Origin: Lachnospiraceae bacterium
GTDB lineage: Bacteria > Bacillota > Clostridia > Lachnospirales > Lachnospiraceae
DNA length: 47,282 nt
Assembly (NCBI GenBank): GCA_017548765.1
Contig: JAFYZH010000001.1
Coordinates: 1-47,282 of the forward strand
Direction of reading: 5' to 3'
The notes beneath the pieces are model-generated. The model was not told the DNA's origin. It did not search any database and saw only the letters and a program-made list of their open reading frames with translations. The position numbers and the translations under genes are program-made. Shown piece by piece: positions 1-47,282 of the stretch. Each line of letters starts with the position of its first letter. The stretch's first letter is position 1.

Positions 1-463
1 AATCGATATTTGCCGCTTTCAGCGCGTACTCCAGTTTCAGGCTGTGCGAGATCCCGAGTTCCTTTCCGAATACCTCCTGAAAGTCCACCCAGTTGTCTAA
101 AAGGCGCTGTACCCGCTCGTCCAAAAGTCCTTTGCGTTCACTCTCGTGATGCAGCTGGTGATAGTCCGTAAGACTCCACGAGTATACTCCGACCTTCTCA
201 TCCCCGATCCAATCGAGGAACCGCTTAAGGACTTCGGAAAATGGAGGTGCACCTGCCACCATCTCGTTCGTGATCCCCGTGAGAGCCTCGATATCCGCTT
301 CGATCCGAAGATGATCCGGGCGCACGTACTCCGAAAACTCGCCGACGGTCTCATAAACATCATTCAGTTTTACCGCGCCGAATTGGATGATCTCGGAGCC
401 TTGATGTTCCCGCCCCCGTCGCGCATCCCGGGCCATTTCAAAATCTACTATGATATGAAACAA
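1..463 (-). CDS. DEDDh-type 3'-5' exonuclease, partial (3' end off the window)
   Basis: The minus frame is open from about 472 to the left edge, so only the N-terminal 150 or so residues are present. The protein begins FHIIVDFEMARDARRG and continues with GSEIIQFGAVKL and ALTGITNEMV. This is the Exo I motif (D and E of DFEM) and Exo II context of ERI-1/KapD-type 3'-5' exonucleases, which remove nucleotides from RNA or DNA 3' ends with two metal ions. The Exo III motif lies outside the window. No ATG precedes the catalytic Asp. A TTG at 463 sits 10 nt after AGGAGG, which decides the start; a GTG at 472 would be too close to that site. It begins 18 bp after the hexapeptide-protein gene and is probably cotranscribed with it. 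The exact substrate is unknown. Confidence 0.75.
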   Translation of the reverse strand, partial: MFHIIVDFEMARDARRGREHQGSEIIQFGAVKLNDVYETVGEFSEYVRPDHLRIEADIEALTGITNEMVAGAPPFSEVLKRFLDWIGDEKVGVYSWSLTDYHQLHHESERKGLLDERVQRLLDNWVDFQEVFGKELGISHSLKLEYALKAANID

Positions 464-481
464 GGATCCCACGCCTCCTGC

Positions 482-1159
482 TTATCGTTTTTCGCACACC
501 TCGCCGGCACGCTTATAGATGCTGTTTTTCTCGACCACGCCGCGAACGCTCGACAGCGGATAGACATTCGTATTCTGTCCGATCACGGTTCCCGGATTCA
601 GGATGCTTCCGCAACCGATCTCCACATGGTCGCCGAGGATCGCACCGAACTTCTTCAGCCCGCTCTCGATCTTCGAATCATCCTCGTGATCTTTGATCGC
701 TACGAGCGTCTTATCCGATTTGACATTTGATGTAATGGAGCCCGCTCCCATATGCGACTTATAGCCGAGGATCGAGTCTCCGACATAGTTGTAATGCGGC
801 ACCTGAACGTTATCAAACAGGATGACGTTCTTCAGTTCGGTCGAATTTCCGACTACAGAACCCGCGCCGATCAGTGCCGAACCGCGCACGAAGGCGCAGT
901 GCCGGACTTCCGCATTTTCCCCGACGATGCAGGGACCGCCGATATACGCCGAGGGAAATACCTTCGCGCTCTTCGCGATCCAGACATCCTCGCCGACTTT
1001 ATCGTAAGCCTCCTCGCTGAGTGTGGCACCGATGGCGCGGATCCAGTCCGCGATCTTCGGAAGCGCCTCCCACGGATAGGTCGTCGTCTTCAAATAATCC
1101 TGTGCCAGCGTATGGTCCGCGGTCAGGTCGAATAATTCATGGGTCTGAATTTCTTTCAT
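482..1159 (-). CDS. left-handed beta-helix (hexapeptide repeat) acyl/nucleotidyltransferase-like protein
   Basis: A protein of 225 residues. Residues 1-50 form a helical lead-in, followed by imperfect hexapeptide turns (VWIAKSAKVF, AYIGGPCIVGENAEV, ALIGAGSVVGNSTEL, GAILGDHVEIGCGSILNPGTVIG). This is the left-handed beta-helix seen in the C-terminal acetyltransferase half of GlmU and in related UDP-sugar enzymes. The N-terminal nucleotidyltransferase domain of GlmU is absent, so this is a stand-alone helix protein and its substrate cannot be named. An upstream ATG at 1177 is possible, but the one at 1159 has AGGAG seven bases before it and is preferred. It starts just after the topB stop codon (overlapping only if the longer start is used), which suggests one transcript. 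Confidence 0.75.
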   Translation of the reverse strand: MKEIQTHELFDLTADHTLAQDYLKTTTYPWEALPKIADWIRAIGATLSEEAYDKVGEDVWIAKSAKVFPSAYIGGPCIVGENAEVRHCAFVRGSALIGAGSVVGNSTELKNVILFDNVQVPHYNYVGDSILGYKSHMGAGSITSNVKSDKTLVAIKDHEDDSKIESGLKKFGAILGDHVEIGCGSILNPGTVIGQNTNVYPLSSVRGVVEKNSIYKRAGEVCEKR

Positions 1160-1169
1160 AACTAATCTC

Positions 1170-3254
1170 CTATGCACCCTTCCGATAGAACGGGATCACG
1201 CCCGCAAACCGCGAGCGGATCGCTTCGGGATGTTCGATCCCCTTCACGTTCACGCATCTTCGGGTAATGAAATCCGATAATTTCTTCATATACTCGTCTT
1301 CGGAGATGGTACCGTCCGCAACATAGGACAGACCCTTCTCCCAGCTCGCCGTCAGATCTGGATTCAACATCTGCGGCATGGAAGCCACGACGACTTCGTA
1401 GACCAGTTCCCCACGGAATGTCGGGGTGATGATCTGCGTCTTTTTATTCAAATGCAGGTACTGGATGGTCACCAGTTTCTTCAGGATCTCCGCACGGGTC
1501 GCACTGGTGCCGATACCGCTGCCCTTGATCTGGGCACGCAGTTCCTCATCCTCGATGAGCTGACCTGCATTTTCCATAGCCAGAATAAGCGTACCGGAAT
1601 TATAGCGCGCAGGCGGCTGCGTCTCGCTCTCGCGGATCGTAAAATCCTGCACAGGCAGATGGCTACCCTTCTTCAACTCCTCGAGCAGGCGCTGAAGATC
1701 CGGTGAGTTACGAAGGTCGTTCTCTTCCTCTTCGCCCTCTTTCGGCTCCCCGTCCTCTTCGGATTTATCGGTCTTCTTTTTATTCGCGCCCGGAATGCCG
1801 GTCACCTTGAAATATCCTTCTTCGGTCAATATCTTGAAGTTCGAGAAGAAATGCTCGCGGTTCTGCGCGCCGGTCGCTTCGTTTAGCGTCGGCTGGCCGC
1901 CCAGATCGAGGGCGATCTTCTTATAGACCGCAGGCGGAAAGAATATACTTAAGAATCTGCGCACGATCATGTCGTATACGCCGGCCGCCGTGTGGGACAG
2001 TTTCGGAAGTTCGTTGAAGCCCTGTCCGGTCGGGATGACTGCGTAGTGATCCGTGATCTGCTTATCATTCGTATATTTTGTTTTCGCGATGCTCTTATAA
2101 GCCCCCATATCAAGCGCTTCCTGCGCCAGCTGTGCAGCCGGCTCATAGCGCAAAAGGCCCTTTATATTCTTATCGATCTCCTTCGCGACCGCCGTAGACA
2201 GTACACGGGCATCGGTACGCGGATAGGTGACCAGTTTTTTCTCATACAAGTCCTGGATGATACGAAGTGTTTCATCCGGGCTGATCTTAAAGCGGCGCGA
2301 ACAGTCGTTCTGAAGTTCGGCCAGGTTGTATAACAGCGGCGCGTTCTTCTTCTCGGTCTTACGCTCGATCGAGAGCACCTCCATCGCGGCCGGTGTCTCT
2401 GTGCGCTCCGCTTCATTCTTCGCACGTGCGATCAACGCTTCCGCATCTTCGCGCTTCTTGAAACCATTCTCTTTATATAATGCAGGCGATCCGTCGTAGA
2501 AACTGTCGGGTGTCGTCTTCCATTCGCCGCTGAAGGTTCCGCTTCCTAAGGCGAAGGATGCATTGACCCGGTAATACATGGTCTTCTGGAAGTTGCGGAT
2601 CTCGCGTTCGCGCCGCACCACCATGCCGAGAACACAGGTCATGACACGGCCGATGGAGATCACGCCGCGATCCTCATTCAGGCAACGGGCCACCTGGTTT
2701 CCGAATTTCAAAGTCAACAGACGGGAGAAGTTGATGCCCATCAGGTAGTCTTCTTTAGCTCGCAGATAGGCAGACGCGCCCAGGTTGTCGTACGCACTTA
2801 AATCCTTCGCTTCGGCGATGCCTCTTTTGATCTCCTCTTCCGTCTGGGAGTCGATCCACACGCGGCGGCGGTTCTTTCCGACAACATGCGCCTCCTGCTC
2901 CACGAGGCGGTAGATATATTCACCTTCACGTCCGGAGTCGGTGCAGACATAGATCGTCTCGACATCCGGGCGGTTTAAGAGTCCGGCAACGATGTCGAAC
3001 TGCTTCTTTACATTCGCGATGACTTCGTACTTATAGGAGGCCGGAATGAACGGCAACGTCTCCATGCGCCAGGATTTCAGGGACGCGTCGTAAGCCTCCG
3101 GATAACTCATCGTTACCAGGTGGCCGACACACCAGGTCACGATCACATCGTCACCCTCCATGTATCCGTCCTTGCGGGAAACATTCTTCTTCAAAGCCTT
3201 GGCGAACTCCTGCGCCACGCTCGGTTTTTCCGCGATAAATAAACTCTTTCCCAT
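1170..3254 (-). CDS. topB: DNA topoisomerase III (type IA)
   Basis: A protein of 694 residues. It opens with the TOPRIM domain (LFIAEKPSVAQEFAKAL near residue 5 and the metal-binding CTDSGREGE near 105). The SIGRVMT motif follows near residue 200, and the catalytic tyrosine is in KLVTYPRTDAR near 340. Type IA enzymes cut one strand, pass another and reseal, decatenating replication intermediates. There are no C-terminal zinc fingers, which favours TopB over TopA. A lysine- and glutamate-rich insert (KKKTDKSEEDGEPKEG) lies near residues 490-515. It has its own likely promoter upstream and seems to head an operon with the two genes to its left. Confidence 0.93.
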   Translation of the reverse strand: MGKSLFIAEKPSVAQEFAKALKKNVSRKDGYMEGDDVIVTWCVGHLVTMSYPEAYDASLKSWRMETLPFIPASYKYEVIANVKKQFDIVAGLLNRPDVETIYVCTDSGREGEYIYRLVEQEAHVVGKNRRRVWIDSQTEEEIKRGIAEAKDLSAYDNLGASAYLRAKEDYLMGINFSRLLTLKFGNQVARCLNEDRGVISIGRVMTCVLGMVVRREREIRNFQKTMYYRVNASFALGSGTFSGEWKTTPDSFYDGSPALYKENGFKKREDAEALIARAKNEAERTETPAAMEVLSIERKTEKKNAPLLYNLAELQNDCSRRFKISPDETLRIIQDLYEKKLVTYPRTDARVLSTAVAKEIDKNIKGLLRYEPAAQLAQEALDMGAYKSIAKTKYTNDKQITDHYAVIPTGQGFNELPKLSHTAAGVYDMIVRRFLSIFFPPAVYKKIALDLGGQPTLNEATGAQNREHFFSNFKILTEEGYFKVTGIPGANKKKTDKSEEDGEPKEGEEEENDLRNSPDLQRLLEELKKGSHLPVQDFTIRESETQPPARYNSGTLILAMENAGQLIEDEELRAQIKGSGIGTSATRAEILKKLVTIQYLHLNKKTQIITPTFRGELVYEVVVASMPQMLNPDLTASWEKGLSYVADGTISEDEYMKKLSDFITRRCVNVKGIEHPEAIRSRFAGVIPFYRKGA

Positions 3255-3351
3255 GAAGCCCCTTTATACGAAACAGGTCCGGTACTGCGCCCGGCTTCCC
3301 TTCGATCCCCGGGAAAACGGGCTTGTTGAAATCCGCATTCTCCCTTTTACT

Positions 3352-3380
3352 ATCATACCACAAACACTGCAAAATGAAAA
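3352..3380 (-). promoter_or_regulatory. candidate sigma-A promoter for topB
   Basis: On the minus strand a -35-like TTTTCA (3375-3380) and a -10 TATGAT (3352-3357) are separated by 17 bp. They lie between the tRNA-Leu terminator and the topB start. The -35 matches the consensus at only four of six bases. Confidence 0.5.
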
Positions 3381-3419
3381 CCCTAACCCTGCCCCCGGCC
3401 GATTTCACAAGTGGTAAAA

Positions 3420-3465
3420 AACCCCAAATATGAAAACAAGCTTTGTATTCATCGAATACAAAGCT
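3420..3465 (-). terminator. intrinsic terminator of tRNA-Leu
   Basis: A perfect 12-bp stem, AGCTTTGTATTC paired with GAATACAAAGCT around a 3-nt loop (3439-3465). On the minus strand it is followed by a T-rich run, and it lies 18 bp past the tRNA 3' end. Confidence 0.8.
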
Positions 3466-3482
3466 CTGCCCCTGCCAAGGAG

Positions 3483-3565
3483 TGCCGGCGATGGGACTTG
3501 AACCCATACGTGGTTGCCCACAACAGATTTTGAGTCTGCCTCGTCTGCCATTCCGACACGCCGGC
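3483..3565 (-). tRNA. tRNA-Leu (anticodon CAA)
   Basis: An 83-nt cloverleaf with acceptor stem GCCGGCG/CGCCGGC and discriminator A. The anticodon stem CAGA/TCTG encloses the loop CTCAAAA, giving anticodon CAA, which reads the leucine codon TTG. The T loop is GGTTCAAGTCC. A long variable arm (TTGTGGGCAACCACG) marks a class II tRNA and fits leucine. The 3' CCA is not encoded. Confidence 0.95.
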
Positions 3566-3598
3566 GCATATCGAAAGGTTGCTTTTCGCAACGAGATG

Positions 3599-3637
3599 AT
3601 TTTACCATATCTTACGCGTGAATGCAAGCACTTTTTT
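3599..3637 (-). promoter_or_regulatory. sigma-A promoter of tRNA-Leu with A-tract upstream box
   Basis: -35 TTGCAT (3622-3627), 17-bp spacer and -10 TAAAAT (3599-3604), about 25 bp before the tRNA. The -35 is embedded in AAAAAAGTGCTTGCA (3623-3637), which recurs exactly at the 6S RNA promoter and looks like an UP-type element. Confidence 0.75.
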
Positions 3638-3650
3638 CGCAAAATATCCC

Positions 3651-4034
3651 CTAATACATCAGCGAGCTGTCCAGTTTCTCGTATTGCTCAAACCCCAGCT
3701 TTTTAAGAGCGGATATCGCCATTTTGGAAAATGATTTTTCCGCGCTGAAGAAGAACACTACATGATCCATAAAGCTGATGATCGTAGCCTTCTGTTCTTC
3801 CCCTTCCTGTTTGATCAATATCGTAAGCGATACTAATCCGTTCGCTCTCACATAGTACTTTTCATAACACAAGAGCGCACCTATGTTATTTGGCAGCATC
3901 AGCGCCGACTGCTCACCGGATATGATATCCGTCAAAAATATATAAGTATTCAGGTCCGTGTCAGCCTGCAATTGCGCGACCACTTCCGAAATATCACATA
4001 CTGCGCGTCTTTTCATTCGAACTACTGTAGCCAT
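3651..4034 (-). CDS. small conserved-looking protein, paralogue of the next gene (function unknown)
   Basis: A protein of 127 residues with no signal peptide, membrane segment or recognisable catalytic motif. It aligns end to end with the neighbouring 136-residue protein: both start MAT followed by a basic stretch, and share the patterns SALM.PN..ALLCYE.YYV and SL/VLLT..., ending in a K.LGFE/DMGFE helix. The general layout resembles small DUF6054-type proteins, but I am not sure of that family. It is the last gene of the likely degV operon, 14 bp after its paralogue. The pair probably arose by tandem duplication. Confidence 0.65.
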   Translation of the reverse strand: MATVVRMKRRAVCDISEVVAQLQADTDLNTYIFLTDIISGEQSALMLPNNIGALLCYEKYYVRANGLVSLTILIKQEGEEQKATIISFMDHVVFFFSAEKSFSKMAISALKKLGFEQYEKLDSSLMY

Positions 4035-4048
4035 GATACTCTCCTGTT

Positions 4049-4459
4049 CTACTCGTGTGTTTCTTCTTCCTGCTTTTCGTCCTCATTGGGTCTCTTATAC
4101 CCGGAGTAGATCTCAAACCCCATATCGGACAATACCTTTTTCGTCCTGTTTGCAAGCGCTCTGCCGGGATCCGTGAACATGACGCCTGCGCCCGAGCCGA
4201 CGATGACTGCCCTCTGCTCTGTATCTTCCTGCAGGAGCATCACCGTCAAAAGTACGATGCTTTTGACACTGACATAGTACTGTTCGTAGCAAAGCAGCGC
4301 TGCCTTAGTATTCGGCGTCATAAGCGCAGTAGCTTCGTCCCGGATGATCTCCGAGCAGACGAAATGTCCGCCGGTCAGTTCTTTGCTTTTTTGGATCGTT
4401 TCGACCACTTCCCGAAGATCCCCGTGTGCCTGTCTTCTCATGTGGATCTTAGTTGCCAT
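4049..4459 (-). CDS. small conserved-looking protein, paralogue of the downstream gene (function unknown)
   Basis: A protein of 136 residues, similar over its whole length to the next gene downstream (shared ALLCYEQYYV-like core). It differs by an acidic tail, roughly the last 15 residues, rich in Glu and Asp (PNEDEKQEEETHE). No enzyme motif or export signal is visible. The core alternates hydrophobic strands (IVLLTVMLL, AVIVGSGAGVMF) and ends in an amphipathic helix, suggesting a small soluble alpha/beta fold. It follows degV by 39 bp with a good AAGGAG site, so it is probably cotranscribed. Function is not known. Confidence 0.65.
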   Translation of the reverse strand: MATKIHMRRQAHGDLREVVETIQKSKELTGGHFVCSEIIRDEATALMTPNTKAALLCYEQYYVSVKSIVLLTVMLLQEDTEQRAVIVGSGAGVMFTDPGRALANRTKKVLSDMGFEIYSGYKRPNEDEKQEEETHE

Positions 4460-4498
4460 TTTCGTATCTCCTTATCGGATAGTATATCTTTTGAAACT

Positions 4499-5344
4499 TT
4501 AAGCCGTGATAATGATACCGCCGTCATTCGCATACAAAGACGAGACGCCTGCTCCGTTTACGATATAAACATCGCTGAACGTAAGTTTCTCCAGGATCTT
4601 ATCGCGCACCATCTCCGCGCGCTCTAGGCAGTTGATATGTGTGATCCCGAGGATCTTATTTTCCGAATTCTTCACCTGCTCCACAAAGCCTGCGATCATC
4701 TTATCGATCGCTTTCTTCATGCCGACCGCCTGCGTATACTTCGCGATCTCGCCATGATAGGCGTACAATACCAGTTTGATGTTGAGTGCATTTGCCACCA
4801 GGAAGGTAACGCCGTTCATGCGGCCGTTCTTACGGAAGGTATCGACACTCTCCAGCGTGAACATGGTCACCATCTCACGGCGGTAATCGGTGATCAATTG
4901 CATCACTTCACGCAGATGCAGTTTCTCACTCATCAGTTTACGCAAAGCCAGAGCGATCAGTGTCTCACCGGTCGCTGCCGAGCGGGAGTCGATCACGATG
5001 ATCTTCGCGTTTCCGCATTTTTCTTCTACATACATATCCTTCGCAGCACAGGCTGAATTATAGGAACCGCTGACCTTTTTGGACAATGTAACCACAAAGA
5101 TCACGTCCACATCTCCCGCCTGCTGATATGCTTCCAGATAAGCGCCCGGCGAAGGGCAGGCCGATTTCGGGCATGATGAACTTGCCGAAACCTTCTCCAA
5201 AAACGAAGCCTGGTCGAACGTATCATCATCAACGATATCTTCCTCTTCCACCGTTAAGGTCAGGGGCACCCGGATAAACAGAGGATCCTTGCGTTCCTCT
5301 TCATTAAAGTCACATCCGCTATCGCATACGATCTTATATTTCAT
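4499..5344 (-). CDS. DegV family fatty-acid-binding protein
   Basis: A protein of 281 residues. It begins YKIVCDSGCDFNEEE and continues with SCPKSACPSPGAYLEAYQ near residue 58, VVTLSKKVSGSYNSACAAKD near 85 and IIVIDSRSAATGE near 115. These are the signature blocks of DegV proteins, which bind a long-chain fatty acid between two domains. Family members such as FakB present fatty acids to the kinase FakA for incorporation into phospholipid. No fakA is in the window, so participation in that pathway is inference. It has its own promoter and leads a likely three-gene operon with the two small paralogues. Confidence 0.88.
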   Translation of the reverse strand: MKYKIVCDSGCDFNEEERKDPLFIRVPLTLTVEEEDIVDDDTFDQASFLEKVSASSSCPKSACPSPGAYLEAYQQAGDVDVIFVVTLSKKVSGSYNSACAAKDMYVEEKCGNAKIIVIDSRSAATGETLIALALRKLMSEKLHLREVMQLITDYRREMVTMFTLESVDTFRKNGRMNGVTFLVANALNIKLVLYAYHGEIAKYTQAVGMKKAIDKMIAGFVEQVKNSENKILGITHINCLERAEMVRDKILEKLTFSDVYIVNGAGVSSLYANDGGIIITA

Positions 5345-5407
5345 GAGTGTTTCCCTCCCCTCGCGGGCTTTTACGGCGCCGCGTGTACGTAGTATTCATC
5401 TCTACAT

Positions 5408-5436
5408 ATCATAGCATCAATCTCCCAACCCTTCAA
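5408..5436 (-). promoter_or_regulatory. sigma-A promoter for degV
   Basis: -35 TTGAAG (5431-5436), 17-bp spacer and -10 TATGAT (5408-5413), about 65 bp before the degV start. It is divergent from the promoter of the plus-strand gene at 5529. Confidence 0.65.
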
Positions 5437-5478
5437 GTGATTTACGAAAATATAGTTTCTTTTTTTCGGAAAATCGAT

Positions 5479-5509
5479 TATAATCGTTACAGACTCATTT
5501 TCCGAGTCT
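5479..5509 (+). promoter_or_regulatory. -10 element and 5'-leader hairpin of the DUF5721-like gene
   Basis: A TATAAT box (5479-5484) without a clear -35 is followed at once by the hairpin AGACTC/GAGTCT (5491-5509) in the presumed leader. AAAGGA precedes the ATG at 5529. The hairpin lies close to the expected transcription start and could stabilise the 5' end. Confidence 0.4.
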
Positions 5510-5528
5510 TACTAAGAAAGGACTACAC

Positions 5529-6017
5529 ATGAAGCAGTATCTTTTGGAAGATATCAAGGCATTTACCACGCATCTGTTCCTTCAGCCGACCTTCGATGCT
5601 TTCTTCCTCCGGGAGGCAGTATTCAAAACAGCGGCTACCTTTTCGATCGATGGCGCGGCAAATGCTGATTATTTCGATACAGGCGAAGGCATCCCCGAGC
5701 ATGTGACCTGGGGCAGCGTTCGTCCGCTTTCGTTTCAGGTCATCAAAGGCAACCGCCTGCCCGTGAGCTTCCAGATCATCCTCTATCCGGATGAGAAGAG
5801 CGTCGCGGAGCTGATCGGTCCGGACGCGGCAGAGCTTACTTCCCGCCTGAAAGTGACGCGCTACTACCTGAACCTTTCCTATAAAAACCGTCTTTTGACC
5901 TGCACGACCGGTGTTTCCTATGCGGAATTCACCATCGATAAGAGCGCCGAAGAGGCCTGGGACCGCGCCATACGGGACCTTCTCAGCCGTCTGCAGATCG
6001 CTACGACAGTATCGTAA
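5529..6017 (+). CDS. DUF5721-like protein
   Basis: A soluble protein of 162 residues, starting MKQYLLEDIKAFTTHLFL with FDAFFLREAVFKTAATFSIDG and the block WGSVRPLSFQVIKGNRLPVSFQIILY. I recognise this as the DUF5721 pattern, a family found mainly in Lachnospiraceae; its function is unknown. No catalytic triad, metal site or export signal is visible. The start has AAAGGA at a normal distance. It precedes the PHP phosphatase gene by 55 bp on the same strand, so the two may share a transcript. A small GTTCC/GGAAC hairpin lies in the gap. Confidence 0.75.
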   Translation: MKQYLLEDIKAFTTHLFLQPTFDAFFLREAVFKTAATFSIDGAANADYFDTGEGIPEHVTWGSVRPLSFQVIKGNRLPVSFQIILYPDEKSVAELIGPDAAELTSRLKVTRYYLNLSYKNRLLTCTTGVSYAEFTIDKSAEEAWDRAIRDLLSRLQIATTVS

Positions 6018-6072
6018 TGCGGGCATCCATGCTCGTTTGTTCGTTCCTTTCGGAACTAGATAAGGAGTTTTT

Positions 6073-6891
6073 ATGATCTTTTGTGACAGCCACCTTCACA
6101 CCGATTTTTCCACAGATAGTGAAACCCCGGTTGAGACGCAACTGATGCGTGCGATCGAGCTCGGTCTCAAGCACATGTATTTCACCGACCATATGGACGT
6201 GGACTATCCCGGTGGTGGTTTTGTATTTGACATCGAGCCGTATTTCGAGAAACTGCTGCCCTTGCAGCGTGCATTTTCCGGTAAGATCGGGATCCACATC
6301 GGCGTGGAGCTGGGGATTCGCCCTGAGGAAGAGATCGTTCAGAAGAACCTCAACATAGCCCGCTGCTACCCCTTTGAGTACATCATCGGATCGGTGCATG
6401 TAGTCGACGGCTACGATCCGTACTACCCCGAATATTGGGAGAGCTATGGCGAAGAAAAAGGGATCTATCGTTATTACGAGAGCATGTATGACAGCATGAA
6501 ACTCTTCCCGGACTTCGACTCGCTCGGACATATCGATTATATCATCCGCTACTGTCCTTCTAAGGGCGCCGTTCTGGAGAAGGCAGATAAGCTTCGGAAG
6601 AAACTGGAAGAACTGACTGCTTCCATCCTGGAGTTGCTGGTCTTCGACGGTAAGGCTCTCGAGCTGAACACGGCCGGTTGGAAGTACGGACTTCCCTATC
6701 CGCACCCGGCGCCGCACCTGCTCAAACTGTATAAGCAGCTCGGCGGTGAGATGATCACCATCGGTTCGGACGCGCATAAGCCCGAGCATCTGGCATGGGA
6801 TTTTCTCAGAGTTCCCGAATACCTGAAGGAAAACGGTTTTTCCCACTATGTCCGTTTCGAAAACCACAAACCGATCTTTGTATCGATCTGA
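6073..6891 (+). CDS. PHP-domain phosphatase, histidinol-phosphatase (HisJ/HisK) type
   Basis: A protein of 272 residues spanning the whole PHP fold. Metal ligands are seen in FCDSHLHTDFSTD (H-x-H at the N-terminus), YFTDHMD, GVELGI, IGSVHVV, LGHIDYI and the final IGSDAHKPEHLAW. This order is typical of histidinol-phosphate phosphatases, which remove phosphate from L-histidinol phosphate in histidine synthesis. No other his gene is nearby, so the substrate is inferred from family resemblance only. The start has AAGGAG six bases before the ATG. The gene ends at a shared terminator with the convergent gene. Confidence 0.82.
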   Translation: MIFCDSHLHTDFSTDSETPVETQLMRAIELGLKHMYFTDHMDVDYPGGGFVFDIEPYFEKLLPLQRAFSGKIGIHIGVELGIRPEEEIVQKNLNIARCYPFEYIIGSVHVVDGYDPYYPEYWESYGEEKGIYRYYESMYDSMKLFPDFDSLGHIDYIIRYCPSKGAVLEKADKLRKKLEELTASILELLVFDGKALELNTAGWKYGLPYPHPAPHLLKLYKQLGGEMITIGSDAHKPEHLAWDFLRVPEYLKENGFSHYVRFENHKPIFVSI

Positions 6892-6904
6892 TCCATACAA
6901 GTAT

Positions 6905-6940
6905 AAACCCCGAGGCGATCTTGCATCGCTTCGGGGTTTT
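6905..6940. terminator. bidirectional intrinsic terminator
   Basis: CCCCGAGGCGAT and ATCGCTTCGGGG form a 12-bp stem around a 5-nt loop, with A residues on the left flank and T residues on the right. It lies between the convergent PHP gene and the minus-strand gene ending at 6945, so it can serve both. Confidence 0.85.
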
Positions 6941-6944
6941 CGTT

Positions 6945-7652
6945 TTATTTCGTGATGATCTCGATCCCGGCTGAGGCCGCTCCCTCGATCAGGGAGGCCG
7001 GCACGTCAGGCAACTTCAGTTCGAGCGTCTTAAGTGACTTTAATTTCTTGATATCTGTGAGCGTCTTTTCGGGATCTGTGATAATTCCGGACTCCGAAGA
7101 CTCGATGTGGATCGTGTGTACATTGCCCAAAAGGTAGGACATCTCCAGAAACTCAGGGATCGAATAATCGATCGGCGCAGGATCGGCAACATAAGTGGCA
7201 TCGTAGAAGTTCGCGCCCGTGACTTCCCCGTTCTCGACATTTCGGTAAATGACCGACGGCAGGTCCAGTTCAATGGTCCAACCTTCGGTGATGAGGCGAT
7301 GCTCCGGATGTGCAGTCAGATACTCCGTGAAGTAACCGCAAGCACGGCGGGACAGATCGAGCCAGTTCGTATTCTCATTTGTATACATAGAGAGAAAATT
7401 AACCGAGGTGCGGATGGTCTTCGTTGCTTCATCCATCATAAAACTGCCAAACGGCCCCAAGTCGGTATGTTTATCTTTGATCTCTTTAAACATGTCATAG
7501 CAGAAGCCCAGTTGCTTATCGTTTTCTTGCATCTCGGCAGAGGGATGCAACATCTTGACAACGTACCACAGGCCGCCCACGTAGATCACGAGTACGACCA
7601 GCAACACGATGATCTGTGATTTTGTTATCTTCTTTCGTTTAGTGACTACCAT
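6945..7652 (-). CDS. membrane-anchored protein of unknown function
   Basis: A protein of 235 residues. A basic N-terminus (VVTKRKKITKSQ) is followed by one hydrophobic segment (about residues 13-32), so it is probably anchored with the rest outside. The C-terminal 60 residues have a leucine-rich-repeat-like rhythm (SYLLGNVHTIHIESSESG, LKSLKTLELKLPDVPASL), but too few turns for a firm call. It overlaps the end of mutY by 14 bp and has AGGAG inside mutY, so it is translationally linked to it. No function is assigned. Confidence 0.65.
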   Translation of the reverse strand: MVVTKRKKITKSQIIVLLVVLVIYVGGLWYVVKMLHPSAEMQENDKQLGFCYDMFKEIKDKHTDLGPFGSFMMDEATKTIRTSVNFLSMYTNENTNWLDLSRRACGYFTEYLTAHPEHRLITEGWTIELDLPSVIYRNVENGEVTGANFYDATYVADPAPIDYSIPEFLEMSYLLGNVHTIHIESSESGIITDPEKTLTDIKKLKSLKTLELKLPDVPASLIEGAASAGIEIITK

Positions 7653-8814
7653 CTGTCTCTCCTCTTCGGCCTAAAAACGCATTCGTGTAAGCGGAAAATG
7701 CGCCCGGCAGGGCGAAGTGTTCCTTTAGCTCGCCGGCCTCGGCAAAGTACATGTTTTTTTCGGCCAATGCTTCGGCGTTGTAAGTGTCCGTTGTCTCGAC
7801 ATACAGGCCGATCATCTCCCACTCGATATGGGAAAATATATGTTTGCTCCGCAGTGCGAAGCATGCTTTCTTCGCGTTCAGTCCGATGTCCCCGAATAAG
7901 TTCTCGTACACCTTCAGCGCACGCTTTTCGGAAACTCCGCGTTCATAATCTTCCAACTGCTTCTGTGTGATGCAGGCGCCGGGATATTCGTATAGGCCCG
8001 CCAACAATCCCTGCCCGGGACGCTTATCGACCAGGACCTTTCCGTCCTGCACGAGGATCAGGATCACACGGTGTTCGATCCTCCTGGGCTTCGCCTTCGG
8101 CTTCACCGGCAGTTCGTTTTCGATCCCCAGCTTTCGCGCCTTGCAAAAGCCCTCCAACGGACATTTTCCGCACCTGGCCTCGCCGCCGGGAACGCAGATC
8201 GTCGCCCCCAGATCCATGAACGCCTGGTTGATGATCCCTGCGTTCTTCGCATAGGGCAAGATCTCGTCCAAAAGCCCGCTAAACGCATTTTTCGTGCTCT
8301 GCGCGGAAATATCCGCCCGGCTTCCCAAAAGGCGGGAAAGCACGCGTAAAACGTTTCCGTCGACGGCTGCTTTCGGCAGACCATACGCGATCGATGCGAT
8401 GGCGCCGGCCGTATACGGTCCGATGCCCGGAAGACTTAGCAACTGCTCCGGCTCCTTCGGAAGTTCCCCGCCGTATTCGTTCACCAGGACCTGCGCACAC
8501 TTTTTCAGGTTGCGCGCTCTGGAATAGTATCCCAGACCCTCCCAGAGTTTCATAAGACGGTCATCCGAAACTTCGGCCAATGCGTGAATATCCGGAAGTT
8601 CGCTGGTAAACCGCAGAAAATAGTCGATGACTGCGGTCACGCGCGTCTGCTGAAGCATGATCTCACTGATCCAGACGTGGTAAGGGTTCGGACATGCGAG
8701 ATCCCGCCAGGGCAGATTTCTATGTTCTGCCGCAAACCACGTATGAAATACGTCGAGAAATCTCTCTTTTTGTTCGATAAAACCCTGCCGGTCCAGGTCC
8801 GTGAATGCTTCCAT
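7639..8814 (-). CDS. mutY: A/G-specific adenine DNA glycosylase
   Basis: A protein of 391 residues. MutY removes adenine mispaired with 8-oxoguanine in base excision repair. Visible blocks are FAAEHRNLPWRD, the catalytic-glutamate segment SEIMLQQTRV, the helix-hairpin-helix LLSLPGIGPYTAGAIASIAYG and VDGNVLRVLSRL with the conserved Asp. A four-cysteine iron-sulfur loop (CVPGGEARCGKCPLEGFC) follows. The C-terminal 130 residues form the NUDIX-like domain that senses 8-oxoG. The first cysteine gap is seven residues, one more than the usual six. It starts one base after the aminopeptidase stop and is probably cotranscribed with it. Confidence 0.93.
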   Translation of the reverse strand: MEAFTDLDRQGFIEQKERFLDVFHTWFAAEHRNLPWRDLACPNPYHVWISEIMLQQTRVTAVIDYFLRFTSELPDIHALAEVSDDRLMKLWEGLGYYSRARNLKKCAQVLVNEYGGELPKEPEQLLSLPGIGPYTAGAIASIAYGLPKAAVDGNVLRVLSRLLGSRADISAQSTKNAFSGLLDEILPYAKNAGIINQAFMDLGATICVPGGEARCGKCPLEGFCKARKLGIENELPVKPKAKPRRIEHRVILILVQDGKVLVDKRPGQGLLAGLYEYPGACITQKQLEDYERGVSEKRALKVYENLFGDIGLNAKKACFALRSKHIFSHIEWEMIGLYVETTDTYNAEALAEKNMYFAEAGELKEHFALPGAFSAYTNAFLGRRGETDGSH

Positions 8815-8815
8815 C

Positions 8816-10624
8816 TTACTCCCCGATCTCCAACGGTCGTGTTACCTTCTTAAGCCAGATCCGCTCTTTTTCTCCCAGATGCGGTTCCATTGTATTATAT
8901 ACAAACGCGTGATATTCGTCAATCCGGCGAATGTCGGCCGGCTCGAGCAGCGACACGTCGATCGCGTCGCGGTCGAACGGCACATAGGTGACCGGTTCGA
9001 ACTTCAGCATGCGTCCGTAAACGGTGTCCATCGCCGGCAGGCAGAGGAGTTCGTTTTCCAGGCGGATGCCGTATTTTCCTTCTACATAAACGCCGGGTTC
9101 GTCCGTCGTGATCATGCCCGGTTTCAGCGCCACGATATCCTTCGAGTCCTCCCGAAGCATCCAACGGAAGGCATTCGGCCCCTCGTGCACACTGAGCGCA
9201 TAGCCGACGCCGTGGCCCGTGCCGCACAGATAGTCCACGCCCTGCTCCCACAGTGGTCCGCGCGCCAGGATGTCCAGGCCGTAGCCCGTCATGCCCTCGC
9301 GGAATACCGCCGACGACAACTGAAAATGTCCTTTCAGCGTCAGGGTATACATGCGCCTTTCCTCTTCCGTCAGCGGTCCCAGAACGATCGTACGCGTGAT
9401 ATCCGTCGTACCCGTCTTATAATGCCCGCCCGAATCGACCAGCAGGAAACCACTCGCATGCAGGGTCGCATTCGACGTCTCCGATGTACTGTAGTGCATC
9501 ATCGCGGCATTCGGTCCGTATGCCGATATCGTCTCGAAACTCAAGTCGATATGATCCGGACGTTCGCTCCGCAGCTTAAGCAGGCGGTCCTCCACGTCCC
9601 TCTCGGTCATCGAACCATCGGTAAATTCTTCTTTTATCTCACGCAGGAACGTGATCATCGCGACCGCGTCTTCCACGTGCGCTTTCTTTATATTAGCAAC
9701 TTCGGTGTCGTTTTTGATCGACTTCCATAAGGAGATCGGCAGCGTATCGTCGTACACGTGCGCATATTGCAATGCACTCTCATACAGTCTCGCATTGACC
9801 CGGGCCGAGTCCATCCAAACGATGTCTTCCGTCTTAAACCGCGCGAAGCTCTTGTAGATATCTTCGTACGGCGCGATCTTCACGCCATCCTCCTGAAGTT
9901 CCTTTTTCAATTTACTGTTCACTGCCTCGCGGGCAATGTACAACGTCGCGTCGTCGTTCGTCACGAGCACGAAGCACATCGCGACCGGAACATGCTTAAT
10001 ATCACTGCCGCGCAGATTGAGAAGCCAGGCCGCGCTCTCGAGCTCGCCGACCGCCACCGCAGTCACTTCCTCTTCCTTCATGCGCTCGCGCAGGCGTCGA
10101 AGTTTTGCCTTCGCGCTCTCACCCGCATAGCAGTCCTCCAGACGCCAGGCAGGGTTCGCCGGACGTTTCGGGCGGTCCTTCCAGATCGTCTCCGCAGGAT
10201 CGATGTCCAGGCGCAGGCTCGCTCCGCAGTCCTCACAGATCTCGGCAAGCTTCCGCTGCTCCGTCTTCGGGATCACATAGCCATTTGCCGCCAGAACACT
10301 GCCCGCACGCAGGTTTTTCTTCAAATAATCCAAGGTCGAGATCACGTCCTTCAGGCCCACCTTATACAACCGGATCCCGCTTCCCGCAAGTTCCTTCTCC
10401 GCCTGCACGTGGTACCGTCCGTCGGTCCACAGGCCGGCATCGTCACGCGTCACGATCAGCGTTCCGGCCGAGCCCGTAAACCCACTGAAGTAACGACGCA
10501 CCTGGTCGTGCGGCGCCACATATTCGGAATTATGGTCATCCGACGAAGGGATGAAAAACACATCCGTTTTCTCGCGTTTCATTAATTCGCGCAACTGTTT
10601 CAATCGCTCTGCAGCCTCACTCAT
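8816..10624 (-). CDS. Xaa-Pro aminopeptidase (aminopeptidase P, M24B)
   Basis: A protein of 602 residues with the three-domain layout of eukaryote-like aminopeptidase P: two creatinase-type N-terminal domains and a C-terminal pita-bread domain. Metal ligands are visible in VDSGGHYKTGTTDITRT (two Asp), GTGHGVGYALSVHEGP (His), ITTDEPGVYVEGKYGIRLENE (two Glu). It removes an N-terminal residue preceding proline in the cytoplasm. The frame is open 40 codons further upstream, but ATG 10624 has AAAGGGA at the right distance and lies downstream of a good promoter, so the shorter start is chosen. mutY follows immediately. Confidence 0.9.
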   Translation of the reverse strand: MSEAAERLKQLRELMKREKTDVFFIPSSDDHNSEYVAPHDQVRRYFSGFTGSAGTLIVTRDDAGLWTDGRYHVQAEKELAGSGIRLYKVGLKDVISTLDYLKKNLRAGSVLAANGYVIPKTEQRKLAEICEDCGASLRLDIDPAETIWKDRPKRPANPAWRLEDCYAGESAKAKLRRLRERMKEEEVTAVAVGELESAAWLLNLRGSDIKHVPVAMCFVLVTNDDATLYIAREAVNSKLKKELQEDGVKIAPYEDIYKSFARFKTEDIVWMDSARVNARLYESALQYAHVYDDTLPISLWKSIKNDTEVANIKKAHVEDAVAMITFLREIKEEFTDGSMTERDVEDRLLKLRSERPDHIDLSFETISAYGPNAAMMHYSTSETSNATLHASGFLLVDSGGHYKTGTTDITRTIVLGPLTEEERRMYTLTLKGHFQLSSAVFREGMTGYGLDILARGPLWEQGVDYLCGTGHGVGYALSVHEGPNAFRWMLREDSKDIVALKPGMITTDEPGVYVEGKYGIRLENELLCLPAMDTVYGRMLKFEPVTYVPFDRDAIDVSLLEPADIRRIDEYHAFVYNTMEPHLGEKERIWLKKVTRPLEIGE

Positions 10625-10659
10625 CGTACGTGATTCCCTTTCTGTTTTCCGGGGAAAAT

Positions 10660-10723
10660 GCGCCCCGTTTGCTCCGCATATTGTACCATAAATCGCGGTT
10701 TTTCGCAAGCGAGGCGCCCCGTT
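10660..10723 (-). promoter_or_regulatory. sigma-A promoter of the aminopeptidase-mutY operon, flanked by 10-bp direct repeats
   Basis: -35 TTGCGA (10703-10708), 17-bp spacer and -10 TACAAT (10680-10685). The 10-mer AACGGGGCGC occurs just upstream of the -35 (10714-10723) and again downstream of the start site (10660-10669), which could be operator half-sites. Confidence 0.65.
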
Positions 10724-10756
10724 CGCGTCTTCCATGAAAGGCACGGTTTGCCTGCC

Positions 10757-12556
10757 CTATTTGGTGTACTCCACTCTCCGCATGCGGTTGATGACCGCCA
10801 GCAGATCCAGCCTTCTGGGAAAGGCCAGATAACGGTCACAGCCCGGGAAGAGTTCAGAATAAACGGCATCCAGCCCCTTCTCTTCGATCTCCGCGTACAA
10901 GGCATCCAGCTCCGCCTCAAGATCGATCGTCTCCCGGTCGGGATCCGAAAACAGATCACCGCCGTGCTTGTTCTCCAGACGACGGATCATAAAACCGATC
11001 GCCGTTCTCTGGTCTTGACAGACGATGTCATGGATGGGGTTCGTGTCGATCTTCTCATCACCGATGATGATAAAACCGATGTCCGGGATCTCCAGTTTTT
11101 CGGGGCCGAATACCTTCGGATACGGCGTAAAGCCCTTCGTCCTCAGGATGCGATCCTGGCTCCAGTCTTCGATCTTCGGCACCTCGGACGCCTTGATCTC
11201 GCCGTTATTATGTACCGCATAGATTTCTTTCGCCCTCTCCGTTACGTTGTAGATCCGGTACTCATCCATCAGATAGACCTGGTCCGCAACTGCCAGATAT
11301 TCGCCGCTGCCGCCGATGACCAGGATCGTCGAAACACCGAGGGAAGTATAAAGTTCATTGACCCGCTCGGTAAACGGCGTGATGGGCTCCCTTCGGATCA
11401 GGTCCTTCATCAACGCGTCGCGGATCATAAAGTTGGTCGCGCTTCGGTCCTCATCGATCAGCAACAGCCGGCTGCCACCGTGAATGGCTTCCAAAATGTT
11501 TGCCGCCTGCGAGGTGGAGCCCGAAGCATGCTCCGTCCGAAACTCCGACGGATCGCCGCCGGGGATCCACGAGATGAACGGTGAGATGTCCAGCGCCATT
11601 ACACTTCGTCCGTCCTCCGCGGAGATCGACATGGCCAATGCATCGGTCACGCACAGTTCCCGGCCGTCCCCGAGGACGTGATCGTAGATCCCGGCCGATA
11701 TCGTATCCAGGACCGTCGATTTTCCGGAATAACCGCCGCCGGTGATGATGGTCACACCCTTTTTGATGCCCAGACCGCGGATCCCGCAAGCCTCGATCTC
11801 TTCCCCCGCGGGAGCCTGAAACGGCACTGCGCCCTCAAGCGCCATACCCGTCTTCGAATCTCTCGGAAGGATGCTTCCGTTCGCGATAAACGAAACATAC
11901 TCACTGCCCGCCAGCCACGCACGCAGGGCTTTCTGTTTTTTCGCAAGTTCGCTCACCTTCCGGCTTCTCTCACGGTCAAATCCATTGATGAACGAACGGA
12001 TCGCCATCGGGATGTTTTCGATCAGCCGAAATGACTTTTTCTTATCGTTTTTCTTCAGTTGTACCTGGATGCGCATACACAGGCACATCTGCGGCTCCCG
12101 GACCTCCTCGGCGCGGTAATACACGAGTGCGCAGCCGCCGACATTCCGATAACTCTTTCGGCAGCGCATCTCAAAATACGCTGAATTCCTCTTAAGGATC
12201 TCCCCGGCCGGATGCGCGGTATAATACCAGCCCGTTTGCTCCCGCGTTTTATGCCGGTTGTACAGTTCGTCGTTCAGATCCTCCAGATACGGAATAAACT
12301 GCCGGTAACAATCGTCCGCGACCGCCGTGCTGAAGTTGTCGATCCCCAGACACTCCGCCGGGATCATACATAAAAACGTCGGCCGGTCATAAAGTTCCCG
12401 GTTGGTCTTCTCGATCGTGAACGACAGATCGCCCGACCAGTACGTCGGATCGTTGATGTCTTTGCCGTCCGGACCCACGGCCAGTCCGGCATACATTCCT
12501 CTCCATTCTTTGGTTTCCTGTCCCATGGACCAAATAATACTTTTTAATCGGATCAA
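10757..12556 (-). CDS. ABC-class P-loop ATPase (PF09818-like)
   Basis: A protein of 599 residues resembling the predicted ABC-class ATPases of the COG3044 type. An N-terminal domain of about 240 residues precedes a P-loop, ITGGGYSGKSTVLDTI near residue 275. A Walker B-like SRLLLIDEDRSATNFMIRD follows near 365, then STILVIGGSGEYLAVADQVYLMD. It has no membrane segments or transporter partner, so it is probably a soluble ATPase; its role is not established. The start chosen is TTG at 12556 with AAGGG upstream; an ATG at 12526 lacks a clear ribosome site. No promoter is evident in its immediate upstream sequence, so it may depend on readthrough from the small unit at 12650-12883. Confidence 0.8.
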   Translation of the reverse strand: MIRLKSIIWSMGQETKEWRGMYAGLAVGPDGKDINDPTYWSGDLSFTIEKTNRELYDRPTFLCMIPAECLGIDNFSTAVADDCYRQFIPYLEDLNDELYNRHKTREQTGWYYTAHPAGEILKRNSAYFEMRCRKSYRNVGGCALVYYRAEEVREPQMCLCMRIQVQLKKNDKKKSFRLIENIPMAIRSFINGFDRERSRKVSELAKKQKALRAWLAGSEYVSFIANGSILPRDSKTGMALEGAVPFQAPAGEEIEACGIRGLGIKKGVTIITGGGYSGKSTVLDTISAGIYDHVLGDGRELCVTDALAMSISAEDGRSVMALDISPFISWIPGGDPSEFRTEHASGSTSQAANILEAIHGGSRLLLIDEDRSATNFMIRDALMKDLIRREPITPFTERVNELYTSLGVSTILVIGGSGEYLAVADQVYLMDEYRIYNVTERAKEIYAVHNNGEIKASEVPKIEDWSQDRILRTKGFTPYPKVFGPEKLEIPDIGFIIIGDEKIDTNPIHDIVCQDQRTAIGFMIRRLENKHGGDLFSDPDRETIDLEAELDALYAEIEEKGLDAVYSELFPGCDRYLAFPRRLDLLAVINRMRRVEYTK

Positions 12557-12591
12557 GTTTTCACCCTTTTAACCTTTCGTTGTCTACTCCT

Positions 12592-12613
12592 GACAGGTCA
12601 TAAACGTCCTGTC
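12592..12613 (-). other. hairpin in the leader of the ABC-class ATPase gene
   Basis: GACAGG and CCTGTC pair around a 10-nt loop about 35 bp before the ATPase start codon. No T run follows, so it is not an obvious terminator; it may be part of a regulated leader. Confidence 0.4.
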
Positions 12614-12649
12614 GTCTTCAGTTACGTATGTGTCCAACGAATTTCGGGC

Positions 12650-12677
12650 AAAAAAATACCGTGACAAACTGCCACGG
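12650..12677 (-). terminator. intrinsic terminator after the 20-codon ORF
   Basis: CCGTGGC/GTCACGG stem with a 5-nt loop, followed on the minus strand by TATTTTTTT. A second hairpin, GGCGG/CCGCC (12686-12701), lies just before it. Together they close a short transcript or act as an attenuator ahead of the ATPase gene. Confidence 0.8.
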
Positions 12678-12736
12678 AAATATAAGGCGGACGATCCCGC
12701 CTGCTATGGAACTATCGCAATATCAGCATCTATCAC

Positions 12737-12799
12737 TTAGTTCAATTCCCGAGGTAATGTTTCGATATTTCGTTTGCTCACTGTATTAAAGCCCTTCAT
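12737..12799 (-). CDS. 20-residue small ORF with strong ribosome-binding site (function unknown)
   Basis: ATG at 12799 is preceded by TAAAGGAGG with an 8-nt gap, one of the strongest Shine-Dalgarno sites in the window. The ORF encodes MKGFNTVSKRNIETLPRELN and then stops with TAA. The peptide is basic and polar, with no hydrophobic segment, cysteine or signal peptide. It sits alone between a consensus promoter and an intrinsic terminator, in the 410-bp gap between the ATPase and the sigma-factor gene. It could be a small protein, a leader peptide controlling the ATPase gene, or the translated part of a small RNA. I do not recognise the family. Confidence 0.6.
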   Translation of the reverse strand: MKGFNTVSKRNIETLPRELN

Positions 12800-12854
12800 G
12801 TCAATTACCTCCTTTACGAATTGAATCAAATATTTTCGTTACATGAACGCCTAC

Positions 12855-12890
12855 ACTATACCATGCAGTTTCGAAGGCGTCAAGCGTTTT
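12855..12890 (-). promoter_or_regulatory. near-consensus sigma-A promoter of the small ORF
   Basis: -35 TTGACG (12878-12883), exactly 17-bp spacer and -10 TATAGT (12855-12860), with a run of A residues directly upstream. The start would fall near 12848, giving a leader of about 48 nt and a transcript of about 200 nt. Confidence 0.8.
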
Positions 12891-12914
12891 TTTCGGAAAA
12901 TGCAGATATGGACA

Positions 12915-12946
12915 TAAAAAGGCGCCGGTCCCAAACCGACGCCTTT
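12915..12946 (-). terminator. intrinsic terminator of the sigma-factor gene
   Basis: AAAGGCGTCGGT and ACCGGCGCCTTT form a 12-bp stem with one wobble around a 5-nt loop, followed by TT and an AT-rich tail on the minus strand. It lies 22 bp past the sigma stop codon. Confidence 0.8.
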
Positions 12947-12967
12947 CGTAAAAGCAATCCCACTCTT

Positions 12968-14080
12968 TTAATCTTCGAGGTAGATCCTCAGGTTGCGCAT
13001 ATCCTTACTAGCGCGTAATCTGCGGAACGCCCGCATCTCGATCTGGCGGACACGTTCGCGTGTGATGTGGAGATAATCGCCGAGTTCTTCGAGCGTCCAC
13101 ATACGTCCGTCCGAGATCCCGTAACGCAGGAGCAATATCTCCTGTTCACGATCGGACAATACTTTCAATGCTTCGATGATATCGTCACGCAACATTCCGG
13201 TCTCGATGACATTGTCCTGGTTCTTCGATTTTTCATCCGGAACGAACTCTTGCAAAACGGAGTCTTCCTCGTCACCGACCGGCGTATCTAAGGATACCGC
13301 ATCGCCTCCGAGCGCCTGCAGGTTCGCCAGCCGATCCTGCGTGATATTCAACAACTTCGCCAGTTCTTCGTCACTCGGTTCTCTGCCGTTTTCACTGATA
13401 AAGGTCGCTTTCGTTTTCGACATGCGATGTAACAACTCGCGGATGTGGACCGGAAGCCGGATGATGCGGGACTGGTCTGCGATGGCCCGGATGATCGCCT
13501 GACGGATCCACCAGGTCGCATAGGTGCTGAATTTGTAGCCCTTCGTGTAGTCGAACTTCTCGACGGCACGGATCAGGCCGATGCTGCCTTCCTGGATCAG
13601 ATCCAGGAGAGCCATGTTGCTGCCGTGAACGTAGTGTTTCGCAACATTGACCACGAGACGAAGGTTTGCGTTGATCAGGCGCTGTTTGGCGTCTTCGTCG
13701 CCTTCCAGGACCTGCTTCGCTACTTCGATCTCCTCTTCTTTGGAAAGCAGAGGGATACGGCCGATCTCACGCAAGTACATGCGGATGGAGTCCGCTACGT
13801 ATTCCGGATCGATCTTCAGCATCTCTTCCGGATCCTCGCTGTATATATCGTCAAAATCGTCGTCTTCATAAACGTCAAAATCTGCATCCGAGTCCATCGA
13901 AAGCTCTTCGTCATCGATCAGGATGACTCCTGCCTTGTTCAAGGCTTTTTCGATCTCCGCCTTTTCTGCCCTACCGGGCTTCTCTTCATACATCATATTG
14001 ACCGTATCCATGTCGATCTGATTATCATTTTCTCTCGCGATCGCGATCAAAACATCGATATTTCCGTTGTTCTTGCTCAT
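12968..14080 (-). CDS. rpoD: RpoD-like sigma-70 factor (first of two)
   Basis: A protein of 370 residues. After an acidic N-terminal portion ([21 protein letters not shown]) come region 1.2 ([23 protein letters not shown]), region 2 ([50 protein letters not shown], written here in pieces), region 3 ([13 protein letters not shown]) and region 4 ([35 protein letters not shown]). These are the -10 and -35 reading domains of primary or group 2 sigma factors. The ATG at 14080 has AAAGGAG eight bases upstream and is preferred over 14101. A second RpoD-like gene lies at 19784, so which is the housekeeping factor is unclear. The 6S RNA gene lies just upstream on the same strand. Confidence 0.9.
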
Positions 14081-14145
14081 ACCCTCATCTCCTTTCCGCA
14101 TGTTTTCTGATAGACCATTCAGACCCCCCTTTTCCCGTTTTTAGG

Positions 14146-14345
14146 GTAAAAGAGAACCCGGAATGCCGTTTCTTGCTTTTTGACTCCTAGCCCCAGCTAG
14201 GTGGGTTTCCGCAACCAGACTTCTGACTTCCACTGCTACGGAGGCCTGTCATCCACCTGGCGATATAGGAATCCCGTATGTCAACATGTAGGTTCAAAAA
14301 TGCAAGCTTGTCGAACACCCCAGGCTCTACTTTATGATGGTCTTT
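14146..14345 (-). ncRNA. ssrS: 6S RNA
   Basis: This gap of about 390 bp holds a structured RNA on the minus strand. The 5' arm AGAGCCTGGGGTG (14316-14328) pairs over 13 positions with the 3' arm CATTCCGGGTTCT (14153-14165). The sequence next to the 5' arm, GTGTTCGACAAGC, closely resembles E. coli 6S (GATGTTCGCAAGC), and the 3' ACGGCATTCCGGG resembles its GGCGGCATCTCGG. Inside, GATTCCTA pairs with TAGGAGTC and an AGGTGG/CCACCT stem continues, giving the long stem with a central bubble that 6S RNA uses to mimic an open promoter and sequester sigma-A RNA polymerase. Ends are approximate. No clear terminator separates it from the sigma gene 66 bp downstream. Confidence 0.82.
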
Positions 14346-14357
14346 TTTCTTACTTAT

Positions 14358-14396
14358 ATAGTATACTGTTTTCTCGAAAATTGCAAGCACTTTTTT
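14358..14396 (-). promoter_or_regulatory. sigma-A promoter of 6S RNA with A-tract upstream box
   Basis: -35 TTGCAA (14381-14386), 17-bp spacer and -10 TACTAT (14358-14363). The 15-mer AAAAAAGTGCTTGCA (14382-14396) is identical to that at the tRNA-Leu promoter. Confidence 0.75.
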
Positions 14397-14473
14397 CTAA
14401 AAACTTTCTAAAATTCTCGAGATACTTCATACAAATACGGTTTTGATGAGTTATTTAGCTGTTTTTTCTCCTT

Positions 14474-15781
14474 CTACTGCACGGAATCGATGATCAAATC
14501 GTGTTTCTTCGGCGCTTTTTCACTAAAATGGTAGGCTTTCCGAAGTCCTTCGAGCGCCGCGGCCATCCGTTCTCCCTCTTCGGAAGCATACAAAACGGCC
14601 AATGTCTCTCCTTTTTCGACGCGATCGCCGGTCTTCTTACGCAAAACCAGGCCTGCTCCGAGGTCGATGACATCCTCTTTCGTCATGCGGCCGGCTCCGA
14701 GTAAGGAGGCTGCGATGCCGACCTGCTCGGTATCCATCCGGCTTACATAACCGGAAACATCGCTGATAAGCTCGTGACCGTATTTTGCAACTGCCAGCTT
14801 CTTCGTGTCGGAAATGACCGAAGGGTCTCCGCCCTGTGCAGCGATCAGTTTTCCGAACGTTTCCAGCGCCTTGCCTTCATCCAAAGCCTTCGTTGCAAGT
14901 TCGCGGCATGCATCCACACTGCCCTTTCCGGCCAATGAAAGCATGTGCGCCGCCAGTTCCAGGCACAATCTGCGCAGATCCGCAGGACCGCGTCCGGAAA
15001 GCGTTTCGATGGCTTCCAGAACTTCCAGGCTGTTGCCGACTGCAAACCCTAACGGAACGTCCATATCGGTGACCAGAGCCGAAACCTTACGGCCGGCCGC
15101 CTTTCCGATATCGACCATCACGCGGGCCAGTTCTTTTGCGTCCTTTTTATCCTTCATAAACGCGCCGCTGCCGCACTTTACATCGAGGACGATGCCGTTG
15201 CTACCCGCAGCGAGTTTTTTACTCATGATGGAGGATGCGATCAACGGAATGGAATCCACTGTCGAGGTGACATCCCGAAGCGCATACATTTTCTTATCTG
15301 CAGGGACCAGATTTCCGGTCTGTCCGGCGATCGCGATCCCGATCTGCCGTACCTGCTCCATAAAGCGATCCGTAGTAAGCGCGGTGGAAAATCCGGGGAT
15401 CGACTCCAGTTTGTCGATCGTTCCGCCGGTGTGCCCCAGGCCGCGTCCGCTCATCTTAGCGACCTTCACGCCGAGAGAGGCCACGAGCGGCGCTACGATC
15501 AGCGTCGTCTTATCGCCGACGCCGCCGGTACTGTGCTTATCCGCCTTAAAGCCGGGGATCGAGCGAAGATCGACCTGATCTCCCGAGGCGGCCATAGCCT
15601 TCGTCAGATGTGATACCTCGGCCTTATTCATGCCACAGAAGCACACAGCCATCATGAACGCGGACATTTGGTAATCCGGGATACGTCCTGAGACATATCC
15701 TTCGATCACAAAATCGATCTCCTCGTTCGTCAGTTTCTTTCCGTTTTTCTTTTTAGCGATCACATCCGGCATTCGTATCAT
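14474..15781 (-). CDS. pdp: pyrimidine-nucleoside (thymidine) phosphorylase
   Basis: A protein of 435 residues, the normal length. It begins MIRMPDVIAKKKNGKKLTNEE and contains the phosphate-binding KHSTGGVGDKTT near residue 81 and the signature MSGRGLGHTGGTIDKLESIPGF near 110. The enzyme splits thymidine, deoxyuridine or uridine into base and sugar 1-phosphate for salvage and carbon use. Its ATG overlaps the stop of the upstream cyclodeaminase gene (ATGA), so the two are translationally coupled. The wider substrate range of Gram-positive Pdp over DeoA is a family inference. Confidence 0.92.
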   Translation of the reverse strand: MIRMPDVIAKKKNGKKLTNEEIDFVIEGYVSGRIPDYQMSAFMMAVCFCGMNKAEVSHLTKAMAASGDQVDLRSIPGFKADKHSTGGVGDKTTLIVAPLVASLGVKVAKMSGRGLGHTGGTIDKLESIPGFSTALTTDRFMEQVRQIGIAIAGQTGNLVPADKKMYALRDVTSTVDSIPLIASSIMSKKLAAGSNGIVLDVKCGSGAFMKDKKDAKELARVMVDIGKAAGRKVSALVTDMDVPLGFAVGNSLEVLEAIETLSGRGPADLRRLCLELAAHMLSLAGKGSVDACRELATKALDEGKALETFGKLIAAQGGDPSVISDTKKLAVAKYGHELISDVSGYVSRMDTEQVGIAASLLGAGRMTKEDVIDLGAGLVLRKKTGDRVEKGETLAVLYASEEGERMAAALEGLRKAYHFSEKAPKKHDLIIDSVQ

Positions 15782-16398
15782 AGGCTTTCCATTACCCTTT
15801 CGTAAATGCGTTCTGCCTTCGGCGCATACTCACCGAGGAGCTTCACCAGTTCACTGTCCATATCTTCCGCAACTGCGCGGTCTTTCATAAGTTTCGTATT
15901 GATCTTCACGTTCAGAGCACCGCCCTGCAACGCAGTCTTAGCAAACAATGCGGCACAGCCGACATCCGAGATGGCCAGGCGGCTTCCGATGTCTGCCAGG
16001 CGGTCCAGCAGATCGATCACTTCGCATACCGTGCGGCAGATCGTAAGGGGAACATTGCCCGCAGCCAGAAGGGCCTTCTCCATGACCTCATCGCGGTAGG
16101 CTTTCTCCTCATCCGTGTTCTTCGGTAGGCCGTAAGCCTTTGAAAGCGGCTCGAACGCCACAGCATCCTCTTCGACGAGTTCGGTGAGTTTCATGCGCAG
16201 ATCCTCGCCTTTTTCGCAGATCTCCAGCACTTCCGCTTCGACATCCGCATATTTCTTCTTTCCGATGGTCAGATAGCAGACCATGTTTCCGAGGGCAGCT
16301 CCGAGCGCGCCTGCGAGCGCGGATGCACCGCCGCCGCCGGGCACGGCTGCCTTCGAGGATAATTCATCCAAAAAACGTTCGATCGTATAGTCTCTCAT
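15778..16398 (-). CDS. cyclodeaminase/cyclohydrolase family protein (FTCD_C, FchA-like)
   Basis: A protein of 206 residues. It has the glycine-rich AVPGGGGASALAGALGAALGNMV block near residue 18, given here in abbreviated reading, followed by long helices. This is the all-helical domain of formiminotetrahydrofolate cyclodeaminase. Stand-alone versions such as FchA act as methenyltetrahydrofolate cyclohydrolase or formimino-THF cyclodeaminase in one-carbon metabolism. Which reaction applies here cannot be decided from the sequence. It lies between the diguanylate cyclase gene and pdp and overlaps pdp by 4 bp. Confidence 0.85.
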   Translation of the reverse strand: MRDYTIERFLDELSSKAAVPGGGGASALAGALGAALGNMVCYLTIGKKKYADVEAEVLEICEKGEDLRMKLTELVEEDAVAFEPLSKAYGLPKNTDEEKAYRDEVMEKALLAAGNVPLTICRTVCEVIDLLDRLADIGSRLAISDVGCAALFAKTALQGGALNVKINTKLMKDRAVAEDMDSELVKLLGEYAPKAERIYERVMESL

Positions 16399-16439
16399 AT
16401 ATCTCCTTTATCGGCCAATGATCGCCGGGCGCCGCCCGC

Positions 16440-17765
16440 TTAATTACCGACCACGACCTGATTTCTTCCGTTTTGCTTTCCGTTATACAACATGCGGTCC
16501 GCGATCTCGACGCAGGTCTCCAATCGATCGGGAGAACGATACTGCGTCAATCCCATTGTCATGGTAACGCGGAATGTTTTGAAATCGCTGGTGAACTCCG
16601 TCTGTCTGAGTTCCTCGAGCATATTGACCATGATGTCATGCATGATGTCTTTTGAAACATTGGCCGCCATCAGGAACTCTTCGCCGCCCCAGCGGCATAC
16701 AAAACCGCTGTCGCCCAAGTGTTTCTGCATGATCTGGCATGCCTTCTTCAGGACTTCGTCGCCGGTCGCGTGGCCGTAGGTATCATTGACCTTCTTAAAG
16801 AAATCCACGTCCGCCATGCCGACGCAAAGCGGGATGTTTCGTGTTTCTTCGGTATTCGCACGCGAGATCAGACGACTCAATTGTTTCTGACCTGCGCTAC
16901 GGTTCAGGATGCCGGTCAGCTGGTCATTCCGGATGAGGTTGTTTAACGCATCCCCCATCTTCGTACTATATTCGCCCAGCTCTCCGACCTCGTCGTCGCG
17001 CTTGAGCACGTGATCCGGCAGATGATGCGTGAAATCCGCCTTCGTCAGGTAATTCATGTATTTAGAGATCGAGTTGATGTCCTGCGACAATCTGCTCGTA
17101 TAACTGACGATCAGCAGGCCGAACACGATCATGAAGATCAGCGACATGAAGAAACTGCGGCCAATGTATTTCCAAAGGGACAGGTTTACCTTACGTGACG
17201 TAATGCCGACGCCGATGGCACCGAGGCACTCCTTCCCTTTCACCTGGATCGGAACATAATTCATGAAGTAATACCGGCCGCCGACATTCTGGCGGGAATC
17301 CTGATAGTTCTGACCGTTCACCAGAACCGCATTTGCGACCTTATCCGACAGATCCGGTATGTTCTTCGCTGCCTCAACGAGCACCTGACTCTGCTTAAGC
17401 TTTCCCGCGTCGGAAAACATTTCGCTCAGATCCAAAGGCTCCGCGTCGACCGTGCTGGCTACGCACTTGCGGCCGATGAACACCGAAATGTCCAAACGTG
17501 CCGTCTGGGAAATGGTCCGAAGATAATGCAGGTTCGTCGTATCGAGTTCCTGCGGATCATCGATATCCATCCAGCCATCGACCTGGACTTTGTAGATCTC
17601 CAACGAAGCTTTCGAAACGGAATACAACTGATCCCAGATGGCCCTCTCCTGTTGATCTCTTTCGGCGACCGCAAAAACCACGCCGACAACGATGGTCATA
17701 AGAACCATCGGCATCAACATGATCATTAATATTTTTTTTGTCAATTTCTTTTGCCTGGATTGCAT
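16440..17765 (-). CDS. membrane diguanylate cyclase with extracytoplasmic sensor (GGEEF)
   Basis: A protein of 441 residues. A first membrane helix (about residues 12-30) is followed by an extracytoplasmic sensor region of about 170 residues (Cache-like by position), a second helix near 206-226, a short HAMP-like linker and a GGDEF domain. The active motif is RWGGEEF (GGEEF at 360-364), and the metal-binding DVDFFKKVNDTYGHATGD segment is intact, so it should make cyclic di-GMP. No RxxD inhibitory site is seen before the motif, so product inhibition may be lacking. It lies between ackA and the cyclodeaminase gene on the same strand. Confidence 0.9.
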   Translation of the reverse strand: MQSRQKKLTKKILMIMLMPMVLMTIVVGVVFAVAERDQQERAIWDQLYSVSKASLEIYKVQVDGWMDIDDPQELDTTNLHYLRTISQTARLDISVFIGRKCVASTVDAEPLDLSEMFSDAGKLKQSQVLVEAAKNIPDLSDKVANAVLVNGQNYQDSRQNVGGRYYFMNYVPIQVKGKECLGAIGVGITSRKVNLSLWKYIGRSFFMSLIFMIVFGLLIVSYTSRLSQDINSISKYMNYLTKADFTHHLPDHVLKRDDEVGELGEYSTKMGDALNNLIRNDQLTGILNRSAGQKQLSRLISRANTEETRNIPLCVGMADVDFFKKVNDTYGHATGDEVLKKACQIMQKHLGDSGFVCRWGGEEFLMAANVSKDIMHDIMVNMLEELRQTEFTSDFKTFRVTMTMGLTQYRSPDRLETCVEIADRMLYNGKQNGRNQVVVGN

Positions 17766-17847
17766 CTTAAGAAACTCCTATGCCGGCATGCCGTAAGACT
17801 TCGGCAAGACAGCGTACGATAAACGATCGACCGAAAACGAATGCGGA

Positions 17848-19041
17848 CTAACGCTGAACCAATTCCTTCGTCTGACGAGCGATCGCCAGTTCCTCATTCG
17901 TAGGGATGAGCAGTACCTTTACCTTGGAATCGTCGGCGGAAAGGATGGTCTCCTGACCGCGAACATTATTCTTCTGCGCATCAAGTTTAACGCCGAGCAC
18001 GGAAAGATACGAACAGATGTGCTCACGTGCGGAAATATTATTTTCACCGATACCTGCGGTAAATACGATCGCGTCGACTCTGCCGAGCGCAACTGCGTAG
18101 GAACCGATGTATTTTGCTACCTGATATTCGAATACGTCCAATGCGATCTGCGCGCGATGCTCGCCTGCTTCGGCAGCTGCCGCCAGATCACGGAAGTCGC
18201 TGGATACGCCGGAAACGCCGTATACGCCGGACTTTTTGTTGAGGACGTTCATGACCTGTGCCAGATCCATGTGCTCGTGCTCAGCGATGAACTCGATGAT
18301 CGCAGGATCGATCGCACCGCTACGGGTACCCATCGCCACACCTTCAAGCGGGGTGAGGCCCATGGAAGTATCTACGGACTTACCGCCGTCGACTGCGCAG
18401 ATGGAGGAACCATTACCCAGATGGCAAACGATGATCTTCGAATCCGCAAGCGGGATGTTCAGGAACTGTGCCGCGCGCTTGCTTACGAAGCTGTGGCTGG
18501 TTCCGTGGAAACCGTAACGGCGGACCTTATATTTCTCGTAGTACTCATACGGCAGAGCGTAGAGATATGCCTTCTCCGGCATGGTCTGATGGAAAGCAGT
18601 ATCGAATACGCCGACCATCGGAGCGTTCGGCATCAGTTTCTGGCAGGAACGGATACCGATGATGTTTGCGGGATTATGCAAAGGCGCCAGGTCGTTACAC
18701 TTCTCGATCTCGGAGATAACTTCGTCGTTCAATACGACTGCGTCCGCGAACTTCTCGCCGCCATGCACGATACGATGGCCGACTGCCGAGATCTCGGCCA
18801 GGGATCCGATCACGCCGCTGACCGGGTCGGTCAATGCGCTCAGGACCAGGGATACCGCAACCGTGTGGTCCGGCATGTCGATGTTTTTATCCATAACGGG
18901 CTTCCCCTCCGGCTTGTGGACCAGATGCCCGTCGATACCGATACGCTCACAGAGACCCTTTGCGATAACTTCCTCGGTCTCCATGTCGATCAACTGATAC
19001 TTAAGTGATGAACTTCCGCAATTGATAACTAAGATCTTCAT
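17848..19041 (-). CDS. ackA: acetate kinase
   Basis: A protein of 397 residues, the standard length. It starts [17 protein letters not shown], and contains [35 protein letters not shown] and TAGIGENN, all of the ASKHA-fold acetokinase family. It converts acetyl phosphate and ADP to acetate and ATP, a main energy-yielding step in fermenting Clostridia. The frame is open 22 codons further, but the ATG at 19041 matches the family N-terminus. That ATG overlaps the queH stop codon (ATGA). No phosphotransacetylase gene is next to it, which is unusual for an ack locus. Confidence 0.95.
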
Positions 19042-19703
19042 GTTTCCTCTTCGCTGTTTGAAACAGCCTCTCCTTTCTTCTCCTGCTCCCGTTTGGAGTA
19101 GATGCATCCGCAGTAATTCTGGCGGTACAGCGAGTAGATCGCCGACAACTCGATGGAACGCTGGTAGCCGCCCTTCTTCTTGAAATCGCTGAACAAATAG
19201 CCTACGCCGTAGGTCTCTGCCAGTTCCTTCCCGATCTCGTTGAGGACCTGCGCGTTCTTCAGCGGGCTGATGGACAGGGTGGTCGTGAAATAATCAAACC
19301 TTCCTTTCGCGGCCAATGCAGCGGCCTCGGTCAGTCGCTGGCGATAGCAACGGAAGCACCGCTCCCCGCCTTCCGGGACCTTCTCGTAACCGCGGGCGAC
19401 TTCCTCATAGAAGCGCTCCGGCTCGTACGTTCCCCGTATGACCGTGACCGGGTGTCCGGCAGGCATCTCGGAAACGAGACGAGTCAATTCGTGATACCGT
19501 TTCTCAAATTCCGCTTCGCTCTCGATGTTCGGATTGTAGTAAAACACCGTGATCTCGAAATAGCGGGACAGATATTCCAGAACATAGCTGCTGCAAGGTG
19601 CGCAACAACTGTGAAGCAAGAGCCGCGGTACGCTGCCGCCTGCTTCGATCTCCTGTAAGGTCCTGTCCAAAAGAATTTGATAGTTTACTTTCTGCGTCTG
19701 CAT
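19038..19703 (-). CDS. queH: epoxyqueuosine reductase QueH
   Basis: A protein of 221 residues from the chosen ATG; the frame is open 20 codons upstream. QueH carries out the last step of queuosine synthesis, reducing epoxyqueuosine to queuosine in tRNA with an iron-sulfur cluster and an extra metal. Diagnostic cysteines are visible in [31 protein letters not shown] and [12 protein letters not shown], together with [15 protein letters not shown]. It replaces the unrelated QueG used by many bacteria. It is coupled to ackA by an ATGA overlap. queA, the preceding enzyme of the pathway, lies 6 kb away in this window. Confidence 0.9.
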
Positions 19704-19722
19704 AATGCTTTCTATTAAACCC

Positions 19723-19767
19723 GAAATACCCGACACGCATAAAGGATCATCCACAGTGCGCATCGGG
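19723..19767 (-). terminator. candidate weak terminator after the second sigma gene
   Basis: ACCCGATGCGCA and TGCGTGTCGGGT can form a 12-bp stem with two wobble pairs on the minus strand between the sigma gene and queH. The following sequence is only modestly T-rich. Confidence 0.35.
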
Positions 19768-19783
19768 TCTGTATTCGGTGTAT

Positions 19784-21001
19784 TTATTGTAAGAAATCTT
19801 TGATTCGTTTGCTGCGGACCGGATTACGGAGCTTACGCAGCGCCTTCGCTTCGATCTGACGGATACGCTCACGTGTTACATTGAACACCTGACCTACCTC
19901 CTCCAGTGTACGGGGATGTCCGTCCTCCAAGCCGAAACGGAGGATGATGACCTGACGCTCTCTTTCCTTCAGGTCGGAAAGCAACATGTCGATCTGCTCT
20001 CTGAGCATGACGGTCTCAACATTTCCCTCGGGGGTAACGGCGTTGTTATCCGCTACGAAATCACCCAGGTTGGAGTCGTCCTCCTCACCGATCGGTGTTT
20101 CGAGAGAAGCAGGTTCACGTGCGATCTGCATGATCTCGGAAACCTTCTCTTCGCTCATCTCCAATGCTTCGGCAAGCTCGGAAACGCTCGGCTCGTAGCC
20201 CAGTTCCAGTGTCAGCTTACGCTGCATCTTCGACATTTTATTGATCGTCTCGACCATGTGTACCGGTACGCGGATGGTTCTCGCCTGATCGGCAAGTGCA
20301 CGCGTTACGGACTGGCGGATCCACCAGGTCGCGTAGGTCGAAAGTTTGTAACCCTTCGAGTAGTCGAACTTCTCGACACCCTTGATGAGGCCCATGTTAC
20401 CCTCCTGGACCAGATCCAGGAAGCTCATGCCACGTCCGGTGTAACGCTTTGCAATGCTGACTACCAGACGAAGGTTTGCCTCGATCAAACGCTTCTTCGC
20501 TTCTTCCTTCTCTTCTTCGGTTCCGTTCTGCTTACGCTCCGCTAATACTTTTTCTTCTTCGTTGGTGAGCAGGGAGAACGAGCCGATCTCCTTCAGGTAC
20601 ATGCGGACGGGATCTTCGGTGCCGACACCTTCCAGCAGTTCCATGGAGTCGAGATTGATGTCTTCCACGTCGATATCGCCGTCAACATCGGAGCCGAATT
20701 CGAAATCGTCCTTGAAGTCGTCTACGAAATCATCCTTGAAGTCATCTTTGAAGTTGTCTTTGAAGTCATCCTTGAAATCATCTTTGAAATCATCCTCGGG
20801 ATAGCCGGGATCATCGCCGATGTCTCCCTGGAAAACTTCGATCTTTTTATTCTCCAGGTAGGTAATGATATAATCCATCTCGTCAGAGATATCCTGTTCC
20901 TTGAAAAAGTCCAGTACATCACTAAGTTCCAATGTACCTTTTTTCTTTTTCCCAATCTCCACGAGGCGACTGAGTTGTTCGTTTAACGCTTCTCTGTCCA
21001 T
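19784..21001 (-). CDS. rpoD: RpoD-like primary sigma factor with (DDFK)8 acidic repeat
   Basis: A protein of 405 residues. Residues 1-60 ([19 protein letters not shown] and on, abbreviated) resemble region 1.1, with [18 protein letters not shown]. An acidic segment of eight DDFK-like tetrapeptides follows (residues 70-101). Then come region 1.2 ([21 protein letters not shown]), region 2 ([36 protein letters not shown]), region 3 ([13 protein letters not shown]) and region 4 ([35 protein letters not shown]). ATG 21001 has AGAGGA upstream; the one at 21037 does not. It has a consensus promoter. A region 1.1-like N-terminus makes it the better candidate for the housekeeping factor. Confidence 0.92.
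20699..20794 (-). repeat. 12-bp tandem repeat, eight units, encoding DDFK
   Basis: Eight in-frame 12-bp units (96 bp) encode [28 protein letters not shown] and DDFE within the sigma factor. The units differ at third positions but keep the 12-bp period. Confidence 0.9.
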
Positions 21002-21085
21002 TAAACAAATCCTCTCTTCGATATATTCGGGAAGCATTTCGCAGACACCAAAAAGGCGAAAGGAAACACTTTCACAGATTAAGTT

Positions 21086-21114
21086 ATTATAGCAAGCGGC
21101 ATTTTAAAAGTCAA
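21086..21114 (-). promoter_or_regulatory. consensus sigma-A promoter of the second sigma gene
   Basis: -35 TTGACT (21109-21114), 17-bp spacer, -10 TATAAT (21086-21091), about 85 bp before ATG 21001. Confidence 0.8.
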
Positions 21115-21131
21115 GGTTTTACACAAAAAGT

Positions 21132-22019
21132 TCAGACTAAAATATGCATTGCTTTATGTTCCACTGTAATGTCCGCGCGCGTCAGGCTTCCGGCATACTC
21201 TCCGTCCACGACCCAGTCGACTTGCTGGTCGGATAAGATCGTTACCGAAGACACCTTCGCACGGATGATCTTATCGGATTCGCTCTTTGAAAGCATGGCC
21301 CAGACGATCTCGTTATACTCTACGGGACTCTTCGGTTTGCGGATCAAAGTCATCTCGAACAAACCATCATTCAGGACGACATGTTTGCCGGCCAGATCCT
21401 TAAATCCCGCAACGCTCGACGCGTTCGAGATCATGCCGAAAAGGAACTCTCCGGACACTTCCGAGCCGTCGGAAAGCCGCACCTTCAGGCGCTTCGGCTT
21501 GATGCCGGGCAGGCTTTTGATCGCTTCGATGATGTAGGCCGAATGGCCGATCGTGTTCTTCATCTCCTGCGGCGTCGAATAAGTGACCTCGGTAAATGCT
21601 CCGAAGCATGCCACATAGACGAAGGGCTTATCATTCAGGCGTCCTACATCGACCACGAGTTCGCGGTCTTCCTTCGTGCGAGATGCCGCTCCGAGGAGCG
21701 ATTTCGGCAAATGCAGAGTGCGTGCGTAGTCGTTCGTCGATCCGGACGGGATGTAACCGAGCTTCGGCCGCTTCTCCTGCGGGATCGAAAGCAAAGCCGT
21801 GACCGCTTCGTTCAGCGTGCCGTCGCCGCCGCTGACGATGAGCCGGTCGAAATCCGTCGCCAGATGCTCGATCACCTTCGTGATGTGGCCCGCATACTGG
21901 GACGCGATCACCGTGCAGATAAAGCCGGCGCCGGTATAAAGGTTAACGATGTCCGAAAGGCGGCTCTTCATAGCGCCTTTTCCGGAGGTCGGATTATACA
22001 CGAGTAAAAGTTTCTTCAT
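21132..22019 (-). CDS. diacylglycerol kinase / lipid kinase family protein (YegS-DgkB type)
   Basis: A protein of 295 residues. It starts LLLVYNPTSGKGAMKSRL and has the nucleotide-binding VSGGDGTLNEAVTALL near residue 62 and YIPSGSTNDYARTL near 85. This is the DAGK catalytic fold, followed by a beta-rich C-terminal domain ending VEHKAMHIL. DgkB-type members phosphorylate diacylglycerol to recycle it into phospholipid synthesis; other members use other lipids or sugars. The substrate is therefore an inference. It overlaps metA by 4 bp (ATGA) and is the last gene of the long run. Confidence 0.87.
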   Translation of the reverse strand: MKKLLLVYNPTSGKGAMKSRLSDIVNLYTGAGFICTVIASQYAGHITKVIEHLATDFDRLIVSGGDGTLNEAVTALLSIPQEKRPKLGYIPSGSTNDYARTLHLPKSLLGAASRTKEDRELVVDVGRLNDKPFVYVACFGAFTEVTYSTPQEMKNTIGHSAYIIEAIKSLPGIKPKRLKVRLSDGSEVSGEFLFGMISNASSVAGFKDLAGKHVVLNDGLFEMTLIRKPKSPVEYNEIVWAMLSKSESDKIIRAKVSSVTILSDQQVDWVVDGEYAGSLTRADITVEHKAMHILV

Positions 22020-22945
22020 GCCTTGTCCTCCATTTCATCGAGATGATACGGAGTAACCTGGTATACATAGTAGTTCAGCCAGTTGCTGTAGAGCGTGTTC
22101 GCGTGGCAGCGCCAGGTCAGGATGGGCGTGATCTCACTGTTGTCATCCGCATAGTAATTCTGCGGCGGCGCGATGTTCAGGCCCTTATTGACGTCGCGCT
22201 TATACTCCATGTCGAGGGACAGGCGGTCATATTCCGGATGGCCCAGAATGAAGATCTGCTTGCCGTCGCGGCTCTTTAAGAGGTACGGCCCCGCCTCGTC
22301 GCTGACTGCGAGCAGGTCGAGATTTTCCGTCTTTTCGATCTCCTCCATGGTCACGGTGCTGTAGCGGGAATGCGGTGCATAAAATACATCGTCGAAGCTG
22401 CGGACGATCGGACTTCTGCGGTCCAAAACGCGGTGCAGGTAGATGCCGGAATATTTGCCGACTTCGACCGGTACCTTATGCAGTCCGAAGTGATAATACA
22501 GTCCGGCCAATGCTCCCCAGCAGATATGCATCGTCGAGGTCACGTGACGCTTCGACCAGTCCATGATCCGCGTCAGTTCCGGCCAATAATTGACATCCTC
22601 GAACTCGATGGTCTCCAGGGGCGCTCCGGTGATGATCATGCCGTCGAAATAGCGGTTTCTCACTTCATCAAAGGTCTTATAGAACTTATTCAAATGCATG
22701 ATGGATGTGTTTTTCGACTCATGCGTGGCCATACGAAGGAAGGTCAGTTCCAGCTGCAGCGGCGTATTCGAAAGCGCGCGCAGAAGCTGCGTCTCATAGT
22801 CCTCCTTCAAGGGCATCAGATTCAGGATGGCGATCTCCAGGGGACGGATGTCCTGGCTGGATGCACGCGTTTCATCCATGGTAAAGATATTCTCGGAATC
22901 CAATACTTCTCTGGCCGGAAGGTCATTTTGCACTTTGATGGGCAT
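22016..22945 (-). CDS. metA: homoserine O-acyltransferase MetA (predicted acetyl-CoA type)
   Basis: A protein of 309 residues. It begins MPIKVQNDLPAREVLDSENI, and has the catalytic cysteine in TMHICWGALAGLYYHFGL (Cys142), the His in ILGHPEYDR and the Glu that follows. It acylates homoserine at the start of methionine synthesis. The residue after GAPL, position 111, is Glu. In the MetA family Glu111 goes with acetyl-CoA and Gly with succinyl-CoA, so despite the usual name this should be an acetyltransferase. It lies between ligA and the lipid kinase gene. No SAM riboswitch was seen in the 21-bp gap before it. Confidence 0.93.
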   Translation of the reverse strand: MPIKVQNDLPAREVLDSENIFTMDETRASSQDIRPLEIAILNLMPLKEDYETQLLRALSNTPLQLELTFLRMATHESKNTSIMHLNKFYKTFDEVRNRYFDGMIITGAPLETIEFEDVNYWPELTRIMDWSKRHVTSTMHICWGALAGLYYHFGLHKVPVEVGKYSGIYLHRVLDRRSPIVRSFDDVFYAPHSRYSTVTMEEIEKTENLDLLAVSDEAGPYLLKSRDGKQIFILGHPEYDRLSLDMEYKRDVNKGLNIAPPQNYYADDNSEITPILTWRCHANTLYSNWLNYYVYQVTPYHLDEMEDKA

Positions 22946-22966
22946 GGCAATCTCCTAACTCCCGTT

Positions 22967-24952
22967 TCAGGCGGGACCGGCGCCCGTCTTGGCGAGCGCG
23001 AGAAACTCTTCTTCACTGATCACGGGCACGCCCAGCTGGGCCGCCTTCTTATTCTTCGAAGAAGAGGATGTTGTATCGTTGTTGATCAGATAGTCGGTAT
23101 TCGCGGAAACGCTTCCTGAAACCTTTCCGCCGAGAGACTCGATGTAATCGACCAACTGTTTGCGGTTCTCAAATGAATTGAGGGAACCGGTGATGACAAA
23201 TGTCTTTCCGCTGACCTGCGTTTGCTCTCCTGCGCTTTCTTCCACCTGCGGGAAATGCACTTCGGCTAACAGTCGCTTCAGCAGGGCGAGGTTTTCCTCG
23301 TCACTCATATAGGCACGGACGGACGCCGCCAGGACCGGACCGATGCCGGAAACGGCAGCCAGATCCTCTTCCTTTGCATCCGCGATCGCCAGCAGATCCT
23401 GACCGAACGCGCGGCACAAAACCTTCGCGTTCGCAGGGCCGATGCCTGCGATCCCGAGCCCGTATAAAAGCGCGGCCGGCGTCGTTTCACGCGCCGCCTC
23501 GATCGCCGCGGTCAGGTTATCGAACGACTTCTCGCCGATACCCTCCAGCGCGATCACGCGCTCTTTTTGCGTATCTTTTAAATGGAACAGATCGTCCGGC
23601 GTATGAAGGGCGCCGCATCCGATCAGTTTCTCGAGCGTTGCCTCCGACAGACCATCCACATTCAACGCATCCCTACTGACAAACAGGGCAAATGCTTTCA
23701 GATGTTTGATCGGACATTCCGCCGACGGGCAATACAATTCGCGCGCACTGTTCTCCTCACGGATCTGCGTTTTCGCTCCGCAGATCGGGCAGGTATCCGG
23801 GATCGGTGTCTTACCGCTGCCGGTCAGGTTCTCCGCGATCTGGGGAATGATCATGTTTGCCTTGTAGACCCGGATCGTATCGCCGATGCCGAGTTTCAGT
23901 TGCTCCACGATCGATACATTATGCACGCTGGCGCGGGTGACGGTCGTACCCTCGAGTTCCACCGGATCGAACACTGCGACCGGATTGATGCGGCCGGTAC
24001 GCGAAGGACTCCAGAAGATCTCGCGAAGCGTCGTCTCCGCAGTCTCATCCGCCCATTTGAACGCGATGGCGTTGCGGGGGAATTTCGCGGTCCTTCCCAG
24101 TGAACGCCCATATGCGATATCGTTCAAGGTAAGCACCAGACCATCCGACGGAACCGGGTTCTCCTTAATGGCGCCGGCAAAATACTTCACCTGATCCGGA
24201 ACGGTATCCGAGGTGACTTTATAATGCTCGACTACATCGAAGCCCTGCTTCGCCAGCCAGTCGAACTGGTCGGTCACCAGCGTAAACTCTTTCTCGCTTC
24301 CGTCCTCTTCGGCCGAGATCAGCGCGAAGGCATAGAAGCGCACACGGCGGGCCGCCGTTACTGCGCTGTTCAGCTGACGGACCGAGCCGGAGCAGAGGTT
24401 ACGCGGGTTTTTGTATTTCTCTTCCCCCTCGGGGAGGGAAGCATTGACCACGTCAAAATCATCATAGCGTATAACCGCCTCTCCGCGCAAGATGAGACGG
24501 CCCGAAAAAGGGATTTTTTTCGGCACATTGAGGAAAGTTTTCGCGTTCGGCGTGATGACCTCGCCGACTTCGCCGTTGCCGCGGGTCACTGCCTTCAAAA
24601 GTTCGTGGTTCTCGTAGGTCAGAACGACCGTCAGGCCATCCATCTTCCACGAGAGCACGCCCTCATGGCCGGCCAGAAAACCGGCGAGCGCGTCCACGTC
24701 CTTCGTCTTATCGAGGGACAGCATCGGTGCGGCGTGACGCTCCTTCGGCAGTTCGCTCATGACCTCGTAGCCGACCTTCACGGTCGGGCTGTCGGCGCGG
24801 ACCATTCCGGTCTTCTCTTCCAGTGCCAAAAGTTCGTCATATAAAGCGTCATACTCGTGGTTCGGCATGATCTCCGTGCCGGTCTGGTAGTATGCGCGAG
24901 ATGCTTCGTCCAGGATACGGATGAGTTCATCCATTCGTTTGATATCGTCCAT
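22967..24952 (-). CDS. ligA: NAD-dependent DNA ligase
   Basis: A protein of 661 residues. In order: the NAD-binding Ia segment (YYQTGTEIMPNHEYDALYDEL), the adenylation domain with the catalytic lysine in SWKMDGL (Lys103), the OB domain, a four-cysteine zinc finger (CPICG and CPSAEC), helix-hairpin-helix repeats (ALEGIGEKSF, GLGIAGIGPANAKVL, AVSGIGPVLAASV) and a C-terminal BRCT domain (TFVITGSLNSFENRKQLVDYI, abbreviated). It seals nicks in replication and repair. The start has GGGAGG close upstream. It follows the pseudouridine synthase gene by 29 bp. Confidence 0.95.
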   Translation of the reverse strand: MDDIKRMDELIRILDEASRAYYQTGTEIMPNHEYDALYDELLALEEKTGMVRADSPTVKVGYEVMSELPKERHAAPMLSLDKTKDVDALAGFLAGHEGVLSWKMDGLTVVLTYENHELLKAVTRGNGEVGEVITPNAKTFLNVPKKIPFSGRLILRGEAVIRYDDFDVVNASLPEGEEKYKNPRNLCSGSVRQLNSAVTAARRVRFYAFALISAEEDGSEKEFTLVTDQFDWLAKQGFDVVEHYKVTSDTVPDQVKYFAGAIKENPVPSDGLVLTLNDIAYGRSLGRTAKFPRNAIAFKWADETAETTLREIFWSPSRTGRINPVAVFDPVELEGTTVTRASVHNVSIVEQLKLGIGDTIRVYKANMIIPQIAENLTGSGKTPIPDTCPICGAKTQIREENSARELYCPSAECPIKHLKAFALFVSRDALNVDGLSEATLEKLIGCGALHTPDDLFHLKDTQKERVIALEGIGEKSFDNLTAAIEAARETTPAALLYGLGIAGIGPANAKVLCRAFGQDLLAIADAKEEDLAAVSGIGPVLAASVRAYMSDEENLALLKRLLAEVHFPQVEESAGEQTQVSGKTFVITGSLNSFENRKQLVDYIESLGGKVSGSVSANTDYLINNDTTSSSSKNKKAAQLGVPVISEEEFLALAKTGAGPA

Positions 24953-24981
24953 AGGGCCCTCCCCTGTTTAGAAACGACGGG

Positions 24982-25731
24982 TCAGTTCCGTGTGCGCGAC
25001 TTCGTGCGCTGCGGATCCTTTCCCCCTTTTATCATGGCATACAACTGTCTTGCGGCGGTATCCGGAACCTCCCGGACCTCGCCGACGCGCATCTTTCCGA
25101 TCTCCAGATTCATGATGCGGATGCGCTTCAGACGACGCACATGGTAGCCTTCGCTCTCACACATGCGACGGATCTGGCGGTTGATGCCTTGTGTCAGGAT
25201 CATGTGAAACGTGCTTTCTCCGCTTTGGAACGCGGTGCACGGGCGCGTGACTACATCGCCTAAATCCACGCCGGCCTGCATCTTCTTTAAGAAGTCTTCG
25301 GTCACGGGCGCGTCGATGGTCACAACGTATTCCTTTTCGTGTTCATTGGCCGCACGCATGATCTCGTTCGCGAGATCGCCCTGGTTCGTTAAAAGGAGCA
25401 GACCTTCACTGGTCTTATCCAGACGACCGATCGGGTAAATGCGTTGCGGGTATTTGATATAATCGATGACATTGTCCTTTTCGCGTTTTTCCGCCGTACA
25501 GACGATGCCGCGCGGCTTGTAAAACATGAGCAGGATCGGTTTTACGTTACTCTTTTTCTTCGTCAGCGGCTTGCCGTTTACGACGATGTTGTCGCGGTCC
25601 GAGACCTGCATACCGGTCGTCGCGGGCTGTCCGTTCACAGTGACCCGCCCCTCTTCGATCAGGCGGTCTGCCTCACGACGGGAGCACACGCCGACGGCGC
25701 TTAAGTATTTATTGATACGTGTCAGTTCCAT
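24982..25731 (-). CDS. pseudouridine synthase, RluB/RluF (RsuA) family
   Basis: A protein of 249 residues. An N-terminal S4 RNA-binding domain ([20 protein letters not shown]) is followed by the catalytic domain with [15 protein letters not shown], whose Asp is the nucleophile, and the family blocks EKEYVVTI and [12 protein letters not shown]. The sequence around [19 protein letters not shown] and RIRIMNL is closest to RluF, which modifies 23S rRNA near 2604; RluB-type specificity cannot be excluded. GTG 25740 lies inside GGAGGTG, so ATG 25731, eight bases after GGAGG, is the likely start. It overlaps the queA end by 23 bp. Confidence 0.88.
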
Positions 25732-26791
25732 GCGCATCACCTCCGTCGGATCCGAGTCCGTCTGCTATGAACATCGCGTCGCCGAAACTGAAGAAACGGT
25801 AACGCTCGCGGATCGCTTCCGCATATGCCGCCAGCACGTGCTCGCGTGTCGCCAGGGCAGACACCAGCATGAGCAGAGTCGACTGCGGCAAATGAAAATT
25901 CGTGATCAGACCATCGAGCACGCGGAAGGTGTATCCCGGGTAAATGAAGATATCCGTCCAGCCGCTGATGGGGCGTAAGGTCGATGAACCGAGCATCGAC
26001 GCCGCCGACTCTATGGTACGGCAGCTCGTCGTTCCGACGCAGATGACACGGTGTCCGGTCTCCTTCGCGTGGTTGATCTTCTCCGAGGCATCTTCATCCA
26101 GCATGAAGAACTCGGAATGCATATGATGGTCGGTGATCTCGGAGACCTTTACCGGTCGGAATGTTCCCAGGCCGACATGAAGTGTCACATAGGCGATGGA
26201 AATGCCTTTCTCCTCGATCTTTTGAAGCAGTTCTTTTGTGAAATGCAGGCCGGCCGTCGGTGCCGCCGCAGACCCGTCATACTTCGCGTATACGGTCTGA
26301 TAGCGGTCCTTATCCTTAAGTTCGTGCGTGATATACGGCGGAAGCGGCATCTGACCTAGCCGGTCCAGAATCTCCTCGAAGATCCCTTCGTAGAGGAAGC
26401 GGATCTTGCGGTTTCCCTCTTCCATCATCTCGACGACTTCAGCCTTCAAAAGGCCCTCGCCGAACTCGATCACGGCACCGGGACGCGCTTTCTTACCGGG
26501 CTTTACCAGGCACTCCCAGCAGTCATTTTCCAGACGCTTAAGGAGCAGCACCTCCACCTTACCGCCGGTGCCTTCCCGGCTGCCGATCAGGCGCGCGGGA
26601 ATGACCTTCGTGTTATTCAGGACCAGGCAGTCGCCCGGATCCAGATAGTCAATGATATCATAAAAATGTTTGTGCTCGACGTGCCCCGTCTTCTTATCCA
26701 GAAGCATGAGCCGCGACTCCGACCGATTCTCGATCGGATCCTGCGCGATCAGTTCCTGGGGCAATTCATAATCAAAATCTTTAACCAGCAC
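25709..26791 (-). CDS. queA: S-adenosylmethionine:tRNA ribosyltransferase-isomerase
   Basis: A protein of 360 residues from a GTG start. It begins [20 protein letters not shown] and contains [52 protein letters not shown] and [15 protein letters not shown], the blocks of QueA. It transfers and rearranges ribose from SAM onto preQ1 in tRNA, making epoxyqueuosine. An ATG-type start further up exists at 26833, but GTG 26791 follows GGAGG by eight bases and matches the family N-terminus. It follows the transglutaminase-like gene by 26 bp. QueH, the next enzyme of the pathway, is encoded at 19038. Confidence 0.94.
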
Positions 26792-26817
26792 TTTGTCTTC
26801 CTCCAAAGCCTCACGGC

Positions 26818-29520
26818 TTAATATCCGTACCACAGATGGTACCGCAGTTTATTTCGGCCGGTCTGTCGCTTTGCGACAACCATCGCCATTTTATTCCGGG
26901 CCCGTAAAATGATCTTTCGGTCCTCGTTTTCGATCGGGCGGTTACCGAAGAAGCAGAGGTTGATCATCTCGATCGCTTCGTTAAACAGTTCTTCATTCTC
27001 TGCCAGTTCTTCAAACCACGAAACGACCTCAGCGCCGTCCGTCTCATATGTAAAGTTCCGATGTTCGATCGCCGCCAGTCTCCTCATGTCTTCGTACAGC
27101 GAAGCCACACTCTTCTTAGGGTCTCGCTGCGTGAAGTCGCGGCTTCTCTTAGCGAGCAGGAAACTTCTGCGCAGGAAGATCAGCAGGTACAAAAACAGCA
27201 GACTGCCCAGAACGATCAATATCTCCTTCAGTACCTTCCAGATGACAGGCCAGAGCAGAGGCCCGTCTTCTTTTTCGCCCGGACGCGTCGTAAGGTCTTC
27301 CCAACTACCTCCGGGAACGATCGTCGTATTGGTTCCGTTGGGCACCTTAGTGGGTACATCCTGCGTCTGGATCGCGACGGAAGTCTTCTCGCTCTGCGTA
27401 GTGCTTTCGCTCGTGGAATCTACTTGCGTAGGTACCGGAGTCGTAGGCTTCACGACCGGATGGTACGTTTTCTTCCAATCATCCATCGAACCGAAACCGG
27501 GAGTCACCTCGATCGGTACCCAGCCGAGATTTCGAAGGTAGATCTCGACCCACGCGTGCGCATTTTCCTCCGTGACATCCTGGAAAGACGATCCGGAAGG
27601 ACTTAGATAAAAACCTTCCACATAACGCGCAGGGATGCCGAGCAAACGAAACATCACCGTACCTGCGCTGGCGAAATGCATACAATATCCGGCCTTCTTT
27701 TCGAACAGGAATTCATCGACGAAATCGACATCTCCCGAGATCTTTCCGGGAGTCAGGGAATACTCTGCAAGTTCTTCCAGCGTATCGCGCACATAAACGG
27801 CCGCATCTTCGTACCCGTCTATACGAACGTCCTTCATGTATTCGCGGAGTCTTTCGACACTCTCGGGAACGTTCAGGTATTCCCGAAGGATATTTTCATA
27901 TATCGCATCCTCGCCGGTCTGGCCGTTCTGTCCATAATACTGAAAGAGGATCTCCGGTATCATGCGCCCTCTCACCTGGGCTTGGGGCGAGGATGTATAA
28001 TTCAAAGAGCTATAAAGGGCATCATAGAAGGTATTTGCAAGTGATTCCGGGGTGTCACTGTAAGCGCCCATATAACCTTTCTCATGGAGGTAGGCATCGT
28101 ACAAACGGACCAGGAAGGGCACATTGAAGTCGATCAGATCGTAGTACAGGTACTCCCCGGACTGAAAGTCTTCCTTGGAATAAGGAGAAAGAGCCGTATT
28201 GACCCCATCCTGGCGATCCGCGAAGTACGGCACGATCTTATAGCCGTCGGTGTAATCTACATTCATGATGTCGACGTGCTCAGAGCCGATTTTTAAAGAG
28301 CTTCGGAGTTTTGCGTCTCCGACGTTATCATTTGCAAGCGTATCCAGGACCGACCCGATAGACCTCATCGAACTGTACTCTCTGCGAGCCAGATCCATTC
28401 CTTCCAGGCCGGCACGATACTGATCGAGAATGATATCAGGAAGTTCGGTCCAACGTTTTCCCGTGTAGACTTCACCGACATAGCATTTAAGATACGAATA
28501 ACGATTTCCCAGACCCGCCGACTTGTAGACAGAAAGAAGGACATGGTCCTTATCGGGCTGTATCGCACCGGTCGAACCCAGGTCACCGCCGCTGATACCA
28601 CCGGAAGAGGTACCGAATATCTTTCCGCGCAACGACTTCAGGATCCTCTCGGGACCACCGGAATACATGAACTCCTGCGCCGGTTTGACGAACTCTGTGA
28701 TCTTCTCTTCAAACAAAGTGGGAAATGCCATGGCCGCCACTGCCGTCGCCATCATGGTAACGTAGAGCGGAAAAACCGCCTTTGGAGGATGCAGACAGAA
28801 TATGCCGTTTCCTTCGTCGGCTTCTCTTCCCTTTACGGTCTGATGCTTCTCTTCGATCCGCATCTGGACGCCGATCACGCCGACCACTGCAAACAGTAAA
28901 ATGATCCGGATCAATGCATAGCGGTCCGGTGTAAAACCGTTCATCAGCACGAGCAGGCACGGGAACAAAAGCACCAATGCGACCGACGAGATGCGGAACT
29001 TGCGGATCAGATTGTATCCGAGCCACAGCGTCATGGGCGCAAATATAAAGGTCAATGTGATCAAACGGCCGTTCCGGAAGGCCTGGTCCGTGTAATACTT
29101 CGTGATTTCGGTCACGCGGAAGCCCTTCCAGTTAAAGCCGTAGTAATCCGCGTACCGGCGGAAGATCTCATCCAGTAAAGACTGAAGACTCGTCAGCTGG
29201 CCCTCTGCAACCATGAACTGCGAATAAACCCAAAGCACATAGATCGCGACCAGCACCAGGATCACGGGAAAATGTACGACGCGAATACTCCAGAGCAGGA
29301 TGACCAGAGCCGAGATCAACGCGATGGGTAAGATCACGGCCTTCATCTCTCCGTTGAGTTCGTAGAGTCGGTTGAACGTATATACAAACACATACTGCAG
29401 CAGAAAAAGCGCCGAAAAAACAACAGCCAAATAAGCGACCATACCTGCCGCCGAAACCCGGCGCGCACGTACGATCGGCTTAAATGCTGTATCGATCTCG
29501 CGTATCTTTCTGCTTCTCAT
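26818..29520 (-). CDS. multi-spanning membrane protein with transglutaminase-like domain (TgpA type)
   Basis: A protein of 900 residues. The N-terminal 270 residues hold about seven to eight membrane helices (for example [34 protein letters not shown]). A large extracytoplasmic part includes a transglutaminase-like core: Cys613 in [16 protein letters not shown], His655 in [16 protein letters not shown] and an EVTPGF segment where many relatives carry Asp. A Thr/Ser-rich linker, one more helix ([13 protein letters not shown]) and a cytoplasmic DUF4129-like tail follow. Such proteins are usually encoded with MoxR ATPases and DUF58 proteins, as here. Role unknown; peptidase- or amidase-like action on envelope proteins is inference. 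RBS AAGAAGG. Confidence 0.87.
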
Positions 29521-29538
29521 TGTATACCTTCTTTAAAC

Positions 29539-29738
29539 GGACTTTTCGAGCCTTGATTTACATTGAATGATACTACGGATTTCTTCGCGTCTTCGACGCT
29601 CTCGAAATCCTACAAACATTCGCCATACTCTTCGCTTTCCTGCGGAAATCGGTATGGCTCATGTTTGTTCGGCTCTCAAGGTCCGACTTGGACATGCGAG
29701 CATGTCCTGTCGGGACTTTTCGAGCCTAGTATCATTCA
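29539..29738. repeat. hairpin-rich intergenic element with inverted ends and 15-bp direct repeats
   Basis: The gap of 215 bp between the DUF58 and transglutaminase genes is almost wholly structured. Outer ends TGAATGATACTA (29564-29575) and TAGTATCATTCA (29727-29738) are perfect inverted repeats. Inside are three stems: GGATTTC/GAAATCC (29577-29610) enclosing GCGTC/GACGC, ACAAACAT..GCCATAC with GTATGGC..ATGTTTGT (29612-29668), and CCGAC..GGACATGC with GCATGTCC..GTCGG (29683-29713). The 15-mer GGACTTTTCGAGCCT occurs at 29539-29553 and 29713-29727. The right inverted end includes the DUF58 stop codon. It may be a MITE-like insertion or a structured mRNA spacer. Confidence 0.75.
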
Positions 29739-30935
29739 CATAACCACTAACTCTATCCCCGATAACTGGTTCATCAGGTTTTCGGAGGAGAATGTGTATT
29801 GGATGTCGCGTGCGATGATCTCCTGTTCGGGTTCTGCGGACCGCAGTGCGGTATCAGCGGACAGGATGATCAGTTCGTCCGTGACGGAGCGTTTCGCCAG
29901 CAGAAGTTCATCCTGCTCCAGGCCTTTGCTGCGAGGTCCGGTGACCACGATGAACTGACGCATGCGGTTCTCCAGTTTCGCCTCGGAGAAAACGAGCGGC
30001 AAGGGCAACTCCCCGATCGGATCGGAAGTCCGGAGGAACTCCGCAAACACTTCGTAGAGGTCATCGATCTCATAGACCGTAACTTGATGCATCTCCAACC
30101 GACGCTGGAACCACAGCAACGTAAACGGACAGCCCGCATCCAAAAGCGACAGTCCCACGGACAGTGCCATGGTCATGCGGTCGGAATACTCCTCACGCGT
30201 TTTATAATTCATATCGACATATAGGCAAACGCGGCTGCACAGCGGCATACCGAAATCCTTTACCATCAAGTCCTCCGACTTCGCGGAAAGTTTCCAATGC
30301 ACGCGTTGGAGTTTGTCTCCGGGCTGCATCGAGTGAAAGCTCACGATCTCCGACGGGTCCTCTCCGACCAGCGTCGAATGGAAACGTGAGGAATTTGTTA
30401 TGTCATGCCAGATGGAATTTCGGTTTTTGATCGGCATCAGTGTGTACTCCGGGAGCACGACCACCGACTGCCTTTGTTTCACTTTTCTGCTGAAGCGGAA
30501 CAGGCTCAGCCAGTCGTAGACGCGGATCTTGCTGATGCGGATCTGCGCCAGTCCGCAGTATTTAAACGTTACAGGGATGCGCATGTCGAGCGTTTCATTT
30601 GCGGTCAATGTCGCGCTCACACGGATCTTTTCGGACCGGCCGGATGTCAGATACGATGCAACCAGGATGCACTCTACCTTCGTGATCGAGATCGGCATGC
30701 GGTTACGCAGGCGGATCTGAAATGCCACCGGTTTATTCGGCAGCGCCGCCGAATAATTGCCCCGGATCAAATGGGCTTTAACACAAAACGATAAGATGAA
30801 CGAAACGATAATGGCGATCACAGGCACGAAAACAAGAACCGATAAAACATAGATCGGTTCGTCTTGGAGATATGCGATTGCCACGCCGTAGACCACCAGG
30901 ATCACGAGCAAATATATGAACAGATTTCGGTTCAT
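29736..30935 (-). CDS. DUF58 family membrane protein
   Basis: A protein of 399 residues. Two hydrophobic segments near the N-terminus (LFIYLLVILVVYGVAIAYL and VLSVLVFVPVIAIIVSFIL) precede a beta-rich region and the DUF58 signature GEDPSEIVSFHSMQPGDKLQRVHWK around residues 195-225, given in part. The remainder has a vWA-like layout. DUF58 proteins almost always accompany MoxR AAA ATPases and transglutaminase-like proteins and are thought to form a chaperone-like envelope assembly; the exact job is not established. It begins 11 bp after the MoxR gene. Its stop codon lies within the right inverted repeat of the hairpin-rich element. Confidence 0.9.
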   Translation of the reverse strand: MNRNLFIYLLVILVVYGVAIAYLQDEPIYVLSVLVFVPVIAIIVSFILSFCVKAHLIRGNYSAALPNKPVAFQIRLRNRMPISITKVECILVASYLTSGRSEKIRVSATLTANETLDMRIPVTFKYCGLAQIRISKIRVYDWLSLFRFSRKVKQRQSVVVLPEYTLMPIKNRNSIWHDITNSSRFHSTLVGEDPSEIVSFHSMQPGDKLQRVHWKLSAKSEDLMVKDFGMPLCSRVCLYVDMNYKTREEYSDRMTMALSVGLSLLDAGCPFTLLWFQRRLEMHQVTVYEIDDLYEVFAEFLRTSDPIGELPLPLVFSEAKLENRMRQFIVVTGPRSKGLEQDELLLAKRSVTDELIILSADTALRSAEPEQEIIARDIQYTFSSENLMNQLSGIELVVM

Positions 30936-30946
30936 CTTCTATATCC

Positions 30947-31897
30947 CTACTTTGTTTTCCCGCTTTCCGGCTTTTCTACCGAAGCCAGGATCGCTTCAAT
31001 GATCTGATCCTTCGTTCTCTTTTCGATACGAGCTCTGGAATTCAGTAAGATACGATGTCTCACGACATCGGCAAAAATATCGGTAATATCTCTCGGTTTT
31101 ACATAATCGCGTCCGGACATAAACGCGTTTGCGCATCCCATACGCATGAGGGCAATGCCTGCACGCGGGCTGGCACCGAGTTCCAGGTACGGATTCTCAC
31201 GGGTAGCCGTGATCAAAGCAACGATATACTGATAGATCACGTCATGTACGAAGACCTGGTCGACCTTCGCCTGCATATCCAGTACCTGCTCTTTTGTCAT
31301 CAATTCCCGAAGCTTCAACGTGCTCTCGGCAGGAACGTGCTTCGAGCGGAGGATCGAGATCTCGTCTTCATCCTTCGGATAGCCCATCGAGAGCTGGATC
31401 ATGAAACGGTCGAGCTGGGACTCCGGCAACAACTGGGTACCCGCGGAACCTGCGGGGTTCTGCGTCGCCAGAACGATGAACGGCTTCTCCAATTCGTAGG
31501 TCCGACCGTCGACGGTTACATTGCCCTCCTCCATTACCTCGAGGAGCGCCGACTGCGACTTCGGGGATGTACGGTTGATCTCATCCGCCAAAAACAGGTT
31601 CGTGAAGATAACGCCGGGCATGAAACGGAAACTTCCGGCCTCTTTGTCGTATAAATTGAAGCCGACGATATCCGAAGGGAGAACGTCCGGAGTAAACTGA
31701 AGACGGTGCGCATCCAGCTGGCATACGCTTGCGATGGCCATGGCCATGGTCGTCTTACCGAGTCCCGGGATATCTTCGATCAATACATGTCCGCGTGCCA
31801 GGATGGCGCAAAGCACCTTCCGTACCACATCGTCCTTTCCGATAATGCTGCGTTTGATCTCTTCCTGAACGCTGATCAACAATTCTTCATCTGTCAT
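30947..31897 (-). CDS. MoxR family AAA+ ATPase
   Basis: A protein of 316 residues with Walker A in DIPGLGKTTMAMAIA (residues 42-56), Walker B in NLFLADEINRTSPKSQSALLE near 105, sensor 1 in IVLATQNPAGSAGT and sensor 2 in GASPRAGIALM. This is the MoxR pattern. MoxR ATPases are thought to remodel or activate partner proteins, often with a vWA or DUF58 partner, which is encoded next. The upstream gene is a repeat-rich membrane protein ending 27 bp before it. The start has AGGATG upstream, a moderate ribosome site. Confidence 0.92.
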   Translation of the reverse strand: MTDEELLISVQEEIKRSIIGKDDVVRKVLCAILARGHVLIEDIPGLGKTTMAMAIASVCQLDAHRLQFTPDVLPSDIVGFNLYDKEAGSFRFMPGVIFTNLFLADEINRTSPKSQSALLEVMEEGNVTVDGRTYELEKPFIVLATQNPAGSAGTQLLPESQLDRFMIQLSMGYPKDEDEISILRSKHVPAESTLKLRELMTKEQVLDMQAKVDQVFVHDVIYQYIVALITATRENPYLELGASPRAGIALMRMGCANAFMSGRDYVKPRDITDIFADVVRHRILLNSRARIEKRTKDQIIEAILASVEKPESGKTK

Positions 31898-31924
31898 TTT
31901 CGTGCATCCTTCTCGTTAGTATTT

Positions 31925-33577
31925 TTATGCCTCACCGGGCGTTTCGGATATAATATCTCCTTCGGACGTGTCCTCTCCCGACTGCGAGTCGCTCTCAGGC
32001 TTCTCGCGGAGCAGGCGGATCAGGCGGCCGAGTTCGTCGTCACGATCACATGCCTGTGAAAACGCACGGTTTACCTGAACCATCAGGGACATTACGTCAC
32101 GATTATTCGTCATTGTATTCAAGTGCTCGCGAAGTTCATCCGAAACCGGACCATTGTAGATCTTCCAGTCGTCTCCGACCTTCTTCAGATAGAAACGGAT
32201 CAATGTGGGAGCCGGGGTCTGAACTTCTTTAAATTTGATCTCCACCAGAACGTAGAGGACCATCTCATCGGATGCCAGGCCGTCCGCATTGTAGCACTTG
32301 ATGCCGCGGTATCCGTCGATGATCTGTGCCTTACGCTGAAGTGTCTTCTCATCGATGGAAATGTTCTTCGGATCGTAGTAACACGAGCGGATCGTCTCGA
32401 TATCGCAATCAGCCGTAGCGTTGTAGTAGGTCGTCATCAGGGCCAATACGCTCTCATCCGCGTCGTCGATCTTATACTCTACCGAGTACACCTCGGTATC
32501 CTCTACAAGGTCGGAAGAACTCTGCGACTCGTCGTCCGGATCTGTCTGTCCATCCGAACTGTTCTCCTCGGACGCATCCGTGTTCTCAGTGCCGGAAATG
32601 CTTCCGGGCGCTGTCGTTTCGTCTGTAGATGTGGGTTTTTTAGGTCCCCACCAAAAGATATACGCAAGTACTGCCAAAATTACTACACAGGCAGCTACAC
32701 CGATCATGATCCACGCGAGCCGGTTGGTTTCCCGGTCTTCCTCTTCCTGCGAACTGAAGGAATCGGCCTTCTCAGGCTCTTCGTTCTTCTCAGGTTCTTC
32801 CGTCTTTGTAGGCTCTTCTTCCTTAGGCGGTTCTTCTACCTTCGCAGGCTCCTCTGCCTTAGCGGGCTCTTCCGTCTTTACAGGTTCTTCGACCTTCGCG
32901 GACTCTTCTACCTTAACGGCTTCTTCGACCTTAGCGGGCTCTTCAGCCTTTACAGGTTCTTCGACCTTCGCGGACTCTTCTACCTTAACGGCTTCTTCGA
33001 CCTTAGCGGGCTCTTCAGCCTTTACAGGTTCTTCGACCTTCGCAGGCTCTTCGACCTTCGCCGGCTCTTCTGCCTTCGCAGGTTCTTCGGCCTTTACAGG
33101 CTCTTCGGCCTTTACGGGCTCTTCCGTCTTAACAGGCTCTTCGGCTTTCGCAGGTTCTTCGACCTTAACAGGTTCTTCGGCCTTTACAGGTTCTTCGACC
33201 TTTGCAGGTTCTTCAACCTTAACGGGTTCTTCGGCCTTTGCAGGTTCTTCAACCTTAACGGGTTCTTCGGCCTTTACAGGTTCTTCAACCTTAACGGACT
33301 CTTCGGCCTTTACGGGCTCTTCCGTCTTAACAGGTGTATCGCCCTTCTGCGCTTTCCGTTTCATATACGCCAAATAAGCCGCGGTAGCTTCATCATCCGG
33401 ACCTGTGATCCCGAAGATCTGCTCCTCGACCTCTGCGTCGTTATTCTCTTCATCGGAGACATCCGGTTCGTCCTCGACCGGGATCTGCACGATCTTCTCT
33501 CCCTGAAGCCCTATATTCTTCAACTGTTCCGGGGTAAGCCCCGCGGAATGCTGTTTCTTTTTATTTCTTTTTTTCAC
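31925..33577 (-). CDS. single-pass membrane protein with long charged hexapeptide repeat region
   Basis: A protein of 550 residues, not matched to a known family. Residues 1-80 are basic then acidic (MKKRNKKKQHSAGLTPEQL). Residues 82-267 are about 31 copies of a six-residue unit, [P/S/A][V/A]K[A/V/T]EE, likely an extended charged rod. One membrane helix follows (about 286-308, AWIMIGVAACVVILAVLAY), then a Ser/Asp-rich linker and a C-terminal domain of about 160 residues with alternating strands (LALMTTYYNATADCDIETIR). With no signal peptide the repeat part is probably cytoplasmic and the C-terminal domain outside. It heads the MoxR-DUF58-transglutaminase operon behind a good promoter. Confidence 0.8.
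   Translation of the reverse strand: MKKRNKKKQHSAGLTPEQLKNIGLQGEKIVQIPVEDEPDVSDEENNDAEVEEQIFGITGPDDEATAAYLAYMKRKAQKGDTPVKTEEPVKAEESVKVEEPVKAEEPVKVEEPAKAEEPVKVEEPAKVEEPVKAEEPVKVEEPAKAEEPVKTEEPVKAEEPVKAEEPAKAEEPAKVEEPAKVEEPVKAEEPAKVEEAVKVEESAKVEEPVKAEEPAKVEEAVKVEESAKVEEPVKTEEPAKAEEPAKVEEPPKEEEPTKTEEPEKNEEPEKADSFSSQEEEDRETNRLAWIMIGVAACVVILAVLAYIFWWGPKKPTSTDETTAPGSISGTENTDASEENSSDGQTDPDDESQSSSDLVEDTEVYSVEYKIDDADESVLALMTTYYNATADCDIETIRSCYYDPKNISIDEKTLQRKAQIIDGYRGIKCYNADGLASDEMVLYVLVEIKFKEVQTPAPTLIRFYLKKVGDDWKIYNGPVSDELREHLNTMTNNRDVMSLMVQVNRAFSQACDRDDELGRLIRLLREKPESDSQSGEDTSEGDIISETPGEA
32777..33334 (-). repeat. 18-bp tandem repeat (about 31 units) with a perfect 72-bp tandem duplication
   Basis: Each 18-bp unit encodes [P/S/A][V/A]K[A/V/T]EE. 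Between about 32877 and 33043 a 72-bp block of four units is exactly duplicated in tandem, as shown by the CAGGTTCTTCGACC motif at 32881, 32953 and 33025. This points to recent unit gain by slippage or recombination. Confidence 0.9.
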
Positions 33578-33715
33578 TGATCTATACCACCGTAAACGGC
33601 CTCCGCTCCCTATAAGGTCACGTAAATGCCGAAATCATCATCAATTATTCTATGGAAAATGCAACCGACGCCAGGTCGTTGCCGGCATACTCTCAACAGG
33701 TACACATACAGAGTT

Positions 33716-33744
33716 ATTATATCAGATACTGCCTCTTTTTTCAA
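33716..33744 (-). promoter_or_regulatory. sigma-A promoter of the MoxR-DUF58 operon
   Basis: -35 TTGAAA (33739-33744), 17-bp spacer and -10 TATAAT (33716-33721), about 140 bp before the start at 33577. The leader in between holds no ORF that I can support. Confidence 0.75.
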
Positions 33745-33767
33745 CACGCAATTCGGAAAAACGAGGC

Positions 33768-33796
33768 TTGACTTTTAGGTGGCACTATAGTAAAAT
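33768..33796 (+). promoter_or_regulatory. sigma-A promoter of tRNA-Arg
   Basis: -35 TTGACT (33768-33773), 17-bp spacer and -10 TAAAAT (33791-33796), with GGAAAAACGAGGC upstream. It is divergent from the MoxR-operon promoter. Confidence 0.75.
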
Positions 33797-33812
33797 GTTC
33801 CTTGTTCGAAAT

Positions 33813-33884
33813 GCATCTGTAGCTCAGTGGATAGAGCAATGGCCTCCGGAGCCATGTGCGGTGGTTCGATTCCACTCAGATGCA
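33813..33884 (+). tRNA. tRNA-Arg (anticodon CCG)
   Basis: A 72-nt cloverleaf with acceptor GCATCTG/CAGATGC and discriminator A. D arm TAGCTCAGTGGATAGAGCA, anticodon stem ATGGC/GCCAT with loop CTCCGGA (anticodon CCG, reading CGG), and T loop GGTTCGATTCC. CCA is not encoded. Confidence 0.95.
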
Positions 33885-33897
33885 CATTAAGGTCTTC

Positions 33898-33931
33898 GCA
33901 CAGCGCTCCCGACCGTAAGTCGGCGCTGTGC
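33898..33931 (+). other. long hairpin downstream of tRNA-Arg
   Basis: GCACAGCG/CGCTGTGC outer stem and CCGAC/GTCGG inner stem with a 3-nt bulge. There is no T run after it, so it may be a processing or structural element rather than the terminator. Confidence 0.45.
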
Positions 33932-34002
33932 CAACCTTTCGATCCACATCTTCGAATATCCTATTTTTATCCCAGAATGAATTTAAATTGAATACTTCTC
34001 TA

Positions 34003-34025
34003 AGCGGTTCGTACCGCTCTTTTGT
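34003..34025 (+). terminator. candidate terminator of tRNA-Arg
   Basis: AGCGGT/ACCGCT stem with a TCGT loop, followed by CTCTTTTGT. It lies about 120 bp past the tRNA and 100 bp before the next gene. The stem is short. Confidence 0.45.
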
Positions 34026-34124
34026 CGTACCCGGATTTTTACACAAACATTGTAAAATCGCATCAATCGGGCGCCGTCTCCCGTTTGAAATATATCGTCC
34101 ACGTGACGTTAAAACCGGAGGTCT

Positions 34125-35108
34125 ATGGACTACGAAACATTTACCGAAAACGTGCGTACGCACATCCTGCCGCTTCTTAAGCCGACGCAGAACGCAAGGC
34201 TGAAACGCATCCTGAAAAACAACGGCTGTGAATACACGTCGCTTATCATCGACACCGAGGGCGAGCCGGTCGCTCCCGCCATCTATCTCGAAGAGTTCTA
34301 CTCTTCGTTTCTCGAGGAGCGCGCGATCTACGAGAACGATCCGGTCACGGACGACGACCGCTTTGACGCGATCGCGCGCAGGATCCTCATAGGCATGGAG
34401 GATCTGGAGCGTCCGGACCTGAGTGAGGATTTCATGAATTATGAGACCGTTCGGGATCGCATTTGCCTCAAGCTCGTTTCCCGCTCGGAAAATGAAGACC
34501 TTTTGAAGCAGACGCCCTATGTCGCATTCCACGATCTGTGCATTCTGTTTTTCATCCACCTGGAGATGTCGGATAAGACGTTCGGAAGCATCCTTTTGAG
34601 GGAGGAACAGTTTTTGAAGTGGGAACTCACGCCGACGGCCCTCTATCCGATCGCGTTGGAAAACACGATGCGGATCTTTCCGGCCGAACTGTGCGCGCTC
34701 CAAAGCATTTTGGAATCTCTATGCATAAAAGATCCCGACGATGAGCCGAGGGCGCATAATCGGGATACGATGAAAAAAATATGCGATCTTTCGGGGGAAC
34801 CGTGGGAGGCGCCGGAGCGTCCGATGGTCCACCAATCGATGGTCTTAACAAATAAAAACAAGTATTTCGGGGCGACCGCCGTTCTCTACCCGCAGCTTCT
34901 CAACCGGATCGGGGACGCGCTGCAGGGAAGTTACTACCTGATCCCATCCAGCATCCACGAAATGTTGATCCTGCCGTCGAGCATCGGGATCAGCAGCCAA
35001 GAGATCGATGAAATGATCCGTGAGATCAATCAGACCGAAGTATCTGCCGAAGAGGTCCTCGGGACACATTGCTACTTCTTCGACCACAAGAGTTACTCTC
35101 TGGTCTGA
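34125..35108 (+). CDS. DUF5688-like protein
   Basis: A soluble protein of 327 residues. It starts MDYETFTENVRTHILPLLKP and includes APAIYLEEFYSSFLEE, a mid-region TPYVAFHDLCILFFIHLE and the C-terminal LPSSIHEMLILPSS-like stretch (IPSSIHEMLILPSS). I recognise the DUF5688 pattern, common and often multi-copy in Lachnospiraceae; its function is unknown. No export signal or catalytic motif is seen. GGAGG precedes the ATG by four bases. It stands alone between tRNA-Arg and the convergent fabT, whose stop is three bases away, with no terminator visible between them. Confidence 0.8.
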   Translation: MDYETFTENVRTHILPLLKPTQNARLKRILKNNGCEYTSLIIDTEGEPVAPAIYLEEFYSSFLEERAIYENDPVTDDDRFDAIARRILIGMEDLERPDLSEDFMNYETVRDRICLKLVSRSENEDLLKQTPYVAFHDLCILFFIHLEMSDKTFGSILLREEQFLKWELTPTALYPIALENTMRIFPAELCALQSILESLCIKDPDDEPRAHNRDTMKKICDLSGEPWEAPERPMVHQSMVLTNKNKYFGATAVLYPQLLNRIGDALQGSYYLIPSSIHEMLILPSSIGISSQEIDEMIREINQTEVSAEEVLGTHCYFFDHKSYSLV

Positions 35109-35111
35109 GCA

Positions 35112-35588
35112 TCAAGCCTTCTCCGCTTCTCTCCGGTTCTTCTCTTCGAGATTCCGGAAGAAATCTTCCAGATGCACGAGGCAGTGATGCAGCGCCTTTT
35201 TTTCGTCATCGTTTAAGTCTCTGACGATGGCACGCATCATGTTCTTATGAAAATCACGGTGATGGTGGTAAGCCTTTACCCCTTTTTCCGTAAGCGATAC
35301 CAGCACGACGCGACGGTCCTCTTCACTGCGGTTGCGGTTGATGTAGCCCTTACGCTCCAGGGCGTTCATGGCTACATTGACCGTGCCCTGGGTGACGGAC
35401 ATTTTCCGCGCGACCTCACTGACCATCTGCGGTTTTGCTATGCCGATGGCGTCGATGATGTGCATATCGTTGTTGCTGATGTCGTCGTAATCTTTTGTGA
35501 TGATCGCTTTTTCCTCGATGTGCATGATGTCATTAAACAGGCTGACCAGCACGGAATTCAGCGCCATGTTGATTTCTCGATCCTTCAT
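35112..35588 (-). CDS. fabT: MarR-family regulator, FabT type
   Basis: A protein of 158 residues. It resembles streptococcal FabT: an N-terminal helix (INMALNSVLVSLFNDIMHIEE), a winged-helix DNA-binding domain (VSEVARKMSVTQGTVNVAMN, then ALERKGYINRNRSEEDRRVV) and a helical C-terminus. FabT with acyl-ACP represses fatty-acid synthesis genes. It is the last gene of the fab operon, 19 bp after fabH, and two FabT-like palindromes lie at the operon promoter, so negative autoregulation is likely. In streptococci fabT is at the front of the cluster. The start could also be 35567. Confidence 0.87.
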   Translation of the reverse strand: MKDREINMALNSVLVSLFNDIMHIEEKAIITKDYDDISNNDMHIIDAIGIAKPQMVSEVARKMSVTQGTVNVAMNALERKGYINRNRSEEDRRVVLVSLTEKGVKAYHHHRDFHKNMMRAIVRDLNDDEKKALHHCLVHLEDFFRNLEEKNRREAEKA

Positions 35589-35607
35589 CCCTTAAAAATC
35601 CCCTTTG

Positions 35608-36582
35608 TTACCATTTCAGGATCGTCGCACCGTAGACCAGACCCGCGCCGAAACCGGAAAGCAGGATATACTTGCCTTCCTCTAAGCGGCCTTCACGATG
35701 GATCTCATCCAGAAGCACCGGCATGCTGGCGGAGGACATGTTTCCATACCGCATCATATTCACCGGGAACTTCTCCATCGGCTCGCCGAGACGCTTGGCG
35801 ACCGACTGGATTATGCGTACATTTGCCTGATGTAAAATATAGCACGAAATGTCACTCGGCGCAAGATGTGCCTGGTCCAAAACGTTCTGGATGGCCTTCG
35901 GGACCGTTGTAACGGCGAACTGGTAGACCTCACGGCCGTTCATGAAGACATGGTCGGAAAGTTTCGGGTAGCTCTCGCGGATCGCGAACGGGCTCTCGAT
36001 CTCGCGGGCCTTACAGTTGAGCACCTCCCAGTTGTCGGGCTTAGTACCCTGCACCATGTAGAAGGGGCGGGTCTCGTCGGCCTCAACATAGACAGCGCCG
36101 GCTCCGTCACCGAAGAGTACACAGGTCGTACGGTCCGTCCAGTCTACGATCTTCGAGAGGACTTCGATGCCGACCACCAGTGCGCTCTTGTAGCAACCTG
36201 TGTTGATGTAAGATGCCGCGGTGTCGAGCGCGAACAGGAAGCCCGCACAGGCTCCGTTGATATCGAAGGATACGGCGTTCTTCGCGCCGATCCGCTTCTG
36301 CACTTCGCATGCCAGCGAAGGCGTTACATGATCCATGGAAATGGTGCCGATGATCAGAAGGTCGACATCTTCCGGTGTTTTACCCGCATTTTCCAGGGCG
36401 CTTAAGCAGGCGCCGCTGGCCAGATCGCAGGCAGTTTCCGTCGTGACTACGTGGCGTTCCTTGATACCGGTGCGTTCCGTGATCCACTCATCCGAAGTGT
36501 CGATCCACTTCGTGAACTCTTCGTTTTTGATGACGCGCTCGGGAATGCAGCGTCCGGTTCCTTTGATTTTTATACCATTCAT
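35608..36582 (-). CDS. fabH: beta-ketoacyl-ACP synthase III
   Basis: A protein of 324 residues. It begins IKIKGTGRCIPERVIKNEEF, has the catalytic Cys112 in FDINGACAGFLFALD, and the His and Asn in YILHQANVRIIQSVAKRL and the ...MMRYGNMSSASMPVLLDE region. It condenses acetyl-CoA or a branched acyl-CoA with malonyl-ACP to start fatty-acid chains. Which primer is used cannot be read from the sequence. It lies between accDA and fabT, 11 bp after accDA, near the distal end of the operon. Confidence 0.95.
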   Translation of the reverse strand: MNGIKIKGTGRCIPERVIKNEEFTKWIDTSDEWITERTGIKERHVVTTETACDLASGACLSALENAGKTPEDVDLLIIGTISMDHVTPSLACEVQKRIGAKNAVSFDINGACAGFLFALDTAASYINTGCYKSALVVGIEVLSKIVDWTDRTTCVLFGDGAGAVYVEADETRPFYMVQGTKPDNWEVLNCKAREIESPFAIRESYPKLSDHVFMNGREVYQFAVTTVPKAIQNVLDQAHLAPSDISCYILHQANVRIIQSVAKRLGEPMEKFPVNMMRYGNMSSASMPVLLDEIHREGRLEEGKYILLSGFGAGLVYGATILKW

Positions 36583-36593
36583 GACTAAACTCC

Positions 36594-38423
36594 TTAAAAT
36601 GCCCTGAAACGCTGATAGCGCTGCTCTGCGATCTCCTCAGGGGCTATGTTTTTATAGGCTTCCACGAAGCCGATGATCTTCTCGCGCATGTTCGCCGCGA
36701 TGGCGTCTACGGTGTCCCGGTCGGCTCCGCCGAACTCGGGCAATACCTGCTCGATCACGCCGAGTCGTTTCAGGTCCTCTGCCGTGATCTTCATGGCTTC
36801 GGCCGCCTCCTGACAGCGGGACGAATCCTTCCACAGGATCGAGGCGTAGCCTTCGGGCGACAGGATGGAATAGGTCGCGTTTTCCAGCATCCACACTTCA
36901 TTGCCCACGGCTGTGCCTAAGGCGCCGCCGCTGCCGCCCTCGCCGATGAAGATGCACAAAACGGGAACCTTCAGGTTCGACATCTCGTACAGGTTCTGGG
37001 CGATAGCGCTGCCGATGCCGCGCTCTTCCGCCTCCAGGCCGCAGAATGCGCCGGGCGTGTTAATAAAGCTGATGATGGGACGGTTGAACTTTTCGGCCTG
37101 CTTCATCAGGCGGATCGCCTTGCGATATCCTTCCGCCATGGGCATGCCGAAGTTGCGCTCCTTACACTCTTTGATGTCCGAGCCTTTTTCGTCCGCGATC
37201 ACAGTCACGGGCTGGCCGTCGAGAATACCGATGCCGCCGATCAGTGCGTGGTCATCGCCGAAAACACGGTCGCCGTGCGCCTCCACGAACAGGTCGAAGA
37301 TGCGGTGAATGTAGTCCGATGCGGACGGGCGGTTGATGTCGCGCGTCTTGCGGACCTTCGTCCACGCATCGGTCGGCTGCTCTTTACTTGCGTGCTCCTT
37401 CACGAGCTCGCTCATCTGCAAAACGGCCTCTTTATCTGCCGGCGTGTGTGCGTAATCCCTGGTCCCCTTATGGGTCACGATCAGGAAATACAACATTTTC
37501 TTTAAACGACGGCGGTCAATGATACCGTCGATCATACCATGCTCCAACAAAAACTCTGCGGTCTGGAAGCCCTTCGGAAGCTCTCTTCCGATGGTCTGCT
37601 TAATGACACGCGGGCCTGCGAAACCGATCAGTGCGCCGGGCTCGGCCAGGATGACATCGCCCAGGGTGGCGTAACTCGCTGTCACGCCGCCGGTCGTCGG
37701 ATCGGTCAGGATACTGCAGTACAAAAGTCCTGCGTCGGAATGCCGCTTCAGCGCTGCCGATGTTTTCTCCATCTGCATAAGGGAAATGATCCCCTCCTGC
37801 ATGCGGGCGCCACCGGAACAGCAAAACAAGAAGACGGGCAGGCGGCGACGGGTCGCCTCTTCGACCGCGCGGGTGATCTTCTCCCCCACGATGTGGCCCA
37901 TACTCGCCATCATGAAACGTGCGTCGCAGATGCCGACCACGGCCGGCTCTCCATAGATGTGCACAAGTCCCACGGTCACGGCCTCATCCAGGCCGGTCTT
38001 CTCACGGGCACCCTTCAGTTTCTCTTCATACTCCGCATCCTCGAGCGGATTGCTCACCGGCAGGTCGGTAAACCAGTACTCCATGCGGTGATGATCCGCG
38101 ATCATCGCGATGCGGTTCTTGGTACGCACACGGAAATAGTTTCCGCATTCGTAACACACATATTTGTTCGCGATGACTTGATCGCGATTCAATACTTTCT
38201 TACATTTCGGGCAGACGACCGTCTGCTCTTCCGCCGGCGCGGCATTTACCGAGCCCGCAGTCTGCGCGGCTGCCTCCGTCTCCTTCGGAGCCTCGGGCTG
38301 CGCTTCTGTCTCCGGCAAGATCTCGGGAACGACCATATCGTCCACCGATGTCATGCCGCCTTCATTCATACGCCCTGCGTGTATGCCCGCTGTACGATTT
38401 CTCAAAAATCCTCTCAATCCCAT
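36594..38423 (-). CDS. accDA: fused acetyl-CoA carboxylase carboxyltransferase, AccD-AccA
   Basis: A protein of 609 residues that joins both carboxyltransferase subunits. After a Pro/Glu/Ala-rich tail (residues 30-68) comes the AccD zinc finger (Cys71, Cys74, Cys90, Cys93), then the beta-subunit crotonase fold ([30 protein letters not shown]). From about residue 335 the AccA half follows ([55 protein letters not shown]). The enzyme transfers carboxyl from carboxybiotin to acetyl-CoA to make malonyl-CoA. No biotin carboxylase or carrier protein is encoded in this operon. The start at 38423 follows GGAGG; 38441 does not. Confidence 0.93.
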
Positions 38424-38449
38424 GATAAAACCTCCGATCACCGGCTCCT

Positions 38450-38896
38450 TTACATTCCGATCGCGAACGTGAGTTCTGCGGTCACGGCAGTCTGTCCGCC
38501 TACGGTCGCCACGGCCTTACCGGTGCCTACCGGTCCTTTTACCGCTTCGATCTGTACGGATAGATCCAGCACGTCGCCCGGCACGACCTTGCGACGGAAC
38601 CGCGCGTTTTTGATGCCTCCGAAGTATGCGGTCTTACCTGCAAACTCGGGCAATGACAGGATCGCCACGGCGCCTGCCTGAGCCAGCGCTTCGATGATCA
38701 AAACGCCCGGCATCACGGGCTCCTGCGGAAAATGTCCGGCAAAAAACGGCTCGGTATAAGTGACTGCCTTATGACCCACAGCCGAAACGCCGGGAACCAG
38801 ATCCGTCACCGTATCCAGCAAAAGGAACGGGTGGCGGTGCGGCAGGATCTGCATGATCTCGTTGATGTTCAAAGACTTCTTCTCTTCCGCTTCCAT
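38450..38896 (-). CDS. fabZ: 3-hydroxyacyl-ACP dehydratase
   Basis: A protein of 148 residues, a single hot-dog fold. The catalytic His20 is in [14 protein letters not shown] and the Glu69 in [16 protein letters not shown]. It dehydrates 3-hydroxyacyl-ACP in the elongation cycle. No FabA or FabM isomerase gene is visible in the operon, so how unsaturated chains arise is not shown here. It starts 9 bp after fabF and precedes accDA by 26 bp. Confidence 0.95.
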
Positions 38897-38905
38897 GACT
38901 GCCTC

Positions 38906-40141
38906 CTATGCCTCGTATCTCTTCAGGAGGATGGATGCGTTGTGGCCGCCGAATCCCAGGGAATTCGACAAAGCGTACGGCACCGCTTCCTCACGGTTTT
39001 CTTTGCAATAATCCAGATCCATCTCTTCTTCCGCCTCGGTGAAGCCGACGGTACGGTGAATGAAGCCTTCCTCCACCGTCTTCGCGCAGATGATCGCCTC
39101 GACCGCTCCGGCAGCGCCGAGCAGGTGGCCGATCATGGACTTCGTCGAGTTGACGCGGATCTCTTTCGCATGCTCACCGAAGAGCAGCTTGATGGCGCGG
39201 GTCTCGAACAGGTCGTTGTAATGTGTGCCTGTTCCGTGCGCATTGATATAGGTGATCGCATTCTTATCGACCCCGGCATCTGCCAGCGCATTTTCCATGG
39301 CGCGTGCTGCGCCCTCACCACTCTCCGCGGGGGAGGTGATATGATATGCGTCGCAGGAACAGCCGTAGCCGACGATCTCTGCGTAGATCTTCGCACCGCG
39401 GGCCTTAGCGTGCTCGAGTTCCTCCAGGACCAGAACGCCGCTGCCTTCACCCATGACGAAACCGCTGCGGTCTTTATCGAACGGCAGGGATGCGCGCGCC
39501 GGATCGGTCGCGGGGGAAAGCGCCGTCATCGATGCAAAACCGGAAATGCCGAAAGCGCAGACTGCTGCTTCGGTACCGCCCGCCAGCATCACGTCCGCCT
39601 CGCCATGCTCGATCGAGCGGAAAGCCTCGCCGATGGCGTTCGTGCCACTCGCACAGGCGGTAACAACATTTATGTTTTTGCCTTTCAAACCATAGCAGAT
39701 GGCAACATTGCCCGCCGCCATGTTGGAGATGAGAAGCGGCACCATCAGCGGCGAAACGCGCTCCTGTCCCTTCTCCATCTGGTGCGCATGCTCGCGCTCC
39801 ATGCACTGCATGCTTCCGATACCGGAAGAGATGCTGCAGCCCACGCGGTAAGGATCTTCTTTCTCCATATCCAGTTTGGAATCGTTAAGCGCCTGGCCCG
39901 CCGCAGCTACGGCGAACTGGCAGAAACGCTCCATGCGTCTGGCCTTCTTCGGATCCATGTATTCCTTCGCGTCAAAATCCTTCACTTCCGCCGCCATGGT
40001 AACGCGGCTGTCTTTATTCTCGAAGGCAGAGATCGGCGCAAAACCGATGGTCCCCTTCTTTACTTCGTTCCAGAACGTATCGACGTCCTTGCCGATCGGC
40101 GTGATGGCGCCCATACCGGTGATCACGACTCTCTTACTCAT
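38906..40141 (-). CDS. fabF: beta-ketoacyl-ACP synthase II
   Basis: A protein of 411 residues with a thiolase fold. The catalytic Cys163 is in VVTACASGTNAIGEAFR and the two histidines in NAHGTGTHYNDLFE and KSMIGHLLGAAGAVEA. It elongates acyl-ACP with malonyl-ACP. It begins MSKRVVITGMGAITPIG and ends in the usual GFGGHNASILLKRYE. It follows fabG by 19 bp with AGGAGG upstream. Confidence 0.96.
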   Translation of the reverse strand: MSKRVVITGMGAITPIGKDVDTFWNEVKKGTIGFAPISAFENKDSRVTMAAEVKDFDAKEYMDPKKARRMERFCQFAVAAAGQALNDSKLDMEKEDPYRVGCSISSGIGSMQCMEREHAHQMEKGQERVSPLMVPLLISNMAAGNVAICYGLKGKNINVVTACASGTNAIGEAFRSIEHGEADVMLAGGTEAAVCAFGISGFASMTALSPATDPARASLPFDKDRSGFVMGEGSGVLVLEELEHAKARGAKIYAEIVGYGCSCDAYHITSPAESGEGAARAMENALADAGVDKNAITYINAHGTGTHYNDLFETRAIKLLFGEHAKEIRVNSTKSMIGHLLGAAGAVEAIICAKTVEEGFIHRTVGFTEAEEEMDLDYCKENREEAVPYALSNSLGFGGHNASILLKRYEA

Positions 40142-40160
40142 TTTGTTTATACCCTCCTAG

Positions 40161-40901
40161 TTACATGGCCATGCCGCCGTCAACGCACAGCACCTGGCCG
40201 GTGATGTAATCGCTCTCCTCCGAGCAGAGGAAGGCGACTGCATTCGCAACATCCTCGGGCTTTCCGCCGCGCGCCATCGGCACCTTCGAAAGGATGCCCT
40301 CTTTCGCCGCGTCGGAAAGAGCGTTCGTCATGTCCGTCGTAATAAAGCCCGGAGCCACTGCATTGACCGTGATGTTCCGTCCCGCAAGCTCCCGGGCCGC
40401 GGTCTTCGTCATACCGATCACGCCCGCCTTTGCCGCGGAATAGTTCGCCTGACCCGCGTTTCCGATCACGCCGGAGACCGAAGAAATGTTGACGATCTTA
40501 CCCTTACGCTTTTTGATCATGCCACGGATGCAAGCCTGCATCACATAAAATACGGCCGTCAGATTCGTGCGGATGACCGCGTCGAAATCCTCCGGCTTCA
40601 TGCGAAGCATCAGTTCATCGCGGGTAATGCCCGCGTTGTTTACCAAAATGTCGACGGCCCCGTATTCTTTCTGGATGGTGTCCACCATCACGCTCACCGC
40701 TTCCGGATCGGAAACGTCGCACTGCATCGTGTACGCCTTGCCGCCGGCCGAAGCGATCTGCGCCGCCGTTTCCTCGGCAGCCGCCTTCGACCCGTTATAA
40801 TTGATGATCACCGTGTGCCCCATGGCCGCCAGTTTCTTAGCGCATGCGGCGCCGATGCCCTTACCCGCGCCAGTGACCAGCGCGATCTTACCTGTTTCCA
40901 T
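40161..40901 (-). CDS. fabG: 3-oxoacyl-ACP reductase
   Basis: A short-chain dehydrogenase of 246 residues. The NADPH-binding VTGAGKGIGAACAKKLA is at residues 9-25, NNAG near 90, and the active-site Ser, Tyr and Lys are in NISSVSGVIGNAGQANYSAAKAG. The C-terminus ends VLCVDGGMAM. It reduces 3-ketoacyl-ACP in fatty-acid elongation. It lies between fabD and fabF. Confidence 0.95.
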   Translation of the reverse strand: METGKIALVTGAGKGIGAACAKKLAAMGHTVIINYNGSKAAAEETAAQIASAGGKAYTMQCDVSDPEAVSVMVDTIQKEYGAVDILVNNAGITRDELMLRMKPEDFDAVIRTNLTAVFYVMQACIRGMIKKRKGKIVNISSVSGVIGNAGQANYSAAKAGVIGMTKTAARELAGRNITVNAVAPGFITTDMTNALSDAAKEGILSKVPMARGGKPEDVANAVAFLCSEESDYITGQVLCVDGGMAM

Positions 40902-40928
40902 ACTGTACCCCTTTTCGCTTATGAGGTG

Positions 40929-41858
40929 TTAATCCTCTGCCTTCAGATATTCGATCACTGCCGGCAGGTCTTCGTATTTCTCGAGGGAAATGACCTTCAC
41001 AGAGCCGTCGATCCTCTTCATGAAACCGGACAATGTCTTACCAGGACCGATCTCTACAAACTTCGTGACGCCATCGGCGAGCATGCGCTCCACGCACTGC
41101 TGCCAGCGCACGGAGGACGATACCTGACGAGCCAGAAGATCGGTGATCTCCTCTTTCCTGCTTACGACATCCGCCGTCACATTCGAAAGATAGACCGGGT
41201 CCGGATCCTGCAGTTTCAGCTGCTCCAGATCTCCGCGCAGAAGCTCGCCCGCGCCTGCAAGTAGCGGCGAATGGAAGGGGCCGGAAACCTTCAGCGGAAG
41301 GCAACGCTTCACGCCGCGCTTCGTCAATTCCGCAGCCGCAGCATCGACCGCTTCCTTCTCACCGGAGATAACGATCTGACCGGGGCAGTTATAATTTGCC
41401 ACGCAGACGACACCCGGGGTCTCCGCGCATACGCTCTCGACCAGCGCCTGCTCCGCGCCCAGTACTGCCGTCATGCCGCCGCCCGTCGGGTAAGCTTCCT
41501 GCATGTAGCGTCCGCGATTGCGGACGATGTTGTACGAGTCCATCTGTTCCATCGCGCCGGAGGCTACGACGGCCGCATATTCGCCGAGGGACAGGCCCGC
41601 GTAAGTATCGGCCGAAAAGCCCTTCGACTGCAGTGTACGCAGCATCGCCAGTTCCGTCGTGAACATCGCGATCTGCGTATACATGGTTTGGTTCAGTTGT
41701 TCATTTTCCGTGAAGCAGATATGCGCCAGGTCCAGGCCGGTCATCTGACTCGCTTCCTCGTAGACCTTACGCGCAACCTCCTCGTTTTCATAAAAATCCC
41801 GGCCCATTCCGACATACTGACTGCCCTGTCCGGGAAAAATAAATGCGATCTTACTCAT
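40929..41858 (-). CDS. fabD: malonyl-CoA-ACP transacylase
   Basis: A protein of 309 residues. It begins MSKIAFIFPGQGSQYVGMGRDF, has the nucleophile Ser90 in YAGLSLGEYAAVVAS, and the catalytic His in KVSGPFHSPLLAGAGELL. It loads malonyl groups on ACP. The chosen ATG (41858) overlaps the fabK stop codon as ATGA and has GGGAG upstream; a start four codons earlier is less likely. Confidence 0.95.
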   Translation of the reverse strand: MSKIAFIFPGQGSQYVGMGRDFYENEEVARKVYEEASQMTGLDLAHICFTENEQLNQTMYTQIAMFTTELAMLRTLQSKGFSADTYAGLSLGEYAAVVASGAMEQMDSYNIVRNRGRYMQEAYPTGGGMTAVLGAEQALVESVCAETPGVVCVANYNCPGQIVISGEKEAVDAAAAELTKRGVKRCLPLKVSGPFHSPLLAGAGELLRGDLEQLKLQDPDPVYLSNVTADVVSRKEEITDLLARQVSSSVRWQQCVERMLADGVTKFVEIGPGKTLSGFMKRIDGSVKVISLEKYEDLPAVIEYLKAED

Positions 41859-42781
41859 CTTTGCTCCCATAAGCGGTCGGCCTGTGCTACCAACTGTGTG
41901 ATGATCTCTTCACAGGTCTTCGGCTCTTTGATCATGCCCGCGATCTGGCCGGCCATGACGGTTCCGTTCGTCACGTCGCCGTCGATCACGGCTTTTCGCA
42001 GGGTGCCCAGCGTGAGCTGCTCCAGCTCCTCGAACGGTGCGCCCTCCTGCTCCAGTTTCAGATAGGCCTTCGTCATGTCGTTGCGCAGGCAGCGCACCGG
42101 ATGGCCGGTCGAAAGGCCGGTGATGACCGTATCGATATCTTTCGCCTTGATCACGCGGTTTTTATAATTTTCATGGACCTGGGCTTCCTTTGCGACCAGG
42201 AAGGCTGTGCCCATCTGCACGCCCTGTGCGCCCAGCATCAGTGCCGCGCAGAGTCCGCGTCCGTCCGCGATGCCGCCCGCTGCGACTACGGGGATGTCGA
42301 CTGCGTCACATACCTGCGGTACCAGTGCCATGGTCGTCGTGTGGCCGATGTGTCCGCCGGCTTCCATACCTTCGGCGATCACCGCATCTGCGCCCTCGCG
42401 CTGCAGCAGTTTTGCCATCGCTACGCTCGCTACTACGGGCAATACTTTCACGCCCGCGTTCTTCCACATTTCCATATATGCCGCCGGAGAACCTGCGCCG
42501 GTCGTTACGACCGGAACGCCCTCTTCGACGATGATCTTTGCAACCTCCGGCGCATTCGGGTTCAGCATCATGACATTGACCCCAAACGGCTGATCGGTGA
42601 GTTTTTTCATCTGACGTATCTGATCACGTACCACTTCCGGCGGTGCCGATGCGGCCGCGATGATACCGAGGCCGCCCGCGTTCGAGACCGCGCTTGCGAG
42701 GTGATACTCTGCGACCCAGGCCATACCGCCCTGGATCACGGGATAACGGATCCCAAGTAAATTCGTAAGCTTCGTCTGCAT
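41855..42781 (-). CDS. fabK: enoyl-ACP reductase II (FMN-dependent)
   Basis: A TIM-barrel flavoprotein of 308 residues. It begins NLLGIRYPVIQGGMAWVAE, and contains AVSNAGGLGIIAAASAPPE, GVNVMMLNP, GMEAGGHIGHTTT and VVAAGGIADGRGLCAALMLGA, the blocks of FabK (nitronate monooxygenase fold). It carries out the final reduction of each elongation cycle; FabK enzymes are not inhibited by triclosan, unlike FabI. It follows acpP by 14 bp and is coupled to fabD. Confidence 0.93.
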   Translation of the reverse strand: MQTKLTNLLGIRYPVIQGGMAWVAEYHLASAVSNAGGLGIIAAASAPPEVVRDQIRQMKKLTDQPFGVNVMMLNPNAPEVAKIIVEEGVPVVTTGAGSPAAYMEMWKNAGVKVLPVVASVAMAKLLQREGADAVIAEGMEAGGHIGHTTTMALVPQVCDAVDIPVVAAGGIADGRGLCAALMLGAQGVQMGTAFLVAKEAQVHENYKNRVIKAKDIDTVITGLSTGHPVRCLRNDMTKAYLKLEQEGAPFEELEQLTLGTLRKAVIDGDVTNGTVMAGQIAGMIKEPKTCEEIITQLVAQADRLWEQR

Positions 42782-42795
42782 TGGATCTCTCCTTA

Positions 42796-43029
42796 TTACA
42801 GGGACACACCCTTCTTCTCAAGATATGCGGCAACGTCGCCGATGGTCTTGACTTCGTTGAAATCTTCTGTGGGGATGGTGATCCCGAAAGTCTCCTCGAG
42901 CTGCATCACAAGCTCATACAGATCCAGGGAATCTGCGCCCAGATCGTCCTTAAAGCTGGTAGCCTCGGTAAGCTCCTGATTTCCGCAGTCAAGCTGCTCC
43001 TTTACGAGTTCGATAATCTTCTCAACCAT
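42796..43029 (-). CDS. acpP: acyl carrier protein
   Basis: An acidic protein of 77 residues. Ser34 in DLGADSLDLYELVMQLE is the phosphopantetheine site. It carries growing acyl chains and, in acylated form, is the known co-repressor of FabT. It is the first gene of the fab operon, about 75 nt after the predicted start site, with AAGGAG upstream. Confidence 0.95.
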   Translation of the reverse strand: MVEKIIELVKEQLDCGNQELTEATSFKDDLGADSLDLYELVMQLEETFGITIPTEDFNEVKTIGDVAAYLEKKGVSL

Positions 43030-43082
43030 GATAGTCTCCTTCTGCCCTCATCGGGATTTTGTGTGATATTCCAAAGCTTTGC

Positions 43083-43111
43083 TTTGAAATTCAAATACTT
43101 TGACTTTCAAA
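43083..43111 (-). promoter_or_regulatory. two FabT-like operators at the fab operon start
   Basis: Two 13-bp palindromes read TTTGAATTTCAAA (43083-43095) and TTTGAAAGTCAAA (43099-43111) on the minus strand, centres 16 bp apart. They match the known FabT box pattern (TTTGA-n3-TCAAA) and abut or overlap the -10 box, so binding would block transcription. A weaker third TTTGGAATATCAC lies downstream near 43063-43075. Confidence 0.8.
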
Positions 43112-43139
43112 TAATATCATGTTCAAAGTGTTTTGTCAA
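43111..43139 (-). promoter_or_regulatory. sigma-A promoter of the fab operon
   Basis: -35 TTGACA (43134-43139), perfect; 17-bp spacer; -10 TATTAT (43111-43116). The transcription start falls within the operator pair. Confidence 0.82.
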
Positions 43140-43164
43140 GAGATTGTCAATCTTTTTTATTCGG

Positions 43165-43209
43165 ACACAAAAAACGACCCGCGGGCGTTTCTGCCCTGCG
43201 GGTCGTTTT
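43165..43209 (-). terminator. intrinsic terminator of the trigger-factor-like gene
   Basis: A long stem, AAAACGACCCGC..GGGC with GCCC..GCGGGTCGTTTT, followed by TTTTTT on the minus strand. It lies 30 bp past the stop and insulates the fab promoter. Confidence 0.85.
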
Positions 43210-43238
43210 GCATATATCAGACTGTACCATTATTGCGA

Positions 43239-44513
43239 TCAGTCTACGGTCTTATAATTCGAGATATAAAGGCGGAACTTCTCCGTGAGCAGCTCGTACT
43301 CAATATCATCCTCTGTATAGTAATGAAACAGTTCCTCTTCATTTTCCAGTTTGTTCTCTTCGATCAAACTTTTCTTAAGTGCTTCTATCTCGCTGTCTTC
43401 GACCTTAATTTCATTTTTCTGGCAGATACCCAGGATCGTGAGTTTCTGAAGTGCATACTGTGCGCCGTTTTCCTTCAACATAGTATCGACCTCCGCCTCG
43501 GTATAACCGGCATTTTCCAGATAGGTCGCACGGTCGATGCCGTAGATCGCGCACATCTGATCGATTCGGTAGTACTGTTGCTTAACGTATTCGTTGATCA
43601 GGCCTTCGTGCTGCTTCTTCTCTTTTACGGCAGACAGGATCTTCTTTGCGATGAACGAATCATGGTAGTACGCACGGATCTCGCCTTCTACTTCATCGCT
43701 GTAGGCCTTAAACGTAGGATACAGACCTGCAGACTTCTCATCCAGTTCGGCATCCGTCACCGTCGGAAGTGCCTTTACCGCTTTGATCGTCACCTTGAAT
43801 ACGGCAGGCTTTCCTGCGAGGTCGGTGGCACGGTAGTCCTCGGGAAATGTTACATTCACATCAAACGTTTCGCCTTTTTTCTTTCCGATGATCCCATCCT
43901 CAAATCCGGGAATGAATGATTCGGAACCGATACCAAGCTCTCTGTCCGTGTCCTTACCACCGTCGAAGGCAACACCGTCGATGAAGCCTTCATAATCGAT
44001 AACGACTGTGTCTCCGCCCTCGACCGGACGATCCACCTCTTCTAAAGCGTAACCATACTCGCTCATCAACGCAGTATTAATGTTGTATTTTACGACTGCA
44101 TCGCTGACTGCAAGATCCTCGGTCTTGATCTTCAGATCATCGATCTCGGAGAAGTCAACATAGTCAAACACGTCGATCGAATCCAAAGGAACAACTACTT
44201 CACGCTGATCATACGTAGGATATTCGATCGTCGCCCCGGTCTCAGCGTCCGTCCCCTCTTCGGTGGGAGCTGCCGTTACTTCCTCTGTCGAAGCAGCCGT
44301 GCTCGTCTCTTCTTTTTCGGTTTCGGACGGCGTGGTATCTGCAGCCGTCGTGTCTGCAGCCTGGGCAGTCGTGTCTGCCGTCTGCGCCGTCGTGTCTGCG
44401 ACCTGCGCCGTCGTGTCCGCCTGCGTAGGATCCTCCGTACGCTTAGCGCACGCAGTGACCGATAATGCCAGAGCGGAAACCAGGGCTGCCGCCGTTAACT
44501 TCATTTTTTTCAT
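43239..44513 (-). CDS. trigger-factor-like peptidyl-prolyl isomerase lipoprotein
   Basis: A protein of 424 residues. A lipoprotein signal peptide (KKMKLTAAALVSALALSVTAC, cleavage before Cys22) is followed by a Thr/Ala/Glu-rich linker with four ADTTAQ-type repeats. The FKBP-like PPIase domain follows (GDTVVIDYEGFIDGVAFDGG, FIPGFEDGIIGKKKGE), then a helical C-terminal region like that of trigger factor (KILSAVKEK, INEYVKQQYYRID). The ribosome-binding domain of true trigger factor is missing. It is therefore probably anchored outside the membrane as a folding helper for exported proteins. The start at 44513 has GGAAGG upstream; the frame is open 32 codons further. It is divided from acpP by a terminator. 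Confidence 0.87.
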   Translation of the reverse strand: MKKMKLTAAALVSALALSVTACAKRTEDPTQADTTAQVADTTAQTADTTAQAADTTAADTTPSETEKEETSTAASTEEVTAAPTEEGTDAETGATIEYPTYDQREVVVPLDSIDVFDYVDFSEIDDLKIKTEDLAVSDAVVKYNINTALMSEYGYALEEVDRPVEGGDTVVIDYEGFIDGVAFDGGKDTDRELGIGSESFIPGFEDGIIGKKKGETFDVNVTFPEDYRATDLAGKPAVFKVTIKAVKALPTVTDAELDEKSAGLYPTFKAYSDEVEGEIRAYYHDSFIAKKILSAVKEKKQHEGLINEYVKQQYYRIDQMCAIYGIDRATYLENAGYTEAEVDTMLKENGAQYALQKLTILGICQKNEIKVEDSEIEALKKSLIEENKLENEEELFHYYTEDDIEYELLTEKFRLYISNYKTVD

Positions 44514-44638
44514 TTTCTTACCCTTCCATATATCGTATTCTCGACATCGTTTACCGATGTTCGGGGTCTGCGGATCATAATATACAAAATCCACGAGACA
44601 GTATAACACACATTTTTGAAATTGAAAACTGTTTTTTA

Positions 44639-44668
44639 AAAGGACACACTGCCTGGACCAGGGTCCTA
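44639..44668 (-). terminator. candidate terminator of the 2H phosphoesterase gene
   Basis: AGGAC and GTCCT enclose an inner CCTGG/CCAGG stem, followed by TTTTAAAAAA on the minus strand. It overlaps the stop codon, which is unusual. Confidence 0.4.
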
Positions 44669-45175
44669 CGTCTCTTTCAGATGCACCGTCAGGATGTGCC
44701 TGGTAGGCCAGAATTCGTACAGATAGATCGTATTTACCTTACCTTCCATCGCCGGAAAATCCAGCATGACCTGCTTCAGCGCCTCGGCGATCACGTCCGG
44801 TTTATCGATCAAAAAGGTCGTATGCGCTGACCAGCGGAACACGTCCTTATTATCCGGAAAATGATCCTTCAGCGCCAGCATCTCCTTGCTGACTTCGGGC
44901 GCAACGAACAGAACGTCGTTTTGCGGAAGCCGGAACAGACCGACATGGTTGAATGCAACATCGAACGCGGGAAATGTATCCGCCAACTTCGTAAGACGCT
45001 CCTTCAACTCCTCCTCTCGCTCCGTGTCATACGACCCCAGCGTAAAGTGCATGGGAATGTCCTTCGTCTGGACGCCGGAAAACCCGGCTGCATACAGATC
45101 CTTTTGAATGCCGGACAGACGGGCCTCCGTCGCATCGTCATAACCGGCGAGTACACATATCATTTTATTATCCAT
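44666..45175 (-). CDS. 2H phosphoesterase family protein (2'-5' RNA ligase-like)
   Basis: A protein of 169 residues with the two HxTx motifs of the 2H fold, HFTL near residue 43 and HTTF near 118. Family members hydrolyse or join 2',5' and cyclic phosphate bonds in RNA or nucleotides; the substrate here is not known. It starts 21 bp after a TAA that closes a coding-like frame from the upstream gene, and has GGGAG and AGGA upstream. It is probably cotranscribed with the TPR protein. Confidence 0.85.
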   Translation of the reverse strand: MDNKMICVLAGYDDATEARLSGIQKDLYAAGFSGVQTKDIPMHFTLGSYDTEREEELKERLTKLADTFPAFDVAFNHVGLFRLPQNDVLFVAPEVSKEMLALKDHFPDNKDVFRWSAHTTFLIDKPDVIAEALKQVMLDFPAMEGKVNTIYLYEFWPTRHILTVHLKET

Positions 45176-45278
45176 GATCCTATCTCCCTCGTTTCATTAC
45201 TCCATAGCCTTCCGGACGTCCTGATAGATGACCTCTGGCACGGATCCGTCCTTAACCGGTGCGAGCACAAAATCCGGA

Positions 45279-47282
45279 TCAGTCTTCGATCGCGGCCTCT
45301 GCCTCTTCGATCGTAGCATAACCATAAAGCTGCGCCGTCCGCAGCAGGATCGCCTTCGACAGGTTCTCACCGTTCTGCGCCGCCTGGGCCGTCATGCGCC
45401 CGAAAAGCGTCAGCGTCTGCGGTGAATAGGTCGAGATCTCGCCGCGCAGATACGTCTCGTACGAGGTGCGCCACATCGTGTCCTCGGAAGTGTGGATCAC
45501 GCGCGCCTGTCCGGCAAATTTCGGGTACGCCGCCGCGACTTCCTCCATCCAGCCGACGTAGATCGCAACGATCGCCTCGCGGATCCTTATCTGGTCTGCA
45601 TCCAGTGCGGGCAATGCATCCCGGATCTTTGCATACTCTTTAGGCGCGGTGCTCTCCATCATCCGGCCGTATTTCTCCGTGATCAGATTGCGGCCTTCCG
45701 CCTTTGCCGCCAGCAGGTCCGAAAGATAGGACTCGAGCAGGTCGGCCGGCCAGGTCTCGTACTGGCTGCGGCGCATGATCGAGAAGGTCTCCCAGTCATC
45801 CTGGCAGCCGGCGCGCCCGCCTTCGTTCTGCGTCAGGTCGAAGGCTTCCCACTCAAGCTCGATGATCGACATGACGGCGGCCTCCTTCGGAGCCATCGCA
45901 TCCGCCTTCGCAGAAAGCATCCGCGCGACATCCATAAGTCCGATGGTGCCATTATTCAGTTTCGCATCAGTCTCTTCATCGATATAACCGCCCCGCCTAA
46001 AGAGCGCATATGCCTTAACGATCACTGCGTCGATCGAAGCCTTCGTCGCCTCGGCGTCATCGGTGTGTTCAAACAGAGCCGCGATCGCAGATGCGAAATC
46101 CGCGTCGATCTCGGTCGTGCTGCGGTATAGCCACTTCATATAGGGCGCATAACGGTTCGCCATCAGGTGCAGGAAGCGCATGGATGCGGTCGCAAAACGG
46201 TCCAGATAGAGGCGCGCCGTCACCACATCGCCGCGCTGAAACGCGCGCATGCAGTTGTACGGTCCGCTCTGCTCCGTCAGACCGAGCTGCTGGGCGATCC
46301 TGCGCAGGAGCACGGTCTCCGGGTAGCCGTCCTTCAGCTGCTTAAGCTGTCGGGAAAATGCCCCGCTGCCATCGTAGAACACGTCTCCGTTGGTCGCCTG
46401 TGCCAGGCCCTCCTCGGACACGGCCAGCCATTCCTCCTGTGTCGCGGGAACCTTCGGCAGGCCGAACATGCGCCGGAAGAAATCCGAAGTCTTCATCACG
46501 CCAACGCGGCCCTCCGTCTCATTGGCCGAAGCAAAGCGCGTGTAGCCCATGTAAGTCGGAGGCAGCAACGCATAGGCCGTGCGGAGCTCCTTCTCCTGCT
46601 CCTCGCTCACGCTGTCATCGATCCAGATGCAGAAGCCCGGACCGAAGTCGTGGTCGCGAGAAACCTTATCGTCATAGCCGAAGCATTCCGAGCCCTCGCC
46701 CATCAGGCCGCAGGCGATCTGCGGAAGCCTCGTCTTGAAATTTCGTTTATAAATCGGCAACCAGAACGCACGGTAATACCGCCGGCAGATCTCCATGCCG
46801 GACAGGCTCTCATGATACTCCCGTGCCGTCGTGCCCATGCCACGGTAGGCCTCCTCGAGATGCTCCGAAACGATCTCGTGGAAGTTGTTTGCGCCCATGT
46901 GGAAACGAATCTCGGAAAGGGCCGTCTCATAATACTCCGCCGCACGCTCGTACTCTTTGCGCCGCAGGCAGAGGTCACCCATGCCCGAGAGCGCCGCGCT
47001 GTAGTGGAAGTCTGACGGCGTCAGTCCGGTGAAGAACGAAAGCGCCTGCGTTAACAGTTCCTCCGCCTCCGCGTCCTGGTCCATGTGCTGTTTGGACAAT
47101 GCGATATTCGTCAGGGAGATCGCTTCCTTCGTGGAAAGATCCTTCACACGCTCGGCGTTCTGTGCCTCGCGTGCTTCCTTCAGGTTCTCCCGCACGATGG
47201 CGAGCGCCTTCTCGCCTTCACTCGCCGCGCTGACAAAATCACCCTTCTCCTGCAGGAGCAGGCTCAGGTTGTTCTGCAGACT
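45279..47282 (-). CDS. TPR-DUF4037-DUF4125-like protein, partial (5' end off the window)
   Basis: The frame is open to the right edge, so the N-terminus is missing; at least 667 residues are present. TPR-like helices (SLQNNLSLLLQEKGDF, AEELLTQALSFFTGLTPSDF, YERAAEYYETALSEIR) come first. Then comes a DUF4037-type, nucleotidyltransferase-like block (GEGSECFGYDDKVSRDHDFG) and, at the C-terminus, a DUF4125-type region (NEGGRAGCQDDWETFSIMRR). DUF assignments are from memory. It ends EEAEAAIED and TGA. Directly after the stop, the +1 frame continues with protein-like sequence to 45197, so the true C-terminus may be longer. Function unknown. Confidence 0.75.
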   Translation of the reverse strand, partial: SLQNNLSLLLQEKGDFVSAASEGEKALAIVRENLKEAREAQNAERVKDLSTKEAISLTNIALSKQHMDQDAEAEELLTQALSFFTGLTPSDFHYSAALSGMGDLCLRRKEYERAAEYYETALSEIRFHMGANNFHEIVSEHLEEAYRGMGTTAREYHESLSGMEICRRYYRAFWLPIYKRNFKTRLPQIACGLMGEGSECFGYDDKVSRDHDFGPGFCIWIDDSVSEEQEKELRTAYALLPPTYMGYTRFASANETEGRVGVMKTSDFFRRMFGLPKVPATQEEWLAVSEEGLAQATNGDVFYDGSGAFSRQLKQLKDGYPETVLLRRIAQQLGLTEQSGPYNCMRAFQRGDVVTARLYLDRFATASMRFLHLMANRYAPYMKWLYRSTTEIDADFASAIAALFEHTDDAEATKASIDAVIVKAYALFRRGGYIDEETDAKLNNGTIGLMDVARMLSAKADAMAPKEAAVMSIIELEWEAFDLTQNEGGRAGCQDDWETFSIMRRSQYETWPADLLESYLSDLLAAKAEGRNLITEKYGRMMESTAPKEYAKIRDALPALDADQIRIREAIVAIYVGWMEEVAAAYPKFAGQARVIHTSEDTMWRTSYETYLRGEISTYSPQTLTLFGRMTAQAAQNGENLSKAILLRTAQLYGYATIEEAEAAIED

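Follow-up and report, generated by a model that had tools for sequence, protein, structure and literature searches.

The closest described systems are the leaders of vmlR, hflXr and bmrCD, cited here from excerpts of the respective papers. In Bacillus subtilis, formation of an anti-antiterminator in the vmlR leader is blocked by drugs that stall ribosomes during initiation (PMC9226507). A short upstream ORF (uORF) of three codons (MIN) precedes an intrinsic terminator, with an SD that is single-stranded before the hairpin, and of three alternative uORF sequences, two performed like the native uORF (PMC9226507). In the rli80-hflXr region of Listeria, a 14-aa ORF overlaps the anti-antiterminator, the peptide contains the macrolide-arrest motif RLR and the controlled gene, a ribosome-factor paralogue, is described as lying downstream of a small RNA (PMC6310831). 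For both vmlR and hflXr, breaking the uORF start codon abolishes induction. In B. subtilis bmrB-bmrCD, translation-dependent attenuation acts ahead of drug-exporter ABC genes; the leader has 53 codons, the terminator lies inside the ORF, and the excerpt names no SD-closing pair (PMC4191407).

We analysed a 47,282-nt stretch of DNA from a Lachnospiraceae bacterium (the window) that carries a leader of comparable design ahead of a gene for an ABC-class ATPase of the PF09818 family. We read this leader as a ribosome-sensing transcription attenuator of the ATPase gene, rather than a peptide gene or a free-standing small RNA, and put the probability of this reading at roughly four in five. The switch probably turns on the ATPase gene when ribosomes get stuck as translation starts. 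The leaders vmlR, hflXr and bmrB are experimentally supported precedents of this logic. As in vmlR, a uORF lies before an intrinsic terminator, anti-antiterminator, antiterminator and terminator compete, a ribosome held at the start would prevent the anti-antiterminator, and the controlled gene encodes an ABC-type ATPase; vmlR, however, is an ABC-F resistance factor, while the gene here belongs to PF09818 (PMC9226507). The uORFs here are also longer (13-29 codons), one arm of the anti-antiterminator is the SD region itself, and the uORF encodes the antiterminator strand. What sets these leaders apart from the precedents is this use of the SD, the position of the antiterminator strand, an architecture that outlasts almost complete sequence turnover and the PF09818 target. 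None of the listed literature matches (titles and beginnings of abstracts of open-licence papers, without supplements) concerned these leaders or their attenuation, and in the excerpts of two large ncRNA surveys the terms ATPase, Paenibacillus and Lachnospiraceae gave no hit.

The leader unit lies on the minus strand between rpoD (12968-14101), which is upstream of it, and the ATPase gene (10757..12556, minus strand; 599 aa, TTG start). The sequence-only reading had described a complete small unit next to a sigma gene without giving its strand, and every element that it listed was located. The promoter (12855..12893) consists of an A7 tract (12893-12887), a -35 box TTGACG (12883-12878), a 17-nt spacer and a -10 box TATAGT (12860-12855), as had been claimed. 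It agrees with the consensus at 10/12 positions, has a TG before the -10 box, and was the sole 10/12 site among the 8 sites found in 10500-14500, where shuffled sequences gave a mean of 3.3 sites. Downstream of it is a strand that we call a (12804..12825), made up of TTCAATTC (12825-12818) and an SD region GGAGGTAAT (12812-12804); the SD of the uORF, TAAAGGAGG, is near-perfect. The uORF (12737..12799) runs from an ATG at 12799 through 20 codons, MKGFNTVSKRNIETLPRELN, to a TAA at 12739-12737. Inside it, codons 7-10 contain strand b, GTGAGCAAAC (12772..12781), the putative antiterminator strand, whose partner GTTTG-TCAC covers the loop and 3' half of the terminator (12669-12661). The end of the ORF contains strand a', CATTACCTCGGGAATTGAAC (12740..12759), which has two possible partners: strand a, a pairing that closes the SD, and CCGTGG in the 5' half of the terminator, reached via CCTCGG. 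The second hairpin of the sequence-only reading is an accessory hairpin, GGCGGGATCGTCCGCC (12685..12702), which is specific to the genus and varies within it. The intrinsic terminator, CCGTGGCAGTTTGTCACGG followed by TATTTTTTT, occupies 12650..12677, with its hairpin at 12677-12659, 5' half (T1) at 12677-12671 and 3' half (T2) at 12665-12659. From the terminator to the ATPase start, a site scan gave nothing resembling a promoter, which bears out the earlier statement that the ATPase gene has no evident promoter. Single-sequence folding of the window leader was mildly unusual (z -1.7).

Between the uORF stop and the accessory hairpin is a 33-nt stretch (12704..12736), of which 30/33 positions are invariant in 6/6 genomes of the genus. 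It is in frame with the uORF (GTG ... CCA TAG), and base pairing is possible between TAGTTC at its end and GAACTA at the stop of the uORF. We considered the genus-conserved in-frame extension VIDADIAIVP as a possible readthrough product or second ORF; other genera lack the stretch. Rfam, at both gathering and permissive thresholds, had no match over the leader in the window or in 34 fetched loci (permissive matches were far below gathering scores), in keeping with the earlier remark that no family could be recognised. Elsewhere in the window, Rfam found 6S RNA (RF00013, 84.7 bits) just upstream of rpoD at 14151-14329 and Clostridiales-1 RNA (RF01699, 104.5 bits) at 29568-29734, both on the minus strand. 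By eye, a hairpin with a T run follows rpoD; the scan did not list it.

In the proposed mechanism, transcription would start a few nucleotides after the -10 box, at about 12848, and the short ORF would be transcribed. Three pairings would then compete. Pairing of a with a' would act as anti-antiterminator and would also shut the uORF's own SD; pairing of b with the loop and 3' half of the terminator, helped by a' with its 5' half, would form the antiterminator; the third pairing would be the terminator hairpin itself. With no ribosome on the leader, or with a ribosome that has finished the ORF, a:a' would close and the terminator would win (OFF). A ribosome held at the start or on the first codons would cover a and leave b and a' free, so that the antiterminator could form and transcription could read through into the ATPase gene (ON). 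We infer that readthrough occurs in vivo and that induction comes from ribosomes that stall during initiation or early in elongation, e.g. under antibiotics that target the ribosome.

The promoter, SD, ORF and terminator were kept at the same place in 6/6 genomes of the genus (the promoter as TTGACG and TATA(G/T)T), while the flanking intergenic DNA diverges, the transcribed part being far better conserved than its flanks. The sequence-only reading had named the lack of a conserved promoter, SD and ORF in relatives, combined with the lack of an RNA-seq transcript, as evidence against itself; these elements proved to be conserved in the genus, together with the terminator. Within the genus, the first nine uORF codons showed no synonymous change, which is a mark of RNA constraint. 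Blastn found the leader unit in 0/35 other genomes. Starting instead from the ATPase gene, we found a leader ahead of 53/53 subfamily loci seen with upstream sequence, from Lachnospiraceae to Paenibacillus. The subfamily was defined as L007-L029 (44% identity or more along most of the protein) plus loci scoring at least 700 bits to protein alignment A3. Three loci that end at a contig edge (L023, L088, L113) are outside this count, and the survey left out the distant ABC-ATPase loci L030-L046 and the intermediate second copies G689:C2 (638.6 bits) and G337:C11 (444.7 bits). The 53 subfamily loci comprise 52 extracted leaders and L128 (24-codon uORF), which is outside all statistics except its own duplex test; the 53 extracted leaders used for statistics are the same 52 and L089, a more distant locus (470.6 bits) with a doubtful leader. 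Extraction anchors were picked by eye, and promoters were checked within the genus only.

The leaders fall into classes with the same order of parts; the class labels were coined in this analysis. Class 1 (20 aligned sequences) contains the genus and clearly homologous leaders of other Lachnospiraceae genera (L011-L022, L024, L078). Its ORF is kept in 20/20 leaders, and the ORF gaps in alignment A4 (L012, L021) are multiples of three. Class 2 and class 3 have other sequences: the SD region and ORF end read GGACAAAATG and CATTTTGTCC in class 2, GGCGAT and ATCGCC in class 3. The class 2 alignment (A5) holds 10/12 members, without L029 and L127, and that of class 3 excludes L116, a near-copy of L115. 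A second Paenibacillales leader type (L108-L111), together with L126, L129 and L089, is in none of the three class alignments, though all are within the 53 extracted leaders. The uORFs of the 53 extracted leaders have 13-29 codons, and from class to class their peptides mostly have nothing in common (MKGFNTVSKRNIETLPRELN, MKTLFLTDKIILPG, MMNIYIYRMSYVSPAVS, MKTKTYNSYPHVAF). Inspection of the 53 peptides by eye revealed neither tandem codons nor an amino acid common to the uORFs. A macrolide-arrest peptide motif was considered as the sensor and rejected, as no shared arrest motif was seen by eye; in this the leaders differ from rli80, which has the RLR motif, while resembling it in the ORF that overlaps the anti-antiterminator (PMC6310831). 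As the peptides share neither sequence across classes nor a codon run, sensing of a specific nascent peptide or amino acid is unlikely, and occupancy of the first codons would be read instead. The lack of peptide conservation between classes is what would be expected if occupancy alone matters.

Two pairings recurred across classes: that of the SD strand a with the ORF end a' (pairing A) and that of the ORF interior b with the terminator (pairing B). Strand b meets different parts of the terminator: in class 1 it pairs with the loop plus 3' half, in class 2 with the loop plus the adjoining parts of both arms, and in L108-L111 and most class 3 leaders with the 5' half. Among 19 non-redundant leaders, the partner from the same leader scored better than partners swapped between leaders, with means of -12.14 vs -7.09 kcal/mol for A and -11.04 vs -8.09 kcal/mol for B. 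The own-pair mean was reached by 0/20,000 permutations for A and 1/20,000 for B (Fisher 1e-11 and 4e-10), and in a stricter set of 10 leaders by 0/20,000 and 104/20,000. The permutation test used single-stem scores because gapped duplex energies were noisier. The own partner was the single best in just 5/19 leaders for A and 4/19 for B. Against dinucleotide shuffles, single leaders reached p<=0.05 in 32/53 cases for A and 23/53 for B; the window leader alone gave p 0.02 for A and p 0.23 for B, its b:terminator stem being weak. No significant pairing was found in the distant leader L089, and the ORF:terminator duplex of L128 gave p 0.39.

Within class 2 (10 sequences), 8/22 pairs changed on both sides and the covariation score was reached by 0/500 shuffles. 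In class 3 (13 sequences) the score was 0.244 vs 0.176, also reached by 0/500 shuffles, and changes on both sides were ordinary (71/500). Only 1/33 pairs changed on both sides in class 1, which is at shuffle level; as these pairs vary too little to be tested, the proof rests on the comparison between classes. The class 1 terminator stem was intact in 140/140 cells (20 sequences x 7 pairs). In predicted class 1 duplexes, CCTCGG of a' can also pair with CCGTGG in the 5' half of the terminator around a U.U mismatch, so that b:T2 and a':T1 would nest into one antiterminator, which a:a' opposes. A short SD-bearing ORF before a terminator, an antiterminator and a blockable anti-antiterminator are all present, the pairings being predicted ones.

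We then placed a ribosome footprint of 31 nt on every codon of each leader and folded the leader to the end of the terminator hairpin, in an equilibrium model without pseudoknots or co-transcriptional order. In the absence of a ribosome the terminator probability was at least 0.85 in 50/53 leaders. A ribosome at codons 1-3 lowered it by at least 0.3 in 27/53, while a ribosome between codon 4 and a position shortly before the ORF end did so in 1/53, the doubtful L089. A few class 3 leaders (e.g. L121, L112, L122) showed a drop at the last codons. Dependence on ribosome position is thus predicted in part of the leaders: in the non-redundant set, a drop at codons 1-3 was seen in 7/19 vs 18/760 shuffles, and no drop was predicted in the other 12/19. 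In the window leader the terminator probability fell only to 0.52, with the ribosome at codon 1. With 12 of the 19 showing no drop and the window at 0.52, the equilibrium model is supportive, not conclusive. In addition, none of the seven RsgA-type leaders of alignment A7 (described below) lost the terminator with a ribosome at the start codon, which counts against a simple equilibrium reading. The best ORF:terminator stem started at ORF nt 17 or later in 51/53 leaders (search from nt 7, without a null); in a few, e.g. L012, L086 and L127, it differs from the stem that one would name b. Position 17 is just past the +16 toeprint of the start-codon ribosome reported for vmlR (PMC9226507).

Leaders of related design were also found before other genes. 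When 295 Lachnospirales genomes were searched with R1, a covariance model of class 1, 9 of them yielded 12 matches in total. One of these, L142 (G000:C70:62508-62674), gives the window's genome a second leader, which precedes a second RsgA gene; this gene scores 156.5 bits as RsgA, below the 177.6 bits of the match on contig C20, and a third match that passes the cut-off is partial (33.5 bits). Further R1 leaders stand before RsgA (L133, after an RNHCP gene, and L134), before GNAT-RsgA fusions (assigned by Pfam in L132 and by N-terminal sequence likeness in L135 and L136), before an M3 peptidase gene (L141) and before a frame that resembles GNAT but has no Pfam match (L137). The matches L138 and L139 contain no leader of such design, and L140 is degenerate. 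A second model (R2), built from seven leaders of the RsgA-type family, matched 37/378 Lachnospiraceae genomes, and 30 loci were fetched. By tblastn, 19/30 have RsgA. Four (L172, L174, L175, L177) have an MsbA-like ABC transporter frame (Pfam ABC_membrane; in the three of them scanned with NCBIfam, the names were below their cut-offs), which recalls the drug-exporter genes behind bmrB (PMC4191407). A clear GNAT gene was present at two (L158, L171), an NFACT/RqcH-like gene at one (L173, several hundred nt further on), and four (L157, L161, L166, L176) had none of these genes or no sequence; L168 carries a leader. Just upstream of the RsgA-type leader before the GNAT gene of L171 is a RAGATH-18 RNA (RF03064, L171:1399-1471). 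The motif ACCTCGG is read as ACC-TCG-GTN (T-S-V) at the ORF end in the RsgA-leader family and as TTA-CCT-CGG (L-P-R) in the window family, so the motif is kept as RNA and not as peptide.

This frame change bears on the main claim of the sequence-only reading, a functional 20-residue peptide or an abundant small RNA; the attenuator with a leader, which it had offered as an aside, is the part that held up. That the peptide itself is the product is a reading to which we give almost no credence. The near-perfect SD and the intact ORF in 20/20 class 1 leaders would fit it, but the peptide sequences differ almost wholly between classes, codons 1-9 bear the mark of RNA constraint, and the same RNA motif appears in different frames in two leader families; with unrelated peptides and a shifted frame, amino acids are not conserved beyond what the RNA needs. 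It is also very improbable that the uORF works as an amino-acid attenuator, in which tandem codons report the supply of a single amino acid, perhaps lysine (codon 2). The layout is that of classical attenuators and codon 2 is Lys in 34/53 uORFs, but the remaining 19 have T, M, Y, F, I, L, S or N there, tandem codons and a common amino acid are missing, and the ATPase is not a known biosynthetic enzyme.

A terminated transcript of ~200 nt could instead act in trans as a stand-alone dual-function or regulatory small RNA, e.g. by pairing of ACCTC with the SDs of other mRNAs. Its strong promoter and terminator, its conservation well above that of the flanks and the complementarity of ATTACCTC to SD sequences speak for such a role. 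We nevertheless regard it as distinctly unlikely as the main function: the unit lies directly upstream of the same gene subfamily at every one of the 53 loci viewed, Rfam has no match for it, the pairings use its own SD and terminator, and in other classes the anti-SD varies with the leader's own SD (GGACAAAATG/CATTTTGTCC, GGCGAT/ATCGCC), which fits a partner in cis. The terminated RNA should accumulate, and a side role in trans may exist. Finally, the pairings could be real and the device could sense missing uORF translation, a:a' and b:terminator forming a pseudoknot that allows readthrough when no ribosome loads. In class 2, b is directly 5' of a' (2-nt overlap in L026) and the two could stack as an H-type pseudoknot. 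However, class 1 and L108-L111 use a' or its neighbours in the antiterminator too, so that there a:a' and the antiterminator exclude each other, and nested folding favours the terminator in the ribosome-free state in nearly all leaders (the 50/53 given above). We consider this arrangement unlikely, and prefer an attenuator that reads through when a ribosome is held at the start.

The controlled protein matches PF09818 with 315.8 bits (cut-off 23.2), and its relatives in the PDB are 5d6a and 4yix. No ABC-F model was found by NCBIfam at E<=0.001, which listed just two transporter ATPase models below their cut-offs; PADLOC gave weak ATPase matches alone (E 0.009 and 0.037). The protein shares the PF09818 P-loop domain and the MRB1590_C domain with MRB1590, a trypanosome RNA-editing factor that binds RNA according to the excerpt of PMC4538832; the subfamily here, by contrast, is bacterial. 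The listed literature matches included no paper on this bacterial subfamily. For canonical Clostridia PF09818 genes, no such leader was seen by eye in the 11/30 viewed in the right orientation, which mostly follow close behind another gene. From the control of the gene, the company that its leader keeps and RNA binding by MRB1590 (PMC4538832), the ATPase presumably acts on stressed ribosomes. Because its transcription would be tied to a parked ribosome, its product is a good candidate for protecting or recycling ribosomes or for their quality control. The family is widespread, and the switch offers a testable handle on its function.

More tentatively, and with somewhat less than even confidence, we suggest that Lachnospiraceae have an RNA-defined translation-stress regulon, in which an anti-SD at the end of a throw-away uORF picks either its own SD or a terminator arm that mimics the SD. 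Such a regulon would control accessory RsgA GTPases, ABC exporters, perhaps an RqcH-like rescue factor, and the PF09818 ATPase; the PF09818 subfamily would be a new class of ribosome-rescue or antibiotic-response ATPases independent of ABC-F, and attenuators built in this way would extend across at least Oscillospirales through Paenibacillales. Sequence-based RNA libraries miss this attenuator family because its architecture survives near-complete change of sequence and peptide. The design of the switch could expose genes that answer to ribosome-targeting drugs in rumen and gut Clostridia.

Several smaller features were noticed around individual leaders. A tRNA-Gly(ccc) gene (L012:4668-4739) lies just upstream of the L012 leader, for which no separate promoter could be seen by eye; one promoter may therefore serve both. 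Several class 3 leaders and L108-L111 have, by eye, a second terminator-like hairpin after the first (e.g. GCACCCGAAGGGGTGC with a T run), possibly a back-up or a further alternative pairing. In Oscillospirales (L112, L114, L115, L116, L119, L129), a short frame resembling the ATPase N-terminus stands ahead of the gene, as if duplicated (by eye). In L011, L013, L015, L016 and L018, a MITE-like insert with ACTATTCAC...GTGAATAGT-like ends was seen by eye between the terminator and the SD of the ATPase gene.
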